This document shows positions 1 through 64,000 of a DNA stretch of 64,000 bases, in pieces. Position 1 is the stretch's first letter; every line of letters begins with the position of its first letter. The DNA is from Dehalogenimonas sp. WBC-2. Its GTDB lineage: Bacteria; Chloroflexota; Dehalococcoidia; Dehalococcoidales; Dehalococcoidaceae. The notes beneath the pieces are model-generated. The model worked only from the letters and a program-made list of their open reading frames with translations. It searched no databases and was not told the DNA's origin. The position numbers and the translations under genes were made by a program. The DNA lies in contig CP011392.1 in the NCBI GenBank assembly GCA_001005265.1, forward strand, positions 310,001 to 374,000, given 5' to 3'.

Positions 1-175
1 CGTCATTGGAACCGTCCGGATCAATGGGATAGTAATGGCCCTCGTGGTAATTCCAGATATATACCAGGCAGCGGCCTTTGGGGTGCTCGGCACAGTCCTC
101 AGTGCACTGGCATTGGAGCCCGGCGCTTTGGTAGGCATGGAGTTTGACCGCGTCGGAGAAAATTATTTCGGACAT
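1..175 (-). CDS. Cys-rich hypothetical protein, 5' part only
   Basis: The first 58 codons of a gene that runs off the left edge. An ATG at 175 follows a good ribosome site (AGAGAGGTG) and opens a frame without stops. Four cysteines are spaced CxC-x3-C-x7-C near residues 22-36, followed by an aromatic stretch (YIWNYHEGHYYPID). The spacing could bind a metal, but I do not recognise the family and the rest of the gene is missing. Confidence 0.6.
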   Translation of the reverse strand, partial: MSEIIFSDAVKLHAYQSAGLQCQCTEDCAEHPKGRCLVYIWNYHEGHYYPIDPDGSND

Positions 176-279
176 CGATCACCTCTCTGACTTGATTATA
201 GGACGTTATTGTGACAAGTCAATACTTTTCTCCTGCCGCCGTGATTGACACTGCAACGGAGCGCACATACAATGGCGGC

Positions 280-699
280 ATGGATGAAAAAGAACAACAG
301 GAAGCGGTAACGGGTCAGGACAAGCCGGTTTTAGTGGCGGCGCTGGTATGCGATGTGGCGGTGAAAGACCCCACCAGCGGCAAGATTTCCCTAATCGGTA
401 TCTTTGACCGGGTGCATGTAAAGCAGTTTCCGGCTAACCGTCCGGTTTCGGTTTATGCCAAGCTCACCGAAGCTGAAGGCAAATACAACTTCCTGGTCAA
501 ATATGTCTATTCCAACACCGGGGAAAAACTGGCTGAGGCTAAAGGTCAATTCACTTCAAAAGACAAGCTGGCGACGGTGGAGCTGAATCTCCAGTTCCCA
601 CCGATCCCCATCCCCGGTGAAGGGCGCTACGATTTTCAGGTGTGGGTTAACGGGCAGTTCCTGGGGCAGACGTTCATGGATGCGACGGGGATGCCCTAG
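280..699 (+). CDS. DUF6941-like hypothetical protein
   Basis: A small soluble protein of about 139 residues counted from the ATG at 280. The frame stays open upstream to a GTG at 211, but that extra stretch looks unlike folded protein, so 280 is preferred. The core begins VLVAALVCDVAV, followed by alternating hydrophobic beta strands and a C-terminal FQVWVNGQFLGQ segment. This resembles the DUF6941 family (beta-rich, unknown role), recalled rather than searched. No signal peptide or membrane segment is seen. It converges on proS with almost no gap, so it is transcribed separately. Confidence 0.6.
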   Translation: MDEKEQQEAVTGQDKPVLVAALVCDVAVKDPTSGKISLIGIFDRVHVKQFPANRPVSVYAKLTEAEGKYNFLVKYVYSNTGEKLAEAKGQFTSKDKLATVELNLQFPPIPIPGEGRYDFQVWVNGQFLGQTFMDATGMP

Positions 700-702
700 C
701 GT

Positions 703-2421
703 TTAAAGAATGGCCGACATCGCTATGGACACCGCAGATTTAACTGCCTCAACAACGTTCTCGACGGGTACAAGTTCGAAAGCCTTCTCGCTGCGCTTCT
801 TGAGTTCCACGCCGCCCTTGTCGATTGAACGCGGGCTGATGGTCAGCCGGAGCGGCATACCCAAGAGGTCGGCATCGTTGAACTTCACGCCGGGGGACTC
901 CTGCCGGTCGTCGTAAAGGACTTCGATGCCTGCGGATGTTAAATCGCTGTATAGCTTTTCTGCCTTGGCCTTGACCGCCTCATTCTCCAGCCCAAGTCCG
1001 CACAGATGCACTTGGTAGGGAGCGATGGGCATGGGCCAGATGATGCCCTTGTCATCGTGGTTCTGCTCGATGGCCGCGGCCAGTAGCCGCCCCACCCCGA
1101 TGCCGTAGCAGCCCATGACACAGGGCTTCTGGTTACCTTCAGCGTCGGTATAGAGTGCGCCGAAGGTCTCGGCCAGGAAGGTTCCCAGCTTGAAAACGTG
1201 GCCGACCTCAATGCCGCGGGTGGACTCAAGCGTGCCGCCGCAACGGGCGCAGGCCGCGCCGACTTTGGCAGAGGCGATATCGGCGGTCTTGTAGGCACTG
1301 AAATCCCGCCCCAAGTTGATGTTCTTCATGTGGCGGCCAGCGATGTTGGCCCCGCCGACGTAGTTGATGCCGGAGATGACCGAGTCATCGGTAATCACCT
1401 TGCCTTTGAAGCCCACCGGTGAAGCTGATCCGGCGACAACACCGGCACCAGAGACTTCATCGGCAATGGCCAGGCGAAGGTCAGTGGCTTTAAGCAGGTT
1501 TTTAAGTTTGATCTCGTTGACGTCCAGGTCACCGCGGATGACGGCGATGATAAACTCTTTATCGGCGACATAAAAGACGCACTTGAGCATGTGTGACGGT
1601 GCCAGTCCCAGGAAAGAGGCCACATCATCAATGGATTCCTTGCCGGGGGTGGCAATTTCCTCGGTCGGCAGCGGTGCCTGGGTGGCGGTGGTTCCTTTGT
1701 TGAATACGGCTTTCTCCAGGTTGGCGGAATAACCGCAGTCTTTTCCAGAGCAGAAGATGACCTCGTCCTCGCCGGACTCGGCCAGCACCATGAACTCATG
1801 TGACGCCTTGCCGCCGATGGCCCCGGAATCGGCCTCTATGGCCATAGCCTTGAGACCGCAGCGGCGGTAGATGTTCTTATAGGCCTGCACCATCTTCTGA
1901 TAGCTGATTTCCAGCCCTGCGTCATCGGCATCAAAGGAATACATGTCCTTCATGATGAACTCACGGACGCGGATAAGGCCGCCGCGGGGGCGGGGCTCGT
2001 CGCGGAACTTGGTCTGGATCTGGTACAGGCGCTGCGGCAGGTCGCGGTAAGACTGGATGTAATGAGCCGCTAGGTCAGTGACCACTTCTTCATGGGTGGG
2101 GCCGAGGGCCAGGCGACGGTCTTTGCGGTCATCCAGCTTGAACAGGTTATCCCCGAAGGCAGCGCCGCGGCCCGATTTTTGCCACAGTTCAATCGGCTGG
2201 AGCACCGGCATGGCAATCTCCTGGCAGCCAGCGGCGTCCATCTCGTGGCGGATGATGTCCATGATCTTGCGGGCGCTGCGCCAGGCCAGCGGCATGTAGG
2301 AGTAAACGCCAGCGGTAAGCTGGTTGATCATGCCGGCGCGCAGCAGCAACCGGTGGCTGACGGTCTCCGCCTCGCCGGGGACCTCACGCTGGGTCTTGCC
2401 GAAAAGCTGGGAAAATCTCAT
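703..2421 (-). CDS. proS: Prolyl-tRNA synthetase
   Basis: Class II aminoacyl-tRNA synthetase that charges tRNA-Pro in the cytoplasm; 572 residues, the usual length of the bacterial type. Motif 2 is visible as RDEPRPRGGLIRVREF (about residues 140-155). The middle (about 225-400) is the YbaK-like editing insertion that clears Ala-tRNA-Pro. Motif 3 is GIGVGRLLAAAIEQ near 440, and a C-terminal anticodon-binding domain follows. It is the last gene of the run dxr-rseP-ispG-DUF-proS, with a 12-bp gap from the gene upstream. Confidence 0.97.
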   Translation of the reverse strand: MRFSQLFGKTQREVPGEAETVSHRLLLRAGMINQLTAGVYSYMPLAWRSARKIMDIIRHEMDAAGCQEIAMPVLQPIELWQKSGRGAAFGDNLFKLDDRKDRRLALGPTHEEVVTDLAAHYIQSYRDLPQRLYQIQTKFRDEPRPRGGLIRVREFIMKDMYSFDADDAGLEISYQKMVQAYKNIYRRCGLKAMAIEADSGAIGGKASHEFMVLAESGEDEVIFCSGKDCGYSANLEKAVFNKGTTATQAPLPTEEIATPGKESIDDVASFLGLAPSHMLKCVFYVADKEFIIAVIRGDLDVNEIKLKNLLKATDLRLAIADEVSGAGVVAGSASPVGFKGKVITDDSVISGINYVGGANIAGRHMKNINLGRDFSAYKTADIASAKVGAACARCGGTLESTRGIEVGHVFKLGTFLAETFGALYTDAEGNQKPCVMGCYGIGVGRLLAAAIEQNHDDKGIIWPMPIAPYQVHLCGLGLENEAVKAKAEKLYSDLTSAGIEVLYDDRQESPGVKFNDADLLGMPLRLTISPRSIDKGGVELKKRSEKAFELVPVENVVEAVKSAVSIAMSAIL

Positions 2422-2433
2422 CTAATACCTCTG

Positions 2434-2994
2434 TTAAATATGTTGGCGGATCTCTTCAATGGTCCGGGGCTTGATATCCGGATTCTGCAGATGAGCGACA
2501 AGTTCCACCCGTTCCTCGCCCCATGAGAACCAGATCTGGATGTTGCGGGTTTTGAAGTGGACTAATGAACGGCGGGTGAAATCTTCAAAATGGTCGCAGA
2601 AAAAGCCGCGGCGGGCGGTCTCTTGTTTCAAATAGGGTAATAACCGGTACCAGCAACGGATGGCGGAGGGACCGCCGAGAGTTTCGATGGCCAGGTTCTC
2701 GTTAATCTCACGGTTGCGGGTGACAGCGCCGAGAAGATTGAACCAGTCTACCAGATGGTCAATGCGCACCCGCTGGTAATCCGCCAGGTTGTTCCACCCG
2801 TCGGCTTTGACGCCATAGATACTGCGGATGACGGCTTTGAATTCATCGCTGCGGAAATCACGGAAAAGATCAATCGCCAGTTTAGCGTCGTCGCGGCGGC
2901 GAAATTGAAGGTATTTGCTGACGGCGAAAAAGAATCCGATGGTAAATACGACGACGGCGACGGCGGTAGCCGCCTGCCAGAAAGAGCTGTCCAT
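2434..2994 (-). CDS. Membrane-anchored DUF4760-like protein
   Basis: A 186-residue protein with one N-terminal transmembrane helix (about residues 8-28) and a soluble, mostly helical remainder. The pattern of a single anchor followed by an LxxDxFRDFRSDEFK-type segment recalls the DUF4760 family of unknown function. The ATG at 2994 has a strong ribosome site (GGAGGTG). It lies 30 bp after ispG and 12 bp before proS on the same strand, so it is probably co-transcribed. No catalytic motif is evident. Confidence 0.6.
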   Translation of the reverse strand: MDSSFWQAATAVAVVVFTIGFFFAVSKYLQFRRRDDAKLAIDLFRDFRSDEFKAVIRSIYGVKADGWNNLADYQRVRIDHLVDWFNLLGAVTRNREINENLAIETLGGPSAIRCWYRLLPYLKQETARRGFFCDHFEDFTRRSLVHFKTRNIQIWFSWGEERVELVAHLQNPDIKPRTIEEIRQHI

Positions 2995-3024
2995 GATGTC
3001 ACCTCCGAGTGTTGCGGCTACATT

Positions 3025-4077
3025 CTAGAAGTTTTCGACTTCTTTTAAAAGCGCGTCGAAGAAATCAGCCTGGTTGACCACGCGGACCTTTTCACCTCGG
3101 CGGAAGAGAATACCCTGGCCCTTACCGCAGGCGATACCGACATCGGCGTCACGGGCTTCCCCCGGGCCATTGACCGTACAGCCCATGACCGCCACTTTTA
3201 TCGGTTTGTCTATGGTCAGGAGGGCATCAGCCACTCTTTCAGCCAGGGCGACGATATCTACTTCGGTTCTGGAACATGAAGGGCAGCTGATCAAAATAGG
3301 GCCGCGTGCCCGAAGATTGAGACTCTTAAGAATCTCGTACCCGACGAACACTTCTTCTTTCGGAGGAGCTGAAAGCGATACCCTTATCGTATCGCCGATA
3401 CCTTCGGCCAATAGTGTGCCGATGCCGACCGAGGAACGGATGATACCCGTCCGGGGGGTGCCGGCTTCAGTCATGCCCAGGTGAAGGGGATAAGGCACGA
3501 GAGGGGCGATCATGCGGTAGGCGATGACGGTTTCCGGTACGTCGAAGGCCTTGAGAGCAATCTTGATCAAGTTGAAATCCAGGCTTTCAAGTAACCTGAC
3601 CTGCGACATGGCCGCTTCTACCATTCGCCGGTGCAGCGGTTTGTCCGGGTCGTTGTCCGGCGGTAATGACCCGCCGTTGACCCCGATGCGGATCGGTATC
3701 TGCCGCTCTTTGGCAGCTTTAACCACCTGCTTAACTCTATCCGCATCACCGATATTGCCCGGATTGATGCGAAGAGCGTCAACGCCGGATTCGATGGCTG
3801 TTAAGGCGAGGCGATAGTCAAAATGGATGTCGGCAACGACTGGTATCGGGCTTTGCTGTTTTATAAGGCGGAGCGCCTCGGCGGCTTCCATATCAGGCAC
3901 ACCGCAGCGGATGATCTCACACCCGGCCGCGGCTAACTCACGAATCTGAGCAACGGTGGCTTCGACATTGCGGGTGTCGGTCTTGGTCATTGACTGGACG
4001 GTGACGGGGGCGTCTCCGCCGACGACCACGCCGCCGATGTTTATCGTATTAGATTGGCGTCTGGTAATAATAGTCAT
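3025..4077 (-). CDS. ispG: 4-hydroxy-3-methylbut-2-enyl diphosphate synthase
   Basis: Iron-sulfur enzyme of the MEP pathway that reduces MEcPP to HMBPP for isoprenoid synthesis. The start chosen is the ATG at 4077 (MTIITRRQS), the family's usual beginning; the frame also allows a TTG at 4098. An N-terminal TIM barrel is followed by the C-terminal [4Fe-4S] domain, whose cysteines lie in SCPSCSRTEVD and CTVNGPGEA. About 350 residues, the length of the short bacterial form. Dxr, an earlier enzyme of the pathway, lies two genes upstream in the same cluster. Confidence 0.96.
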   Translation of the reverse strand: MTIITRRQSNTINIGGVVVGGDAPVTVQSMTKTDTRNVEATVAQIRELAAAGCEIIRCGVPDMEAAEALRLIKQQSPIPVVADIHFDYRLALTAIESGVDALRINPGNIGDADRVKQVVKAAKERQIPIRIGVNGGSLPPDNDPDKPLHRRMVEAAMSQVRLLESLDFNLIKIALKAFDVPETVIAYRMIAPLVPYPLHLGMTEAGTPRTGIIRSSVGIGTLLAEGIGDTIRVSLSAPPKEEVFVGYEILKSLNLRARGPILISCPSCSRTEVDIVALAERVADALLTIDKPIKVAVMGCTVNGPGEARDADVGIACGKGQGILFRRGEKVRVVNQADFFDALLKEVENF

Positions 4078-4134
4078 ATTGTTTTTCAATAATACCAATA
4101 ATCAAATAAGTACCAATAAGTACCAATTATCCAA

Positions 4135-4550
4135 TCAAGGATTTGACTGGTCCTTCCTGAATCTGGCGTTGTTGATGATGCTGCTTATAATCGCGGTCAA
4201 TTCTTGGCCTCTTGGATTAGCGGTCCCATTTTAGCAACAAGGAGAGGATTGGTCTCGGCGATCAATCTCAGCCAGAAAACGGTTTCCTTTGTTTTCTTCC
4301 GGACAATGGTATAACAATGGATAAAATCCTTTTTGGTTGATACGCCGTCAGCTTCTTGATCATTGGCGCCGATTGACGTAGCGCATCTCAGCACCTGCTG
4401 TCCGATGATTGTATTCGCCTGATTTTTAGGCAAGGAATTCACAACCCTGATTACACGAACTACAAAATTGAATATCCTCTCATGAATATCATACTTGGTT
4501 TTCTGGCTGACCGGCGTATCTACCGGATTTGTAGTATTGGTACTATTCAC
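4135..4550 (-). pseudogene. Four-helix-bundle (S23/IVP-type) protein gene with a one-base frameshift
   Basis: From a GTG at 4550 the frame reads a typical four-helix-bundle protein of the kind found in 23S rRNA intervening sequences (FVVRVIRVVNSLPKN, then QVLRCATSIGAN, then FWLRLIAETNPLL). It stops at a TGA at 4197, directly after EAKN. Moving by one base there continues the family's last helix (ELTAIISSIINNARFRK) to a TGA at 4135. The span is 416 bases, one short of whole codons, so a single base appears to be missing near 4205. The gene sits between rseP and ispG. A sequencing error cannot be excluded. Confidence 0.75.
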
Positions 4551-4558
4551 GCAAGTCT

Positions 4559-5605
4559 TTAACCCCCGTTCACGATTCGCATTATATCGTTGAAAGTCAC
4601 CATGATAATGAGCATAATCAGTATAGCAAACCCGGCGAAGTGAATTTTCCCTTCGGTCTGCGGATCGATGCGTTTGCCGCGGCGGAACCACTCGATAACC
4701 ACAAAGACGATCCGGCCACCGTCAAGGGCAGGTATCGGCAGTATGTTTAGAATAGCCAGATTGAGTGACAACAAGGCGGTGAACTCCATCAAAGGCGATA
4801 GTCCGGCGCGGGCCACCTCTCCGGTGATCTGAGCGATACCTACCGGCCCGGCAACGCCGCCTTCGGCATTACCGGTGATCATACTCAGGATGCTGTTTTT
4901 GAAAAGTACCAGAGTATCCAGACTTTCACTGAATCCCATGCCGACGGCGCTAAAGAAAGGCACGCTTTCTTGAGTGATCACTACATCATTGGTTCTGGTT
5001 TGAAGGCCGACCGCCCCCTGGCCTTCCGGCGGTTCCCAACGTGGGGTAACGGTAACAGTGGCACTGGTACCGTCGGCATGGCGGATAACCATTTCTGAAG
5101 CTTGGCCCAGGTTAAGGAAAATGACACGGCTCAGTTCAGCGTTGTTGGCCAGTTCTTCCCCGTCAAAGCTGATGATAATGTCGCCCGCCACAACACCGGC
5201 CATTTCGGCGGGTGAAGCCGGGGATACTTCCAGTACTTCAATGGTGCCGCTGGCGACATCATGGGGTACCATGAAGGCACCGGTAAAGAGGATGATAGGC
5301 AGGATAGCGTTGATGACGGCACCGGAGGCCAGGATGATGATCCTTTTGGCATGACTTTTTGAAGCCAAAGAATCTTTAACATCAGGGTCTTCCTCCCCGG
5401 CCAATTTAACAAAACCGCCCAGGGGCAACAGATTGATTGAGTATTCTGTCTCGCCGCGTTTTAGGGCGAAAAGGCGGGGCGGGTAGCCGACACCGAACTC
5501 ATTGACCTTGACTCCAAAGGCTTTGGCGGTGAAAAAGTGTCCCGCTTCATGGGCCAGCACCAGCACGCCCAGCACCAGAATAAAGGCTAACAATGTGAAT
5601 AACAA
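4559..5605 (-). CDS. rseP: Site-2 intramembrane zinc metalloprotease RseP
   Basis: Membrane-embedded M50 protease that cuts substrates such as anti-sigma factors within the bilayer. The HExxH motif is HEAGH near residue 19 in the first transmembrane helix. A PDZ domain follows (about 110-200), then the second active-site segment LPIPALDGGR near 290, and further C-terminal helices. At 348 residues it is of normal length. It follows dxr without a gap (5606/5605), so translation is probably coupled. The dxr-rseP-ispG order is common in bacteria. Confidence 0.95.
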   Translation of the reverse strand: MLFTLLAFILVLGVLVLAHEAGHFFTAKAFGVKVNEFGVGYPPRLFALKRGETEYSINLLPLGGFVKLAGEEDPDVKDSLASKSHAKRIIILASGAVINAILPIILFTGAFMVPHDVASGTIEVLEVSPASPAEMAGVVAGDIIISFDGEELANNAELSRVIFLNLGQASEMVIRHADGTSATVTVTPRWEPPEGQGAVGLQTRTNDVVITQESVPFFSAVGMGFSESLDTLVLFKNSILSMITGNAEGGVAGPVGIAQITGEVARAGLSPLMEFTALLSLNLAILNILPIPALDGGRIVFVVIEWFRRGKRIDPQTEGKIHFAGFAILIMLIIMVTFNDIMRIVNGG

Positions 5606-6733
5606 TTAAAGACTCCTTGCCAATTGCGAAACTTTTTGCCGCGCCCAGTCTTCGGCGGCAGCTATACATTCTAACGACGGAACAGCCGTCGGGTTATGTT
5701 CTTCAAGAGCGATTCGGACAAAAGCGGCGATGTCGCCGAATTTGATGCGGTTATCTAAAAAAAGGCTGACCGCTTCGTCATCAGCGGCAGAGAGTACGGC
5801 AGGGTAAGTGCCGTCCCTTTTTCCAGCTTCGATTGCCAGTTTCAGACAGGGAAATCTGTTGTAATCCGGCTCTGAGAAATCCAGTCGCCCGATTTTCACC
5901 CAGTCGGCGCGAGGCAGGTCAGGGTTGTCCCAGCGGTCAGGGTAGGAAAGGGCATACTGTATCGGCAGGCGCATATCCGGCGGTGAGAGTTGTGCTTTGA
6001 CCGCACCGTCGCTGAACTCCACCATTGAATGCACTATTGATTGCGGGTGGATGACTACCTCAATATGGTCGTAGTCCAGACCGTAAAGCCGGTGTGCCTC
6101 AATAACTTCCAGTCCCTTATTCATCAGTGTTGCCGAATCTACAGTCACTTTCTTGCCCATCTTCCAGGAGGGGTGGGCAAGGGACTGAGCCGGGGTGACC
6201 GATTCAATTTCAGTCACCGAATAGTTGCGGAACGGCCCGCCTGAAGCGGTGAGTATGAGTTTTGCCGGTTGGCTCGTTTCACCAATCAGGCACTGCCAGA
6301 TGGCGGAATGCTCTGAATCTACAGGTCTGATTTGAGCGCCGTAATGTTTAGCTTCTTGCATCAGGAGGGCACCGGCGGCTACCAGACACTCTTTATTAGC
6401 CAGGGCGATAATCTTGCCTGCCCGCGCCGCTGCCAGAGTGGGGGCAAGCCCATGGCCGCCGGGCAGGGCGACGACGACGATATCAACATCGGGATGAAAA
6501 GCCATGGTTTGCGGTGACAGACATACCGCATCGCCACAAACAAGTTGCTTGCTGGCACAGGAAACGAAACGAGGCCGGAATTCGGCCGCCTGGGTTTGCA
6601 ATAGATCTATGTTCTCTCCCGCAGCCAGAGCAATAACCTTCAGGCGTTCCGGGTGACGGCGCACCACATCCAGCGTCTGTTGTCCGATGCTGCCGGTGGA
6701 ACCTAATACGGCGAGGCGAATGGGAACTGTCAT
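5606..6733 (-). CDS. dxr: 1-deoxy-D-xylulose-5-phosphate reductoisomerase
   Basis: NADPH- and metal-dependent enzyme of the MEP pathway that converts DXP to MEP. The N-terminal nucleotide-binding motif is GSTGSIGQQTLDVV (about residues 10-23). Metal and substrate residues lie in PVDSEHSAIWQ and in TASGGPFR, and the flexible loop is HPSWKMGKKVTVDSATLMNK. At 375 residues it is complete. It opens the dxr-rseP-ispG-DUF-proS run, and its stop abuts the rseP start. Confidence 0.97.
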   Translation of the reverse strand: MTVPIRLAVLGSTGSIGQQTLDVVRRHPERLKVIALAAGENIDLLQTQAAEFRPRFVSCASKQLVCGDAVCLSPQTMAFHPDVDIVVVALPGGHGLAPTLAAARAGKIIALANKECLVAAGALLMQEAKHYGAQIRPVDSEHSAIWQCLIGETSQPAKLILTASGGPFRNYSVTEIESVTPAQSLAHPSWKMGKKVTVDSATLMNKGLEVIEAHRLYGLDYDHIEVVIHPQSIVHSMVEFSDGAVKAQLSPPDMRLPIQYALSYPDRWDNPDLPRADWVKIGRLDFSEPDYNRFPCLKLAIEAGKRDGTYPAVLSAADDEAVSLFLDNRIKFGDIAAFVRIALEEHNPTAVPSLECIAAAEDWARQKVSQLARSL

Positions 6734-6822
6734 TACATAATAATAGCGTAAAACAGAGGTTTGGGGCTAATCCGTAGTATTGTAATCGGCCATTTTGAGT
6801 GATAGTATTGGTTAGAGTGCGC

Positions 6823-7287
6823 ATGAGTCATATGAGTAAGAATATATTGAGTATCATCAATCCATCGTCGATCGACAAAGCGAGGATGCAGGGAGCAGCC
6901 TATTTACTGGTCATCGCTGCCTGGTTAATGGCCGCCGTCATTAACGGATTGATGGCTTTCCCGACCAATCTCAACCTTGGCGATACAGTTGCAGGTCTGG
7001 TACTTAACATAGCAGTCAGCGCAGCGGTTTACGTTTTAATCCTCGCTGCCGGGAGCAAAAGGCCCTATATTTCGGGAATACTGCTACTGATTTCCGTTGT
7101 TATCGGAACAATGGCGATGCCGAGCTATTTTTTGTCCGGCCACTCTTTAGAAGGGAATGGCATCGCCGGTGTCGCTTTCGTTTTATTACTATTGTTCCAG
7201 GCCGTCGCTGCGGTGCTGTTAATCTTATCGTCCCGAACACACCATGATTTGATTAGAAACCAAACCAATCTGGTCTCTAGGTCTTGA
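6823..7287 (+). CDS. Four-helix integral membrane protein (DUF6069-like)
   Basis: A small polytopic protein with four predicted transmembrane helices, at about residues 25-45, 55-80, 85-110 and 122-145 of the form starting at the ATG at 6823. An upstream GTG at 6799 is possible but has no better ribosome site. Size and topology resemble the DUF6069 family of unknown function. It is a lone plus-strand gene between two minus-strand blocks, and interrupts what in relatives is a tighter uppS-cdsA-dxr cluster. No function can be given. Confidence 0.55.
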   Translation: MSHMSKNILSIINPSSIDKARMQGAAYLLVIAAWLMAAVINGLMAFPTNLNLGDTVAGLVLNIAVSAAVYVLILAAGSKRPYISGILLLISVVIGTMAMPSYFLSGHSLEGNGIAGVAFVLLLLFQAVAAVLLILSSRTHHDLIRNQTNLVSRS

Positions 7288-7327
7288 ATTTACCGGGAGA
7301 CGTATGAAACTTTAGTGCCCTTTTACA

Positions 7328-7645
7328 TCAGGACGTGGTCTTCAGCCAGTTCGCCATTATTGCCACCTGTTCCGGCGTCAGGTTTTTGGCCGTTTTATGA
7401 TCCAAAAGGAAAGCTTCCAGGCTTGCTTCGGTGAAGTCGCTGAGCTCAGGCTGAGTGATATTTTTCCCGTGGTCACCTGTCCTGTCCTCGCGGTGACAAC
7501 TGGCGCAGTCATTACTATAGACATGGGCGGCGTCGGCCAGGTCGGGAGGGGAAACGGTATCGGGAGTGCAGGCGGCCAGGAAAATAGCAACGGTCACAAC
7601 TGTTAAAAACAGGGCAATTACTCTAAAGTTCAATTCTAACCTCAT
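7328..7645 (-). CDS. Single-heme c-type cytochrome lipoprotein
   Basis: A 105-residue exported protein. A hydrophobic signal (about residues 8-24) ends in the lipobox LAAC, so Cys26 is probably lipidated and the protein anchored on the outer face of the membrane. The mature part has one heme c site, CASCH (about 48-52), and a methionine in the last helix (VAIMANWL) that could be the sixth iron ligand. This is the pattern of small class I cytochromes. No cytochrome-maturation or partner oxidoreductase genes lie nearby. Confidence 0.75.
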   Translation of the reverse strand: MRLELNFRVIALFLTVVTVAIFLAACTPDTVSPPDLADAAHVYSNDCASCHREDRTGDHGKNITQPELSDFTEASLEAFLLDHKTAKNLTPEQVAIMANWLKTTS

Positions 7646-7695
7646 GTTTTTTCGTTCTCGGGAATATACCGTAACGGTAATGGAATTTAAATCTC

Positions 7696-8799
7696 TCAGA
7701 TAAGGACTTTACCGTCCTTATAGAATAATTGACCATCGATGTGTATCTCCCCGCCTTGCCGCAGGTCACAGACCATATCCCAATGGATGGCCGACTCGTT
7801 TTTAGCTCCGGTCTCCGGAATACCTGCGCCCAATGCCATGTGGAAGCTGCCGCCGATCTTCTCGTCGAACAAAATCTCCCGGGTGAAGGCGGTGATACCT
7901 TCATTGGTACCGATGGCCAGTTCGCCAAGGTAGCGGGCACCGGCGTCGGTGTCGAGTGTCTTATTCAGGTAGTCCTCGTTCTTTTCGGCGGTTGCCCGAA
8001 CGGCCTTACCATTCTCAAACCACAAGCGGACGCCGGTAACCTCATGCCCCTGATGGATGGCGGGGTAAGAGAAAAATACATGACCTTCAGCGGAGTCTTC
8101 AACCGGCCCGGTGAAAACCTCGCCGTCCGGCATATTTTTCCTGCCGTCGCAGTTTTCCCAGGTGCGCCCCTTGATGTTGAAGCGGATGTCGGTATCCGGT
8201 GCGGTGATGTGCACTGTCTCCTTGCCGTTGAGCCAGTCAACAATGCGTTGCTGTTTGGCAGAAAAGGCTTTCCAGTAGCCCACCGGGTCCGAGAGGTCCG
8301 GCATGCAGGCGCCGTAAAGGAAATCGGCGTAATCTGACAGGCTCATATCGGCGTCCTGGGCCATGGCATTGGTAGGATATGGAGCGATGGTCCAGCGGAG
8401 ATCACCCGATGCAGAACGGTGCATCATGGTCTTCACCAGGTGGCTTCTGGCGGCGGAGCGCCAGGCAGACTTTTGTGGATCAATACGGCTCAGAAAGCGG
8501 GTATTCTCCTCAGCCAGCACTGAAATTTGCACCTCGTATTGTTCGGTTATATGCGCCTGCGGCTGATGGATATACTCAATCTGTTCGCGGGTGCCATGAC
8601 GGAATAGAAGTTCCAGCGTTTCCTGCGGCGGAGCCATCACTAGGGGGAAACCGCCTGCCTTGAGCACAGCGATGAAAATGGCTTCGGTCAATGGCCGGGC
8701 AATATTGGGGGAAGAGATGGCTACCCGGTCACCAGGGCGAACTTCAACGGAATAGTTGACTAACAGGTTTGCCAGCTTATCGATGCGAGGATCGTGCAT
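7696..8799 (-). CDS. M29-family (AmpS/AmpII-like) aminopeptidase
   Basis: A 367-residue cytoplasmic metallopeptidase that removes N-terminal residues from peptides. The N-terminal domain begins DKLANLLVNYSVEVRPGDRV, characteristic of M29 aminopeptidases. Near the C terminus HWDMVCDL supplies the His and Asp of the two-metal site, and glutamates around residues 250-320 would complete it. Length matches the family (about 370-410, slightly short). It lies between the cytochrome gene and cdsA on the same strand, with 24 bp to cdsA, so it may share the uppS-cdsA transcript. Confidence 0.85.
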   Translation of the reverse strand: MHDPRIDKLANLLVNYSVEVRPGDRVAISSPNIARPLTEAIFIAVLKAGGFPLVMAPPQETLELLFRHGTREQIEYIHQPQAHITEQYEVQISVLAEENTRFLSRIDPQKSAWRSAARSHLVKTMMHRSASGDLRWTIAPYPTNAMAQDADMSLSDYADFLYGACMPDLSDPVGYWKAFSAKQQRIVDWLNGKETVHITAPDTDIRFNIKGRTWENCDGRKNMPDGEVFTGPVEDSAEGHVFFSYPAIHQGHEVTGVRLWFENGKAVRATAEKNEDYLNKTLDTDAGARYLGELAIGTNEGITAFTREILFDEKIGGSFHMALGAGIPETGAKNESAIHWDMVCDLRQGGEIHIDGQLFYKDGKVLI

Positions 8800-8823
8800 A
8801 TTAATTATTCCTTTCTTAAGTGT

Positions 8824-9615
8824 TCATACGAATACGATGACGTAGTAGTACACCGCGACCACGGCGAAGATAATACTGTCCATGCGATCCATGTAACCGC
8901 CGTGGCCGGGGATGGAATTGCCCGAGTCTTTAACGGCCATATTGCGTTTGAACAGAGATTCTATGAGGTCTCCCGCCTGGCCGATGGCGCTGGCCGCCAG
9001 ACCAAGCAGTCCCAGGGCGAAGTAGCTTGTGGGCAGGTCAAGAAGCGGTTTCAGGACGAGGGCGGTGATGACGGCAAATATCGCTCCGGCCGCTGCACCC
9101 TCCCAGCTCTTGCCCGGACTGATGGACGGGGCCATTTTATGCTTACCCGTAACCCGGCCAATGAGGTAGGCAAAAGAGTCTGAGGCGGCGGTGACACCAA
9201 TGGCGAAGATCACCCACTCCCGGCCGCCTTCCAGCCCCCTCAAGGCTACGATGAAGGATAATAACCAGCCGATATAGATGGCACCTGCCAGCGTCCATGC
9301 CCAGCGGATGAAAGCCTGGGAGCGGTCACCGGGTTTCAGGAGATATAAAAGAGACAGTACGGCGAATCCTGTCAGCAGCGGTTGCAGGCTGTTTTCAAAA
9401 TGCGGACTGATGATGAACAGCACCGTGGCGATGGTTCCAAGAACAATGAAAGGTTTGGCTTTGACCTGGGCGACAACATGGTTGAACTCACGGAGCGCCA
9501 TAACACCCCACCAGGCGACACCCACAGTGAGCCAGGGCAGAGGTTCATCGAACCATATTACCAGCAAAACCAGGAAGGCCAGGATGCAACCGGATATAAG
9601 GCGCTGTCTGAGCAT
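8824..9615 (-). CDS. cdsA: Phosphatidate cytidylyltransferase
   Basis: Integral membrane enzyme that makes CDP-diacylglycerol from phosphatidate and CTP for phospholipid synthesis. The 263-residue chain has about seven hydrophobic helices. The SPGKSWEG segment and the C-terminal signature (GDLIESLFKRNMAVKDSG, then PGHGGYMDRMDS) carry the acidic metal-binding residues of the family. Its start lies 3 bp after the uppS stop, so the two are probably translated together. Confidence 0.95.
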   Translation of the reverse strand: MLRQRLISGCILAFLVLLVIWFDEPLPWLTVGVAWWGVMALREFNHVVAQVKAKPFIVLGTIATVLFIISPHFENSLQPLLTGFAVLSLLYLLKPGDRSQAFIRWAWTLAGAIYIGWLLSFIVALRGLEGGREWVIFAIGVTAASDSFAYLIGRVTGKHKMAPSISPGKSWEGAAAGAIFAVITALVLKPLLDLPTSYFALGLLGLAASAIGQAGDLIESLFKRNMAVKDSGNSIPGHGGYMDRMDSIIFAVVAVYYYVIVFV

Positions 9616-9618
9616 CAG

Positions 9619-10329
9619 TTAAAGTCCCCCGAAGCGGCGCTGCCGCCGGGCGTAATCTGCCAGGGCTTTTTCTATCTCGGCGTGATTGAAGTCCGGCCAC
9701 AGCGTGTCGGTAAAATAAAGCTCCGAATAGGCTGATTGCCATAACAGGAAATTGGACAGCCTTTTCTCACCGCCGGTGCGTATCACCAGATCCACATCCG
9801 GCAGACCGGCGGTATTGAGAAAACCCTCAAAAGCTGCTTCATCAATCTTGCCGGGTTTAAGGCCACTCTCCATGGCTTTTTTTGCGGCATCAACAATTTC
9901 AGTGCGGCCACCGTAATCAAAGGCAAAGCTGGCCACGGCACCGGTATTGTTATGTGTCTGCTCCATGATGCGGGCTATGCCCAATCTCAATGAGATAGGT
10001 AGCCGGTCGAGGCGTCCCAGGTGCCGGATAACGATGTTCTCCCTATGTAATTCCTGGGCTGTTTGCTCTAACGCTTCAGCCAGCAGTTTTAAAAGGCCGC
10101 TGATCTCATCCTTGGGACGCTTCCAATTTTCGGTGGAGAAACTGAACAGGGTGACATGAGATACACCCATGGCAACCAGTTCACGTACGGCATTGCTGAC
10201 GTTATTAAGCCCGGCGCGGTGACCTTCCAAACGCGGCAGTCCACGGGCAACAGCCCAGCGGCCGTTACCGTCCATAATGACGGCAACGTGACGGGGCAGG
10301 GTTGGAGATGCTGCGGGGAGCTGACTCAT
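9619..10329 (-). CDS. uppS: Undecaprenyl (polyprenyl) diphosphate synthase
   Basis: Cis-prenyltransferase that extends farnesyl diphosphate with isopentenyl diphosphate to give the C55 lipid carrier for cell-envelope glycans. IMDGNGRWA near residue 18 is the diphosphate-binding loop with its catalytic Asp. FSTENWKRP and the C-terminal DLVIRTGGEKRLSNFLLWQ are also conserved. At 236 residues it is complete. It is the first gene of the minus-strand run and has its own predicted promoter upstream at 10341-10369. Confidence 0.95.
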   Translation of the reverse strand: MSQLPAASPTLPRHVAVIMDGNGRWAVARGLPRLEGHRAGLNNVSNAVRELVAMGVSHVTLFSFSTENWKRPKDEISGLLKLLAEALEQTAQELHRENIVIRHLGRLDRLPISLRLGIARIMEQTHNNTGAVASFAFDYGGRTEIVDAAKKAMESGLKPGKIDEAAFEGFLNTAGLPDVDLVIRTGGEKRLSNFLLWQSAYSELYFTDTLWPDFNHAEIEKALADYARRQRRFGGL

Positions 10330-10340
10330 ATTAAGAAGCT

Positions 10341-10369
10341 ATTTTAGGCCTATGTGGCGGTGGGGGCAA
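10341..10369 (-). promoter_or_regulatory. Predicted sigma-70 promoter of uppS-cdsA
   Basis: On the minus strand, TTGCCC (10369-10364) and TAAAAT (10346-10341) are separated by exactly 17 bases, about 12 bases before the uppS ATG at 10329. It is back to back with the rplU promoter, giving a divergent control region of under 100 bp. Confidence 0.6.
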
Positions 10370-10395
10370 GGGGAGACGGTTCTGAGTGCGGGTAC

Positions 10396-10424
10396 TTGCA
10401 GCGATTTGTTCATATTGGTATAAT
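10396..10424 (+). promoter_or_regulatory. Predicted sigma-70 promoter of rplU-rpmA-rpmE
   Basis: TTGCAG (10396-10401), a 17-base spacer and a perfect TATAAT (10419-10424). Transcription should begin near 10431. This matters for the choice of the rplU start: the only upstream in-frame ATG (10423) lies inside the -10 box and would not be transcribed. Confidence 0.75.
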
Positions 10425-10452
10425 GGCAAGTTGTTTTTTCTGGAGGTGTGCC

Positions 10453-10773
10453 ATTTACGCGATAGTTGAATCCGGTGGTAAACAGTATAAAGTTACCGAA
10501 GGTCAGGTTGTTGATGTCGATAAGCTCGACGTTGAGGTCGGCAGTACCGTGGAACTGGAACGGGTGCTTTTTTTCTCTGACGGTCAGACCAATTCCATCG
10601 GTAAGCCCCTGATTGAAGGCGCCAAAGTCGTAGCCAAGGCAGAAGGCAATGGCATGGGTGAAAAAGTACGCGGCTTGCGTTACAAGTCCAAGACTCGCGC
10701 CCATACCCGCACCGGCGGCCGACCCCTGTTCACCAGACTTAAGATTGAGAACATCATCACCCCCGCAAAGTAA
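10453..10773 (+). CDS. rplU: 50S ribosomal protein L21, apparent ATT start codon
   Basis: Structural protein of the large ribosomal subunit; 106 residues from the chosen start. The family begins MYAIVESGGKQYKV, and here that methionine position is an ATT (10453-10455). A strong ribosome site, TGGAGGTG, sits 6 bases before it. The only in-frame ATG upstream (10423) falls inside the -10 box, and no GTG or TTG is available in frame near the right place. An ATT start, as known for infC, is therefore the best reading. A base error for ATG is the alternative. First gene of an rplU-rpmA-rpmE run. Confidence 0.93.
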   Translation: MYAIVESGGKQYKVTEGQVVDVDKLDVEVGSTVELERVLFFSDGQTNSIGKPLIEGAKVVAKAEGNGMGEKVRGLRYKSKTRAHTRTGGRPLFTRLKIENIITPAK

Positions 10774-10788
10774 TAGAGGAGATTTCAC

Positions 10789-11043
10789 ATGGCTCATAAG
10801 AAAGGCGGCGGTTCAAGCCGCAACGGTAGAGATTCCAAGCCCAAGATGTTGGGCGTTAAGAGGTATGCCGGTCAGAAAGTGAACGCGGGCACCATTCTGG
10901 TACGTCAGCGCGGCACTCCAATTAAAGCCGGACTCAATGTTGGTATCGGGCGGGATCATACCCTGTTTGCTTTAGTTGACGGTGTAGTGGCCTTCCAGCC
11001 TACAAGTGATAACAGGAGGATGGCCAGCGTCAAAACTGGTTAG
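10789..11043 (+). CDS. rpmA: 50S ribosomal protein L27
   Basis: 84-residue large-subunit protein near the peptidyl-transferase centre. The sequence opens [16 protein letters not shown], typical of L27 without the N-terminal extension cleaved in Firmicutes. A clear ribosome site (AGAGGAG) precedes the ATG. It lies 15 bp after rplU, and the L21-L27 pairing is nearly universal in bacteria. Confidence 0.98.
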
Positions 11044-11050
11044 CTGAATT

Positions 11051-11263
11051 ATGAAAGAAAAACTTCATCCCAAATTTTTTCCTGAGGCCAAAGTGACCTG
11101 TTCTTGCGGCAATATTTTTCTGCTGGGTTCCACCAAACCGGAGATTAAGGTTGAGTTGTGCAATAAATGCCATCCCTTCTACACCGGTGAGCGGCGTATG
11201 GTGGATACCGCCGGCAGAGTTGATCGCTTTAAACAGCGCTACAGCATCAAAGAACAAAAATAG
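11051..11263 (+). CDS. rpmE: 50S ribosomal protein L31, zinc-binding form
   Basis: 70-residue large-subunit protein. It keeps the zinc ligands of the C+ form: CSCG near residue 15 and CNKC near 36, followed by HPFYTGERR. It is the last gene of the rplU-rpmA-rpmE run, 7 bp after rpmA, and a strong terminator follows at 11281. Confidence 0.97.
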   Translation: MKEKLHPKFFPEAKVTCSCGNIFLLGSTKPEIKVELCNKCHPFYTGERRMVDTAGRVDRFKQRYSIKEQK

Positions 11264-11280
11264 TCTTATCAGTGCTTTAA

Positions 11281-11310
11281 AAAAGGGCGGTTTTCAACCG
11301 CCCTTTTTTG
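11281..11310 (+). terminator. Rho-independent terminator after rpmE
   Basis: A 12-bp stem (AAAAGGGCGGTT with AACCGCCCTTTT), a 3-base loop and a run of T. It closes the ribosomal protein operon. Confidence 0.9.
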
Positions 11311-11413
11311 GTTTATTGCGGCGGCGGCGCTATATGTGTAAAGATAGCATGAAGTACAGCCAGGTGCTGATCGGTAGCCTTATTTAGAAAAATTAAGGAT
11401 TCAGGACACAAAG

Positions 11414-12376
11414 ATGCCACAAAAATTTTACTACGGCGGCCAGGCGATCATTGAAGGGGTCATGATCCGCGGCCAAAAATCATTAGTCACCGCTGTCCGC
11501 CGACCTAAAGGTGATATTGCTGTTGAGGCCAAACCGCTGCCAAAGATCTATACCGGCAAGTTACGGCAACTGCCCTTTCTCCGCGGGGTCGTTGTGCTTC
11601 TTGAGGCTATGCTGTTGGGGGTTCAGGCACTTATGAGTTCGGCTGATGTGGCTATGGAAGAGGAAACAGAAGAAATCTCGCCCTGGGTGATGTGGGGCAT
11701 GGTCGGCTTTTCGCTGGTCGTTTCGGTAGCTATTTTCTTTCTGACGCCGCTTTTCCTGACTCGTATCTTTGACCAATGGCTGGAATCAGCAGTTCTTTTT
11801 AATATTGTTGAAGGAATCATTCGGTTGGTGCTTTTTGTGGCCTATTTAAAACTTATCGGCCGGATGCCGGATATCCGTCGCGTTTTCGCCTACCACGGCG
11901 CGGAGCACCAGACGATCAATGCCTATGAACATGGCGTCAAACTGGAACCTCTGTCTGTCCGTGAGTTTTCCACCGCCCACACCCGCTGCGGAACCAGTTT
12001 TTTACTGGTGGTGATGGTTATTGCTATCGCTGTTTTCAGTTTATTGGGCAAACCGGTGCTGTGGTTAATGGTGGCCTCACGCATCCTGTTGCTGCCGCTA
12101 ATCGCCGGTATCAGTTATGAATTTACCCGTTATGCTGCCGGGCATGGTGATAACGCACTGGTCAGGGTGATGACCAAGCCGGGTATGTGGTTACAGAGGA
12201 TGACTACCCGCCAGCCGGAGCTGGCGCAACTGGAGGTAGGCATCGCTGCTCTTAAAAGGGCGCTGGTGGACGATCATCCCGAGATGCAGGACGAACTTTA
12301 TCCGGTGTCCGCCGCTACTGAGGCGGATGTTACGTCTGTTGCTGAACTGAACGCTGAACCCGAAGCCCTGACCTGA
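11414..12376 (+). CDS. DUF1385 (YqhQ-like) membrane protein
   Basis: A 320-residue integral membrane protein. The N-terminal GGQAIIEGVMIRG and the central YHGAEHQTINAYE are signatures of DUF1385. Four or five hydrophobic helices lie at about residues 92-120, 130-150, 195-225 and 215-240. The biochemical role of the family is not established. The ATG at 11414 is preceded by AGGATTCAGGA, a weak ribosome site. It sits alone between the rpmE terminator and the pdxS promoter. Confidence 0.88.
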   Translation: MPQKFYYGGQAIIEGVMIRGQKSLVTAVRRPKGDIAVEAKPLPKIYTGKLRQLPFLRGVVVLLEAMLLGVQALMSSADVAMEEETEEISPWVMWGMVGFSLVVSVAIFFLTPLFLTRIFDQWLESAVLFNIVEGIIRLVLFVAYLKLIGRMPDIRRVFAYHGAEHQTINAYEHGVKLEPLSVREFSTAHTRCGTSFLLVVMVIAIAVFSLLGKPVLWLMVASRILLLPLIAGISYEFTRYAAGHGDNALVRVMTKPGMWLQRMTTRQPELAQLEVGIAALKRALVDDHPEMQDELYPVSAATEADVTSVAELNAEPEALT

Positions 12377-12402
12377 TCCAAGGCTGTCGATGTTTCAGCG
12401 TG

Positions 12403-12431
12403 TTGTCATTGATGGTACTAAATTGTAGAAT
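12403..12431 (+). promoter_or_regulatory. Predicted promoter of pdxS
   Basis: TTGTCA (12403-12408) and TAGAAT (12426-12431) are separated by exactly 17 bases, 35 bp before the pdxS ATG. Confidence 0.55.
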
Positions 12432-12466
12432 TACAGTTCACCGAATTTCAAAGAAGGATCACTATT

Positions 12467-13360
12467 ATGGAGAACCAATCTATTACCGGCACCTTTAAAG
12501 TCAAGAGCGGTCTGGCGCAGATGCTTAAAGGCGGTGTTATCATGGATGTTACCACCGCTGATCAGGCCAGAATAGCTGAAGATGCCGGCGCCTGTGCCGT
12601 CATGGCGCTGGAACGTGTGCCGTCAGATATCCGGGCTGCCGGCGGCGTGGCCCGGATGGCTGACCCCACCGTTATTAAAGCCATCATGGCGGCGGTTACT
12701 ATTCCGGTTATGGCCAAATGCCGTATCGGGCATTTTGTGGAAGCCCGGGTGCTTGAAGCCATGGGGGTGGACTTTATTGATGAATCTGAAGTGCTGACGC
12801 CCGCTGATGAAGCCTATCATGTCTGGAAACAGGATTTTAAAGTGCCTTTTGTCTGCGGCTGCCGTGACCTGGGTGAAGCGTTACGGCGTATCGGTGAGGG
12901 TGCCGCCATGATCCGTACCAAAGGTGAAGCTGGTACCGGTAATGTGGTTGAAGCAGTCCGGCACATGAGAAGTGTCCAAAACGGTATCCGCCGTGTGGTT
13001 TCTGCCCCGCCGGAAGAATTGATGGCTATCGCCAAGGAGTTTAATGCTCCTTTTGAATTAATTCTTGAGATCCACAAGAGCGGCAAACTGCCGGTGGTCA
13101 ACTTTGCCGCTGGCGGCATCGCCACACCCGCTGACGCAGCGCTGATGATGCAGCTTGGGGCTGAGGGGGTTTTTGTTGGCTCCGGCATCTTCAAGTCCAG
13201 TGACCCGGAGTCTATGGCCAAGGCTATTGTTAAAGCAACCACCCACTATCAGGACCCGTCTATTATCGCCGAAGTCTCAGAAAAACTGGGTGAGGCAATG
13301 CCCGGCCTTGAGATTGGCAAGATCGACCCGGCGCAATTATTAGCCAGGCGCGGCTGGTAA
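12467..13360 (+). CDS. pdxS: Pyridoxal 5'-phosphate synthase, synthase subunit
   Basis: Makes PLP from ribose 5-phosphate, glyceraldehyde 3-phosphate and ammonia. The ammonia normally comes from the glutaminase PdxT, which is not in this window. The 297-residue TIM barrel has the conserved [19 protein letters not shown] with the catalytic lysine in the early strands, the [16 protein letters not shown] segment, and the phosphate-binding [16 protein letters not shown] loop. It is followed by a large hairpin at 13390 and then purL. Confidence 0.97.
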
Positions 13361-13389
13361 AAAACTCCTTTTAGTCCAGAAAATAGTCA

Positions 13390-13422
13390 GGTGAGGGAGC
13401 GCATTTTGTTGGCTCCCTCACC
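13390..13422 (+). repeat. 11-bp inverted repeat between pdxS and purL
   Basis: The arms GGTGAGGGAGC (13390-13400) and GCTCCCTCACC (13412-13422) are perfectly complementary with an 11-base loop. There is no T-run, only CGATTTTA, so this is either a weak terminator for pdxS or a control site for purL, whose -35 box overlaps the right arm. Confidence 0.6.
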
Positions 13423-13438
13423 CGATTTTAGATATAAT
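13409..13438 (+). promoter_or_regulatory. Possible promoter of purL-purQ, very close to the start codon
   Basis: TTGGCT (13409-13414), an 18-base spacer and TATAAT (13433-13438). Only 8 bases separate the -10 box from the purL TTG, so the transcript would be nearly leaderless. Confidence 0.45.
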
Positions 13439-13446
13439 GAGGCATC

Positions 13447-16293
13447 TTGATTTACCGCATTGACGTCTCACCATCAGCCGGCATCCCTGACCGCCGCGGT
13501 GCGGCTCTTTTAAAGGATATTGCCGAACTGAATCTTAGCGGTGTCATTTCGGCCCGTGTCATTGATGTATACTGGGTAAACAGCGATATCGACCGAAAAT
13601 CGGTTGAACTGCTCGCTAAAGAACTCCTGTCTGATCCGGTGACCGAGACCTTTATCATTGATGAACCGATTGAGCAGATGGCCACTGGCAGGGTGGTACT
13701 CGTCGCCCCCAACGCCGGGGTTACCGATCCGGTTGAAGAAACGATCCTCAAAGCGGCGGTGGATCTTGGTATCAAACTCCAAGGAGCCCGTACAGGGAAA
13801 CTCTATCTTCTTGGCGGCGATCTGAATGCCGAAACACTTTCATTAATCACAAACCGTTTGCTCTTGAATCCAATTGTGCAGCACGCCGTAACACCACAAT
13901 CTGTTATTTTTGCTGAAAATCCGGTCTATTATTTCAAACTCCGTGAAATTGACCTGCCGTCAGATGATAATGGTTTATGTGACCTAGGGCGGGCCTTTTG
14001 CCTGTCGCCTGCTGAAGTCCGCTCCGCTGCCGCCTATTACAATAAAATAGGACGTAAGCCGACCGATGTCGAACTGGAAACTCTGGCCCAGTCCTGGAGT
14101 GAGCATTGCGTCCATAAGACGTTCAAAGCCAAATATGACTTCGACGGTGAAATCATCGATAACCTGTTGAAATCAACCATTGCCAGGGCTACCAGGCAAC
14201 TTGATAAACCGTGGTGCCTGAGCGTTTTTGTGGACAATTCCGGTGTCATTGATTTTGATGGTGAAAACGCTGTCTGTTTCAAGGTGGAGACCCACAATCA
14301 TCCCTCAGCAGTTGAGCCTTACGGCGGGGCCGCCACCGGCTTAGGCGGTGTCATCCGCGATGTGCTGGGTACCGGGCTTGCCGCCCGGCCAATTTTCAAT
14401 ACCGATGTGTTCTGTTTTGGCGAACCGGATATGCCTTATGAGGCGCTACCGCCCGGGGTGCTTCACCCCCGCCGCGTCTTCAAGGGTGTTCGTGCCGGGG
14501 TGGCAGATTACGGTAACCGCATGGGTATTCCGACGGTTAATGGTGCCGTACTTTTTGATGAGCGCTACACCGGCAACCCGCTGGTCTACTGCGGTACTGC
14601 CGGAATAATGCCGGTCTGGGCAGCCAAACCCGGCCAGCAGTCGCCGGGTGATGTGGTGGTGCTTATGGGCGGGCGAACCGGCCGTGACGGCATTCACGGC
14701 GTTACCTTTTCCTCTGAGGCCTTGTCAGAAAAGAGCAATGAACAATCTTTCTCATCAGTGCAGATAGGTAACCCCATCGTCGAGAAGCGTATGACAGAAG
14801 CAATTCTGAAGGCCCGTGACGAGAAACTGATTGCCCGTATCACCGATGTCGGCGGCGGCGGCTTATCTTCTGCTGTCGGCGAAATGGGTGCGGACACCGG
14901 CGTCAAGGTTTGGCTTGACCGGGTACCATTGAAATACTCCGGCCTGTCCTATGCCGAGATTTGGATATCTGAGTCTCAGGAACGCATGGTGCTGGCAGTG
15001 TCGCCGAAAAAGATCAACCGTCTGATGGAGATTTGCCGTGATGAAGGCGTTGAAGCCACTGTTATCGGCGAATTTACCGGTGACGAGAAGTTGACTCTCT
15101 ATTACAATGACAATCTGGTTTGTGACCTTGATATGGCATTCCTCCACGGCGGGCTGCCGCAACTAGAGCTCAAAGCCAGCTACAAACCAGCGGCACATCC
15201 TGAACCGGCCTTCCCCTGTCCAGCGCGCCTTGATGATGATCTGCTGGCGCTGTTAGGCCGGTGGAACACCTGCTCCAAGGAATGGGTTATCCGGCAGTAT
15301 GACCATGAGATCCAGGGTTCCAGTGTAGTTAAACCACTGGTCGGACGCAATTCCGACGGCCCGGGCGACGCCGCCATCGTCCGGCCGGTGCTGGATTCAA
15401 AACGGGGTGTGGTCGTCAGTTGCGGCATCAATCCGGCGTATGCTGATGTGGACGCATACAATATGGCGGCTTCAGCTATCGACGAGGCGATTCGGAATGT
15501 TATCGCCGTCGGCGGTTCACTTGACCGCCTGGCTCTGCTCGATAATTTTTGCTGGGGCTCGACCAAGGATGAAACTGCGCTCGGCGCGCTCGTCCGGGCC
15601 GCTCAGGCTTGTGCCGACTTGTCACTGGCCTATGAGACGCCTTTTATCTCGGGCAAGGATTCTCTCAATAACCAGTTTCGCGTCGGAGACAAAACCGTTT
15701 CCATCCCTCATACACTGCTGATATCGGCTATTAGCGTCATGGCCGATACATCCAAAGCGGTAAGCATGGATTTTAAACTTCCGGGGAATCTCATATATGT
15801 CATCGGCCAGACCAAAGAGGAACTTGGCGGCTCGGCTTATTATGCTTCTAAAGGATTCATCGGCAATGCGGCGCCGGGGGTCGATGCTGCGACGGCGAAA
15901 TTGAGCTACCAGCACCTTTCAGCCGCCACTGAAAAACGGTTGGTGCGTTCCTGTCATGACCTGTCCGAGGGCGGTCTGGGAGTAGCACTTGCTGAAATGG
16001 CTTTTGCCGGCGGATACGGCGCTGAGGTTCAATTGTCGAAGGTCCTTAGAGATTATGGTGTCGACCGGAATGATTCTGTCCTGTTCTCCGAATCCAACTC
16101 GCGTTTCCTGGTTGAAGTAACTACCGATAATCAGAATGAGTTTGAACAGGTGATGGGGTTCTCCTCTTGCTCTCTCATCGGCATCGTTTCGCAGGATGAC
16201 CGACTGGTTATCAAGGGTATTGAAGGTGAAGTCATTGTTGATAAACCGATAACTGAGCTTAAAGATGCCTGGCAGAGGCCGTTGAAATGGTAA
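13447..16293 (+). CDS. purL: Phosphoribosylformylglycinamidine synthase, PurS-PurL form
   Basis: Fourth step of de novo purine synthesis: FGAR to FGAM, using ATP and ammonia passed from PurQ. The 948-residue chain begins with a PurS-like domain (about residues 1-165) fused to the synthetase. Conserved segments include QSWSEHCVHKTF, FKVETHNHPSAVEPYGGAATG and GGRTGRDGIHG. The TTG at 13447 is the only usable start, because an in-frame stop lies three codons upstream. A weak TGAGG lies 4 bases before it. The last bases overlap purQ. Confidence 0.95.
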   Translation: MIYRIDVSPSAGIPDRRGAALLKDIAELNLSGVISARVIDVYWVNSDIDRKSVELLAKELLSDPVTETFIIDEPIEQMATGRVVLVAPNAGVTDPVEETILKAAVDLGIKLQGARTGKLYLLGGDLNAETLSLITNRLLLNPIVQHAVTPQSVIFAENPVYYFKLREIDLPSDDNGLCDLGRAFCLSPAEVRSAAAYYNKIGRKPTDVELETLAQSWSEHCVHKTFKAKYDFDGEIIDNLLKSTIARATRQLDKPWCLSVFVDNSGVIDFDGENAVCFKVETHNHPSAVEPYGGAATGLGGVIRDVLGTGLAARPIFNTDVFCFGEPDMPYEALPPGVLHPRRVFKGVRAGVADYGNRMGIPTVNGAVLFDERYTGNPLVYCGTAGIMPVWAAKPGQQSPGDVVVLMGGRTGRDGIHGVTFSSEALSEKSNEQSFSSVQIGNPIVEKRMTEAILKARDEKLIARITDVGGGGLSSAVGEMGADTGVKVWLDRVPLKYSGLSYAEIWISESQERMVLAVSPKKINRLMEICRDEGVEATVIGEFTGDEKLTLYYNDNLVCDLDMAFLHGGLPQLELKASYKPAAHPEPAFPCPARLDDDLLALLGRWNTCSKEWVIRQYDHEIQGSSVVKPLVGRNSDGPGDAAIVRPVLDSKRGVVVSCGINPAYADVDAYNMAASAIDEAIRNVIAVGGSLDRLALLDNFCWGSTKDETALGALVRAAQACADLSLAYETPFISGKDSLNNQFRVGDKTVSIPHTLLISAISVMADTSKAVSMDFKLPGNLIYVIGQTKEELGGSAYYASKGFIGNAAPGVDAATAKLSYQHLSAATEKRLVRSCHDLSEGGLGVALAEMAFAGGYGAEVQLSKVLRDYGVDRNDSVLFSESNSRFLVEVTTDNQNEFEQVMGFSSCSLIGIVSQDDRLVIKGIEGEVIVDKPITELKDAWQRPLKW

Positions 16294-17060
16294 CAGAGAT
16301 CAAAGTCATGGTGCTCCGGGCGCCAGGTACCAACGCCGACAGGGAGTTGGCCTTTGCCTTCAATCTGGCTGGCGGGCGGTCGCGCCTGACCCATATCAAC
16401 GAACTTATATCCGGGACTGAAAAACTCTGTAATTATCAGATCCTGGCTTTGCCAGGCGGCTTTTCTTACGGCGACGATCTGGGTGCCGGCAAGGTGCAGG
16501 CCAACGAAATGAGGCGGCAGATATTCGACGAGCTGTCGTCTTTCATCCAGCGCGGTGGTTTGATCATCGGCATCTGCAACGGTTTCCAGGCGCTGATCAA
16601 AACCGGGGTCTTACCCGGTCCGCCGGACCATTCTTTGCCTCATGTTACCCTGACCAACAACGACTCCGGACGCTTCGAGTGCCGCTGGGTAAAACTGACC
16701 GCTGAACATTCGAACCATTGCGTCTGGACTGAGGGTATAGAGCAACTCGATGTGCCGGTAGCTCACGGAGAAGGCAAGATTATCGCCGCGCCGGAAATGC
16801 TATCGCGTCTGCGTCCCGTGTTTTACTATGCCGATGCTTTCGGGAACTCTACCGCCGATTATCCGGCAAACCCCAACGGTTCGATGAACAATATAGCGGG
16901 TCTGACCGATAATACCGGACGGGTTTTTGCTCTGATGCCTCACCCCGAACGCTTCATCCGCGCTTCACAGCATCCCAAATGGACGCGCCAGACAGTTGAA
17001 GAACCGGGTGGAGGATTAAAGATCTTCAGGAACGGGATCAAGGCAGCGCAGGGCACCTAA
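16287..17060 (+). CDS. purQ: FGAM synthase glutaminase subunit
   Basis: Class I glutamine amidotransferase that supplies ammonia to PurL. The nucleophilic cysteine is in GICNGFQALI (about residue 94), and the His/Glu of the triad are in the C-terminal PHPERF. At 257 residues it is slightly longer than the short PurQ that pairs with small PurL. The ATG overlaps the 3' end of purL, which implies translational coupling. Confidence 0.96.
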   Translation: MVTEIKVMVLRAPGTNADRELAFAFNLAGGRSRLTHINELISGTEKLCNYQILALPGGFSYGDDLGAGKVQANEMRRQIFDELSSFIQRGGLIIGICNGFQALIKTGVLPGPPDHSLPHVTLTNNDSGRFECRWVKLTAEHSNHCVWTEGIEQLDVPVAHGEGKIIAAPEMLSRLRPVFYYADAFGNSTADYPANPNGSMNNIAGLTDNTGRVFALMPHPERFIRASQHPKWTRQTVEEPGGGLKIFRNGIKAAQGT

Positions 17061-17077
17061 GCCACCGGTTAACCCGT

Positions 17078-17425
17078 TTACCGGAACTCATCCTGAGACA
17101 TAAGAGTCAGCACCAAGGCCGGTACCCCCAACGGAAGGAACGAGGCCGCCGCCGCAATTGACCCTATTAACGCCCACCGCCACGGTTTTCGTCTGATGAT
17201 GCATAACCCGCCGACAATGGCGATTATGGCGATTATCAACGCCGGAAGCGACAGTCCGAATATAATGCTGGGCACGAACGGCGGAATATCACCTTTACCG
17301 AAGCCGCTGCCCTCAGTGCCGAAACCGATCCAATAGTTGAGGATACCAAATCCACCGAGGACTCCTGATAGTATCGACAGGATACCACCGATGAGGGGTC
17401 TGTTTGTTTTTTTATTAGATGTCAT
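17078..17425 (-). CDS. Small membrane protein, DUF4190-like
   Basis: 115 residues with three predicted transmembrane helices (about 10-32, 48-75 and 85-108) and short hydrophilic ends. The Gly/Ile-rich pattern and size are like DUF4190-type proteins of unknown function. It lies 23 bp after the peptide-binding lipoprotein gene upstream on the same strand and could share its transcript. No functional residues can be named. Confidence 0.55.
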   Translation of the reverse strand: MTSNKKTNRPLIGGILSILSGVLGGFGILNYWIGFGTEGSGFGKGDIPPFVPSIIFGLSLPALIIAIIAIVGGLCIIRRKPWRWALIGSIAAAASFLPLGVPALVLTLMSQDEFR

Positions 17426-17448
17426 TAGTAAATTCCCATCTACATGGG

Positions 17449-19095
17449 CTAATGGTTTCCGACAACCACCTGGTCCAACACCGGCAGCCCCATGACATTT
17501 ACTTTAAACCCGGTCACGTAAGGTTTGATCAGTATGTCTTCCTGTCCGAAGAAGAATGGCAGAATAGCGGCGTCATTAACAATTAGCTGCTGCGCCTGTT
17601 TATAAAGATTCAGACTGGCCGCTGCGTCTGTAGCTGCGGCGGCCTGATCCAGCAGAGCGTCAACCGCCGGGTTGGAGTATCCGCCGTAATTGAAATCAGC
17701 GCCGCTGCGGAACAGCAGGTCAAGGAAATCTTGAGGGCTAGGATAATCAGCGATCCAGCCCGAATAATATAACTGATCCTTTTCCTGCTTTAGCTGGTAA
17801 AAATATATAGAAGGGTCCAACTGGCGGACGTTGACCGTTACCCCAAGGTTGATTTGCCATTGATTGATGATTGCGGTCAGTCCGGCGTCAATCAAACCGC
17901 CGTAGCCTGAGGTGGTGATGGTTATTTGGGGCAGATTGGCGATACTGCCGTATTTTGACTGAGCAATTAGTAGTTTGGCTTGTTCGGGGTCAAAGCCGAT
18001 ACCTTTAAGGGTAGTGTCATAGCCTGGAATTCCTGGCGGCAGGATACCGGCGGCGCTGGCTACTGAATTATTGTAAGCCAGGCTCACCACTTTGTCCCTG
18101 TCGATGGCCATTGAGAACGCTTGCCTGACTAACGGGTCATCAAATGGGGCGGCTTCAATATTAAAACCGATATAAAACAGGCTCAATTCCGGGAACACTT
18201 GCAGTTGAGCCACAAACTCCCCGTTGGGATCGCTTGCCCGGTCTAAATCATCTGCACCGACGCCTGCCACATCAATCTGGCTGGTAGTGTACAGGTCTAT
18301 CGGCCGGCCGGACAGGAACTGAAAAACTGCGGACCCCAGCTTGACCGCGCCGCCGTAGTAAATCCGGTTCTGTGCCAGGGTGATGCTGGTGCCGCTAACC
18401 CAGGAGCCCAGTTTGAAAGGTCCGGTACCGTTAGGCATCTGCCACCAATTTGCGCCTGATTTCACATTTTGTTCATCCACAGCAAAAGCAGTGACATAGG
18501 CTAATTTGTAGACAAAATAAGAAACTGCTTTGACCAATGAAACCTGCAAGGTGAAATCATTGACCACCGTAACTCCTGACAGGCTGGAGGCGTTGCCGCT
18601 CAGCATATCGGCGGCTCCGGTGATATCTCCCAGGTAGGTAGCTGCCGTGCTGCTGCCGGTGGCAGGATTGCAGGCCCGTTCCCAGGAATATTTAAAATCC
18701 TTGGCCGTTAATCTGCGGCCATCCTGAAAAAACACATCATTACGCAGATGGAACGTATAGGTCTTGCCGTCCGCGCTGATGTCCCAGGAGGTGGCGATAT
18801 CAGGCAATATTCCCGTATCGCTGGTTTTAACCAGTCCGGTGAATATTTGATTGATGAATAGCACTGAACCTGACTCGCCCGCCAGCGCCGGGTCAAGAGT
18901 ATAAGGTTCTGAACCTGCCATGTTCAGAACTGTAGTTGAAGCAGGGGCAGTTGTAGCATCGGGAAGCTGAGTTGTAGTTGTGGTTGTCGGGCTGGTGGTA
19001 TTGCACCCCGCTGAGAAAACCAGGACCAAACTGATCAGGGCAGTGAATATTTTTATTGAAGCAGGCTTCATTATCACTTTTTTCAGAATCATCAT
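17449..19095 (-). CDS. Peptide/nickel-type ABC transporter substrate-binding lipoprotein
   Basis: A 548-residue extracytoplasmic solute-binding protein of the SBP_bac_5 (OppA/DppA) family. A signal segment ends in a lipobox (FSAGC), then a Thr-rich linker follows. The family motif appears as the stretch around DISADGKTYTFHLRNDVFFQDGR (about residues 105-130), with the conserved AFSMAIDRDKVV near 325. Translation may begin at the ATG at 19071 (MKPASIKIF) rather than 19095. No permease or ATPase genes adjoin it, so its partners must be elsewhere. Confidence 0.88.
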   Translation of the reverse strand: MMILKKVIMKPASIKIFTALISLVLVFSAGCNTTSPTTTTTTQLPDATTAPASTTVLNMAGSEPYTLDPALAGESGSVLFINQIFTGLVKTSDTGILPDIATSWDISADGKTYTFHLRNDVFFQDGRRLTAKDFKYSWERACNPATGSSTAATYLGDITGAADMLSGNASSLSGVTVVNDFTLQVSLVKAVSYFVYKLAYVTAFAVDEQNVKSGANWWQMPNGTGPFKLGSWVSGTSITLAQNRIYYGGAVKLGSAVFQFLSGRPIDLYTTSQIDVAGVGADDLDRASDPNGEFVAQLQVFPELSLFYIGFNIEAAPFDDPLVRQAFSMAIDRDKVVSLAYNNSVASAAGILPPGIPGYDTTLKGIGFDPEQAKLLIAQSKYGSIANLPQITITTSGYGGLIDAGLTAIINQWQINLGVTVNVRQLDPSIYFYQLKQEKDQLYYSGWIADYPSPQDFLDLLFRSGADFNYGGYSNPAVDALLDQAAAATDAAASLNLYKQAQQLIVNDAAILPFFFGQEDILIKPYVTGFKVNVMGLPVLDQVVVGNH

Positions 19096-19138
19096 ATTGT
19101 CTCAACCTTCAATTTGTTTAGGTATGCCTTTATAATCA

Positions 19139-20275
19139 TCAATTCAGTGAAGCCAGCCAGACCTGGTTCAATCCGGTAATATTAAAACCGTACACTTTCA
19201 TTAAGGCATTGTCATAGGTGGAACCCTGGGCAAAGGCATCAAGTAGCGCCGCCAGCTTGTCACGTCCATAGCGGTCAACGAGGAATTTCACCAGATAGTA
19301 ACTTTCGGCATAGGCAAGATAGGCCACATTCGCGTCGGCGGAGAATGGGCTGTTGAGAGAGCGAACAGAGATCAATTGATTCTGAGATTTGAACATCTCA
19401 AAATAGGCGACATAGATTGAATCCAGCGGGCCTTCAGCATACATTGACAGCCCTTCATTCAGCCACACCGGTATGCTGTTATAGGGATTTTCAGTCATCT
19501 GGTTGGTTACCAGGTGAGCCAGTTCATGGACGACTGCCCCGGTGCCCCATGTCAGGTTATCCGGTGAAACTCCGATAGCGATGATATTGAACTCCGTAAA
19601 CGCCACGCCTCCTGTCCATTCCTGCGGGAAGACCATTGACCCCTGCAGATCCTGAGAGTTGGCGTAAATATACAGTGAGACATCCTCTTTTAACTGGCTC
19701 CCGGTGTCGGCTGCCAGTTTGATGAGGGCCTGTTGGGCCGCTGTCATCAGTGTCTGGGCAAATTGAGTATTACCCTGATACCAGTAGAGGGTGACCAACC
19801 CTTGTTTCAACGTTTGCCACTGATACCGCGTATCCTCAAAAGTGAAGGTCTTTATCGGGCTTTGCTGGACGTTATTACCAGAGTCCTTGACTGTCCACCA
19901 GTATTCAATCTTAACCCCGGATGGAAGCCCGCCGACGTATCTAAGGTCAAAAATGTAGCTGGTACTGAGCGTCTTGGCAGGAGTGACACTAACAATGGCC
20001 TCGGTGGTTACCTGAGCAAAAGAGTTTCTATTCAACCGGTAGTGCAACCGGGCATCAACGATGTTCAAGTCGCTCTGGGCGCTGACGTTGAACTGGATAG
20101 TGTTTGGGAATTGGGCAGTTGCCGATGTTGATATTATCGATAGAGTGCTTGGCGCTGGAGCGGTAATGGTTATGGGGGGTGTGGGTGCGTTATATGCTAT
20201 TACTGACTGCGGTAATAGCGCTGATACCAAGATTACCGCGATAATTGCCGCTGACCGGATTTTATGAAGCTTCAT
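19139..20275 (-). CDS. Secreted gluzincin-type metallopeptidase (peptidase MA-like)
   Basis: About 378 residues from the ATG at 20275; the frame is open to 20335 but the extra 20 residues are not signal-like. An N-terminal signal peptide ends near VIAYNAP. A beta-rich domain follows, then a zinc peptidase domain with HELAH (about residue 255) and the downstream glutamate in WLNEGLSMYAEG. This HExxH...E arrangement is that of the peptidase MA family. It lies 44 bp upstream of the solute-binding lipoprotein gene, and may act with it on peptides outside the cell. Confidence 0.82.
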   Translation of the reverse strand: MKLHKIRSAAIIAVILVSALLPQSVIAYNAPTPPITITAPAPSTLSIISTSATAQFPNTIQFNVSAQSDLNIVDARLHYRLNRNSFAQVTTEAIVSVTPAKTLSTSYIFDLRYVGGLPSGVKIEYWWTVKDSGNNVQQSPIKTFTFEDTRYQWQTLKQGLVTLYWYQGNTQFAQTLMTAAQQALIKLAADTGSQLKEDVSLYIYANSQDLQGSMVFPQEWTGGVAFTEFNIIAIGVSPDNLTWGTGAVVHELAHLVTNQMTENPYNSIPVWLNEGLSMYAEGPLDSIYVAYFEMFKSQNQLISVRSLNSPFSADANVAYLAYAESYYLVKFLVDRYGRDKLAALLDAFAQGSTYDNALMKVYGFNITGLNQVWLASLN

Positions 20276-20420
20276 TTTTACCTGCCTGTTTAGTGTTACA
20301 ATCATTATACTCGTAGATAATAGCAGTTTAAACAATTACTGATGAAACTCCAATTCTCTATCGTGCCACCCATTGTGTTAAAGTATAACTACCTAGAAAT
20401 AACAGGAGAACACCACCTAT

Positions 20421-21437
20421 ATGATCGTTGAAATGAGAACCGGCGCGCCCAAAGATGAAGTGGACGCCGTAGTCGGAAAAGCCCGTTCCATGGGTTTGAA
20501 CGTACAATTAAATCTTGGTACTGATAAAGTCGTTGTCGCCCTGTTGGGCAGCAATACCGGACAGATTCCTACTGATCTCTTTGCCGTGCTGACTGGTGTG
20601 GAAAGCGTTACCCGCATTATGAAGCCGTACAAGCTTTCTTCCAGGGAGTTCAAAAAGAGGAATTCTGTTGTGACTGTCGGCGGCGTGGAAATCGGCGGCA
20701 ATAAAATAATTGTCATGGCCGGGCCTTGCGCCGTTGAGAGTGAGGAGCAGTTGACCGAGGCTGCCCGGGTGGTCAAAGAGTCCGGTGCTGGCATTCTACG
20801 GGGCGGCGCCTTCAAGCCCCGCACTTCACCGTTCAGCTTTCAGGGACTCAAGAAATCCGGTCTGGAACTTTTGGATAAGACGCGCCAGAGCTTCGGTCTG
20901 CCGGTGATCACCGAGGTAGTTGACTCCCACGATGTGAGCATGATGGCAGATTATATCGACATCCTCCAGGTGGGTTCGCGCAATATGCAGAACTACTCAC
21001 TGTTGACCCACCTTGGCAAGAGCAAGCGCCCGGTACTGCTGAAACGCGGTTTTGCCTGCACTATCACTGAATGGTTAACCGCCGCCGACTATCTTCTATC
21101 TGAGGGTAATGAGCAGGTTATCCTGTGCGAACGGGGTATCCGCACCTTTGAGGACTCGGTACGCTTTTCTCTGGATATTTCCTCAATACCGGTGATCAAG
21201 AAGTACAGCCATCTGCCGCTGGTGGTTGATCCCAGTCATGCCGCAGGTCATTATTCCCTGGTACCGGCGCTGGCTAAAGCTGCCATAGCTGCCGGTGCTG
21301 ATGGTTTGATCATTGAAATGCATCCGGATCCCCGAAAAGCGCTGGTCGATGGTATCCAGTCATTGTCGCCTTCAGATTTCCTGCGCCTGATGGCAGATCT
21401 CAAACCCATCGCCGCCGCGGTGGGGCGGACAATGTAG
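20421..21437 (+). CDS. aroF: 3-deoxy-7-phosphoheptulonate (DAHP) synthase, type I beta
   Basis: First enzyme of the shikimate pathway, condensing PEP and erythrose 4-phosphate. The 338 residues comprise an N-terminal ferredoxin-like regulatory domain (about 1-70), as in the Thermotoga enzyme, and a TIM barrel. Barrel markers are VMAGPCAVES, GAFKPRTSPFSFQGL and VVDPSHAAGH. The N-terminal domain usually mediates feedback inhibition by tyrosine or phenylalanine. A good ribosome site (ACAGGAG) lies upstream. Confidence 0.95.
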   Translation: MIVEMRTGAPKDEVDAVVGKARSMGLNVQLNLGTDKVVVALLGSNTGQIPTDLFAVLTGVESVTRIMKPYKLSSREFKKRNSVVTVGGVEIGGNKIIVMAGPCAVESEEQLTEAARVVKESGAGILRGGAFKPRTSPFSFQGLKKSGLELLDKTRQSFGLPVITEVVDSHDVSMMADYIDILQVGSRNMQNYSLLTHLGKSKRPVLLKRGFACTITEWLTAADYLLSEGNEQVILCERGIRTFEDSVRFSLDISSIPVIKKYSHLPLVVDPSHAAGHYSLVPALAKAAIAAGADGLIIEMHPDPRKALVDGIQSLSPSDFLRLMADLKPIAAAVGRTM

Positions 21438-21513
21438 GGCAGCGCACTGTTTCATGACCTCCCCGAATAATCTTTGGCTGGCAATGTCTATGGTAAGGTT
21501 GAAGAAGTGAAAA

Positions 21514-22533
21514 CTAAGGGTACTGGGCAAAGAGCGGCAGGCCTGTGGTCTCCGGTAACCCCAGCATCAGGTTCATGTTCTGGATCGCCTGGCCGGCGGC
21601 GCCTTTTATCAGATTATCAATAACCGATACCACAATCAGCAAACCGCTGTTCCTATCCACTGTGGGGTGAATAAAGCACATATTGCTGCCGGTGACGTGC
21701 TTGGTGTGCGGCGGTTCGCTCACTACTTTTACAAAGGGTTGGTCACGGTAGTATTGGGTATACAGTGCCGTGATCTCCTCTGCCGGTTCGCTTTCTTTGA
21801 GTGAACCGTAACAGGTAGCCAGAATGCCGCGGGTCATGGGAACAAGATGTGGCGTAAAGATGACAGCGCCGATTTCGGCATCAATGCTTTTGAGTTCCTG
21901 GGCTATTTCCGGCTGGTGGCGGTGACTGCCGATAGCATAGGCGGTAACATCTTCATCGGCCTCGCAGTAATGGCTTCGCAGATTGAGGCTGCGGCCAGCG
22001 CCGGATAGACCGCTCTTGGCGTCAATGATGATGTTGTCCTTGATAATGCCGGCCTTGAGAGCCGGAGCCAGTGCCAGAATGGCGGCAGTGGGGTAGCATC
22101 CGGGATTGGCGACAATATTAGCCTGACTGATTGACTGCCGATAAAGCTCAGGCAGGCCGTAGACAGCTTCAGCTAACAAATCAGGCGCCGGATGCTGGAA
22201 ATCGTACCATTCTTCATAAAGAGCCGCGTTTTTGAGGCGGAAATCAGCACTGATATCAACGGCTTTCAGCCCCCGGGTGATAAATGGTAATAGCTGCCCG
22301 GCGCTTTCGTGATGCGGCAGTGCCGAGAAAACAAAATCCACCTCGCCTAGTTCCGGCTGAACCGTGAGATCCAGAGAGTTCATATGGGGGAAGATTTGTC
22401 CCAGCGGCTGACCTGCGGCGCTGCGCCCGGTAATAGAGGTCAGTTCAACAGCCGGATGTCCGGCTAGAAGACGGGCCAGTTCTACCCCGGCGTAACCAGT
22501 AACATTGAGTATGCCGACACGGACTTTTGACAT
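21514..22533 (-). CDS. argC: N-acetyl-gamma-glutamyl-phosphate reductase
   Basis: NADPH-dependent enzyme of arginine synthesis that reduces N-acetylglutamyl phosphate to the semialdehyde. The Rossmann segment is VRVGILNVTGYAGVELARLL at the N terminus. The catalytic cysteine is in NPGCYPTAAILAL (about residue 145). HRHQPEIAQEL and the C-terminal KGAAGQAIQNMNLM are also conserved. At 339 residues it is complete. No other arg gene adjoins it. Confidence 0.96.
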   Translation of the reverse strand: MSKVRVGILNVTGYAGVELARLLAGHPAVELTSITGRSAAGQPLGQIFPHMNSLDLTVQPELGEVDFVFSALPHHESAGQLLPFITRGLKAVDISADFRLKNAALYEEWYDFQHPAPDLLAEAVYGLPELYRQSISQANIVANPGCYPTAAILALAPALKAGIIKDNIIIDAKSGLSGAGRSLNLRSHYCEADEDVTAYAIGSHRHQPEIAQELKSIDAEIGAVIFTPHLVPMTRGILATCYGSLKESEPAEEITALYTQYYRDQPFVKVVSEPPHTKHVTGSNMCFIHPTVDRNSGLLIVVSVIDNLIKGAAGQAIQNMNLMLGLPETTGLPLFAQYP

Positions 22534-22635
22534 AACGCCTTAGTATACACAAGCTCTGGGCTTTGATGCCAACCGGGCTTCAGAGCGTAGCTGTTTTGTG
22601 TTAAAATTAACCATTCTTCATACACGGAGTGGTGC

Positions 22636-24333
22636 TTGGAAGACCTGGGTGTAGGGTTTGATCTTGTTGTCGTGCTTATCGCCGCCTTGCTCGGTGGGTT
22701 TCTGGCGCGTCGTCTTAAACTGCCCATTTTCCTCGGTTATCTTGTAGGCGGCATACTGATTGGGCCGTCAGGTTTCCGTTTGGTAGAAGAAACAGGCATC
22801 ATTAACGCCGTAGCCCAGGTGGGGTTGATCCTGATGTTATTCACTATCGGATTAGAGTTTTCCCTGCCTGAGCTTAAACGTACCGGTAAGGTGGCGGTTT
22901 GGGGAGGCATCGCCCAGGTGTTGCTCACGGCAGCAGCCGGTTTTGGATTGGGCAAACTCCTGGGTTGGGAAAATGCTGAAGCGATTTTCTTTGGTTTTAT
23001 TATCGCTCAAACTTCTACCGCCGTTACTTTTAAGGCTTTATCTGAACGTGGTGAATTAGATTCGGCTCATGGCCGCATTGTACTGGGTGTGTCACTGGTA
23101 CAGGATATGAGTACTGTCCCTCTATTGGTCATCCTGCCGGTTTTAGCCGGATTTGAAGTTAATCTGGCTGAATCACTGGGGCTGGCGGTTGGCAAAGCGC
23201 TGCTTTTTATCATCATAATCATAGCGGTAGGAGTATGGGTGCTGCCGCGGGTGCTGAAGAGAGCCGCGGAAGCTCGCAGCCGCGAACTATTTTTACTATT
23301 CATTGTGGTCATGGCCCTGCTGACTGCTGTTGCGGCATTAGTTTTTGGATTGTCAGTAGCCATCGGTGCCTTTGTGGCAGGTGTCCTGATAGGACAGTCT
23401 ATCTTCGCGCGTCAGGCGCTGGCTAATATCATACCCCTGCGGGATATTTTCGGGGCACTGTTTTTTGTTTCTTTGGGTATGCTGGCTAATCTCGCCGACG
23501 CTTTTGTCAATCCGGGCATGCTGATTGCCATAATTCTGTTTGTACTGCTGGTGAAGTTTGTCATCTGTGCAATCATCCCATGGGTTTTTGGATACGGCAG
23601 CAGAACCTCCATACTGGCAGGTATGGGCTTGATTCCTATGGGTGAATTCAGCTTTATTCTGGCCAGTACCGGGTTGGCTTTGGCAGTGGTTTCAGACAGC
23701 TTGTTTTCAATTACGTTGACACTGGTGGCAGTCACCATGGTATTGTCGCCCTTCCTGATGAATCTTGGTGCAAGACTTCACCGCTGGCTGAGTCATAACA
23801 AATTGACCCAACAAATTACCGCCTCACGTGCAGAGGTCGAATGGTTGAGCGGTAAAACAACCATGTCCGGTCATGCGGTTATCTGTGGTCATGGCCGCAC
23901 TGCCGCCCCATTGACTAAAGTATTAAAACGGCGAAACCTGTCATATTTAGTTATCGAACTTGATCCCCAAAAAATCACTCAATTGCGAAGGGAGGGGGTT
24001 CCCTGTATCTATGGTGATGCTTCCAACCCTGAAATACTGGCTGTGGCGCATTTGGAAAAGGCCAGATTATTGGTGTGTACCTTTCCCAGTTTTTTCGACG
24101 TTGAGGCAACCGTAAGAAACGCCCTGCTGATTAATCCCAAGCTGGATATTGTTGCCAAGGTTGATCGTGATCAAGACGCTGATGAGTTGAAGGTGGCAGG
24201 CGTCAATGAATTAGTCAAACCGCAGTTTGAAACCAGTATGGAAATGACCCGCCACACCCTGCAGCGTTACGGCGTGCCAAACACTGAAATTCAACTCATT
24301 CTCAGTAGTTTGCGGCAGGGGACGATGAGTTAA
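22636..24333 (+). CDS. CPA2-family cation:proton antiporter with TrkA-N domain
   Basis: A 565-residue KefB/KefC-like transporter that probably exchanges K+ or Na+ for H+. About 12 to 13 transmembrane helices span residues 5-385. A cytosolic TrkA-N (RCK) domain follows: HAVICGHGRTAAPLTKVL is its nucleotide-binding loop (about 413-430), with DASNPEIL after it. The TTG at 22636 is preceded by a GGAG ribosome site. The RCK domain suggests gating by NAD(H) or another nucleotide. Confidence 0.92.
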   Translation: MEDLGVGFDLVVVLIAALLGGFLARRLKLPIFLGYLVGGILIGPSGFRLVEETGIINAVAQVGLILMLFTIGLEFSLPELKRTGKVAVWGGIAQVLLTAAAGFGLGKLLGWENAEAIFFGFIIAQTSTAVTFKALSERGELDSAHGRIVLGVSLVQDMSTVPLLVILPVLAGFEVNLAESLGLAVGKALLFIIIIIAVGVWVLPRVLKRAAEARSRELFLLFIVVMALLTAVAALVFGLSVAIGAFVAGVLIGQSIFARQALANIIPLRDIFGALFFVSLGMLANLADAFVNPGMLIAIILFVLLVKFVICAIIPWVFGYGSRTSILAGMGLIPMGEFSFILASTGLALAVVSDSLFSITLTLVAVTMVLSPFLMNLGARLHRWLSHNKLTQQITASRAEVEWLSGKTTMSGHAVICGHGRTAAPLTKVLKRRNLSYLVIELDPQKITQLRREGVPCIYGDASNPEILAVAHLEKARLLVCTFPSFFDVEATVRNALLINPKLDIVAKVDRDQDADELKVAGVNELVKPQFETSMEMTRHTLQRYGVPNTEIQLILSSLRQGTMS

Positions 24334-24418
24334 TGACTGACATCGCCCGTTTTATTAGCGTTTTTTGATTAAAACGGCTTATTTGCCCATGTCTGACGCC
24401 GGTGTTATCATTACCCAA

Positions 24419-25333
24419 ATGTCCGTCGCCATTCAGATAAACAACCTGACCAAGCGTTTCAAAGACCTGATTGCAGTGGACTCACTGTCTTTGAGCATCT
24501 TTGAAGGCGAGTGTTTTGGCCTCCTGGGCCCCAACGGCGCCGGTAAAACGACGCTGGTAAAAATGTTGACCACTACTTCCCCCATTACCAGCGGCGACAT
24601 TAAGGTGATGGGTATTGACCTGGCTGCAGAGCCCCGCCGTATCAAAGCGCTGTACGGTGTGGTGCCTCAAGGTGACAATCTTGACCCGGAGCTTTCGGTC
24701 ATTGAAAATCTAACTACTTTTGCCCGTTACTTTGAAATTCCTCGCGCCGAGGCCCTCCGGCGCAGTCATGAGGTATTGGCGCTATTTAAGCTGGAACATA
24801 AGGCTGCCGGCAAGATCAAAGCCCTTTCCGGAGGCATGAAACGCCGTCTGCTGCTGGCTCGTAGCCTGCTTAACAATCCGCGCATCATTATCCTTGATGA
24901 GCCCTCTGTGGGGCTGGACCCTCAGTCAAAATACCTGGTGTGGCAAAAACTCAAAGAGCTAAAAGCTATGGGGGTCACGCTGCTGCTGACCACTCAGAAC
25001 ATGGACGAAGCGGCGGTGCTGTGCGACCGGGTGGCGGTCATGCACCAGGGGCATATACTGGCTCTGGATACGCCTAAAAACCTGGTAGCGCAACAGGTAG
25101 GCATGAGGGTGGTTGAAATACTGCCGGATGATGCCCGGCTCTCGGAGCTTATGACAGAGTTGAATAGACGCGGTCTCCAATTTGATGAAGTGGAGGGCAT
25201 TGTTCAGGTCTTTCACAGTCAGCCTGAAGTGCTTTGTACCGACCTTGAGAAGGCTGGCTTTAATCCATGGCAGCGGCTGGGCACGCTGGAAGACGTTTTT
25301 ATTCGTCTTACCGGCCGGGGTTTGGTAGAGTGA
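24419..25333 (+). CDS. ABC exporter ATP-binding protein (NodI/DrrA type)
   Basis: Cytosolic ATPase of an ABC-2 export system. Walker A is GPNGAGKTTLVKML, the signature LSGGMKRRLLLARSLL, and Walker B IIILDEPSVGLDPQ. I start it at the ATG at 24419 (MSVAIQINNL); the frame is open to 24365 and an ATG at 24389 is also possible. The C-terminal region after the TTQNMDEA switch is the usual extra domain of this subfamily. The stop overlaps the GTG of the permease gene, so the two are translationally coupled. The substrate cannot be told. Confidence 0.93.
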   Translation: MSVAIQINNLTKRFKDLIAVDSLSLSIFEGECFGLLGPNGAGKTTLVKMLTTTSPITSGDIKVMGIDLAAEPRRIKALYGVVPQGDNLDPELSVIENLTTFARYFEIPRAEALRRSHEVLALFKLEHKAAGKIKALSGGMKRRLLLARSLLNNPRIIILDEPSVGLDPQSKYLVWQKLKELKAMGVTLLLTTQNMDEAAVLCDRVAVMHQGHILALDTPKNLVAQQVGMRVVEILPDDARLSELMTELNRRGLQFDEVEGIVQVFHSQPEVLCTDLEKAGFNPWQRLGTLEDVFIRLTGRGLVE

Positions 25334-26097
25334 TCCGTCTGCCTTCTTTTCGCGCTGTTCATATGTGGCAGCGTAACCGTGATGTCTTCCTGAGATTGTG
25401 GTGGTCGCTGGCACCGGCGTTTATGATAGAACCGGTGCTGTTGCTTCTGGCTGTCGGGCTTGGCTTTGGGTCTTACATGGGGGTGATTGAAGGTCAGGAT
25501 TATATTAACTATATCGTACCGGGCATATTAGCCAGTTATGCCATGACTACAGCAACTTTTGAATGTACCTACGGCGCTTATTTCCGCATGGAGCACCGCC
25601 GGACTTACGACGCCATTATGGCGACACCTTTGAGTATTGAGGACATCGTCGGCGGTGAAGTTTTATGGGGCGCCACCCGTTCGCTGATTACCGCCTCCAT
25701 CATTATGGTGGTGGCCTTTTTCTTCGGCTTGCTTGATTCCTGGTGGGCTGTGCTTATTCCGGCGGTGGCTTTTCTTGTCGGGCTGCTATTCTCCTGTCTG
25801 GCCACTATTTTTGTGTCGGTGGCCTCATCGGTGTATAGCTTCAATTATTATTTCACCCTTTTTATCGCTCCGATGACCTTTTTTTCCGGTGCCTTTTTCC
25901 CGTTAGATAATTTACCCGCAATGGTAGGTAATATCAGTCCATTTTTACCATTGACCCCGGCGGTAAACCTGATGCGGGCGCTGGTGACCGGTGAGTTTAC
26001 CCCGGCTGCCTTTGGGGCGCTCCTGGCGGTAGTCATCGCCACCATAGTGTTCTTTCTGATTGCCGCTATGGTCATGAGAATAAGGGTAATGGAGTAA
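25330..26097 (+). CDS. ABC-2 type exporter permease (NodJ type)
   Basis: Membrane partner of the ATPase gene just upstream. The start taken is a GTG at 25330 that overlaps the ATPase stop; the frame stays open further upstream inside the ATPase gene, but those residues are out-of-frame shadow. About 255 residues with six transmembrane helices. The SGAFFPLDNLP segment between helices five and six is typical of ABC-2 permeases of the NodJ group, which export lipo-oligosaccharides, polysaccharides or drugs. Confidence 0.9.
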   Translation: MIRLPSFRAVHMWQRNRDVFLRLWWSLAPAFMIEPVLLLLAVGLGFGSYMGVIEGQDYINYIVPGILASYAMTTATFECTYGAYFRMEHRRTYDAIMATPLSIEDIVGGEVLWGATRSLITASIIMVVAFFFGLLDSWWAVLIPAVAFLVGLLFSCLATIFVSVASSVYSFNYYFTLFIAPMTFFSGAFFPLDNLPAMVGNISPFLPLTPAVNLMRALVTGEFTPAAFGALLAVVIATIVFFLIAAMVMRIRVME

Positions 26098-26183
26098 CTG
26101 CGGTTGTAACCGGAGACCTGACGGGACGGCATAAGGTTATTACCACCAGGCAGTTTTGGCCAACTGATGGCAGTTATCCAGGG

Positions 26184-26531
26184 TTACTGTAGCGCCAATA
26201 CCGTCCGGGCATCGGGCCACAGCCGATCAAAATCAAAGAGATTGCGTTTTGCCGGGGTGAAGATGTGGACCATCACCGGGCCGTAGTCTACAATCAGCCA
26301 ATCGGCATCAGCTCCTACGCCTTCGGAGCGTAAGGGACGAACGCCTTCCTTTTTTAGTGTTTCAGAGACTTCGTCAAAAACAGCCCGCGCCAGACGCTGA
26401 TTGTCGGTGGAAAGAACCACCTGATAATCGGTTATGCTGGACAAGTCGTGGATGTCGGTGATGATAATATTTTCCGCCTGTTTCTCCGAGGCGATATCGG
26501 CAATACGCCGGGCTAGATCAATAGCTTCCAG
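26184..26531 (-). CDS. rsfS: Ribosomal silencing factor RsfS, apparent CTG start codon
   Basis: Binds L14 on the 50S subunit and blocks subunit joining when nutrients are low. The family core is visible as SSITDYQVVLST and ADWLIVDYGPVMVHIF. The first in-frame ATG-type codon (26444) would remove the conserved first helix and strand. Upstream, a frame reading EAIDLARRIADIASEKQAEN gives the missing N terminus. It begins at a CTG (26531-26529), 8 bases after a perfect AGGAG, and an in-frame TAG lies two codons before it. CTG is thus the likely start, giving 115 residues. Confidence 0.9.
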   Translation of the reverse strand: MEAIDLARRIADIASEKQAENIIITDIHDLSSITDYQVVLSTDNQRLARAVFDEVSETLKKEGVRPLRSEGVGADADWLIVDYGPVMVHIFTPAKRNLFDFDRLWPDARTVLALQ

Positions 26532-26612
26532 TTTCTATTCTCCTGTGAATTGATTTTAGATTAGTATATCATAAGGGCAGTTCTAGGGTATCGCCTGAAA
26601 AGGAGTTTGAAG

Positions 26613-26825
26613 ATGGTTATGCGTGTTTTGGGATTGATCCTTATTTTGGCCGGGATCATATTTATGTATGCCGCGGTGATAAATGGGCAGGAAGTAGCTT
26701 TATTTGCTGTAGCCCTGGTATTGGGAGCTATCGGCAGTTTTATGGCCTGGCTGGGCCAACACCGCATGGACTATGCTGCATCCGTTAAGAACCAGATGAG
26801 AGACGATGACGCCAAGGAAATGTAG
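26613..26825 (+). CDS. Small two-helix membrane protein
   Basis: About 70 residues with two transmembrane helices (about 3-22 and 28-50) and a charged tail (KNQMRDDDAKEM). The ATG at 26613 is 7 bases after a GGAG; a TTG at 26607 is also in frame. It is divergent from rsfS. The family is not recognised and no function can be assigned. Confidence 0.55.
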   Translation: MVMRVLGLILILAGIIFMYAAVINGQEVALFAVALVLGAIGSFMAWLGQHRMDYAASVKNQMRDDDAKEM

Positions 26826-26831
26826 CGCCAG

Positions 26832-26861
26832 TTGAGCCTATTAAAGCCGCTGTGGTATATT
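26832..26861 (+). promoter_or_regulatory. Predicted promoter of tRNA-Ser
   Basis: TTGAGC (26832-26837), an 18-base spacer and TATATT (26856-26861), ending 21 bases before the tRNA. Confidence 0.5.
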
Positions 26862-26882
26862 ATTAACTCGCTTACCGTGCAT

Positions 26883-26974
26883 GGAGGGATCGCATAGTGG
26901 TCTAGTGCGGGCGCCTGCTAAGTGCTTACCTCGGGTAACCGGGGTCGGGAGTTCGAATCTCCCTCCCTCCGCCA
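26883..26974 (+). tRNA. tRNA-Ser(GCU)
   Basis: The acceptor stem GGAGGGA (26883-26889) pairs with TCCCTCC (26964-26970), followed by G and an encoded CCA. The anticodon loop CTGCTAA gives anticodon GCU. The T arm is GGGAG-TTCGAAT-CTCCC. A long variable arm (around 26929-26946) identifies a class II tRNA, as expected for serine. Confidence 0.93.
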
Positions 26975-27143
26975 CCAGCCCCTGTTTCGGACAATATTGT
27001 CTCCCGGATCGCTATTTTTATTCGGTTAACCAATCCATCTGGTACTATTTTCTTTTTTGCAGGTACTAATAGGCAATTGTGCTGCGGCCGTTACGGGGTT
27101 ACTATTAGTGGGAAATAAGCCTGTCTGCTTGGAGGAATAACAT

Positions 27144-27722
27144 ATGGATATTAATAACTCTGAAATCAGCCCGTGCGGTGATATTGAAATTGCGGTTAAA
27201 AGCGCTCTTCCGATGATTGACCATATCGCCTTGCAGGCTAGATCTCAGGCGCAACGTGCCAGTACTTTAGCGATGCATGAATACCGGCGTAAATTACAGG
27301 GTATCGTGCTGAATTTACAGGACACTGTGCGTGATGAAGGCTCAAAACTTGCTGAACAGATGCGTCAGGCGGTATTGCTTCAGGCTGAAGAAAAAGCCCT
27401 TGATCTGGTGGATGATTTCATCCATGGCCGTCAGGCGGAGGTAGAAAACCTTTCGCACAACCTGTTGCTATCGGAAGAAAGTATTGAAAATGCCACTCTG
27501 GAACTTGATGAAGCGCCGTTACCGGCCCCGGTGAATGAATTCCCGATGTCACAGATGGGAAATAAAGAACTTCAACCAAAGACTGTCGCATCTCCGATCA
27601 AACAGCCGCTTGAAGTATCGGCGGCAATTGACGGCATTGATGAATTGGAATCAGGTTCGATAGAAACTGCCAGGAAGCCTGCCTTTGATTTTGCCGCATT
27701 TATCGCTTGTCCGCAGACGTAA
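27144..27722 (+). CDS. Hypothetical protein, helical, possibly coiled coil
   Basis: 192 residues, no signal or membrane segment. The N-terminal two thirds are Gln/Glu/Leu-rich and helical (about residues 15-115, probably coiled coil). The last third is low in structure and rich in Pro, Glu and Ser, ending in FDFAAFIACPQT. A strong ribosome site (TTGGAGGAA) precedes the ATG, and a clear terminator follows at 27748, so this is a real one-gene unit. I do not recognise the family. Confidence 0.65.
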   Translation: MDINNSEISPCGDIEIAVKSALPMIDHIALQARSQAQRASTLAMHEYRRKLQGIVLNLQDTVRDEGSKLAEQMRQAVLLQAEEKALDLVDDFIHGRQAEVENLSHNLLLSEESIENATLELDEAPLPAPVNEFPMSQMGNKELQPKTVASPIKQPLEVSAAIDGIDELESGSIETARKPAFDFAAFIACPQT

Positions 27723-27747
27723 ATAAATCGCTGCTTAGATAGCTTGA

Positions 27748-27780
27748 ACTACCGCCCCGGATAGGGGCGGTAGTGTTTTA
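27748..27780 (+). terminator. Rho-independent terminator
   Basis: An 11-bp perfect stem (ACTACCGCCCC with GGGGCGGTAGT), loop GGATA, then GTTTTA. It ends the gene at 27144. Confidence 0.8.
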
Positions 27781-27813
27781 AAGAAAAATACCCTGAAAAG
27801 TTCCAAATGCCCA

Positions 27814-27842
27814 TTGACAAAACGTGGCCCTTATGTTAACAT
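27814..27842 (+). promoter_or_regulatory. Strong predicted promoter without an obvious gene
   Basis: TTGACA (27814-27819), exactly 17 bases and TAACAT (27837-27842). No convincing reading frame follows until miaB at 28304. It therefore drives either a leader of about 450 nt for miaB or an untranslated RNA covering the repeats at 27917-28053. Confidence 0.5.
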
Positions 27843-27916
27843 TCGTTCTGTGTTTAAAAGTATGTTAAAAAGAGTATTTGGGTTATTTGTTTCCCCCGAA
27901 CAAGCCCTGCTGTCTT

Positions 27917-27951
27917 TGCGGGGAGCGAAGCGACGCGGCAATCTCATCTAA
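27917..27951 (+). repeat. Copy of the GAGATTGC/GCAATGAC hairpin repeat family
   Basis: GGGGAGCGAAGCGACGCGG followed by CAATCTC matches, in reverse orientation, the family seen at 49264, 51029 and 52057. It lies in the 580-bp stretch between 27723 and 28303 that holds no gene I can support. Confidence 0.5.
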
Positions 27952-27989
27952 ACTGGCAACCGACACTGTACCTTGGGAAATAATAACCC

Positions 27990-28053
27990 GAATTGTTGCT
28001 TTGAATCAAAACTCTAGGTGCCAAAAAACAGCTATTTGTGTCAAAACAATTCG
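27990..28053 (+). repeat. 64-bp dispersed element, copy 1 (inverted termini)
   Basis: The ends CGAATTGTT (27990-27998) and AACAATTCG (28045-28053) are perfect inverted repeats. The core of 54 bases (27991-28044) matches the reverse complement of 41187-41240 at 50 of 54 positions by eye. The interior contains GGTGCCAAAAAACAGC. There is no coding capacity. It could be a miniature mobile element or a structured RNA. Confidence 0.75.
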
Positions 28054-28303
28054 CCCATCCTCTTCATGAGTTGAAAAATTTTCAAAAATTGACGCTTGTG
28101 ATTTAGAGTTACTGCCCGCATACGTATGGACGCTTGCAAGGATTTGTGTGGCTTGAGTTACCTTGCGTATAATGCCAGGGGGCGTGTGTGTTCCCGCTGT
28201 CCACCTTGACCGGAAATATATTCTTCCCATAAGCCGTCGAATTGAAAAATTTTTAAAAATAGCACCAGTAATTGCTGACCAATAAGGCAGGAATGACCAT
28301 ATA

Positions 28304-29578
28304 ATGCCTAATTATCATATATTTTACATTGGCTGCCAGATGAACCAGGCCGAAACAGAACGGTTAGAAAGACTGATCGAACAGAAAGGCTTTTGCCCAG
28401 TCTCTTCGCCGGAGCAGGCTGATTTGGTACTGCTTGTCAGTTGTGCGGTGCGGCAGAGTGCCGAGGAGCGCATCACCAATCGGCTGGCGATTCTTAAAAA
28501 ACAAAAATTGGAACGTCCGTCGTTGCGAGTTGCGCTGACCGGCTGCATGGTAACTGAAGACGTGCCCGGTATGAAGCGGATGTTCCCAATGGTAGACTAT
28601 TTCTTCCCCGCCGGAACAATACCGGATTTTCTGGGTGATCTGCCACAGGACATGTTGCCATTAAACCCGGCAGTATCGGTCAATGTACCAATTATTCAGG
28701 GTTGCGACAATTTTTGCTCTTATTGCATTGTGCCCTATCGTCGCGGCCGGGAGAAGTCGCGTTCCATCAAAGAGATTGTCACTGAGGTTAGAGAACTGAC
28801 CAAACGCGGCGCCAGAGAGGTGACTTTGCTTGGACAGAATGTAAATGCATACGGACATGACCTGGCGGAACAGAAAGACCTTGCCGACCTGCTTTCCGAA
28901 CTAGAGGGTGTTCCAGAGCTGTATCGCATACGGTTCTTGACCAATCATCCTAAAGATATGAGCCATCGTCTTCTTGATGCAATGGCGACCCTGTCAAAAG
29001 TGTGTCCCACCCTTAATCTCCCGATTCAAGCCGGTGATGATCAGGTTCTTGAGAGAATGAAGCGGGGTTATACGGTGTTTGATTACAGGATGCTTGTAAA
29101 CAGTATCAGGAGTGCGGTTCCGGGTATTTCACTTACCACAGACATCATAGTGGGTTTTCCAGGGGAGACCGAAACTCAATTTGAGAACACTACTCTTCTA
29201 ATTGAAGATTTACGCTTTGATGCGGTACATATTGCAGCCTATTCACCCCGGGTTGGGACTGAAGCCACCGAAAAATACGCCGATGATGTATCCAAATTGG
29301 AAAAAACGCGACGGTTGGCCCGGCTGGAAAAGTTACAGACCAGTATTGCCGCAGAGATCAATACAGGATTAATTGACACGATGGTCGAGGTTTTGGTTGA
29401 AGGATCAGACAAAGGTAAGTGGCGAGGGCGGGATAGACATGGTAAACTGATATTCTTTAAGAGCTCGCTTGAATTAAAAGGGCAACTGGTGAACATTAGA
29501 ATAACTAATGCCGGTCCCTGGTCACTGCAAGGTGAACTGACGAGTGTGGTAAGTAAGGAGTTTGCTCATGGGAAATGA
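28304..29578 (+). CDS. miaB: tRNA-2-methylthio-N6-dimethylallyladenosine synthase
   Basis: Radical-SAM methylthiotransferase acting on A37 of tRNAs that read UNN codons. The N-terminal UPF0004 domain has its three cluster cysteines in YIGCQMNQAE, SCAVRQSAEE and GCMVTED. The radical-SAM motif is CDNFCSYCIVPYRRG (about residue 133). A C-terminal TRAM domain follows (about 360-420). At 424 residues it is a little short but complete. Its 3' end overlaps yajC by 11 bases. Confidence 0.93.
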   Translation: MPNYHIFYIGCQMNQAETERLERLIEQKGFCPVSSPEQADLVLLVSCAVRQSAEERITNRLAILKKQKLERPSLRVALTGCMVTEDVPGMKRMFPMVDYFFPAGTIPDFLGDLPQDMLPLNPAVSVNVPIIQGCDNFCSYCIVPYRRGREKSRSIKEIVTEVRELTKRGAREVTLLGQNVNAYGHDLAEQKDLADLLSELEGVPELYRIRFLTNHPKDMSHRLLDAMATLSKVCPTLNLPIQAGDDQVLERMKRGYTVFDYRMLVNSIRSAVPGISLTTDIIVGFPGETETQFENTTLLIEDLRFDAVHIAAYSPRVGTEATEKYADDVSKLEKTRRLARLEKLQTSIAAEINTGLIDTMVEVLVEGSDKGKWRGRDRHGKLIFFKSSLELKGQLVNIRITNAGPWSLQGELTSVVSKEFAHGK

Positions 29579-29846
29579 TACTTTTACCCTGGTTGGTTTT
29601 ATGATATTGATGTTTGCCGCTTTCTATTTTCTTATTATCCGGCCCCAGCAAAAGAAACAAAAACGGCAACAGGAAATGCTTTCGGATCTTAAGCGCGATG
29701 ATCGGGTTATTACTATTGGCGGCATCTACGGAATTATCGAGGCCTTGGATGAAAAAAGCATTGTAATAAAAACCGAATCCGGTGCCTTACTTAGATTGGT
29801 AAGGGGTGGTGTGGCCATGAAACAGGAAGACGAGGTTGTGACCTAG
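29568..29846 (+). CDS. yajC: Preprotein translocase accessory subunit YajC
   Basis: Small single-pass membrane protein associated with SecDF. One transmembrane helix (about residues 7-27) is followed by the hallmark YFLIIRPQQKKQKRQQEML, then a conserved small beta domain. The ATG at 29568, 7 bases after AAGGAG, is preferred over the TTG at 29562. It overlaps the end of miaB. secD and secF are not nearby. Confidence 0.93.
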   Translation: MGNDTFTLVGFMILMFAAFYFLIIRPQQKKQKRQQEMLSDLKRDDRVITIGGIYGIIEALDEKSIVIKTESGALLRLVRGGVAMKQEDEVVT

Positions 29847-29964
29847 CTGTCGCCAGTTCTTAAAAAGTTTTCACAGCTATTATACCTGGTGTTCATTCTT
29901 CCAACCTCAATGTCTGATAGCGGCGCAGGGCGTAAAGACCGACTAGGCGCTATCTGAGGAGCAA

Positions 29965-31500
29965 ATGGCGGCATACGATTACATCATAATCGGTTCAGGC
30001 ATTGCAGGGTTGTACAGTGCTCTCCTGGCCCGTCGCCATGGCTCAGTGTTAATTGTCACTAAGGGCAGTATTGATGAGTGCAACACCCGTTTTGCTCAAG
30101 GTGGTATCGCCGCGGCTATCGGCGTTGGTGACTCCCCGGAGCTTCATTTCAAAGATACCGTAGCTGCCGGCGCTGGTCTGAGTGATGAGAAGGCAGTGCG
30201 GATACTGGCAGAAGAAGCCGTTCTCGGTATAAAAGATCTTATTGAGTTCGGCGTTCCTTTTGATACGGTAGATGGAGAGGTCGCTTTAACTCTTGAAGCG
30301 GCACATTCCCTACCTCGTATTTTACATGCCGGTGGAGACGCAACTGGCCGCTATATTGAAGAAACACTTTCCGCCAAAGTGCTTTCTGCGGATATTCAGG
30401 TGGCTGAGCACTGTCTGGCTACTAAACTCATTGTTGAAGATGGCAGAGTCCTGGGATTGGATACCCTTGATACGCTGACAGGGCAAAGAAATACCATTGG
30501 TTGTTACCATCTGATACTGGCAACTGGCGGTGCCGGGCAACTTTTTAGCATGACCACCAACCCTGATGTAGCCACCGGTGACGGTGTTGCCCTGGCTTAC
30601 AATGCAGGCGCCGATATTATAGATATGGAATTTTTTCAATTTCATCCGACCGTACTCAAAATACCGGGAGTACCTCCATTTCTAATTTCGGAATCAATGA
30701 GGGGTGAAGGTGGTGTGTTGCGATCACTGGATGGTCGGCGTTTCATGAGTGATTACACACCTGATGCTGAATTAGCGCCTCGTGATGTGGTTTCCCGTGC
30801 GATTGTTGCTGAGATGACTAAAACCGGCACTGAACACGTCTATCTTGACGTTACCCATTTACCGGCAACACTGGTACTAACACGGTTTCCCCAGATATAC
30901 CGTCATTGTCAGGAAAATGGGTTGGATATCAAGCATGATCTTATCCCGGTGGCACCAGCGGCACATTATATGATTGGAGGGGTTAGGGTAAACAACTGGG
31001 GGGCGACATCCATTTCGGGGTTATACGCTGCAGGTGAGGTGTCTTGTACCGGGGTGCATGGTGCCAACCGTCTGGCATCTAATTCACTGCTTGAGGTATT
31101 AGTTTTTTCCCGTCGAATAATTGAACACAGTATTGGCCGGGGTGAGAATAATGCTTTAGCTCCAACTGAACGACGAAGACTTGCTGTTAATGAACCTCAT
31201 AAGGTACTATCATTACCCGAAAAGCGTGAGTTGCAAAATCTTTTGTGGCGAACGGCTGGAATTGAGAGGAACGGTCCTGAACTGGCCGACACGGCGGCTA
31301 AACTAAGGGATTGGTCTGTGTTATCGGATACTGAACCGGGTGACCGCTATGAATATGAGAATAGAAATCTGATATTGACAGGCCGGCTTTTGGTAGAAGC
31401 AGCTCTATATCGTGCCGAAAGCCGTGGTAGTCATTTTCGTACTGATTTTCCAGCGTCTTCGGTTCAATGGCGCCGGCACATAGTGATTAATACCAGGTAA
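29965..31500 (+). CDS. nadB: L-aspartate oxidase
   Basis: FAD enzyme that makes iminoaspartate for NAD synthesis, able to use fumarate under anaerobic conditions. The FAD-binding loop IIGSGIAGLYSALLARR is at the N terminus. FAQGGIAAAIG, FHPTVL and HGANRLASNSLLE are the flavoprotein and active-site segments. At 511 residues it is complete. It precedes nadC by 17 bp, so the two form an operon; nadA is not in the window. Confidence 0.96.
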   Translation: MAAYDYIIIGSGIAGLYSALLARRHGSVLIVTKGSIDECNTRFAQGGIAAAIGVGDSPELHFKDTVAAGAGLSDEKAVRILAEEAVLGIKDLIEFGVPFDTVDGEVALTLEAAHSLPRILHAGGDATGRYIEETLSAKVLSADIQVAEHCLATKLIVEDGRVLGLDTLDTLTGQRNTIGCYHLILATGGAGQLFSMTTNPDVATGDGVALAYNAGADIIDMEFFQFHPTVLKIPGVPPFLISESMRGEGGVLRSLDGRRFMSDYTPDAELAPRDVVSRAIVAEMTKTGTEHVYLDVTHLPATLVLTRFPQIYRHCQENGLDIKHDLIPVAPAAHYMIGGVRVNNWGATSISGLYAAGEVSCTGVHGANRLASNSLLEVLVFSRRIIEHSIGRGENNALAPTERRRLAVNEPHKVLSLPEKRELQNLLWRTAGIERNGPELADTAAKLRDWSVLSDTEPGDRYEYENRNLILTGRLLVEAALYRAESRGSHFRTDFPASSVQWRRHIVINTR

Positions 31501-31517
31501 CGGGAAGGATAAATAAA

Positions 31518-32384
31518 ATGGGAACTCAAAACCAAATTGAACAGATCATTGATGTTGCCCTGGGAGAAGATGTTGGCCGGGGAGACCGGACCACAGAATT
31601 AGTGATTCCCCCAAATATGGGTGGCAGTGCCGCAATTGTGGCGAAGGAACCGGCCGTGGTTTGTGGTGGTGAAATCGCGCGTATTGCGTGTTTGAAAGTC
31701 GATTCAAGTCTCCAGGTCAAGATAAATATTCAGGACGGCAGCCGAGCTAAGGCTGGTGATGTGGTGATGGTGATTACTGGACGGGTGGTGAGCATCTTGA
31801 AGGTAGAACGGGTTATCCTTAATTTTATCAGCCATCTGTCCGGTGTAGCCACCCTTACAGCCAGCTATGTTGAAAAAGTCAAAGGCATGGATGTCAAAAT
31901 TAGTGATACCCGGAAAACGTTGCCGGGTCTTCGGTTGATAGAGAAATATGCGGTTTATGCTGCTGGCGGTATTAATCATCGTCCAGATCTGGCCAGCGGC
32001 ATACTTATCAAAGACAATCATTTGGTGGCTATGGCTGCTAAAGGTATAAGTATAGCTGATGGTATTGCCAAGGCCAAAGCAGAAGCTAAGGGGATGAAGG
32101 TGGAGATAGAGGTACAGAACCTTGACCAATTGAAACAGGCCATTGATGGTAAACCCGATATAATAATGTTAGACAATATGAGCATTGATAGTATCAATCA
32201 AGCAGTAAAAATGGTGCCACCTTCCATAAGCCTGGAAGCATCTGGTGGTATTACACTGGATAATGTTCGGGAAGTGGCTGAGGCTGGGGTAGACGTCATA
32301 TCTGTTGGAGCTTTAACTCATTCGGCTCCAGCGATGGATTTCAACCTGGAATTTATCACCGGACGACCGCCTGCTGCGGAATAA
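31518..32384 (+). CDS. nadC: Nicotinate-nucleotide pyrophosphorylase (QPRTase)
   Basis: Converts quinolinate and PRPP to nicotinate mononucleotide. Family motifs are visible: ALGEDVGRGDRTTELVIP near the N terminus, ISDTRKTLPGLR (about 133-145), IKDNHL, and the C-terminal LEASGGITLDNV with VISVGALTHSAPAMD. 288 residues. The ATG at 31518 follows GGGAAGGATAA. Second gene of nadB-nadC. Confidence 0.97.
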   Translation: MGTQNQIEQIIDVALGEDVGRGDRTTELVIPPNMGGSAAIVAKEPAVVCGGEIARIACLKVDSSLQVKINIQDGSRAKAGDVVMVITGRVVSILKVERVILNFISHLSGVATLTASYVEKVKGMDVKISDTRKTLPGLRLIEKYAVYAAGGINHRPDLASGILIKDNHLVAMAAKGISIADGIAKAKAEAKGMKVEIEVQNLDQLKQAIDGKPDIIMLDNMSIDSINQAVKMVPPSISLEASGGITLDNVREVAEAGVDVISVGALTHSAPAMDFNLEFITGRPPAAE

Positions 32385-32408
32385 AAACTAAAAGGTTTGA
32401 TTTACCGG

Positions 32409-34958
32409 CTATTCTTCTGACGAGACGGGTTTGGTTTCTGTGCGGCGATCTAATTCAAGAATTGCTCTGTTTTCCGGTTGCATGATTTTACAAAACAGAG
32501 GCACCAACTGCGGGTCAAACTGACTGCCTGCACATCTTTTAAGTTCCATAAGGGCGTCGTTGACATTGAGTTGAGTACGATATGGCCGGGGGGAAGTGAT
32601 GGCATCGTAGGCATCAGCAACGGATAAAATACGCGCTTCAAGCGGGATAGCTTCTCCCTTGAGATGATGGGGATATCCCGAGCCGTCCCAATGTTCGTGG
32701 TGATGTAAAATCGCAGGGAGGCATCTGGTAAGATCCACAACGTGCTTCAGTATTTCTACACCTAACTCTGGGTGGGTTCGAATTGGTTCCCATTCTTGGG
32801 TTTCCAGAGCTGATGGTTTGGCTAAAATGGAATCTGGCACGCCGATCTTGCCGATATCATGCAAAAGACCGGCTGCCCTGATAAAATGGACGGTATCCTC
32901 TGGTAGCTTCAAAGCATCGGCAATAGATACTGCATACTCACTCACTTTACGGGAATGGCCGTATGTATAATGATCCTTGGCGTCTACCGTAGCGGCCAAA
33001 GCGTAGATAATCGATAATGCCTGGGGTTGCGCTCCTGTTTCATCGATCAGATCAGGAGGTTTTTCGGTACCATCGTCATCGGAGGCAATACAGGTGCGAT
33101 TACGGCCGGCTCGTTTTGCGCGGTAAAGAGCGGTGTCCGCTCGATGAATCAATTCTTCTTTCATTAACGCGTCACCGGGCCAATTAGCGACCCCCAGACT
33201 TGCTGTCACTGGCATTTCGCGAAAACTAGATTTAGTCTCAATAGTTTTTCGTAGACGTTCAGCAACGCGATAAGCATCATCGATGCGGGTTTCCGGCAGT
33301 AGTACCGCGAATTCTTCACCGCCGTAACGGAAGGGCAGATCGATATTGCGCACACTATTTTGTAAAAGCTGCCCAATCTTGCGGAGCAATTGGTCACCTG
33401 CCAGATGGCCATAGATATCGTTGTACACCTTAAATAAATCCAAGTCGAGAATTATCAGAGAAAAGGTGATACCAAAGCGGCTACCTCGTCCGATTTCTTG
33501 TTCAATCCGCTCATGAAAATGGCGGTGGTTATAAAGGCCAGTTAGTTCATCAGTATTGGCTCTAGTGGTTGCCTGGATGTAGAGTTGTGCATTTTCGATG
33601 ATTATTCCAGCTTGGGAGGTAAGGCGGCTGATGAGTTCTAAATCTTCAGTATTGTAGACGCCACCGTGTTGTTTCTTACCTACGGCAATGAGCCCAATAA
33701 GCTTATCACGGCTCTTTATAGGGTGCAGTTGCGCCAGATCGGCGTGCATTAGTTGGTCTTTTTCTGATTGCCATAAACCCTTAAACTCTGGCATGGAATT
33801 GACTTGAGATGGGGTTAGTGTTTTGTTTTGACGATCTATCCATTCGATAATAGGATTGTCGGCAGGTAGGCGGAGACTGGAACGCAATTCGTGAGTCTCC
33901 GGGTAAATATACTGAACCGTGAAATCAGAGGCAGGGTTATCCTGAAACATCAGAGCGGCATAAGTGATTCCTAATGCCTTAGAAAGAGGAGGCAGTAAAG
34001 CCTGAGCTAATTCGTCCAAGTTCAAAATATGACTCATTTTGTTCGAAAAATTTAGTAGATGCTGACGATGAATGTAGTTTTCACGGTAAAAGAGTCGGTC
34101 TATTGCCACAGTGATAAAACGGGAAATTGGCCGGGCAGAAAGTGCGACTGTTGTGATGACTACACCGGAAAATACTATGATTGTGGTTTCCGGGATGCCG
34201 GGAAAGATTCTATGAATAAAAGCAACCATCACTGTGTAAATGGTGGCTAGGATGATAATAAGAACGGACAAGGCTAGGCCACGACGGGCTACCAACCTGA
34301 TATCAAGTAAATGGAACCTAGAGATGGCGTAGGCGATGAGGAGCGCATTGATTATATTACCTAAGTGGTCAGTGGTCAGTCCTGCAAGTGCAGGTGTAAA
34401 AGGGGTGATATAACTGAGAAGGATTAGGGCGCCTGAACCAATTATTAGATATATCGTACGGTTGCGGTCAGTGGGATCGGTTGATTGTCTGTAACGGCGC
34501 ACAAGCATATACATTCCAGCGATGACAAATGGGGCGACGATAGTGCCGATGATGAAGTCCCACGGTCTGATGTCATGGAACAGGTAGCCATCGACCAGAC
34601 TGACGTTAGTGACGATACGGCCACTGAGCGTCAGTATTAGTATCAGGACAGTGAAAAGATACCCTAAGTATACCCAGACGTCTCCCTGTTTATTATTATA
34701 AACACGGACGAAGTGGTAGTAGGCGATGCTTACCCAAGCGACGGCAGTGACTACTATCTCATTCCAGAATTGCAGTTGACTGGAGGAGGCTGATGTATTG
34801 AACACCAGCATGAAGGAACTGAAGCTCCAAAAAGCAGCAACGCCCAGAAAATAGGCGAAGAAACGATTAGCTTTACGCTCAGTATCCTGAATAACGAAGA
34901 GTAACAGGATAATGTAAACCAGGCTGGCAATTAAGGGGATGGTGGCCCAAATATTCAA
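32409..34958 (-). CDS. Membrane c-di-GMP protein with GAF, GGDEF and HD-GYP domains
   Basis: 849 residues that could both make and break down cyclic di-GMP. The first 215 or so form seven or eight transmembrane helices, like the 7TM sensory region of some histidine kinases. A GAF domain follows (about 300-450), then GGDEF with an intact active site (YGGEEFAVLLPE) and an intact inhibitory RxxD site (RNID) five residues before it. The C-terminal HD-GYP has HDIGK and HHEHWDGSGYP. All key residues are present, so both activities are possible. It has its own promoter at 34996-35024. Confidence 0.93.
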   Translation of the reverse strand: MNIWATIPLIASLVYIILLLFVIQDTERKANRFFAYFLGVAAFWSFSSFMLVFNTSASSSQLQFWNEIVVTAVAWVSIAYYHFVRVYNNKQGDVWVYLGYLFTVLILILTLSGRIVTNVSLVDGYLFHDIRPWDFIIGTIVAPFVIAGMYMLVRRYRQSTDPTDRNRTIYLIIGSGALILLSYITPFTPALAGLTTDHLGNIINALLIAYAISRFHLLDIRLVARRGLALSVLIIILATIYTVMVAFIHRIFPGIPETTIIVFSGVVITTVALSARPISRFITVAIDRLFYRENYIHRQHLLNFSNKMSHILNLDELAQALLPPLSKALGITYAALMFQDNPASDFTVQYIYPETHELRSSLRLPADNPIIEWIDRQNKTLTPSQVNSMPEFKGLWQSEKDQLMHADLAQLHPIKSRDKLIGLIAVGKKQHGGVYNTEDLELISRLTSQAGIIIENAQLYIQATTRANTDELTGLYNHRHFHERIEQEIGRGSRFGITFSLIILDLDLFKVYNDIYGHLAGDQLLRKIGQLLQNSVRNIDLPFRYGGEEFAVLLPETRIDDAYRVAERLRKTIETKSSFREMPVTASLGVANWPGDALMKEELIHRADTALYRAKRAGRNRTCIASDDDGTEKPPDLIDETGAQPQALSIIYALAATVDAKDHYTYGHSRKVSEYAVSIADALKLPEDTVHFIRAAGLLHDIGKIGVPDSILAKPSALETQEWEPIRTHPELGVEILKHVVDLTRCLPAILHHHEHWDGSGYPHHLKGEAIPLEARILSVADAYDAITSPRPYRTQLNVNDALMELKRCAGSQFDPQLVPLFCKIMQPENRAILELDRRTETKPVSSEE

Positions 34959-34995
34959 ACTTTACCGTCTCCGGCGGGTATCCTTATTAGCACCT

Positions 34996-35024
34996 ATTAT
35001 GTCTGACCTAATCTGACATGTCAA
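34996..35024 (-). promoter_or_regulatory. Predicted promoter of the GGDEF/HD-GYP gene
   Basis: On the minus strand TTGACA (35024-35019), 17 bases and CATAAT (35001-34996), 38 bases before the ATG. The spacer contains a direct repeat, GTCAGA-TTAG-GTCAGA, that could be a regulator site. Confidence 0.65.
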
Positions 35025-35129
35025 CGTTTTTAAACGTAAACCATTCCCCAATGGTACTATTGATTATTAGTTGGGATTGTCATCGTGCGTTGCCATAATA
35101 GCTAATGCTTAATCCGAATGACCAAACGA

Positions 35130-36227
35130 TTAAGGTTTGAACGGGTCAGGCCCTTTGACATTACGTTTTGTGTCCTCAATAAGCCTTTCCAAGCGGTCAG
35201 GATTATCGCTTTTCATCAAGGCTTCATCTTTTGTGATAATACCGTTGGCGGCCAGTTCAGCCAGATTTTGGTCCAAGGTTTGCATACCTATTTGACGGTT
35301 GAGTTGCATGATGGAGTGGAGTTCAAAGGTCTTGCCTTCACGGATAAGATTTCTGACTGCAGTAGTGGCTAATAGCATTTCAAAACAACCGACACGGCCG
35401 TGACCATTGGCTCTGATGATAAGTGTCTGCGAAATAATAGCTTCCAACACTTGCGATAGCTGCATCCTTATCTGGTGTTGTTGGTTAGGTGGATACATGT
35501 CAATTACTCGATCAACCGTTTGTACCGCATTGATTGTATGTAGCGTTCCCAAAACAAGGTGCCCCGTTTCGGCAGCTGCAATAGCCGTAGTGATAGTTTC
35601 AACATCGCGGATTTCGCCGACAACAATAACGTCCGGGTCATGGCGCAAGGCGTGGTGCAGAGCGGTAGGATAGGACGTTGTATCACCGCCGAGTTCGCGT
35701 TGGGCGATAATGCATTTGCTGTCCTGAAAAACATACTCAATGGGGTCTTCAATTGTAATGACACTGGAATGACGGTTTTCGTTCAAGTGTTGTAGCATAG
35801 CGGCCATGGTGGTAGATTTCCCCGAGCCCGTAGGGCCGGTTACTAGTATTAGTCCCCGGGGTTTCATGATTAAACTTTTAAAGATACCTGGTAAGTTCAA
35901 CATATCTATGGTCATGATATGGAACGGCACATGCCGGACTGCAATAGATATGGTGCCGCGCTGGTATAGGATGTTAACTCTAAAACGAGAAACATCGGGC
36001 ACCGAAAGAGCAAAATCAAGTTCTTTTGTTCTAATAAATATCTCTTGCTGTGTGGGGCTGGCCATTTCCTTGAACAGATTCTCCATATCGCTGGCGTTGA
36101 TACAGGCATAGTTTGTTTGACGTTTTAGGACGCCATCAATACGGAAAACCGGCGGGTTGGGCACCTTCAGATGCATGTCGGAAGCACCGGCTTTGACCAT
36201 TGCACGCAACAGTTCGTCAGCTTTCAT
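35130..36227 (-). CDS. pilT: PilT-type twitching ATPase
   Basis: A 365-residue hexameric ATPase of the type IV pilus retraction family. Walker A is GPTGSGKSTTMAAML (about residue 130). An Asp box (TIEDPIEYVF), Walker B (DPDVIVVGEIRD) and the His box (GHLVLGTLHT) follow. The C-terminal AVRNLIREGK corresponds to the AIRNLIRE motif that marks PilT rather than PilB. No pilin, PilB, PilC or PilM gene lies in the window. A plausible promoter (TTGTTG-N17-TATCTA) lies upstream at about 36250-36280. Confidence 0.92.
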   Translation of the reverse strand: MKADELLRAMVKAGASDMHLKVPNPPVFRIDGVLKRQTNYACINASDMENLFKEMASPTQQEIFIRTKELDFALSVPDVSRFRVNILYQRGTISIAVRHVPFHIMTIDMLNLPGIFKSLIMKPRGLILVTGPTGSGKSTTMAAMLQHLNENRHSSVITIEDPIEYVFQDSKCIIAQRELGGDTTSYPTALHHALRHDPDVIVVGEIRDVETITTAIAAAETGHLVLGTLHTINAVQTVDRVIDMYPPNQQHQIRMQLSQVLEAIISQTLIIRANGHGRVGCFEMLLATTAVRNLIREGKTFELHSIMQLNRQIGMQTLDQNLAELAANGIITKDEALMKSDNPDRLERLIEDTKRNVKGPDPFKP

Positions 36228-36343
36228 GAAGCCTCCTAATGATCACTTAGATATCTTAACGTAAATCATACAACAATGCCTATTGACTTGGGTAGTATAA
36301 TAGTACTAGCTCTTATACATAGAGGTTATTTGTAGGGTAAAAG

Positions 36344-36640
36344 ATGAGATTAGATCGTCGCCGATCAAGTATCGAGATAATAGCGGACATGTTGCGGCTC
36401 GGGGAAGCCGGTAAGACGGAAATTATGTACTCCGTTAATATGAGCTATTTTCAGTTACAAAAATATCTTAATTTTATGATTGAACGGGAACTGGTTGACA
36501 AGGTCAAACTAGGCAATCCATCAGTTACATACCGTGTGACCAAAAAAGGGTTAACGTTGCTACGCCATATTGACGAGATACTTGACACTCTTAATCTCAA
36601 AGAAGACGCGGATGAGGCGTCCATGACAGGAGTATTATGA
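36344..36640 (+). CDS. Winged-helix DNA-binding protein (archaeal HTH_45 type)
   Basis: 98 residues. A DNA-binding domain with the recognition region TEIMYSVNMSYFQLQKYLNF (about 27-46) and a wing ending YRVTKKGLTLL matches the winged-helix family that is widespread in archaea and Dehalococcoidia. It is divergent from pilT and overlaps the next gene by four bases (ATGA), so it is co-translated with it. Confidence 0.8.
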   Translation: MRLDRRRSSIEIIADMLRLGEAGKTEIMYSVNMSYFQLQKYLNFMIERELVDKVKLGNPSVTYRVTKKGLTLLRHIDEILDTLNLKEDADEASMTGVL

Positions 36641-37047
36641 CCGAAAAGCGCATGTTGATCTTGCCAGTAGAATTGGCACAAAAAATCGATAACAACCGTG
36701 GTGACCTTTCCCAAGCGGAGTTCATTGACTTTCTGATTCAGAGCCATCTCAAAGAAACAGCCAAGCCATCCAATAGCGTGGGCAAAGAAGAACTCGACCA
36801 ATTGCGCGCTGAGTTTGCCAAGATGCTCAATAAAGAAAGCTATAAGTACGCTCTCAAGGAAGAGATGGCGGGCTTTCAGGATGACACTAAGAAGCTTTTG
36901 AAGAGTTTTGTTGACTTCTTCATTGGGTATGGTTTGGAACTGGGCAAAGAAGGTCCGCTGGATCTGAAAGAAATGACTTCCAAGATGACCGGTATGGATA
37001 AAGATGCAGCTGAAGAAGGACGAGAAGTCAAGATTAAATGGAAATAG
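36637..37047 (+). CDS. Hypothetical helical protein coupled to the winged-helix gene
   Basis: 136 residues, soluble, strongly charged and helical. Residues 1-40 (MLILPVELAQKIDNNRGDLSQAEFIDFL in outline) look like a ribbon-helix-helix-type segment, and the remainder could form a coiled coil. ATGA overlap with the gene upstream and a terminator 40 bp downstream define a two-gene operon. A DNA-binding partner or modulator of the winged-helix protein is one possibility. I do not recognise the family. Confidence 0.6.
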   Translation: MTEKRMLILPVELAQKIDNNRGDLSQAEFIDFLIQSHLKETAKPSNSVGKEELDQLRAEFAKMLNKESYKYALKEEMAGFQDDTKKLLKSFVDFFIGYGLELGKEGPLDLKEMTSKMTGMDKDAAEEGREVKIKWK

Positions 37048-37085
37048 ACTCTATTCGGCGAGGGCCGAAACTAAGTGAAGCCGTT

Positions 37086-37113
37086 TTCTCCCCCCAACCG
37101 GGGAGAATTTTTT
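37086..37113 (+). terminator. Rho-independent terminator
   Basis: TTCTCCCC (37086-37093) pairs with GGGGAGAA (37100-37107), six-base loop, then TTTTTT. It closes the two-gene winged-helix operon. Confidence 0.88.
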
Positions 37114-37128
37114 ATTCGTGACATAGCT

Positions 37129-37158
37129 TTGACTAGAACATTGTTCTAGTACTGTATA
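37129..37158 (+). promoter_or_regulatory. Promoter with embedded palindromic operator
   Basis: TTGACT (37129-37134) and TGTATA (37153-37158) are 18 bases apart. Within and overlapping the spacer is a perfect 9-bp dyad, ACTAGAACA-T-TGTTCTAGT (37132-37150). A dimeric repressor of MarR or TetR type bound there would block RNA polymerase. A second dyad, AGTACTT-TGGT-AAGTACT, lies just before the first ATG of the next gene (37188-37205). Confidence 0.75.
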
Positions 37159-37204
37159 CCTTCCAATAGCCCCGTACGAATGTCATAGTACTTTGGTAAG
37201 TACT

Positions 37205-37798
37205 ATGAATTATGTTTTATTAGGCGCTGCCGGATTTCTGTTGATGCACCTGCTGGACTTTGCATCAATGAAGAAGTTGCCGCTGGTCAAACCGTTGACA
37301 GCCATTTTGGGAAGCGGATTTGTGGGCTACTCTATGGTCATGGTGGCCGTGGCTGGGGAACGTATGGCGATAGCGGCATGGTTGTCCCCATTGGGTTGGC
37401 TGCTCCTAGCTATATCTCTGTGCCTTATGATGTATTCTCTGTATGCCGCTCTGCCTTTTGGCAAGACGTATGTCAAAACAGGGCTAAGTGACCAACTGAT
37501 AACCGGCGGTCTTTACAGCATCGTGCGGCATCCTTGGCTGCTGTTCTTCGCCTTGGCGATGATCGGATTGACGATCGGATCGCGGTCAATATTGGCATTG
37601 GAAGCCGGCATCGTCTGGACGCTTTTATCTTCAATCCTCGTCTATTTCCAAGATCGCTGGGTCTTTCCTATGATGTTTTATGGTTATGCTGAATATCAGA
37701 AAACCACTCCAATGTTAGTACCCACCAAAAACAGTATATCCGCCTTTTTCAAAGGCTTAAAAAATCAAAATAAGGTGTCGGAGGAACAATCCAAATGA
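37205..37798 (+). CDS. ICMT/NnrU-like membrane methyltransferase
   Basis: About 197 residues from the ATG at 37205 (a TTG at 37193 is also in frame). Four to six transmembrane helices. The segment LITGGLYSIVRHPWLL and the C-terminal YGYAEYQKTTPMLVP follow the pattern of isoprenylcysteine carboxyl methyltransferase-like proteins, where GPYRxVRHP is the SAM-binding signature. Overlap of four bases with the GH3-type gene (37795) indicates one transcript and a joint role. The methyl acceptor is unknown. Confidence 0.8.
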   Translation: MNYVLLGAAGFLLMHLLDFASMKKLPLVKPLTAILGSGFVGYSMVMVAVAGERMAIAAWLSPLGWLLLAISLCLMMYSLYAALPFGKTYVKTGLSDQLITGGLYSIVRHPWLLFFALAMIGLTIGSRSILALEAGIVWTLLSSILVYFQDRWVFPMMFYGYAEYQKTTPMLVPTKNSISAFFKGLKNQNKVSEEQSK

Positions 37799-39426
37799 GC
37801 CAGTTATCAGACCTTTTCGCCCGGGGCAACTACGATGAGATGTGGGACCGCTGTTGCGGCTTCATCGATCTGAGCTTGAGCGAGTTCATGGGTATCCAGA
37901 AACGTCTGCTCATGGAACAGATAGACATGCTCAAGAACTGCCAACTGGGTAAGGGCATCCTTAAGGGTGCCAACCCGACGACCGTCGAGGAGTTCCGGCG
38001 GATGGTGCCACTGACCAGTTATGAAGATTATGCCCCATATCTGCTCAAGCGCCGCTGGGAAGTGTTGCCGCGCAAGCCGATCATGTGGCAATACACCTCT
38101 GGCAAGAGTGCCGAGTATTCCTTCCGTTGGGCACCGGTGACCGCCCGAATGATGGATGAAACCGAAGCCCTGGTTTTTGCCTTATCTTTCTTCTCTGGCG
38201 CTAAGAAACGCCACGATGTAAAGATCCGCCCCGGAGACCGTGTCCTATATGGTATGGCACCGCCGCCTTACGCTACCGGCACCATGACTCGGGTTTTCCC
38301 TCATGAAATGTTCGACTTTCTGCCGCCGGTGGCCGAAGCGGAGCAAATTTCCTTTGAAGACCGCATCAACTTGGGCTTTAAAATGGGACTTGACCGCGGT
38401 ATGGACTACTGCCTGTCGATGTCATCGGTTACGGTGGCTATCGGGGAGAAGTTCAAGAACTCCGGCGGTAAGGTAGACATCAAGTCTATGCTTAAGAAGC
38501 CGCGTACTCTGGCACGGCTGCTCAAGGGCAAGATGGCGGCCAAACTGGCCGGACGCCCGATGCTGCCGCGCGACTTGTGGAAACTCAAAGGTCTGATCAC
38601 TTACGGCATTGACGGGGACATCTTCCGTGAGAAGATCAAGGAAATGTGGGGCTGTTACCCGCTTGATTTCCACGGTTGTACCGAAGCGCCGATCATCGCC
38701 ATGCAGACCTGGGATTACGAAGGCATGACCTTCATTCCTCACATGAACTTCTTTGAGTTTATTCCCGAGGCCGAAGCGGTCAAATGCTGGCAGGATGCCT
38801 CTTATCAACCTAAAACCTACCTCATGGATGAGCTCAAACCGGGTAATTACGAACTGGTCATCACTAACTTCCACGGCGGTGCCTTTGCCCGCTTCAGGCT
38901 GGGTCACCTGGTTAAGATCACCGCCCTGCGGAACGACAAGCTGGATATCGATATCCCGCAGATGCAGTTTCTGTCCCGGGTTGACGATCAGATAGATATT
39001 GCCGGCTTCACCCGATTGTCCGAGAAGGTGCTGTGGCAGGCACTGGAAAGCTCAGGCGTTGACTATGAGAACTGGACCGCCCGCAAGGAAACTCATGGCG
39101 GCAAGCCGGTACTGCGCGTATACATTGAGCCCAAGAAGGGGCAGTACGTGTCAGCGGTTGATGCGGCGAACCTGGTTCATGCCGAACTCAAGAAGCTGGA
39201 TAAACCTTACGCTGAACTTGAGGACTTCACCGGCTTAAGGCCGCTTGAAGTCACCGTCCTGCCCCATGGCGCCTTCAAGCTGTACAAGCTTAAGCAGCAG
39301 GCGGCCGGAGCGGAACTGGCACATCTCAGCCCGCCGCACATCAACGCCTGTGACGACACCATCGGGTTTTTGACGGCTACGGCCAGCCGGGTAAGGGTGT
39401 CCGAGTTGGAGACCGTCCCGGCGTAA
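37795..39426 (+). CDS. GH3-type acyl-acid-amido synthetase
   Basis: 543 residues of the adenylating GH3 superfamily, known from plants for joining amino acids to acyl acids such as auxin. The N-terminal YTSGKSAEYSFRW is the ATP-loop motif, TYGIDGDIFREKI and YPLDFHGCTEAP form the adenylate site (about 265-300), and FARFRLGHLVKI follows. Bacterial members are mostly uncharacterised. It is the second gene behind the palindromic operator and is followed by a terminator at 39449. The substrate cannot be inferred. Confidence 0.85.
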   Translation: MSQLSDLFARGNYDEMWDRCCGFIDLSLSEFMGIQKRLLMEQIDMLKNCQLGKGILKGANPTTVEEFRRMVPLTSYEDYAPYLLKRRWEVLPRKPIMWQYTSGKSAEYSFRWAPVTARMMDETEALVFALSFFSGAKKRHDVKIRPGDRVLYGMAPPPYATGTMTRVFPHEMFDFLPPVAEAEQISFEDRINLGFKMGLDRGMDYCLSMSSVTVAIGEKFKNSGGKVDIKSMLKKPRTLARLLKGKMAAKLAGRPMLPRDLWKLKGLITYGIDGDIFREKIKEMWGCYPLDFHGCTEAPIIAMQTWDYEGMTFIPHMNFFEFIPEAEAVKCWQDASYQPKTYLMDELKPGNYELVITNFHGGAFARFRLGHLVKITALRNDKLDIDIPQMQFLSRVDDQIDIAGFTRLSEKVLWQALESSGVDYENWTARKETHGGKPVLRVYIEPKKGQYVSAVDAANLVHAELKKLDKPYAELEDFTGLRPLEVTVLPHGAFKLYKLKQQAAGAELAHLSPPHINACDDTIGFLTATASRVRVSELETVPA

Positions 39427-39448
39427 GCTCTTTATTTGGTAATGTTCA

Positions 39449-39480
39449 GGACGGGCAGCTTTGGCTGCCCGTCCTTTTTT
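39449..39480 (+). terminator. Rho-independent terminator
   Basis: An 11-bp perfect stem (GGACGGGCAGC with GCTGCCCGTCC), loop TTTG and six T. It ends the ICMT-GH3 operon. Confidence 0.93.
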
Positions 39481-39495
39481 ATAGCCGAGAGTGTG

Positions 39496-40320
39496 TTATG
39501 GGGTATTGGCCAGCAGCGCGTCATAACCGGCGCGGAGTACCGCCTCTGCCTGTGCCAAAGCCTGCTGCACCGCGGGCGATAGGCCGGAAATATTGACCAG
39601 TACATTGACCTGATTTGCCTGGGAATTGGTCAGGGATGTATTGAGGGCGGAGCTGGTGGCCGTGGTCTTGGTATCATTTCTATCAGGCGGTGTTGAGCAG
39701 GTTTCAGGGAATGACGCAGTGGTGAGCATGCCGGTGGTGCCATAGAATTGGCTGCCCTTGAGGTTGGAAGCGGCGACAAAGTTGCTCTGAATCCGCCCGG
39801 TAGCCTCCACAATGCCGAAGGAATCGCCGATGGAAGCCAGATAGACTATCTCCTCAACGCGGCGGTCGTTAAGCGCGGCGTAGAGGTTGACCTTGGCATC
39901 ATCGGTGAGGGCGAAGCTGACTATGGTGTGTTCCATTGACAGCTTAAGGGGGTACAAAGTTTCACCCGGCATGCTGCCGGAGGCGGCGTAAGCCAGCCCG
40001 CCGCCGGTGAGACTGAGACCGATGACGAAGGTGGCCAGGGCATTGGCCCAACCCATGCGCCAGAAAGCCTTAAGCTTAGGTTTGGCCTGATGGGCCATGC
40101 TGTCATTAAGGGCAACCCGGATGCGCATCTTAGCCGCGGCCGACGGTGCCAGTTCAGGCGACTCGGCCAGCGCCATCGCTGTCTGAAGCAGGCCTTTAAG
40201 CTCCTCAGCGTGGGCCGGGTGGCGCTCAAGGCAGGCATCGACAGTCGACTGGCCGGACAGAACGGCCTCCAAACAGTCATCAAAAATATCGTCGAGATTA
40301 TTTAAATTTTTTTCATTCAT
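39496..40320 (-). CDS. Membrane protein with DUF5667-like domain, probable sigma-factor partner
   Basis: 274 residues with a cytosolic N-terminal part (about 1-85), one transmembrane helix (about 92-112) and an extracytoplasmic part. PGETLYPLKLSMEH followed by a helix with DRRVEEI is the pattern of DUF5667. The gene lies 2 bp after an ECF sigma factor gene on the same strand. That layout is typical for anti-sigma factors, although no zinc motif is present. I infer that it regulates the neighbouring sigma factor. Confidence 0.65.
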   Translation of the reverse strand: MNEKNLNNLDDIFDDCLEAVLSGQSTVDACLERHPAHAEELKGLLQTAMALAESPELAPSAAAKMRIRVALNDSMAHQAKPKLKAFWRMGWANALATFVIGLSLTGGGLAYAASGSMPGETLYPLKLSMEHTIVSFALTDDAKVNLYAALNDRRVEEIVYLASIGDSFGIVEATGRIQSNFVAASNLKGSQFYGTTGMLTTASFPETCSTPPDRNDTKTTATSSALNTSLTNSQANQVNVLVNISGLSPAVQQALAQAEAVLRAGYDALLANTP

Positions 40321-40322
40321 AG

Positions 40323-40865
40323 TTATTCACACATGATGCGGCGCAGGGCGGCGACGGCGGAATGCTGCATGGCCTTGACGGCGCCCTCGGTGCGGCCGGT
40401 GAGACGGGCGACCTCAGCGATTGGCAACTCAGCGCCGAAGCGCAGGGCCAGAACTTCCTGCTGGGCATCGGTCAATTTTTTAGTGGCGGCGATCAGTTCC
40501 TTACTTTCCATTTTTAGTTCGACCTCGGCGGCGGGATCGTCGTCGGCAGCAAGAGGCATGGTTTCGTCGAGCTCGACAGTGGGACGTCTTGACCTTCGCC
40601 GCAAGGTATCTACAATCTGGTTATGGGCGATGCGGTAGAGCCATGCGCTGAAGGGTACCTCACGCACCTTATAGGAGGCGATGGAAGACAGGGCGTTCAT
40701 GAACACCTGCTGGGTGACATCCTCAGCCTCCGTACGGTTGCCGATCTTGATGCAGATGTAGCGATAGATCTTATCGAAATAAGTCTCATATAGCAGGCCG
40801 AAAGCCTCCGAATCCCGCGCCTGAGCTCGCGCTATTAAATCTTGCTCATTGTTGCTCTGTTGCAC
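40323..40865 (-). CDS. ECF-type RNA polymerase sigma factor
   Basis: About 180 residues from a GTG at 40865; the frame is open to an ATG at 40940 but the extra residues lack family similarity. Region 2 is seen in ETYFDKIYRYICIKIGNRTE and DVTQQVFMNAL (about 20-60), and region 4 in QQEVLALRFGAELPIAEVA with the helix-turn-helix GRTEGAVKAMQ near the end. An AGGGGG ribosome site lies 10 bases before the GTG. It is followed at once by the DUF5667-like gene, its likely regulator. Confidence 0.92.
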   Translation of the reverse strand: MQQSNNEQDLIARAQARDSEAFGLLYETYFDKIYRYICIKIGNRTEAEDVTQQVFMNALSSIASYKVREVPFSAWLYRIAHNQIVDTLRRRSRRPTVELDETMPLAADDDPAAEVELKMESKELIAATKKLTDAQQEVLALRFGAELPIAEVARLTGRTEGAVKAMQHSAVAALRRIMCE

Positions 40866-41070
40866 CTGGGAAAAACCCCCTTGGCGGTAGATTGGCGGTG
40901 TTGACGTATCTCCAGCGCCTTCCGGTTTTAGCCGGTGCACTTATTATAACGAAGAAGCAGCGCCGGAGATAGGAGCGGCGATGAGCACCAAATTGTGAGT
41001 ATAAAATTGTAAAAAATTTCAATTCCCTGATGGAGAAGGTGACCGAGAGGGCGGAGGTAAAAAAGGAAGA

Positions 41071-41133
41071 CCCTTCGACTTCGCTCAGGGTAAACTCTAG
41101 GAGGAGGATCCTTCGACAAGCTCAGGACGAACG
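41071..41133 (+). repeat. CTTCGAC hairpin repeats, composite unit 1
   Basis: CCCTTCGACTTCGCTCAGGG and CCTTCGACAAGCTCAGG are joined by TAAACTCTAGGAGGAGGAT. The same composite recurs at 49814 and 51868. The stretch 40941-41259 has no gene; it holds this unit and the 69-bp element at 41176. Confidence 0.75.
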
Positions 41134-41175
41134 TATTTAAGGGAATGACGAGGGGGGCGAGGCTGAGGCCGAGGG

Positions 41176-41244
41176 GGGGAATTGAATTGACACAATTCGC
41201 TGTTTTTTGGCACCTGAAGTTTTGATTCAAAGCAACAATTCCCC
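41176..41244 (-). repeat. 69-bp dispersed element, copy 2 (inverted termini)
   Basis: Reverse-orientation copy of the element at 27990. The ends GGGGAATTG (41176-41184) and CAATTCCCC (41236-41244) are perfect inverted repeats. The outer bases differ from copy 1 (CGAATTG/CAATTCG) but still pair, which is a compensatory change. It lies 16 bp past the end of the terminase gene. Confidence 0.75.
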
Positions 41245-41259
41245 TAAACCACGGGCGGG

Positions 41260-42585
41260 TCACAAATTGAATCCTCGGGCGGCGCGGGGCTGGTAGCGGC
41301 AGGCGGCGTTGAAGGCCAGCAGCAGGCTGGTCAGGTAGTCATCGTGGGAGTTGACATAAAAGTTAATGGTGCGGTTGGCGCGGTATTCCGCCCGGGCATC
41401 CTGGAGCTGTTGCCAGCAGGCGGCGCACTCCGGCGAATGGTCGCGGGTAAAAAGTTTGACCCGTCCGGTGTTGACCGCGGCCAGGAAATCAAAGCCGAGT
41501 TCACTTTTTGAGGCGGCGGTGAAGATGAAGGGCTTGACCCGGGAGCCGAGCGCCTGGATGAGCAGGGCGGCCAGAGGCTGACCCATGCCGGTGGCATCGA
41601 CGACCAGACGCCGAAAAGCCCAGCGCCGGGCGAGATCGATAATCTTCGGCAACAGGGCGGTAATCGGCAGGCCGGTCCAGGCATAGTGTCTGACAACCTT
41701 GATAAAGGGTTCCTGGAGACCGATGAAGGAACAGGCCAGGTCGATCTCAGCGATGGAAAGAACCGAGGCATCGGCGTTGGGAGAATCACCGCCAAGGTCC
41801 AGCCCGGCGACGTAAACCTTGCCGCTTTCCGGTGCGTCGCACGGCCGATGACTACCGGCCAGTTGCGCAAGCTGCTCAGTATTTAAAAAGCCGCCGCCAG
41901 CATTTATGGGCTCCAGCTCATACTGGCTGCGGAAGATGGGATGATCCGGGCCGAGACGGCTTTTTTCATTGTCGACAAAGGCGCCGTAAGCAGGGTTGTA
42001 GCGGGCGACCTCACGCCAGTTAAAGCTGAAATGCCGCTTAAGACCGTCGGTGCGTTCCAGTTCCAGATTGCGGGCCTTGGTGGCTTCAAGCAGGGTGCGG
42101 CCATCCCACGGGGTGCCGTAAAGGACGGTGGTGGCGTTAGAAACGGCGGCCATGGGCTTGAAATCACGGTCGAATTTATCGGCATCGATATCCTGAGCCT
42201 CATCGGCTTCTAAAAGCAGGTGGGCGGTGTTGCCGACGACGTTGGAATCCTGACCGGCGGACAGAAAGATGACCCTCGACTTGTTCAGCCGGATGATGTG
42301 GCCGTCCTCAATATGAAAATCGTTGGAAAAATGCCGCTCAGTCAATCGGTCGGCAAGGCGTCGCAACGAAATCTGCGCCTGGGGCTTGAAGGTGGGGGCG
42401 CATTTAACGATGTTGACCGGGTTGAAACAGCCAGCACTGAGGAGCGCCATCTCCAGGTGCGCCGAAAGCTCATTTTTACCACCCTGGCGGGCGATCTCCA
42501 CCGAAAAGGTAAGGCCGCGGCGGTGCCGGATGCTTTCAAGAACGCTGTCGACGACCTGCTGCTGGTAGGGGCGGAGTTCAATCAT
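41260..42585 (-). CDS. Phage-type terminase large subunit, orphan
   Basis: 441 residues of a DNA-packaging motor. The ATPase part has a Walker-A-like loop (ARQGGKNE, about residue 33) and Walker B with the catalytic acid (LLLEADEAQD, about 125). The nuclease part has AGLDLGGDSPNADAS (about 260) and VDATGMG (about 330), typical of the RNase H-like fold. The small-subunit-like gene overlaps by 8 bases upstream. No portal, capsid or tail genes are present, so this is a remnant or a domesticated pair. Confidence 0.85.
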   Translation of the reverse strand: MIELRPYQQQVVDSVLESIRHRRGLTFSVEIARQGGKNELSAHLEMALLSAGCFNPVNIVKCAPTFKPQAQISLRRLADRLTERHFSNDFHIEDGHIIRLNKSRVIFLSAGQDSNVVGNTAHLLLEADEAQDIDADKFDRDFKPMAAVSNATTVLYGTPWDGRTLLEATKARNLELERTDGLKRHFSFNWREVARYNPAYGAFVDNEKSRLGPDHPIFRSQYELEPINAGGGFLNTEQLAQLAGSHRPCDAPESGKVYVAGLDLGGDSPNADASVLSIAEIDLACSFIGLQEPFIKVVRHYAWTGLPITALLPKIIDLARRWAFRRLVVDATGMGQPLAALLIQALGSRVKPFIFTAASKSELGFDFLAAVNTGRVKLFTRDHSPECAACWQQLQDARAEYRANRTINFYVNSHDDYLTSLLLAFNAACRYQPRAARGFNL

Positions 42586-42949
42586 CGGTCATGTCTTCCA
42601 AGATGGCGATGGCGTGCTCATTGCCGCGGAGACTGTCTATAATGGCCTGTTTCATGCCGTGCTGATCATCCCGAGCCAGGCGCTGCTGCATGTAAACCAA
42701 ACGCCCAATGGTGGCGAAGGAACGCATGATCAAGCGGGTGTTGGCGGGGTCATGGCGCATGACGCTGGAAACTTTGACCCGGGCGGCGGCGATCTCTGCC
42801 TCAAGGTCATGGCTTTCAAGGGCTTCATAGTAGTCCTCAGTCTGCTGTTTATCAAAATAGCGCGAGTAAAAACCGTGCTTGCGCGCGTTCTGATTACCAA
42901 GCGGGGCACCGCGGCGTTTGGGTTCCGGGGATAATTGTTCCTGATACAA
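42578..42949 (-). CDS. Terminase small-subunit-like protein
   Basis: About 123 residues. The N-terminal GAPLGNQNARKHGFYSRYF is the pattern found at the start of many phage terminase small subunits; the rest is helical. Two starts are possible: the ATG at 42955 is only one base after AGGAG, while the TTG at 42949 is spaced 7 bases from it, so TTG is preferred. It overlaps the large-subunit gene. Confidence 0.65.
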   Translation of the reverse strand: MYQEQLSPEPKRRGAPLGNQNARKHGFYSRYFDKQQTEDYYEALESHDLEAEIAAARVKVSSVMRHDPANTRLIMRSFATIGRLVYMQQRLARDDQHGMKQAIIDSLRGNEHAIAILEDMTDD

Positions 42950-43081
42950 TAGCATACTCCTGTTCTAAAAATAATCTGGGGGAATACAGAATATAACAGG
43001 AGGCTCAGATTGTCAATGGGGTTTTGGAACTTTTTGAGGATTTATTTTTTTGGGGGGGGGGAAGGCGAAAAATTAGGGTGT

Positions 43082-45823
43082 CTATATACCAGTTTCAATT
43101 AACTTGATTTCATCCAAGGTGAGATCGTAAAGTTCATATACTATCTGATCTATAGCTCCATCAGTTTCATTTAGCTTACTTAGAAGTTCATCATGTTGGT
43201 GGGAGTAAACTTTTTGAATCGGAATAAACTTTTTACTGAGGTCAAGCATATCTGTTATAAGAACCATCAACTGCTCATATTGACGTTTTTCATTAGGATT
43301 TGATAGGTCTATTTCGTGAATAGGCAATTCTTCAAGATATTGTGTTCTAAACCGTAAATAGCCACCACCCATGTGGATGCCACTATATAAAGACTTGAAC
43401 ACGAAAGTAAGAAGGCGTGAATTCAATAATGCAAGAAGATAACGTAAATCCAGGGCATAATCCGTGTTTGTACCGAAGTACACCCCGCCTTGACATAACC
43501 CATTTGAAACGTCAATTGTTGCTTCAATTCTTAACGCATCTTCCGCAAAGATAATCTTAGGCTTGAAACTATTTGTTATGCGGGAAGACGATCCCTGGGA
43601 TAATTTATCTAAATACTTTTGACTTACACATGTGTTCTCTGAGATTGGTGTGTACCTTTTGAATTGAAATTGCTTTATAATTGGCGTCTTAGAATTGTTT
43701 TGGTTTCTTACCTCTTTGTCCTCTGGGATGCGAAGCCCTTCTTGAATTGAAAGAAATTTGCATAACTGCGGATTTTCTTTGAGCAGCTTTAACGCAAGAC
43801 TTAAACTCTTATGATCCACGTTTATCGGTAATATTGAACGTGGTAGTGCTTTTATCTCACGTTCATCCAATTGGTATTGAGGTTTTAAATTGTTAAGGTC
43901 ACTAGGTTGATGTGCTTCATAGTAGGAAAGTTTAGGTGTGCTATTTATTTTACGTAGTATCGAAATTACAGGGTAGTTAGCGGCATCCCCAAATACTTGG
44001 AGTGTGCTTAGGCTAATGATTGACAGTGTTGTATTTCCATTTAGTAAAATCTCGCGCAAACGCTGCCCTGTTGAGTTGGTGAGGAAACGGTTGGGAGTAA
44101 TAAATGCGAATACCCCACCCTCTCTGAGAAGATTAAAGGCTAACTCAATAAAAAGGTAATATAAATCATATTTTCCATCTGAACTTCTAAAATGATCCTT
44201 CCAGTAGGTTTTGTCAGTAGTGGGCAATGCGTCAACACGTACGTAAGGTGGATTCCCAATTATCACATCAAAGCCGCCGCTTTTAAACACCTCATTGAAT
44301 TTTTCCTGCCAATTAAAGGGAAGCTTACTAGCCCATTCTTCACCAAAATAGGCTTTTAGAGACGCTTCATTCCCAGAGATGAGTGAATTGCCTTGCCTAA
44401 TATTCTCTTTTAGTCCAGGTAAAAGTTCCTGTTTGGCTAGACTGCGCAGCAGCATATTAAGACGAGCAATTTCCACGGCCTGTAAATCAAGATCAACCCC
44501 ATATATGTTTTTGGTTAGTATTCGGAGCCTCTCGTATTGTTCGAGTTCCTCTGACGATTTATTACTTTCTTTGGCGTGGTAGTTCAGCAATTCATCAAAT
44601 GCCCGGATTAGGAAAGACCCTGAACCACAAGCTGGATCCAATATTTTGATATTGTGGTTTTCACTAAAGGAATGCGCGTCAAGAAAACGACCTATGGTTT
44701 CTTTCACGATAAAGTCTGTTACATACTTGGGCGTGTAATAAATGCCCTGTTCTTTACGGCGTTGTTTCTTAGCGGTTACTTCATAACGGTTGTCTGAGCT
44801 AAGTCCAAGTGCTAAACGTGCCTGTGCCTCTTGTGCGCGACGTCGAACAATTCCGGCTACATAACCTAAGTATTGCTCGTAAACAGCTCCTAAAACATCA
44901 GCGTCAATGATCGAGAAATCATAACTGGCCAGACCGCCAGGGATTTCATAAAGCCCATTAAATATGTCTTGTATGGTTGGTTCTTCAATATACACATGAT
45001 CAGTCAGATGTGGAGCGAAAAGCTCACTGTCATAATGGCCATCAAAGTATCTGAAGATTGATTTCAACGCGCTAAGCAACTGATCTTTCTTGAAATGGTT
45101 GCCCTCCCATTGGTGTACAGCCGCTTTGAGATGGTTGTTTTCGATGTGACGATCTTCTGCGGTGCGAATAAAAATTAAGCGGTTGAAGAGGCGCTGAATA
45201 ACTTCATCAATCTGTTCCAGCGAGAGGTCACCGTTATGAGCAAGCAGTTGGTTGAAAAGAGATTCTCGCCAAGCACGAAATTGCTTAAATAGCTTCTGTT
45301 CAATTGAGGTCGAGGGTGGCAGTGCGCCATAGGTCTTGGCTTCCTCATTCAATGTGCCGTTTTGCAGTGAATCTTTAGATAGAAGCCAGAGCCGGTCAAA
45401 ATCATCAGTGGCGTATTTGGAATTCTCCAGATTGAGGAACAACTTTCCGGTATTAGCATTATAGACACGGATAAACTCAAAGTTGGTTAGTATAGCCCAG
45501 GTAACGCCTTTGTTATGGGCGTAGGTGACAGCTTGTTTGATGAAGTCAGTGTTATTCAGGTCAACGCTGAATTTTTTAGCTTCAACGTAGAACTGAGAGA
45601 CACCAATCAGTTTGAAGGCATAATCCACGCGACCATTGGATGCGGCCTCTTCTGGCGAGACTTCCGCGGTGTCATCAAAGTTCCAGCCAAGCGCGGTAAA
45701 AAGAGGGGCTATATAGCCTTGTTTGGTGGCAGCCTCATTAGTGGATTTAATGGCTGAAGCTGATTGAGACTGGTATTTTACGACAATCTCAGCAATTTTT
45801 TGGCGGGCGGTTTCTTTGTCCAT
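43082..45823 (-). CDS. Single-chain restriction-modification enzyme (type IIG-like)
   Basis: 913 residues. The N-terminal region carries a PD-(D/E)xK-type nuclease pattern (GRVDYAFKL then FYVEAKK, about residues 64-85). The middle is an N6-adenine methyltransferase with SAM motif I DPACGSGSFLIRAF (about 397) and catalytic motif IV NPPYVR (about 520). The C-terminal half includes a TaqI-like target-recognition region (about 660-860). One chain thus holds cleavage, methylation and specificity. It has no ribosome site, and a -10 box lies 9 bases before the ATG, so the mRNA is probably leaderless. Confidence 0.9.
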   Translation of the reverse strand: MDKETARQKIAEIVVKYQSQSASAIKSTNEAATKQGYIAPLFTALGWNFDDTAEVSPEEAASNGRVDYAFKLIGVSQFYVEAKKFSVDLNNTDFIKQAVTYAHNKGVTWAILTNFEFIRVYNANTGKLFLNLENSKYATDDFDRLWLLSKDSLQNGTLNEEAKTYGALPPSTSIEQKLFKQFRAWRESLFNQLLAHNGDLSLEQIDEVIQRLFNRLIFIRTAEDRHIENNHLKAAVHQWEGNHFKKDQLLSALKSIFRYFDGHYDSELFAPHLTDHVYIEEPTIQDIFNGLYEIPGGLASYDFSIIDADVLGAVYEQYLGYVAGIVRRRAQEAQARLALGLSSDNRYEVTAKKQRRKEQGIYYTPKYVTDFIVKETIGRFLDAHSFSENHNIKILDPACGSGSFLIRAFDELLNYHAKESNKSSEELEQYERLRILTKNIYGVDLDLQAVEIARLNMLLRSLAKQELLPGLKENIRQGNSLISGNEASLKAYFGEEWASKLPFNWQEKFNEVFKSGGFDVIIGNPPYVRVDALPTTDKTYWKDHFRSSDGKYDLYYLFIELAFNLLREGGVFAFITPNRFLTNSTGQRLREILLNGNTTLSIISLSTLQVFGDAANYPVISILRKINSTPKLSYYEAHQPSDLNNLKPQYQLDEREIKALPRSILPINVDHKSLSLALKLLKENPQLCKFLSIQEGLRIPEDKEVRNQNNSKTPIIKQFQFKRYTPISENTCVSQKYLDKLSQGSSSRITNSFKPKIIFAEDALRIEATIDVSNGLCQGGVYFGTNTDYALDLRYLLALLNSRLLTFVFKSLYSGIHMGGGYLRFRTQYLEELPIHEIDLSNPNEKRQYEQLMVLITDMLDLSKKFIPIQKVYSHQHDELLSKLNETDGAIDQIVYELYDLTLDEIKLIETGI

Positions 45824-45832
45824 AATTCAACA

Positions 45833-45860
45833 ATTATAGGGATTTGGGTGGGGAAAGCAA
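45833..45860 (-). promoter_or_regulatory. Promoter of the restriction-methylase gene, leaderless type
   Basis: On the minus strand TTGCTT (45860-45855), 16 bases and a perfect TATAAT (45838-45833). Only 9 bases separate the -10 box from the ATG at 45823, and no ribosome site is visible. Confidence 0.65.
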
Positions 45861-45870
45861 GGGGAATCAG

Positions 45871-46512
45871 CTAAGCCTGGGAGATACCACATTTGGCAAC
45901 AAACTCCTTAACCATTGCCGAGAATTCAGCGGAGACGGCGGACATTTCGTATAACTCTTTTATAAGGAATGACTTCAGTGTTGTATTTGTTGTCGAATGA
46001 ATACGTGCTATCAGATTCCGTACGTTTTCCAGTTTTTCGTATTTACGGTCCACTAATTGACTGCGAGACTTGCTATCAAGTTCCAATATTCGAATAGTGA
46101 TTTCACACCTAGGATTATCACCTTTACTTAAGACGATAGGACCTAGATGTATTAATAAAGATTCGACGTCATCAATGTAAGGGTCGAGGAACATACAACT
46201 TGAGTCATAGTAATCGCCTTTTCTGCGATTGCATTCGCTGCAAGACAAGGTCATATTATTCCATTCAAAAGTTAAGTCAACACGGTGAGTTTTAGGGATC
46301 TTATGTTCGATATCACCTGGGCAGTTATGTCCAACTTTGCTTTCGCAATAGACACACTTGTTCCAACATTCTTCACGGATAGCTGCCTTAATTTCAGGAT
46401 GACTATATTTATTCTTATTGGTGTCTGTTGGGTTTGATTCTAAAGCTATTTGCCAGATAGCTTTAGAATCGCGTAACACTTGTGGCTCAGTTTGTTTACT
46501 GATATTACGCAT
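45871..46512 (-). CDS. HNH endonuclease, PtuB-like (Septu)
   Basis: 213 residues. The HNH/zinc core is CVYCESK (about residue 53), DIEHKIPK (about 70), WNNMTLSCSECNRRKGD (about 84-100), as in PtuB and the HNH effectors of some retrons. The gene overlaps by 8 bases with the AAA ATPase gene upstream. ATPase plus HNH pairs of this kind are Septu antiphage systems, in which the ATPase controls the nuclease. The assignment rests on gene order and motifs. Confidence 0.8.
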   Translation of the reverse strand: MRNISKQTEPQVLRDSKAIWQIALESNPTDTNKNKYSHPEIKAAIREECWNKCVYCESKVGHNCPGDIEHKIPKTHRVDLTFEWNNMTLSCSECNRRKGDYYDSSCMFLDPYIDDVESLLIHLGPIVLSKGDNPRCEITIRILELDSKSRSQLVDRKYEKLENVRNLIARIHSTTNTTLKSFLIKELYEMSAVSAEFSAMVKEFVAKCGISQA

Positions 46513-47752
46513 TTAATTTCCCTATTTTCGAAATAGATTCAGGTAATAAGGTGGTTAAATTGTTTTCTTTCAATTCGTTTTTAAGCTTATTCAAGTTATC
46601 CTCATTAATTTCGAGTCTTCGATACTTATCCGTGATTTCATTAAGCTTGTTTTCAACCCAAATTGGAATTGTCATTGGGACTCCAAGTATGGACCTTAAA
46701 GTCTCGTTTGCTGTTCCTGAAAGATCGGCGGTGTCCAGATGAACAGAGTCTATGCCACGGTCTTCATTCTGAATTAACGCATAAACCTTCGCGTGTGGGG
46801 CAGAGGTGACAATAAACGGACTATGAGTAGCTATTATGAACTGGGTGTTTGGAAAAGCAGTATTTAAGTTTGGCAATAACTCTCGTTGCATACTGGGGTG
46901 AAGGTGGCTTTCCGGTTCATCGATTGTCACGACAAAATTGTGTTTTTCTTGACCATACATGAAGATTTGCCAAGCAATTCCGATTAACGCGCCAATGCCA
47001 CCGGACGCCGCGTCGAGTGAAAAATCACCGGTCTTTGTAACTAGCACGATATCGGGCATCCTTATTTGCAACTTGGTGAAACCCAAGTTTTTCGGTAATA
47101 ATATTTCTAATATTCTCTGAAAATCTTCAAACATACGTTCATAGGCGATATTCCCTACGACTGCCTGGTTTCCATACCCAAAGACCGCAAGGGCTATCAA
47201 AGATTCCTTCAACCTTACCCCAGGGTTGTTCGAATGGCCCGATTGGTAGAGTTGTTGCAAGAGAGTCTGATAATCCGAGTAATGCTGTTGGCTTGTTTTT
47301 GGATCAATGGGGATGTTTTGGACCCGGCTGTACGCGAATGCCGGTTGATGGGAAGGAATATGTAAGCCTAATACTTCCTGTTGATTGGCGTATTTAAGGT
47401 TGTATTGAGCTTGACCCACCTTGGAGGGTGCCGCGAGCTTGCAAATTAGCCCATTATCATATGTGATGGTACCCACTGCGCAATCAGAAGCATTGACGGA
47501 AAGGTCATCTTCAATCATCTGGTGGAAGTCAGACCACATTTCTTGAGTTTTTTTCTTGGAAAGAGAAAGGTGAAATGGCGTGGAAATTAAGCTTAGGTTC
47601 CAACCAAAATGCCTACTTAGGGTATTTAGGAGTGTGGTTTTCCCTGTTCCATTTTCTCCAGTTAATACGGTCATTTCAGTGTCAAGAATAATTTCGACGT
47701 TTTTGTATTGTCGCCAATTTTGCAATTTGATTTCTTTAAAAATGGTGGACAT
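46505..47752 (-). CDS. AAA (SMC-like) ATPase, PtuA-like (Septu)
   Basis: 415 residues. Walker A is GENGTGKTTLLNTL (about residue 33). An ABC-type signature region (LDAASGGIGALIGIAW, about 250) and Walker B with D-loop (FVVTIDEPESHLHP, about 273) follow, then the histidine switch IIATHSPFIV. This is the OLD/RecF-like layout used by PtuA. It precedes the HNH gene with overlapping ends. The pair lies 48 bp upstream of the restriction-methylase gene, forming a defence cluster. Confidence 0.8.
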   Translation of the reverse strand: MSTIFKEIKLQNWRQYKNVEIILDTEMTVLTGENGTGKTTLLNTLSRHFGWNLSLISTPFHLSLSKKKTQEMWSDFHQMIEDDLSVNASDCAVGTITYDNGLICKLAAPSKVGQAQYNLKYANQQEVLGLHIPSHQPAFAYSRVQNIPIDPKTSQQHYSDYQTLLQQLYQSGHSNNPGVRLKESLIALAVFGYGNQAVVGNIAYERMFEDFQRILEILLPKNLGFTKLQIRMPDIVLVTKTGDFSLDAASGGIGALIGIAWQIFMYGQEKHNFVVTIDEPESHLHPSMQRELLPNLNTAFPNTQFIIATHSPFIVTSAPHAKVYALIQNEDRGIDSVHLDTADLSGTANETLRSILGVPMTIPIWVENKLNEITDKYRRLEINEDNLNKLKNELKENNLTTLLPESISKIGKLNA

Positions 47753-48062
47753 GTTTACTCTCTTCCCGTTCCGAAAAACAAATACTCTTTAGCGTGTCAC
47801 TAGAATAGAACAAACCTATTAGATCATCAACCTGTGTTGTTTATCAAGCATTAGGGTTGTCCTGATTCTTGAGAGGTAGATGGGGGAATCATAGCATTTC
47901 AGTTGTTACCAGATTCTTACCAAAACCCTTTGTTTTTAAATAACATTAGATGTGTGAATTTCGTTCTTATCACGTAAGCCGTCCCAAACCCTTCCCCTCT
48001 CCCCACCATCGTCTCGCAAGCCCCAATCCAGTCATTATGAAATCGCACGCCATATTCCACTA
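47753..48062. other. 310-bp gap without a supported gene
   Basis: I see no gene, tRNA or clear hairpin. The part next to 47753 is AT-rich and should contain the promoter for the ATPase-HNH pair, but no good -35/-10 pair stands out. The part near 47985-48020 is pyrimidine-rich. Confidence 0.4.
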
Positions 48063-48968
48063 CTACTCTGTGATAATACCGAACTCGAGAAGCTTTTTGG
48101 GTAGTACATCATCAATGTTAAATACATCCTTGTCTGAAAGCTGAATTAGCTTAAGGTTGTATTTCTTGTAAATTTCGAGCTTTTTGGCTTTCCTTGCAAG
48201 ATAATGTTCTTCCTCTGACCCCCAATACTCTATGTACACTTTGCCAGTAGGAATGTAGAAATCACAGTAAAGATCTTCTTCAATGGGTAACTTGCGTTCA
48301 TAAGCATGAACCGTTTTGGAAACATAGAGCCAGTTGTCAATGATCACTTCGGCTTTTGATCTCACATAATGCCCATCTTGGGCCCGGCACTCAGCTTTGA
48401 ACTTATCACGAAATTCGATTGTTTCCGTTCCGGCGGTAGTGGCGTGGGAGATTTCCTGAGATGTGGTTTCGCCTTTTGCCTCATTGACGCTATTGACTAA
48501 GAGCCTATTTTTTACTATCGCTTCTGGCCAACGAACGTAAGGAACGCCTGACGTTTGATCCCTTGATTGTATTCCGCCAAGTCTTTTACCCAGGTCTGTG
48601 ATTTGCCAGCCTTTTAAGTCTTTGGTGATCCAGCCGAGCTCTGAAAAGATGGAATTGATTCTGCCTGCTGAGATGTCGAGTTGCTTTCCTATGGCGGTTG
48701 CGGTGATGGTTTTTGATTCTTGTTCAACGGGGCTTCCGTTAAGGTCCCTGATGATTGTTTCAGGCCAAGCTATGAATCTTCCGTAGGTGCTTTCCTTATA
48801 GTGTCCACCTTTGTTTTTACCAACCGGGGTTAGATCCCAAGTTTCGCCATTTCTAATGATATATTTCAACTCTAGCAATTTTTGAAATATGTCCTGTGTA
48901 TTTAATCCTAATTCCTTTGCGATACTTGAAGCTGAATATTCCTTTTTGGAGTCTGGAATGTCAGTCAC
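48063..48968 (-). CDS. Protein with two winged-helix-like units and a C-terminal nuclease-like domain
   Basis: 301 residues from a GTG at 48968 (GAGGG upstream). Two related units of about 75 residues each (about 8-85 and 86-160) share the pattern IA/GKxL, a helix, W-x-L/IT-x-GK-x-GG, then WPE-x-I. The last 110 residues contain RSKAEVIIDNWL, YCDFYIP, VYIEYWGSEEEHY and KLIQLSDKD. That order of acids is like the PD-(D/E)xK nuclease at the C terminus of UvrD-type helicase IV proteins. It sits beside the Septu-like pair. A role in defence or DNA repair is inferred, not shown. Confidence 0.65.
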   Translation of the reverse strand: MTDIPDSKKEYSASSIAKELGLNTQDIFQKLLELKYIIRNGETWDLTPVGKNKGGHYKESTYGRFIAWPETIIRDLNGSPVEQESKTITATAIGKQLDISAGRINSIFSELGWITKDLKGWQITDLGKRLGGIQSRDQTSGVPYVRWPEAIVKNRLLVNSVNEAKGETTSQEISHATTAGTETIEFRDKFKAECRAQDGHYVRSKAEVIIDNWLYVSKTVHAYERKLPIEEDLYCDFYIPTGKVYIEYWGSEEEHYLARKAKKLEIYKKYNLKLIQLSDKDVFNIDDVLPKKLLEFGIITE

Positions 48969-49045
48969 TTTTTACCCTCACAAAAACTAGGTTAGATGTC
49001 CCAAACAGTAACATTTATAAATAAATTGAGCAAGACTGAAAGAGG

Positions 49046-49187
49046 ATGACTCTTCGACAGGCTCCCCGAGTACAAACTCGGGATAAACAGAGCGAACGTG
49101 GGGGTGGGCAGGTTGGGGGGGGGAGGGAAGGGGGGGGGTCTGAGAGGATGACCCTTCGACTTCGCTCAGGGCGAACGTATTATTAAA
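49046..49187 (+). repeat. CTTCGAC hairpin repeats with nested CCCGAGT stem
   Basis: Two units. In the first, the nested stem CCCGAGT-ACAA-ACTCGGG is inserted after CTTCGACAGGCTC; a simple unit (CCCTTCGACTTCGCTCAGGG) starts near 49152. Between them lies a G-rich tract. The whole stretch 48969-49474 has no gene and consists of such repeats. Confidence 0.75.
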
Positions 49188-49223
49188 AGGCTCACTCTGG
49201 CGGCGAGGGGAGGGAAGGGGGGC

Positions 49224-49253
49224 GTGGATTCTTCGCTTTCGCGTAGAATGACA
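49224..49253 (+). repeat. GTGGATTCTTCGC hairpin repeat
   Basis: ATTCTTCGC (49228-49236) pairs with GCGTAGAAT (49241-49249) around loop TTTC, with one mismatch, then GACAGG. A second copy at 51540 has a perfect stem. Confidence 0.65.
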
Positions 49254-49263
49254 GGGGGGAGAA

Positions 49264-49316
49264 GGAGTTACCGAGATTGCCACGGCTCCGGTGGAGCCTC
49301 GCAATGACGGGGGGCT
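49264..49316 (+). repeat. GAGATTGC/GCAATGAC hairpin repeat
   Basis: ATTGC and GCAAT enclose GGCTCC-GGT-GGAGCC, making a two-part stem, with ACCGAG on the left and GACGG on the right. Related copies lie at 27917, 51029 and 52057. Confidence 0.65.
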
Positions 49317-49324
49317 AAGTTGAG

Positions 49325-49440
49325 GACTCTTCGACTTCGCTCCCAGAGTGCAAACTCTGGGCAGGCAGGGTCCTTCGACAAGCTCCCAGAGTACTAACTC
49401 TGGGCAAGCAGAGCGACCCTTCGACAGGCTCAGGGCAGGC
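49325..49440 (+). repeat. Three CTTCGAC hairpin repeats, two with nested CCCAGAGT stem
   Basis: Two units carry CCCAGAGT-GCAA-ACTCTGGG and CCCAGAGT-ACTA-ACTCTGGG, where other copies have CCCGAGT/ACTCGGG. The paired change of bases on both arms shows that the stem itself is conserved. A simple unit ends the array just before the GIY-YIG gene. Confidence 0.75.
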
Positions 49441-49474
49441 TTTTTGGATTTGATGTAAAATTACCCGAGTTATT

Positions 49475-49738
49475 ATGATGTTATCGTTTTGGGTTTACAT
49501 ACTCAAGTGTTCAGATGGCAGTTATTACACTGGTCAGACTGACAATTTGGAGAAGCGCGTAGCGGAACACAGTGAAGGGTTTATTAGGACGTGTTATACG
49601 TTCAAGCGGCGTCCGGTTGAGTTGGTATTTTCACAGGAGTTTGTGACCAGGGAAGAGGCATTGGCGGCGGAGCGGCAGATCAAAGGGTGGCGGCGGGAGA
49701 AGAAAGAGGCGGTGATGAGGGGGGAGTGGGGGTTCTGA
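49475..49738 (+). CDS. Small GIY-YIG nuclease (UPF0213-like)
   Basis: 87 residues with the GIY-YIG pattern as VYILKCSDGSYYTGQTDN (about residues 7-24), the catalytic-region arginine (NLEKRVAEH) and the glutamate in EEALAAERQIKGW. These single-domain proteins are common, and their cellular role is unclear. It is flanked within 40 bp on both sides by CTTCGAC hairpin repeats, and its last codons run into them. Two ATGs stand in tandem at the start. Confidence 0.85.
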   Translation: MMLSFWVYILKCSDGSYYTGQTDNLEKRVAEHSEGFIRTCYTFKRRPVELVFSQEFVTREEALAAERQIKGWRREKKEAVMRGEWGF

Positions 49739-49739
49739 G

Positions 49740-49800
49740 AGGATGACCCTTCGACAGGCTCCCCGAGTGCAGACTCGGGACAAGCAGGGCGAACGTTTAT
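49740..49800 (+). repeat. CTTCGAC hairpin repeat with nested CCCGAGT stem
   Basis: CCCTTCGACAGGCTC is followed by CCCGAGT-GCAG-ACTCGGG and then ACAAGCAGGGCGAACG. It begins two bases after the GIY-YIG stop codon. Confidence 0.75.
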
Positions 49801-49813
49801 TTGATCGGGGCGA

Positions 49814-49974
49814 CCCTTCGACTTCGCTCAGGGTAAACTCTAAGAGGAGGATCCTTCGACAAGCTCCCCGAGTACTTACTCGGGACAGGCGGGACAGGCA
49901 GGACGAACCCTTCGACAGGCTCAGGGTAAACGTGCTATTTGTTGAGGGTGGGTGGAAGACCTTAGTTAGTTAAT
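49814..49974 (+). repeat. Long composite repeat, copy A
   Basis: About 160 bp that recur at 51868-52045. It contains a simple CTTCGAC unit, the linker TAAACTCTAAGAGGAGGAT, a nested unit with CCCGAGT-ACTT-ACTCGGG, a third unit, and a unique tail (GTGCTATTTGTTGAGGGTGG and on) that reaches the arfB stop codon. The unique tail makes this a real duplication rather than chance overlap of short repeats. Confidence 0.85.
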
Positions 49975-50395
49975 CATTTGGGGGATGAATAGTTCCCCGC
50001 CCGCTTTTAATCTGTGATCCTCTACGCTTGGTCTCTAAGCGACGTATCTTGGACCCAAGCGTCGGTCTGGTCTTGTAGCGGATGGGCGGCGGTTGGGCTG
50101 CCTCACGAATCATGGCCACAAGCCGATCAGTGGCATCCTGGCGGTTCCGTCCCTGAGTACGGAACCGGCGAGCCTCAATTATAAGTATGCCATCTTCAGT
50201 AAGCTGACTACCTGCCAGCGAAATCAGACGTTTCTTGACGTCATCGGGCAGGGAAGTTGAGTGAGCCACGTCAAAGCGTAACTGCACAGCGCTGGATACT
50301 TTATTGACGTTTTGCCCACCCGGGCCAGAGGCGCGAATGAAAACCTCCTGGATCTCATTTTCATCAACGGCGATGTATGGTGTTATCTGAATCAT
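49970..50395 (-). CDS. arfB: Alternative ribosome-rescue factor ArfB (YaeJ-like)
   Basis: 141-residue GGQ-domain peptidyl-tRNA hydrolase that frees ribosomes stalled without a stop codon. The catalytic motif is ASGPGGQNVNKVSSAVQLRF (about residues 23-42). The C-terminal tail is basic (RRLETKRRGSQIKSGR), as needed to enter the empty mRNA channel. Its 3' end coincides with the edge of the long composite repeat. Confidence 0.9.
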   Translation of the reverse strand: MIQITPYIAVDENEIQEVFIRASGPGGQNVNKVSSAVQLRFDVAHSTSLPDDVKKRLISLAGSQLTEDGILIIEARRFRTQGRNRQDATDRLVAMIREAAQPPPIRYKTRPTLGSKIRRLETKRRGSQIKSGRGTIHPPND

Positions 50396-50419
50396 GGCGA
50401 CGTCTGCATACCCGGAGCC

Positions 50420-50917
50420 TTAGGCCTGCGCTTTGATATCACGTGAATTTAATTTTTCGGCCAGCGACTTCACTAATGGCTCAAGTTGTTTGGCACAAGT
50501 GAGATATACGCTGTAATCTTTGCCTGCGGGATCTTCAACGTTGGAACCGGGCAATCCGAGGTAGTTGCCGAAGGTGTGCATTTTAGCATCCAGGTGGAGA
50601 TCTGGCGTGGCGCCAAACTTCTGCCGCAATTCACCTATTTGATGCTTGGTCATTGTCAAAATAAGATCAGCCCAAGTGAGGTCTTCAAGGCTCACTGACT
50701 TAGGTACATGTTGGCTGATATCTATACCGTGGTATTGCATCATGACTTGGGCTGACGGCCAATTTTGGCCGATGGGTTCCGCGCTGTCAGGGGCGGCCAT
50801 TGTCCCCCTTGAAATCACATCATCGTCACGGCCGGCATTAGAGGCGGCTTTAAGGTAAAGCGCTGCGGCCATTGGGCTGCGGCATGAATTTCCGGAGCAG
50901 ATTAAAAGGATTTTCAT
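50420..50917 (-). CDS. Low-molecular-weight protein phosphatase family (Wzb/arsenate-reductase fold)
   Basis: About 165 residues from the ATG at 50917; the frame is open to 51001 but the family starts MKILLICSGN. The phosphate loop CSGNSCRS (CX5R, residues 7-14) is at the N terminus. The general acid is in VEDPAGKD near residue 125. Dephosphorylation of protein tyrosine or arginine is the family role. It lies 24 bp upstream of arfB on the same strand. Confidence 0.85.
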   Translation of the reverse strand: MKILLICSGNSCRSPMAAALYLKAASNAGRDDDVISRGTMAAPDSAEPIGQNWPSAQVMMQYHGIDISQHVPKSVSLEDLTWADLILTMTKHQIGELRQKFGATPDLHLDAKMHTFGNYLGLPGSNVEDPAGKDYSVYLTCAKQLEPLVKSLAEKLNSRDIKAQA

Positions 50918-51028
50918 TTTCAAATATGGTAATTGGTATCTATGTCCAACGATTATATACCTTTTTACTATTCTAATTACTATTCTTTTGTTTGCAACCA
51001 TCGGTCAATTTGCGCGGAAAGACAGGGG

Positions 51029-51071
51029 GAGAGACCGAGATTGCTTCGGTGAGCCTTGCAATGACGGGGGG
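51029..51071 (+). repeat. GAGATTGC/GCAATGAC hairpin repeat
   Basis: ACCGAGATTGC, a short inner stem and TTGCAATGACGG. Same family as 49264. The gap 51002-51202 has no other feature I can name. Confidence 0.6.
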
Positions 51072-51202
51072 GCGAGAGGGGCGTTGGTAAGTAGGAGGTT
51101 ATAGATGGTAAGAATCTGGTAAGAGCCGGTCAATTAAGATGTAAAGAGATTTTTCCTGGACTACGTCCAGGAAAAATCAATAATATCTGGAGACATCTGT
51201 CG

Positions 51203-51526
51203 ATGACCAAGTTGGTATTAGGCTTCCTGACCGGGGTACCCGGTATTTTTATGTTGTTCTTTACGGTTGATAACTACCTGGGGTCAATGGATGACGTTGA
51301 ACCAGCGGCCGGGAATATGTTTTTGGCGACGACCGGGGTCCCAGGACTCATCCTGGTGTTAATAGGCGTAGCTCTGGTCAGGAGTTATATCAAAGATACA
51401 AAAAAACGGGTAACAGCGGACCCGGGCGTAAAAGCCTGTCCGTTGTGTGGCGCTCTACTGGAAGAAGGGGAGTCGGTTTATTGTCCCAGGTGCTGGAAAA
51501 TGCTGCCTGAATCAGACGAGGGGTGA
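51203..51526 (+). CDS. Two-helix membrane protein with C-terminal zinc ribbon
   Basis: 107 residues. Two transmembrane helices (about 5-24 and 38-62) are followed by a zinc-ribbon motif, CPLCGALLEEGESVYCPRC (about 79-97), on the cytosolic side. Such proteins are often of unknown function. The ATG at 51203 has a weak ribosome site (CTGGAGAC) upstream. Confidence 0.65.
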   Translation: MTKLVLGFLTGVPGIFMLFFTVDNYLGSMDDVEPAAGNMFLATTGVPGLILVLIGVALVRSYIKDTKKRVTADPGVKACPLCGALLEEGESVYCPRCWKMLPESDEG

Positions 51527-51539
51527 GGGTGGCCCTGGT

Positions 51540-51571
51540 GTGGATTCTACGCTTTGGCGTAGAATGACAGG
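51540..51571 (+). repeat. GTGGATTCTACGC hairpin repeat
   Basis: A perfect 9-bp stem, ATTCTACGC with GCGTAGAAT, around loop TTTG, then GACAGG. Second copy of the unit at 49224. Confidence 0.65.
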
Positions 51572-51619
51572 CGGCGACTCATGAGCGCCTTTATTGAATT
51601 ATCGACAGGTAATAGCAAG

Positions 51620-51811
51620 ATGAATGTAATACCACGGGCCGATATTAAACCCGGCACCCGAGTTTCAATAGTGCTGAAAGCCGATCAGCGATCAGGCAAA
51701 CTTACCGATGGGGTGGTTCAGGATATTCTGACCAAATCTCCGGCTCACCCGCATGGTATCAAAGTGCGTTTAACCAGCGGTGAGGTGGGGCGGGTGCAGG
51801 CAATCAGATAA
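51620..51811 (+). CDS. YwbE family protein
   Basis: About 63 residues from the ATG at 51620, where the family normally begins (MNVIPRADIKPGTRVSIVL). The frame also allows an ATG at 51581. Family markers are KADQRSGKLTDGVVQDILTK and HPHGIKVRL. The protein has an SH3-like beta fold and its function is unknown. It lies in a repeat-rich interval. Confidence 0.8.
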   Translation: MNVIPRADIKPGTRVSIVLKADQRSGKLTDGVVQDILTKSPAHPHGIKVRLTSGEVGRVQAIR

Positions 51812-51867
51812 GGGCGATTCGACTTCCGGCAACTAGTCCAATCAGGTTGAGAAGGATAAGCGGATGA

Positions 51868-52045
51868 CCCTTTGACTACGCTCAGGGTAAACTCCAAGAG
51901 GAGGATCCTTCGACAAGCTCCCCGAGTGCTAACTCCCCGAGTACTTACTCGGGACAGGCGGGACAGGCAGGACGAACCCTTCGACAGGCTCAGGGTAAAC
52001 GTGCTATTTGTTGAGGGTGGGTGGAAGACCTTAGTTAGGTTAATC
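51868..52045 (+). repeat. Long composite repeat, copy B
   Basis: Direct copy of 49814-49974. It differs by a few bases and by an extra part-hairpin (CCCGAGT-GCTA-ACTC) inserted before the CCCGAGT-ACTT-ACTCGGG stem. Together with copy A it brackets arfB, the phosphatase, the zinc-ribbon protein and ywbE. Confidence 0.85.
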
Positions 52046-52056
52046 CTCCGGTGAAC

Positions 52057-52097
52057 TCAGAGACCGAGATCACTTTGCTGAGGCTCTCAATGACGAA
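52057..52097 (+). repeat. Diverged GAGATTGC-type hairpin repeat
   Basis: GACCGAGATCACTTTGCTG followed by CTCAATGACG. It is related to the copies at 49264 and 51029, but the stem is degraded. It lies 20 bp after the end of ruvC. Confidence 0.45.
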
Positions 52098-52117
52098 GAG
52101 AGGAAAGCGAAGATATT

Positions 52118-52615
52118 TTAGTCGGCATGGCGAAGGATAGCGGCGGTTTGAGCTGCCTGGACATGGCACAGGGCGCAGGCCAGAGCGTCTGCGGCGTCGG
52201 GGGTGGGGGGCACGGCGGTCAGGTTCAATTGGAGTACCACCATGCGGCTTACCTGATCTTTATTGGAAGCGCCGGAGCCGGAGATGGCGGCTTTAATGCG
52301 GGCCGGGGGATACTCAAAGACTTCAAGACCGGCATTGGCGGCGGCCAGGATAGCTACCGCCTGGGCTTTGCCGATGGCCAGGGCGGAGCGGGCGTTCTGT
52401 GAGAAAAAAGGGCTTTCCACGGCGGCGCAGTCGGGGTGGGTGGCGGTGATGACCTTGACCAGTTCTGCGTAGAGGTGTTTCAGCTTTTCGGCCATGGACA
52501 GCTTGTCGGAACAGGTGACGGTGCCGCAGGTAACATAAACGACATTAGGCCCATCGGTATCGACGACGCCGTAGCCGAGGCAGCGGGTGCCGGGGTCAAT
52601 GCCCAGAACTCTCAT
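52118..52615 (-). CDS. ruvC: Holliday junction resolvase RuvC
   Basis: 165-residue endonuclease that cuts four-way DNA junctions with RuvAB. The catalytic acids lie in VLGIDPGTRCLGYGV (Asp7), in AVESPFF (Glu near 66) and in PDAADALACALCH (Asp near 140-143), as in the family. Its ATG lies right next to the stop of yebC, so the two are co-translated. ruvA and ruvB are not in the window. Confidence 0.95.
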   Translation of the reverse strand: MRVLGIDPGTRCLGYGVVDTDGPNVVYVTCGTVTCSDKLSMAEKLKHLYAELVKVITATHPDCAAVESPFFSQNARSALAIGKAQAVAILAAANAGLEVFEYPPARIKAAISGSGASNKDQVSRMVVLQLNLTAVPPTPDAADALACALCHVQAAQTAAILRHAD

Positions 52616-53368
52616 TTAACCGGCCTGGAACTTCTCCACTACCGCGGGATCAAAGTCTGCGTTGGAATAGACATTCTGGGTGTCGTCCAGTTCTTCCATG
52701 GCGGTCAGCATCTTGAGTACCTGCAGGGCCGTTTCCTCATCCAACTCCACCAGGGTCTTGGGGCGCATATCGAGACCTGAGTTTTCAATGACAAATTCTT
52801 TGGCTTCAAGCGCCAGCCGTACCTTTTCCAACTGATCCGGGGCGGTAATGATCTCCATGTACTCATCTTCAGTTTTAACGTCTTCAGCACCGGCGTCAAT
52901 GGCTTCAAGGGTCATTTCATCAACGTCGCGGTCATTGATAGCCACGGTGATGCTGCCCTTGGACTCAAAGATCCAGGAGACACAGCCGGCTTCACCCATG
53001 GCGCCGTTGCCCTTGGTGAAAAGGTGGCGGACCTCCTGAATAGCCCGGTTGCGGTTATCAGAAACGGCATGAACCAGCACGGCCACACCGCCGGGGCCGT
53101 AGCCTTCCAGGGTTAACTCGATGAGGCTTTCACCTTCAAGCTGGCCGCTGCCTTTTTTTATGGCCCGATCAATGTTATCCGCCGGCATACGGGCATCCTT
53201 AGCTTTTTGGATGGCCAGGCGCAGGCGGGCGTTCATGTCCGGGTCAGGGCCGCCTTCTTTGGAGGACAGGATGATCTCACGGGACAGTTTGGTGAATATC
53301 TGGCCGCGCTTGGCATCGGCGGCGCCTTTTTGATGCTTTATGGTAGCCCATTTTGAATGTCCGGACAT
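52616..53368 (-). CDS. yebC: YebC/PmpR-type DNA-binding protein / translation factor
   Basis: 250 residues beginning MSGHSKWATIKHQKGAADAK, the universal YebC start. DNMNARLRLAIQKAK-like and MPADNIDRAIKKG segments follow. Members have been described as transcription regulators and, in some bacteria, as factors that help ribosomes through proline-rich stretches. Placement before ruvC is the common bacterial order. Confidence 0.95.
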   Translation of the reverse strand: MSGHSKWATIKHQKGAADAKRGQIFTKLSREIILSSKEGGPDPDMNARLRLAIQKAKDARMPADNIDRAIKKGSGQLEGESLIELTLEGYGPGGVAVLVHAVSDNRNRAIQEVRHLFTKGNGAMGEAGCVSWIFESKGSITVAINDRDVDEMTLEAIDAGAEDVKTEDEYMEIITAPDQLEKVRLALEAKEFVIENSGLDMRPKTLVELDEETALQVLKMLTAMEELDDTQNVYSNADFDPAVVEKFQAG

Positions 53369-53452
53369 ATCTTATACTCCTGAAGGTCTATCTTTTTACG
53401 AGGCTATTCTAGCATTTCCGGCTAGAGCCGAGAAGTGGGCACAAGTTGAAAT

Positions 53453-53501
53453 TTTACTTCCAAGGCGGCGGAGAGTAATATGGTTCAAAAATGAACTATA
53501 T
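53453..53501 (+). promoter_or_regulatory. Promoter and dyad operator of marR-MFS
   Basis: TTTACT (53453-53458), 17 bases and TAATAT (53476-53481). A 24-bp dyad overlaps the -10 box and the start region: ATAT-n-GTTCA-nnnn-TGAAC-n-ATAT (53478-53501), with 9 of 10 positions in each half paired. Its position suits autorepression by the MarR protein encoded directly downstream. Confidence 0.65.
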
Positions 53502-53952
53502 GACGATGAAATCTGGCGATGCTGTGGACAAAATGGTGTGCGACAGTTACCGGGCGCTGCACCTGATCCACCGGCAACTGGTGCGGGCGGAAGTGGACGG
53601 CGACGGACTGGCGCATCACAAGCTGGCCATACTGGCGATGGTGGCTCACGCCGGCGAGCTTTCGCCGAGTGAAATCGCCAGACGACTATCATTGACCAAA
53701 TCCCAGCTTACCCAGTTCATCGATCAGCTGGTGAAGCAGGCAGCGGTGAGGCGGGCGCCGGATGAAACCGACCGGCGGCGGCAGAAGATTGTGCTTACCG
53801 AAAGCGGCCGGTCACTACTGGGGGATTACCTGGGGGCGTTGCGGCGCACTTTAGCTTCAAAGCTGACTGTCTTGAGTCCAGGCGATACGGACAGGCTGTC
53901 ACGGGCGCTGACAGATATCATTGAGGTTACTTCCAGACTGGAAAGGGTATAG
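53491..53952 (+). CDS. MarR-family transcriptional regulator
   Basis: 153 residues with the winged helix of MarR proteins: ELSPSEIARRLSLTKSQLTQFIDQL (shown in outline, about 64-88) is the helix-turn-helix, and the wing has APDETDRRRQKIVLTESG. The ATG at 53491 lies within the operator dyad; ATGs at 53500 and 53506 are alternatives, and none has a clear ribosome site. It lies 2 bp before the exporter gene and probably represses it until a ligand binds. Confidence 0.9.
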   Translation: MNYMTMKSGDAVDKMVCDSYRALHLIHRQLVRAEVDGDGLAHHKLAILAMVAHAGELSPSEIARRLSLTKSQLTQFIDQLVKQAAVRRAPDETDRRRQKIVLTESGRSLLGDYLGALRRTLASKLTVLSPGDTDRLSRALTDIIEVTSRLERV

Positions 53953-53954
53953 AG

Positions 53955-55502
53955 ATGGCGCGAGTGTATAACAAATGGGCGGTGCTGGTTGTTTTAGCCA
54001 CGGCGCTGTTTATGATCAACCTTGACGTAACTATCGTCAATATTGCCCTGCCGAGTCTGATGGATGATCTATCAGCTTCGCTAGCCGATGCCGAGTGGGT
54101 GCTGAATGCCTATGTGCTGGTGTTTGCAGTGCTATTGATCACCCTGGGCCGCCTGGGCGACCTGTTTGGCCGCAAGCGGTTTTTTGTCGGGGGTCTGATC
54201 CTGTTTACGTCGGCCTCATTGCTGTGCGGTCTGGCTCCCAGTATCAGCTGGCTGGTAGCGGCGCGGGGGCTGCAGGCCGTCGGCGGCGCGGCGATGATGC
54301 CGGCGACATTATCCATATTGAATGTGACCTTTCAGGGCGGCCAGCGGGGTATGGCCATGGGTATCTGGGGGGCGGTGGCCGGGGCTGCCAGCGCACTGGG
54401 GCCGATCATCGGGGGGTTGCTGGTGGACGGGTTTGGCTGGCAGTCAGTATTCCTGGTGAATATACCTATCGGTTTGGCAGCGGTATATGCCACGCTGAAA
54501 ATGGTGCCTGAATCACGTGAACCTACCGCCAGCCGCCGCATTGATTTCCCGGGTATTGTGACCGCGTCGGTGGCCCTGGGGTCGCTGACATATGCGCTGG
54601 TGGAAGGGCAGGCTTACGGTTGGAGTTCACCGCTGATACTGGGATTGTTCGGCCTGGCAGCAGCGGCGATGATGGCTTTTATAATTATCGAACGCAAAGC
54701 GGCGGCGCCGCTGATCGATCTGAAACTATTCCGCAATGTCAGTTTCAGCGCCGGGAATTTCCTGGGTATGTTATTGATGTTCGGCCTCATCGGCATCGTT
54801 TTTCTGCTGGTATTGTATCTGCAGGTGGTACGCGGCTATTCTGCCATCGAGACCGGTCTGACGGTACTGCCGATGCCGCTGACTTTGATGGTGGTGGCGC
54901 CGCTGGCCGGGCGGCTGACCGACCGTATCAACATGCGGTTTGTGCTTTCTGCCGGAATGCTGCTGGTGGCGGTGGCGCTTTATTTCCTGTCTCAAATCAC
55001 CCCGGAAACCACCAGACAGGCGCTGATCATCCCGCTGATGATTGCCGGTATGGGCATGGGGTTGGTGATGGCGCCGCTGGGTGCGGTAGTGATGGCCTCA
55101 GCGCCGGTAAACAAGTCCGGCGCGGCATCTGGGATACTGACCACACTGCGTCAGGTTGGGGCGACGCTGGGCATTTCAGTACTGGGCGCGGTGCTGCAGT
55201 TTAAACTGGTGGATAATTTGACCACCTTCTTCGCCAGTATCCCATTTATGCCGCAGTCTGCTAAAGATGCCATCATTGAAGGGGTGAGCCAGGGCGGCAT
55301 GGGTGGGGCGGTAACGGCTGATGCGCCGGATTATCTTCAAGCGCTTATCGCCCAGGTTATGAGTGAACAATTCACCCGGGCGCTAAGCTCGGCGATGACG
55401 GTGGCCATGTTCATCTGTATCGGCGGGGCGGCGGTGGCGCTACTGATCAACTACCATCCCAGAGCGCAAGGAGAAGCGGCGGCGGCTATTGAGGCCGTGT
55501 AG
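53955..55502 (+). CDS. MFS multidrug exporter, DHA2 (14-helix, EmrB/QacA) family
   Basis: 515 residues with 14 transmembrane helices. Motif D1 appears as MINLDVTIVNIALPSL in helix 1 and motif A as GRLGDLFGRKRFF (about residue 65). Motif C is in helix 5 (GAASALGPIIGGLL). These are proton-drug antiporters. It is the second gene of the marR operon, which suggests induction by a toxic compound. Confidence 0.92.
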   Translation: MARVYNKWAVLVVLATALFMINLDVTIVNIALPSLMDDLSASLADAEWVLNAYVLVFAVLLITLGRLGDLFGRKRFFVGGLILFTSASLLCGLAPSISWLVAARGLQAVGGAAMMPATLSILNVTFQGGQRGMAMGIWGAVAGAASALGPIIGGLLVDGFGWQSVFLVNIPIGLAAVYATLKMVPESREPTASRRIDFPGIVTASVALGSLTYALVEGQAYGWSSPLILGLFGLAAAAMMAFIIIERKAAAPLIDLKLFRNVSFSAGNFLGMLLMFGLIGIVFLLVLYLQVVRGYSAIETGLTVLPMPLTLMVVAPLAGRLTDRINMRFVLSAGMLLVAVALYFLSQITPETTRQALIIPLMIAGMGMGLVMAPLGAVVMASAPVNKSGAASGILTTLRQVGATLGISVLGAVLQFKLVDNLTTFFASIPFMPQSAKDAIIEGVSQGGMGGAVTADAPDYLQALIAQVMSEQFTRALSSAMTVAMFICIGGAAVALLINYHPRAQGEAAAAIEAV

Positions 55503-55514
55503 GTGTAAAGACTA

Positions 55515-55568
55515 ATTGAATGACAGTTCATTCAATCTATTGACAACGGCACTTTTTACTCCTATTAT
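55515..55568 (+). promoter_or_regulatory. Strong promoter with FadR-like palindrome upstream of the DUF3068 gene
   Basis: A near-consensus promoter: TTGACA (55540-55545), 17 bases, TATTAT (55563-55568). Just before the -35 box is a perfect 9-bp dyad, ATTGAATGA-CAGT-TCATTCAAT (55515-55536). The half-sites TGAATGA and TCATTCA with a 4-base gap equal those I recall for the Bacillus FadR (TetR-type) box. No tetR gene is in the window. Confidence 0.75.
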
Positions 55569-55630
55569 GGTCATCAATAAAAACTTGAACAGGTATTCAA
55601 CCTGCAAGAGAAAGAAGGGGGTATCCAACA

Positions 55631-56464
55631 ATGGCGCGCCGTGTATTTATTTCAGCCGGTTTCCTTCTAATTGCCCTGGCCTTAGTATGGCTGTACCTTA
55701 TTTTCCCCGGTATGGCTAAACTTCCAGAGGATTATGCCCAGGATTATCACTTTGAAGGTTCAGTTAAAGCGTTCAACCAGGGAACAGGGGCATACGATAC
55801 GATTCAGACCAAGATGGACCGCACCCTTGATACAACAAGTGTCAACGATGCTGACGCATTGATTTTACAGCAAGTTATAAAGTTTACCATTGCAGCCAAC
55901 GGCGCGCCTTTGTCAGCTGCCAGTCCTGCTTTGGCGGCACTGGACTCCTCTGAAACCTATGCTATTGACCGCACTACCCGCGAGAATGTGGCCGGAGGCG
56001 ATAAGACCCGCAGCGGTCAGTTCACTTTCCCGGCAGATACCCAGCAGGAGACTTATCAGTACTGGGTGGCCACCACTAACTCTACACTCCCGGCTACTTT
56101 TATCGGCGAAGACACCGTCAATGGGGTTAAGGTCTATGTATTCCAGATTGATTCCAAAGGCAACGCTAATCCGACCAACGCCACCCAGACGATTGATATC
56201 GCCGCCACAATCAAAGTCGAACCTGTCTCCGGCACTCCGGTCGATTCAGAATTGACCACCACGATTAACCAGCTCTTACCGACCGGGTCATCTATGCCGG
56301 TACTGACCAATGAAAGCCATTTTACCCAGGCTACCATTGATGAAATGGCGGAAGAAGCCGCGTCCAACCGCAGCCTTATCCTGTGGGCCAGCGTCTATGG
56401 ATTCTGGATGGCCATCGGTCTTGGTCTGGTCTTAATCGTCATTGGTTTTACCAGAAAAGCTTAA
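55631..56464 (+). CDS. DUF3068 (PorA-like) membrane protein
   Basis: 277 residues. An N-terminal transmembrane helix (about 5-28) and a C-terminal one (about 250-272) enclose a large extracytoplasmic beta-rich domain. The layout and the TYAIDRTTRENV segment match DUF3068, a family described mainly in Actinobacteria as PorA-like. A ribosome site (AGAAAGAAGGGGG) lies about 10 bases upstream. The FadR-like box before it hints at a link with lipid metabolism. Confidence 0.8.
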   Translation: MARRVFISAGFLLIALALVWLYLIFPGMAKLPEDYAQDYHFEGSVKAFNQGTGAYDTIQTKMDRTLDTTSVNDADALILQQVIKFTIAANGAPLSAASPALAALDSSETYAIDRTTRENVAGGDKTRSGQFTFPADTQQETYQYWVATTNSTLPATFIGEDTVNGVKVYVFQIDSKGNANPTNATQTIDIAATIKVEPVSGTPVDSELTTTINQLLPTGSSMPVLTNESHFTQATIDEMAEEAASNRSLILWASVYGFWMAIGLGLVLIVIGFTRKA

Positions 56465-56491
56465 AGCAAAACACTTTTGGAATAGAATATT

Positions 56492-56519
56492 AAAGGGAGG
56501 CTCGAAAGAGCCTCCCTTT
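56492..56519. terminator. Terminator hairpin between converging genes
   Basis: A perfect 12-bp stem (AAAGGGAGGCTC with GAGCCTCCCTTT) with a GAAA tetraloop. It lies between the ends of the DUF3068 gene and acpS and can serve both. Confidence 0.85.
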
Positions 56520-56539
56520 GTATTATGTGGCCTTGCAAG

Positions 56540-56899
56540 TTAAACCAAGGCTGAAACTACAGCCGTGGCGTATTCACGGCTGTGGGACAGACTGACTGCC
56601 AGGCTGGTGATGCCAAGATCACTGGCGATGGATTTAGCCCGGCCGTAGAGCCTGATTTCCGGCCGTTGTCCCGGCTCAGCAATGACTTCAATATCCCGGT
56701 AGATAAATTCCTGACAGCCCAAAGCCTTGACTGCCGCCTCTTTGGCGGCAAAGCGGGCGGCCAGGGACGGTAATTTATGCCGATAACGCATGAGTTCCTG
56801 CGGCGTGAAAATGCGGCTTAAGAAGTTATCGCCCCAGCGGTCAATGGCTGCCCCGATGCGAGGGATCTCAATGATGTCCACTCCGAGGTACTGGATCAT
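56540..56899 (-). CDS. acpS: Holo-[acyl-carrier-protein] synthase
   Basis: Transfers 4'-phosphopantetheine from CoA to acyl carrier protein. GVDIIEIPRI (Asp8) and RFAAKEAAVKAL (Glu near 55) carry the magnesium ligands. 119 residues, the normal AcpS length. The start overlaps the stop of the oxidoreductase-like gene upstream by four bases, so it is the last gene of the nuoE-nuoF-like operon. Confidence 0.93.
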   Translation of the reverse strand: MIQYLGVDIIEIPRIGAAIDRWGDNFLSRIFTPQELMRYRHKLPSLAARFAAKEAAVKALGCQEFIYRDIEVIAEPGQRPEIRLYGRAKSIASDLGITSLAVSLSHSREYATAVVSALV

Positions 56900-57816
56900 G
56901 AAGATGCTCCGGTGTTGATTTTAGCCAAACGCACGGCGGTGCCGGGATGGTACTCTGCGGGATATGGCCACAGCAAGCCATCCTTTGTCAGTATTGAAGA
57001 TGTCATGCCGGTGTAACAGCCGGGTGTCAGCGCCTGCATTTCATCAAAAATCTGTTCCGGGCCGGTATACTCAAAGCCCTTGCCGCCGAGACGCTTACCC
57101 AGTTCATTAGTGATCCACCAGCCGGGGCGGGAATCAGCCGCCGGGTCAACGGCAGAGTGTACACGCTGCCCCCGGAGTTCAGTGTCGGTAAAGGTATCAT
57201 CTTTTTCAGCGAAACCGGCAGAAGTGAGAACCACGTTGGCTACGGCTGTTGTTTCAGTATGGAGAATGTCCTGCACGACTAAAAATTGCAGTTTGGCAAG
57301 CATCTTTGCAATACGGGTTAGATCAGGATGTGACAGCATGATATTCTCACCTACGATGTAAAGCGCCTTGATAATACCCATTTCTATATCATCCAGCATG
57401 CCGCCGATGGTGAGGCCAGCTTTTTGAGGCAGTTTGACGCCCCAGGCGGTTTCAAATTTAATTCTGATGGTATCGTCAGGGCTTTGTTGATATCGGGTGA
57501 GAAAATCAGGCGGCGCGCTCATGTCACGTGCTCCCTGAACATTGTTCCGGCTGCAAAGATCGACAGAATTTGTGCCCAGGACGGCGCGGGCGAACTTCTG
57601 GATGAGGTAAATTTCCTCATTAGTGGCGTTGGCAGAAGCGACGACCGCCACTTCTGCCGGCTGATACCGGACGAGTTTGGAACAGGTATATTCCAGCGCC
57701 TCATCCCAATCTGTTTCGATGAAACGGCCATAGGTTTTAATGAGCGGGCGGGTAAGGCGTTCAGGATGATGCACCGTTTCCCTCGTTTTAACTTGCCTGT
57801 GGTCGATTTTAATCAT
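56896..57816 (-). CDS. Truncated molybdopterin-oxidoreductase-like (FdhA/NuoG-type) subunit
   Basis: 306 residues that resemble formate-dehydrogenase alpha chains, but in pieces. Residues 1-90 (ERLTRPLI, then NEEIYLIQKFARAVLGTNSVD) match the part after the usual iron-sulfur domain. The chain then jumps at CSR/NNVQGARDM to the later part (IKALYIVGENIMLSHPDL, then VVLTSAGFAEKDDTFTDTE). The N-terminal [4Fe-4S] region, the Cys/Sec active site and much of the cofactor domain are missing. The frame is intact and tightly coupled to the NuoF-like gene (4-bp gap) and acpS, so it is probably expressed. A structural or regulatory subunit is one reading. Confidence 0.75.
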   Translation of the reverse strand: MIKIDHRQVKTRETVHHPERLTRPLIKTYGRFIETDWDEALEYTCSKLVRYQPAEVAVVASANATNEEIYLIQKFARAVLGTNSVDLCSRNNVQGARDMSAPPDFLTRYQQSPDDTIRIKFETAWGVKLPQKAGLTIGGMLDDIEMGIIKALYIVGENIMLSHPDLTRIAKMLAKLQFLVVQDILHTETTAVANVVLTSAGFAEKDDTFTDTELRGQRVHSAVDPAADSRPGWWITNELGKRLGGKGFEYTGPEQIFDEMQALTPGCYTGMTSSILTKDGLLWPYPAEYHPGTAVRLAKINTGASS

Positions 57817-57820
57817 GTTA

Positions 57821-59695
57821 CTAGCTCACAGCCACCGCGTCCAGTTTGCAGACATCAAGGCAGATACCGCAACGGTTACACAGCTTTTCATTTAGCAGCA
57901 CCGGCTGGCGCTTGCCGGCGAAAGTGATGGCCTGGGCGGGACAGGCCTTGACACACAGCTTACAACCATTACATTTTTGGTTAACGATAGTATAGCTGAT
58001 CAGCGCTTTGCAGACGCCAGCTGGACAGCGTTTTTCTACGATATGCGCTTCATATTCGTCACGAAAATACCTGAGTGTGGTCAGCACCGGGTTTGGAGAG
58101 GTGCCGCCCAGGGCACATAGAGAGGTAGATTTGATCACCCTGGCCAGTGATTCCAGCAGGGGGATATCCTCCAGGCGTCCGTCACCCCTGGTAATCCGTT
58201 CAAGGATATTGAGCATCTGACGGGTGCCCAGGCGGCAGGGAGTGCATTTACCGCAGGATTCAGCCTGAACAAAGGACAGAAAATAGCGAGCAACATCCAC
58301 CATGCAATTGGATTCATCCATGGCTATCATGCCACCGGAACCCATGATGGCCCCTGACTGCACCAGTGATTCATAATCAAGGCCTATGTGTGACATATCG
58401 GCTGGCAGACAACCGCCTGACGGGCCGCCGATCTGGACTGCCTTAAGGCTCTTGTTTTTGGGGATGCCGCCACCGATGCCATAGATGACCTCTTTGAGGG
58501 GCGTGCCCATGGCAACCTCAATTAAACCCATGTGGCGGATGTTGCCAGCCAGGGCAAAAACACAGGTTCCCTTGCTTTTTTCAGTGCCTAGACTCTCAAA
58601 GGTAGCGGCGTTATTATCCAGGATGTACGAAGCCATAGCCAGTGTTTTGACGTTATTGATATTAGTAGGTTTACCCCATAAACCGGAAACGGCAGGGAAG
58701 GGCGGGCGGGATCGGGGTATGCCGCGTTTGCCTTCAATGCTGGCAATTAAAGCCGTTTCTTCACCGCAGACGAAAGCGCCGGCACCTTCTTTGACATGAA
58801 TATTGAAATCAAAGCCGGAACCCAGGATATTACGTCCCAGCAAGCTGTGCTGCCGCGCCTGGTCGATGGCGTGTTTTACCGTAGATACGGCCAGCGGGTA
58901 TTCAGCGCGGACATAGAGGTAGCCTTCAGCGGCGCCGATGGCGTAGGCGGCGATAATAATACCCTCTATGACCGAATGGGGATCACCCTCCAGTATCGAC
59001 CGGTCCATGAAAGCACCGGGATCACCCTCGTCGGCGTTGCAGATAACGTATTTTGTGGTGCTTTTAGCATCACGGCAGAATTGCCATTTTTGACCGGTGG
59101 GAAAACCGGCGCCGCCGCGCCCGCGCAGCCCCGATGTGGTTATTTCATCAATGACCTGTTGAGGTGTGAGTTGCGACAGGGCACGGTACAACCCGGCGTA
59201 ACCGCCGCGGGCGATATAATGGCCGATACGCAACGGATTGATGTGGCCGCAGTTGCGTAAGGCGATGCGGATTTGACCCTTGAGCATCGGCATCTCTTCA
59301 AAGGTCGGGATACCTTCAACCTTGCCTTGACCGATAGTACACAGCGCCAGTTCCGGCCGTGGATTGCCGTTTATGATGTAGTCTTCAATGATTTGCCCGG
59401 CTTTTTGCGGGGTCATGAAGCCGTAACTGATACGCGGCATACCGGGCAGCGCGATGTCCATCACCGGCTCAGCGTAGCACATGCCAAAGCAGCCTACCTG
59501 GGTGACAGTGGCCTTGAGCCCGAGTTTATCGAGAGTCATGCCGATGGCATCCAATATGCTCATGGCGCCGGAGACCTTGCCGCAGGTGGCGGTGCCGATG
59601 AGGATATGGGGCGTCTGGCTCTGGATAAGCGTCTGCCAGTCGGCTTTGGATTCAGCCTGAAGCGCCGTGAAATTAGTCACGGGCGGCATGCGCAA
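57821..59695 (-). CDS. NADH-binding NuoF/HymB-like iron-sulfur flavoprotein
   Basis: 624 residues; an internal ATG at 59689 may be the true start. The N terminus is a thioredoxin-like [2Fe-2S] domain (cysteines in GTATCGKVSG and VGCFGMCYAEP). The NuoF core holds GLRGRGGAGFPTG (NADH/FMN loop, about 190) and ICNADEGDPGAFMDR. A [4Fe-4S] site is CGKCTPCRLGT (about 475). The C terminus adds two ferredoxin clusters (CNGCKLCVKAC and CNRCGICLDVC). This layout belongs to bifurcating hydrogenases and formate dehydrogenases, moving electrons between NAD(H) and ferredoxin. Confidence 0.93.
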   Translation of the reverse strand: MRMPPVTNFTALQAESKADWQTLIQSQTPHILIGTATCGKVSGAMSILDAIGMTLDKLGLKATVTQVGCFGMCYAEPVMDIALPGMPRISYGFMTPQKAGQIIEDYIINGNPRPELALCTIGQGKVEGIPTFEEMPMLKGQIRIALRNCGHINPLRIGHYIARGGYAGLYRALSQLTPQQVIDEITTSGLRGRGGAGFPTGQKWQFCRDAKSTTKYVICNADEGDPGAFMDRSILEGDPHSVIEGIIIAAYAIGAAEGYLYVRAEYPLAVSTVKHAIDQARQHSLLGRNILGSGFDFNIHVKEGAGAFVCGEETALIASIEGKRGIPRSRPPFPAVSGLWGKPTNINNVKTLAMASYILDNNAATFESLGTEKSKGTCVFALAGNIRHMGLIEVAMGTPLKEVIYGIGGGIPKNKSLKAVQIGGPSGGCLPADMSHIGLDYESLVQSGAIMGSGGMIAMDESNCMVDVARYFLSFVQAESCGKCTPCRLGTRQMLNILERITRGDGRLEDIPLLESLARVIKSTSLCALGGTSPNPVLTTLRYFRDEYEAHIVEKRCPAGVCKALISYTIVNQKCNGCKLCVKACPAQAITFAGKRQPVLLNEKLCNRCGICLDVCKLDAVAVS

Positions 59696-60174
59696 CTTAC
59701 CCCGGCCTTCTTTTGACGGGCGACGGCATCAAGTATCCGGCTGGTGGAAGTGCGGCCGTAAATTTCATCGTTGATGAGCACGACCGGCGCCAGTGCGCAG
59801 GCTCCGATGCAGGCCACGGTATCCAGGGTGTATTCCAGATCAGATGTGGTTTCACCCGGTTTGATGCCCAGCTGCCGTTCAAGTTCCGACAGTATGCGTT
59901 CACCGCCGCCTACGTGGCAGGCGGTGCCGCGACAGGCTTTAATGATGTTGCGTCCGACAGGCTTGAAGCGGAACTGGGTATAGAAAGAAGCGACGCTGTA
60001 AACGGTACTCTCGGAAAGACCCAGCCGTTCCGCAGCGGCGGCTACAGCCTGGGGAGAGATAAAGCCGAGGTGCTCCTGGAGGCGCTGGAGCATGGGGATG
60101 AGATTGGCGCGGTCACGACCGAAACCTTCAATAACAGCCTTAAGCATATCCTGGGGTACTGTTTTAATTGACAT
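59677..60174 (-). CDS. NuoE/HymA-like [2Fe-2S] subunit
   Basis: 165-residue thioredoxin-fold protein. The four cluster cysteines are in CRGTACHVGG (about 88-93) and CIGACALAPVVLIND (about 129-133). The N-terminal helical part (LQRLQEHLGFISPQAV) is typical of NuoE. It overlaps the NuoF-like gene by about 19 bases and is the first gene of the operon ending in acpS. Confidence 0.93.
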   Translation of the reverse strand: MSIKTVPQDMLKAVIEGFGRDRANLIPMLQRLQEHLGFISPQAVAAAAERLGLSESTVYSVASFYTQFRFKPVGRNIIKACRGTACHVGGGERILSELERQLGIKPGETTSDLEYTLDTVACIGACALAPVVLINDEIYGRTSTSRILDAVARQKKAGVSCACRP

Positions 60175-60288
60175 TTATACCACCTGAAGCGCCGGAATCA
60201 CAGGTATTAGAATCTTTGCCGGGAGAGTTTCAATTATAGACTATCCATCCCGGTGCGGCAAAGGATTTTGGGTACAAACGATTGGCGG

Positions 60289-60317
60289 TTGACTTCAAGA
60301 CGTTCAAGTGGGATAAT
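60289..60317 (+). promoter_or_regulatory. Predicted promoter of the initiator tRNA gene
   Basis: TTGACT (60289-60294), 17 bases and GATAAT (60312-60317), ending 15 bases before the tRNA. Confidence 0.7.
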
Positions 60318-61944
60318 AGAACTCTATCTGACGCGGGGTGGAGCAGTGGCAGCTCGTCGGGCTCATAACCCGAAGGTCATAGGTTCGAATCCTATCCCCG
60401 CTACCATTTGGTACAGTACCAAGAACCCCTGTTTCCCCAACGTTATTGATCGTATTTGGGAATGGCGCGAAATACTCAACCTCCACTTGATTGCCCAAAA
60501 CACGGATCTCTTTCACGAAACTTCGAAACAGCGCTTTTTGTTCGCTGATTGATCCTTCCTGAAGTACCTGCTCCATTTCGGCTGAATATTCAACAAGGGT
60601 TTTTAAATCAATCCCGGTGACACGCTTGTCCGACTCTCCATAACTTAAATCCTCTTTGGTGCCTTGGAGTTGTTCTTGCTGGCTCCTTAACTGTTTTATT
60701 CGTGGAGCTAAATCCTCGAAATTAAAACTCCTGGATTCGAGCGCGTCATATAAGGCATCGAGTTTTCGCGAAACCTCACCAAGTTCAGAATCAACTGTTT
60801 TTAATTTGTTGAAGTATTCGGATGAGGCTTGCTCTTCTTCTTCGGCGATCATTTTGAGAACTTGTTGTAAATTGTCCTGGGTTAGAGCCTTTGCCATAAT
60901 TTCATTGATGATCCGACTCTCGAACTTTCGGGCATTGATGTAATTGGCCTTGCAACTGCCCGCTCCTTTTTTAAGTAGATTACCGCAAACGTAATAGGCG
61001 AACTGACCGCTCTTGGCCTGCTGGCCGATTAGAGCTTTCCCGCAATGGCCGCATTTGATGATGCCGCTCAATAAGTATTGGCTTGAAACACGTTTGGGAT
61101 GAATATTGTTTGGAGCTCGACTCGCGATGGCGTTTTGCACCTGTAAGAACACCTCACGGTCGATGATGGCTTCCCATGCACTCTCCACTCTTGTAGGAAC
61201 AAGGTCTTTCTTAGTCCGGCTTCGCTTGCCCCAGACGGAAGCGCCAGTATAAACCTCGTTGTTGATGATTTGCCAGAGGCTGGTGACGCACCAGTTTTTG
61301 CCCCTGGGTCCGGCAATGCCATCGTTATTCAATCCTTTGCACACTTCCTTAAGACCGTTACCCGATAGCGCTTCGTTGAAGATGCGTCTGATAACACCAG
61401 CTTGACTTGGTTCGGGTTCGAGCTTAGATCGGTCTTTCTCCCCATCTTTGACCTTAATTCGTCTGTAACCATAAGGGACAATGCCGGTGACGAAAAAGCC
61501 ACGTGATGCACTTTCTTTGATACCGCGCCGAACCTCTTCGCCCAAGTTGGCCGAGTAAAATTCGTCCAGGCTTTCGATTATTGCTTCCATTAACCTACCT
61601 GTCGGAGTGTCTTCGGATGGTTCGTTGATCGAAATCACCTGGACGCCGTGTTTGCGGCATATCGCTTTGAATACGATAGAGTCTTCCCGGGACCTCGAAA
61701 AACGGCTGAATTTCCAAACCAGTATCAATTCAAAAAGTTTTTGCGGCCGTCGAACAGCGGCGATCATTTCCCGGAAAGCAGGCCGGTGTGTTGTACAGCC
61801 AGTTTCGGCTGCATCGATGTATTCTTTAACGATCTCATGGCCTTTGCTCTCGGCATATGCCCTTAAAGCCTTAAGTTGGGCCGAAATCGAAAGATCAACA
61901 TCCTGTTTTTCGGATGAAACGCGAGCGTACAACACAACTTTCAT
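60304..61944 (-). CDS. Large serine recombinase of an integrated element
   Basis: 546 residues. The N-terminal resolvase domain begins VVLYARVSSEKQD, with the nucleophilic serine near residue 10. A recombinase domain follows (about 165-300), then a zinc ribbon (CGHCGKAL...CGN...C, about 298-330) and a coiled coil (about 360-440). The last 35 or so codons are read through the antisense strand of the initiator tRNA gene (the RIRTYDLRVMSP segment), so the chromosome supplies its C terminus. This places the integration site at the 3' end of the tRNA. Similar islands are known at tRNA and ssrA genes in Dehalococcoides. Confidence 0.93.
   Translation of the reverse strand: MKVVLYARVSSEKQDVDLSISAQLKALRAYAESKGHEIVKEYIDAAETGCTTHRPAFREMIAAVRRPQKLFELILVWKFSRFSRSREDSIVFKAICRKHGVQVISINEPSEDTPTGRLMEAIIESLDEFYSANLGEEVRRGIKESASRGFFVTGIVPYGYRRIKVKDGEKDRSKLEPEPSQAGVIRRIFNEALSGNGLKEVCKGLNNDGIAGPRGKNWCVTSLWQIINNEVYTGASVWGKRSRTKKDLVPTRVESAWEAIIDREVFLQVQNAIASRAPNNIHPKRVSSQYLLSGIIKCGHCGKALIGQQAKSGQFAYYVCGNLLKKGAGSCKANYINARKFESRIINEIMAKALTQDNLQQVLKMIAEEEEQASSEYFNKLKTVDSELGEVSRKLDALYDALESRSFNFEDLAPRIKQLRSQQEQLQGTKEDLSYGESDKRVTGIDLKTLVEYSAEMEQVLQEGSISEQKALFRSFVKEIRVLGNQVEVEYFAPFPNTINNVGETGVLGTVPNGSGDRIRTYDLRVMSPTSCHCSTPRQIEFYYPT
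60332..60406 (+). tRNA. Initiator tRNA-fMet(CAU)
   Basis: The anticodon loop CTCATAA gives CAU. Three consecutive G-C pairs (GGG/CCC) close the anticodon stem, the hallmark of initiators. In the acceptor stem, position 1 (C, 60332) faces U (60402), so the first pair is mismatched as in initiators, although the usual partner is A. The discriminator is A and the CCA is encoded. The D-arm part GGAGCAGTGGCAGCTCG and T arm ATAGG-TTCGAAT-CCTAT are regular. Confidence 0.9.
60396..60422. other. Putative attachment site at the tRNA-fMet 3' end
   Basis: The tRNA acceptor 3' strand plus CCA (60396-60406) is followed after one base by a perfect palindrome, TTGGTAC-A-GTACCAA (60408-60422). Dyad symmetry is expected in serine-recombinase att sites. 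The other end of the element lies outside the window, so the core cannot be fixed. Confidence 0.5.
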
Positions 61945-61956
61945 GAGACACCTCCC

Positions 61957-62856
61957 TTATAACCCTAGACTGGCACAGATGCGGCAAGTACCTGGGATGA
62001 ATTCAATCATCTCCAGGTCATCTATTCGATCCCTAACTTTTTTTGCAGCGTCCTCCAGTTCCAGTGAAGCGGCCGTAAGTCGGGTTATCGCCTTCGACGC
62101 TAACCATGCCTTGTAAGCCTCTACAAGCCCTAACCTAACATTTTCTTCCTGTCCGCGGGCCAGAGCCAGGATTGAGCCTCCGCGCCTGATGTCGCCGTGA
62201 GGTTCGATGGTGATTCCCTGAATAAATTCATCTGAGCTAACGCGGGGCTTTCCAAGTGCGAAGGAATAGAAGATATCCCCTGTGGTATAGGAGTAAACGA
62301 AGGGACGCGAGGGCTCATCCTTATCGATCATGGGCAGCCCGGTATTATTCTCGATGATTTCCTTGAGATCGTATTGGGCTTCAACGGCGGCAAGGTGCAA
62401 CGTTTGGTTCGATTTCCCCCATGCCTTCAGAAGCCTCCATAGCTTGTCGTTCGTGAGGTGCTGTTTAAGCAGAATCCATTCTTTGGTTTCCGTGCCCTGG
62501 ATTAGCGGAATTTGTTGTATCTCCTGGAGCGAGACTTCACGTTCCCTAAAGATACTGGAAGGGTTATGGCGATCGCGTTGCCAGGAAAGTGGTGCTTTGG
62601 AAATGTCAACGGTGGCGATGGTTGATTTAAGCCCCTTGAGTGTCGCCATGAGTTTGTCGTTGTGTTTGAGCAGGGCATCCTTGAGTAGTTCGAGCCGGGC
62701 TTGACGGGACTGGCGTTCGAGGATCAGGCGGTCGACGGCCTTTTTAACTACTCGGTGATCGACCTTCTTTTCTCTAGAGATCTCAACGGTGCTTTTACCT
62801 TGGTCAAAAGAAGCGAGCCAGGCGCTCTGAATTACGTCGTCAAATTTTTTTGGCAT
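61957..62856 (-). CDS. Element-borne hypothetical protein with N-terminal helix-turn-helix
   Basis: About 299 residues from the ATG at 62856, which has an excellent ribosome site (AGGAGGGATTA). Residues 18-40 (STVEISREKKVDHRVVKKAV) look like a helix-turn-helix, followed by a long helix (40-75) and a mixed domain. The last segment has a CRIC pair. The gene sits 12 bp upstream of the recombinase on the same strand and is probably co-transcribed. A directionality or control role for the recombinase is an inference. Confidence 0.65.
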   Translation of the reverse strand: MPKKFDDVIQSAWLASFDQGKSTVEISREKKVDHRVVKKAVDRLILERQSRQARLELLKDALLKHNDKLMATLKGLKSTIATVDISKAPLSWQRDRHNPSSIFREREVSLQEIQQIPLIQGTETKEWILLKQHLTNDKLWRLLKAWGKSNQTLHLAAVEAQYDLKEIIENNTGLPMIDKDEPSRPFVYSYTTGDIFYSFALGKPRVSSDEFIQGITIEPHGDIRRGGSILALARGQEENVRLGLVEAYKAWLASKAITRLTAASLELEDAAKKVRDRIDDLEMIEFIPGTCRICASLGL

Positions 62857-62896
62857 TAATCCCTCCTGAGTTATAAGACAGTTTAGCATTTAAATA

Positions 62897-63166
62897 ATGC
62901 AACTACAAGCATTATTGAGCAAGCAACAATCTAAACTGTATGTATGGTTGCGGCTTGATAATCAGTGGGATAATGAAAAGGTGGGGGATAATCAATTCCA
63001 GCAAGAGAAAGAAGTCAACCCCGGAACTTTTGAAGGGTTTCGACTGCTGGCCAAATTATTGGTCCGACATCATCAACGCCGCACCTCGCGATCCGACCCC
63101 GAACCAACCAAAGATGTAACCCTAACCCCAGAAGCCCCTTTTCATTCCAATTTGGAACCTCATTAG
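62897..63166 (+). CDS. Doubtful small ORF
   Basis: 89 codons, Gln-rich at first and basic/Pro-rich later. No ribosome site precedes the ATG, and the composition is not distinctive. It is divergent from the gene at 62856. The interval 62857-63358 otherwise shows only AT-rich stretches and a small CCCCCATAAGGGGG hairpin at 63308-63321. Confidence 0.25.
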   Translation: MQLQALLSKQQSKLYVWLRLDNQWDNEKVGDNQFQQEKEVNPGTFEGFRLLAKLLVRHHQRRTSRSDPEPTKDVTLTPEAPFHSNLEPH

Positions 63167-63358
63167 TAGGAAGCCCAATGTTAAAAATAATGTGCAGACT
63201 GGAATTTTTAAATGAGCCTTCAAATGGTGTTAAGGCTCGGTTCAAGTCGTATTCAAATTCGGTTCAAGATAAATTCAAGTGTGGGTGTCAATCGTTCAAA
63301 TAAACGGCCCCCATAAGGGGGTCAAATAGAATCAAAAATAGTACTGGGGGAAGGCATT

Positions 63359-64000
63359 ATGAAAGAGTTTTCCGCGGCAAAGCAGCTCCAGGTAATCAGG
63401 CTCTATTTCCAGGGATTTTCCTATGAAGAAATCGCAATCAAAGCTTCTGTCAGCATTGGTTCGGTGTCGAACATTGTAGCAGCGCTTAAAGCCGGCCAGT
63501 TTCCGATAGCAGCCGACATTACCGAAGAAATAGACGGCTTGAGGGAGCTATCGGTTTCCTTAAAACAATCCAACACCAACCCGATGAAAGCGATGACAGG
63601 TTTGTCGGTGTTATCCACGATGATCGACCTTGGAATCGAGCCTTCGGAGCTGGCTCAGCTCAAGCCTGCGATCAAAGCCTGCGGCAGTAATGACTCGGAA
63701 ACAGTGGCCTTGCTAACCGCTGCCAAAGCGATCATGGAAGTGGAGAAAAACACAGGAATTTCTTGTTCTGAACTCAAGGATCAGGTAGTCGAACTTGAGG
63801 CCAAGGCTGCCCAACTAGATCCTCTGGCCAAAGAAGTCTCTGCGAAAAAATCAGAACTGAAAAAACTGGATGTGACTATCACTCAACAAAATGTGCAAAT
63901 TTCGGACAACAATAAAATTCTCGCTAATCTTCAGGCTGAAATTACCTCAAGGAAGCAAGAAAAACTCAAGACAGACAGTCTCGTGGCCGACCTGGAGAAG
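63359..64000 (+). CDS. Element-borne HTH and coiled-coil protein, 5' part
   Basis: An ATG at 63359, about 8 bases after GGGGGAAGG, opens 214 codons with no stop up to the window edge. Residues 8-40 (LQVIRLYFQGFSYEEIAI, then VSIGSVSNIVAALKAG) form a helix-turn-helix like that of site-specific DNA-binding or transposon-type regulators. From about residue 135 the chain is a continuous heptad-rich coiled coil (ELEAKAAQLDPLAKEVSAKK). It is part of the integrated element. The rest is missing, so the function is unknown. Confidence 0.7.
   Translation, partial: MKEFSAAKQLQVIRLYFQGFSYEEIAIKASVSIGSVSNIVAALKAGQFPIAADITEEIDGLRELSVSLKQSNTNPMKAMTGLSVLSTMIDLGIEPSELAQLKPAIKACGSNDSETVALLTAAKAIMEVEKNTGISCSELKDQVVELEAKAAQLDPLAKEVSAKKSELKKLDVTITQQNVQISDNNKILANLQAEITSRKQEKLKTDSLVADLEK

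Follow-up and report, generated by a model that had tools for sequence, protein, structure and literature searches.

The rplU locus and its start codon

The window analysed here is the whole 64,000-nucleotide stretch of the Dehalogenimonas sp. WBC-2 contig CP011392.1 from position 310,001 to 374,000, and positions below are those of the window unless stated otherwise. It contains three ribosomal protein genes in the order rplU-rpmA-rpmE, with rplU first, as follows.

10396-10401, + strand: predicted -35 element of rplU, TTGCAG (TTGC invariant in 8 genus genomes)
10419-10424, + strand: -10 element TATAAT, within a conserved TTGGTATAATGGC context (invariant or nearly so in the genus alignment)
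10431-10452, + strand: predicted short 5' leader of ~22 nt (start point placed from the -10 box)
10441-10448, + strand: extended Shine-Dalgarno (SD) sequence TGGAGGTG (GGAGG ends 6 nt before ATT)
10453-10455, + strand: ATT (AUU) start codon of rplU (kept in 8/8 genus genomes and 67/131 class loci)
10453-10773, + strand: rplU, ribosomal protein L21 (TIGR00061, E 4.5e-30, 104 bits)
10789-11043, + strand: rpmA (L27), ordinary ATG start (control gene)
11051-11263, + strand: rpmE (L31), ordinary ATG start (control gene)

The rplU match to TIGR00061 is full-length, with a score well above the curated cut-off of 43.7. Profile position 1 is the Tyr immediately after the ATT, which places the ATT at the usual site of the L21 initiator Met; the codons that follow are TAC GCG ATA GTT GAA TCC GGT GGT AAA CAG (YAIVESGGKQ). 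A previous reading made from the sequence alone (the sequence-only reading) had the L21 frame begin with ATT, 6 nt past GGAGG, and this is indeed the arrangement at 10453-10455 and in the relatives described below.

Four in-frame canonical codons lie 5' of the ATT: GTG 10354, GTG 10360, TTG 10396 and ATG 10423. Translation from one of these, giving an N-terminally extended L21, is the obvious alternative, and the ATG at 10423 is the natural candidate. However, this ATG (10423-10425) overlaps the -10 box and lacks an SD, TTG 10396 falls within the -35 box, and the spacing of the SD fits the ATT. On the 3' side, the nearest canonical codon, GTG 10549, lies 32 codons inside the protein, too far in for any downstream start to yield L21. 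The codon at the true N-terminus is other than ATG, GTG or TTG, and no usable canonical start accompanies it.

The promoter and leader

The promoter proposed in the sequence-only reading, TTGCAG-N17-TATAAT, is present, with its 17-nt spacer, at 10396-10401 and 10419-10424, and it is conserved in the eight genus genomes; under its strict match rule, the consensus promoter scanner did not report it. In the alignment of the eight genus leaders, TTGC, TTGGTATAATGGC-AGTTGTTT and TCTGGAGGTG vary little or not at all, and between GGTG and an invariant ATTTACGC there is a variable stretch of 4 to 5 nt.

A structured leader RNA of the L20/L21 type was considered for rplU and rejected, because an Rfam search gave no family matching the leader and the predicted fold is not above that of shuffled sequences (z-score about +0.95). 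A weak L20_leader match, far under the gathering score, lies at the end of the operon (11244-11315).

Conservation within the genus and its sister genus

Comparison of the rplU start regions gave ATT at codon 1 in all eight genus genomes (G000, G124, G135, G068, G178, G200, G189 and G113) and in all three sister-genus genomes, and ATG at that site in none. GGAGG lies 6-7 nt 5' of the ATT in all eleven. In four genus members (G135, G068, G178 and G113) there is no ATG, GTG or TTG from the upstream in-frame stop to rplU codon 2. Leader indels shift the upstream ATG out of the L21 frame in several genus genomes; elsewhere an in-frame stop intervenes.

These comparisons dispose of two simple explanations. 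The first is an assembly base error, the real codon being ATG, which deserved consideration while the observation rested on one genome; identical ATT codons in independent genomes across the class leave this a negligible prospect, and a sequencing error at 10453-10455 was rejected. The second is initiation at ATG 10423, which the sequence-only reading had also discounted, and which is rejected by the frame shifts and stops in the relatives. The relatives exclude both explanations, and synthesis of L21 very probably begins with fMet at AUU.

Distribution of the start across the Dehalococcoidia

The start is not the peculiarity of a single genome for which it could have been taken in the sequence-only reading, being conserved as AUH in most of the sampled families of the class. 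Codon 1 of rplU is AUH in 80 of 131 Dehalococcoidia loci (67 ATT, 11 ATC and 2 ATA); as the loci came from searches and from fetched regions and mostly represent the best L21 matches, the sampling is uneven and the fraction describes this sample rather than estimating a value for the class. Four of the 80 have an in-frame ATG nearby and may use it; with these left out, AUH starts are found in 37 of 58 sampled families. In the remaining Dehalococcoidia loci, codon 1 is ATG, GTG or TTG or, often, an ATG lies 1-3 codons upstream.

Some relatives do have an upstream TTG or GTG that might serve as a start. Against this, in 42 of the 80 AUH loci the interval from the upstream in-frame stop to rplU codon 2 is devoid of canonical codons, and together with the indels and stops in the genus leaders this makes an upstream canonical start of any kind very improbable.

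The choice of codon is closely associated with the strength of the ribosome-binding site. In a 106-locus subset, a strong SD (at least five contiguous matches) precedes 69 of 72 AUH starts, whereas only 2 of the 26 starts that are canonical have one (Fisher p=2e-17, a value that overstates the independence of the loci because they are kin). Of these 72 AUH loci, 61 have ATT as codon 1. At codon 4, also Ile, the same genes have 34 ATA, 16 ATT and 8 ATC, so the ATT at codon 1 does not reflect a local Ile codon bias. The control genes are canonical throughout the resolved loci (rpmA 21/21, rpmE 34/34). Outside the class, the readable rplU starts among 20 loci from other Chloroflexota classes, a few of which could not be resolved, are ATG or GTG, at or upstream of codon 1, and in a genome-contig sample of other phyla rplU starts with ATG, with one GTG.

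These sequence comparisons strongly support a rplU start at AUU and show the non-AUG codon and a strong SD being retained jointly. The class-wide conservation and the strong SD also support the existence of a constraint that keeps the codon non-AUG.

Two further arrangements were seen among the class loci. In family f31 (L132, L133, L136, L309, L013 and L021), rplU has seemingly gained an N-terminal extension of ~12 codons that starts with GTG, TTG or, in two loci, GTA or TTA, which are possible further odd starts. In L022 (family f38), rplU looks leaderless, with TTGACA-N17-TAGAAT and an in-frame ATG within a few bases, five codons before the usual start.

Other non-canonical starts in the genome

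A simple home-made gene model, run over 1.254 Mb of the genome (73% of its length), predicted about 1,070 genes and will miss some. The great majority of these use ATG, GTG or TTG, and non-canonical starts amount in this survey to ~1% of genes or fewer. With a strict penalty, the only convincing cases were rplU (ATT), infC (ATA) and rsfS (CTG). A milder penalty gave more candidates, of which relatives confirm two genus-wide, rpsF and porG. A broader SD-anchored scan was swamped by antisense frames and served only to supply candidates. Thus, rplU is not alone in the genus; other genes use AUC, AUA or CUG. The AUH start was traced across the class for rplU and infC.

The gene rsfS (ribosome silencing factor, TIGR00090; 26184-26531, - strand) has its CTG at 26531-26529, downstream of an AGGAG and two codons after an in-frame TAG. 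The genus keeps this CTG throughout (8/8 genomes), and over all 27 loci the tally is 22 CTG, three TTG, one ATG and one GTG. The S6 gene rpsF has ATC behind a GGGAGG-type SD in 8/8 genus genomes (L361:18263, - strand, genome position 932263; L408-L415) and ATG in Dehalococcoides-like relatives. A porG-like gene (pyruvate:ferredoxin oxidoreductase gamma) that adjoins a tRNA gene (L365:5888, - strand, genome position 999888; L378-L385) starts with ATC or, in one genome, ATT throughout the genus (8/8). A CTG start behind CAGGAG is probable for purD (genome C1:746930, - strand, in L239). An ATA start for thiE (genome position 414930) was dropped for lack of conservation within the genus. One RNase PH-like frame begins abruptly in mid-domain (genome C1:1198096, + strand, L375), possibly through a frameshift or an assembly error.

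Initiator tRNA, IF3 and infC

A different kind of explanation is that AUU is read as a normal start by an unusual initiator tRNA or through a change in decoding. The initiator tRNA is ordinary, with anticodon CAU (L264, window 60332-60406), the tRNA loci retrieved (30 of 45 tRNA places, as their own loci) include no unusual initiator, and the great majority of the ~1,070 modelled genes start with ATG, GTG or TTG. Special decoding is therefore exceedingly improbable.

Aligned with solved IF3s, the IF3 of this genome is matched along its full length, and it looks conventional. Its gene, infC, reads GGGGAGGTAGCCAGCAC-ATA, and ATA is the infC start in most readable loci of the class, others having ATC, ATT or, in a few cases, a TTG-type start. 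An in-frame TAG lies between the SD and the ATA in sister-genus infC. The parallel with infC drawn in the sequence-only reading is thus apt for this class. However, infC is ATA both in genomes with an AUH rplU and in genomes with a canonical one. No co-variation of the infC and rplU start types was found among the genomes compared, and so none that points to IF3 itself.

Proposed control of L21 output at the start codon

IF3 destabilises initiation complexes on codons other than AUG, GUG and UUG, and infC is autoregulated in this way. Three features expected of an IF3-discriminated gene are found at rplU: a non-canonical start codon with no usable canonical one, a strong, well-spaced SD and evolutionary conservation of the non-canonical codon. 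That a conserved AUU is paired with a very strong ribosome-binding site points to throttling of L21 output at the step of start-codon recognition.

The following scheme would account for this. The promoter directly upstream would transcribe rplU with a ~22-nt leader, and the near-perfect SD would hold the 30S subunit on the mRNA. The ordinary tRNA-fMet (CAU) would start at AUU, with the third codon base mismatched, giving fMet-Tyr-Ala-Ile.... Since IF3 destabilises mismatched complexes, rplU initiation would be throttled to a degree dependent on IF3 activity relative to 30S. L21 would in this way be held below the level that the SD by itself would give and would be tied to the signal that autoregulates infC (AUA in the class). 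We infer the IF3 tuning from the conserved non-AUG codon and strong SD, the conventional IF3 and the published IF3 cases, and by analogy with infC such throttling is the likeliest purpose of the AUU. Besides the absence of co-variation with infC, two considerations count against it: over a third of the loci sampled are canonical, so AUU is not indispensable, and every ribosome needs stoichiometric L21, so strong repression would be costly.

The main rival is a static weak start, in which AUU behind a strong SD is tolerated and has become fixed without dynamic control by IF3. Slow growth would need little L21, selection would merely balance SD and codon, and the AUU may set merely a fixed low rate. 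The AUC, AUA and CUG starts of other genus genes indicate that such starts may be broadly tolerated, and many families have a canonical rplU start, almost always without a strong SD, as simple rate balancing predicts. On the other hand, ATT is retained in those 67 of the 131 class loci although its conversion to ATG needs a single base change, and the control genes of the same operon are never non-canonical. A fixed rate of this kind is a serious contender but has less than an even chance of being the explanation. The account as a whole, comprising an AUU start, a strong SD and IF3-linked throttling of L21, we regard as likely to be correct.

A bolder extension, and an unlikely one at present, is an IF3 start-codon regulon in Dehalogenimonas-like bacteria, comprising infC (AUA), rplU (AUU), rpsF (AUC), rsfS (CUG) and porG (AUC/AUU). 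If true, L21, S6 and the ribosome silencing factor would be set jointly by the level of IF3, and the supply of subunits would be linked to the capacity for initiation.

Comparison with known systems

Documented bacterial AUU-type starts are few. The class-wide AUU of rplU provides many natural replicates for asking what purpose non-canonical starts serve, with contrasts of presence and absence inside one class. A practical consequence is that gene finders limited to ATG, GTG and TTG are likely to misplace L21 starts in the class. The full-text literature yielded no AUU-started bacterial rplU or other AUU-started core ribosomal protein gene, which is weak evidence of absence as subscription journals and preprints lie mostly outside that search.

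The closest likeness is to infC of E. coli and other bacteria (AUU, AUA or AUC): both are translation genes with an AUH codon behind an SD, conserved over a wide clade, and the rplU arrangement is otherwise known mainly from infC. The difference lies in the product. That of infC is the discriminating factor, whereas that of rplU is L21, which would be a regulated target with no autoregulatory loop. In vitro, more IF3 disfavours AUU/CAU pairing (PMC10158994).

IF3 represses non-canonical starts both in infC and in Streptomyces sigR, which starts with GTC (PMC5472188). Like rplU, sigR combines a conserved non-canonical start with an extensive ribosome-binding site (AGGAGGTG), and its start had been misannotated to upstream canonical codons (PMC5472188). 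It differs in its codon, in being conserved at the level of the genus, in serving a sigma/antisigma balance and in having been shown experimentally, rplU being known from sequence.

In Staphylococcus aureus, conserved AUU and AUA starts behind an extended SD reach about 10% of the output obtained with AUG (PMC13009471). These starts, cvfC1 (AUU) and ccpN (AUA), share with rplU the conserved non-AUG codon and the extended SD; neither is a ribosomal protein gene, and their conservation is reported among the staphylococci (PMC13009471). The AUU start of E. coli pcnB is cited as limiting translation (Binns and Masters 2002, cited in PMC13009471, PMC1780047); as cited there, pcnB has the same codon as rplU but encodes poly(A) polymerase and not a stoichiometric ribosomal protein.

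The L20/L21 leader RNAs likewise control ribosomal protein output at the mRNA leader, and the rplU leader differs from them in having neither structure nor an Rfam match. Judged by its sequence, rplU probably joins the IF3-discriminated starts, among which it would be unusual as a core ribosomal protein gene whose start is conserved across a class.
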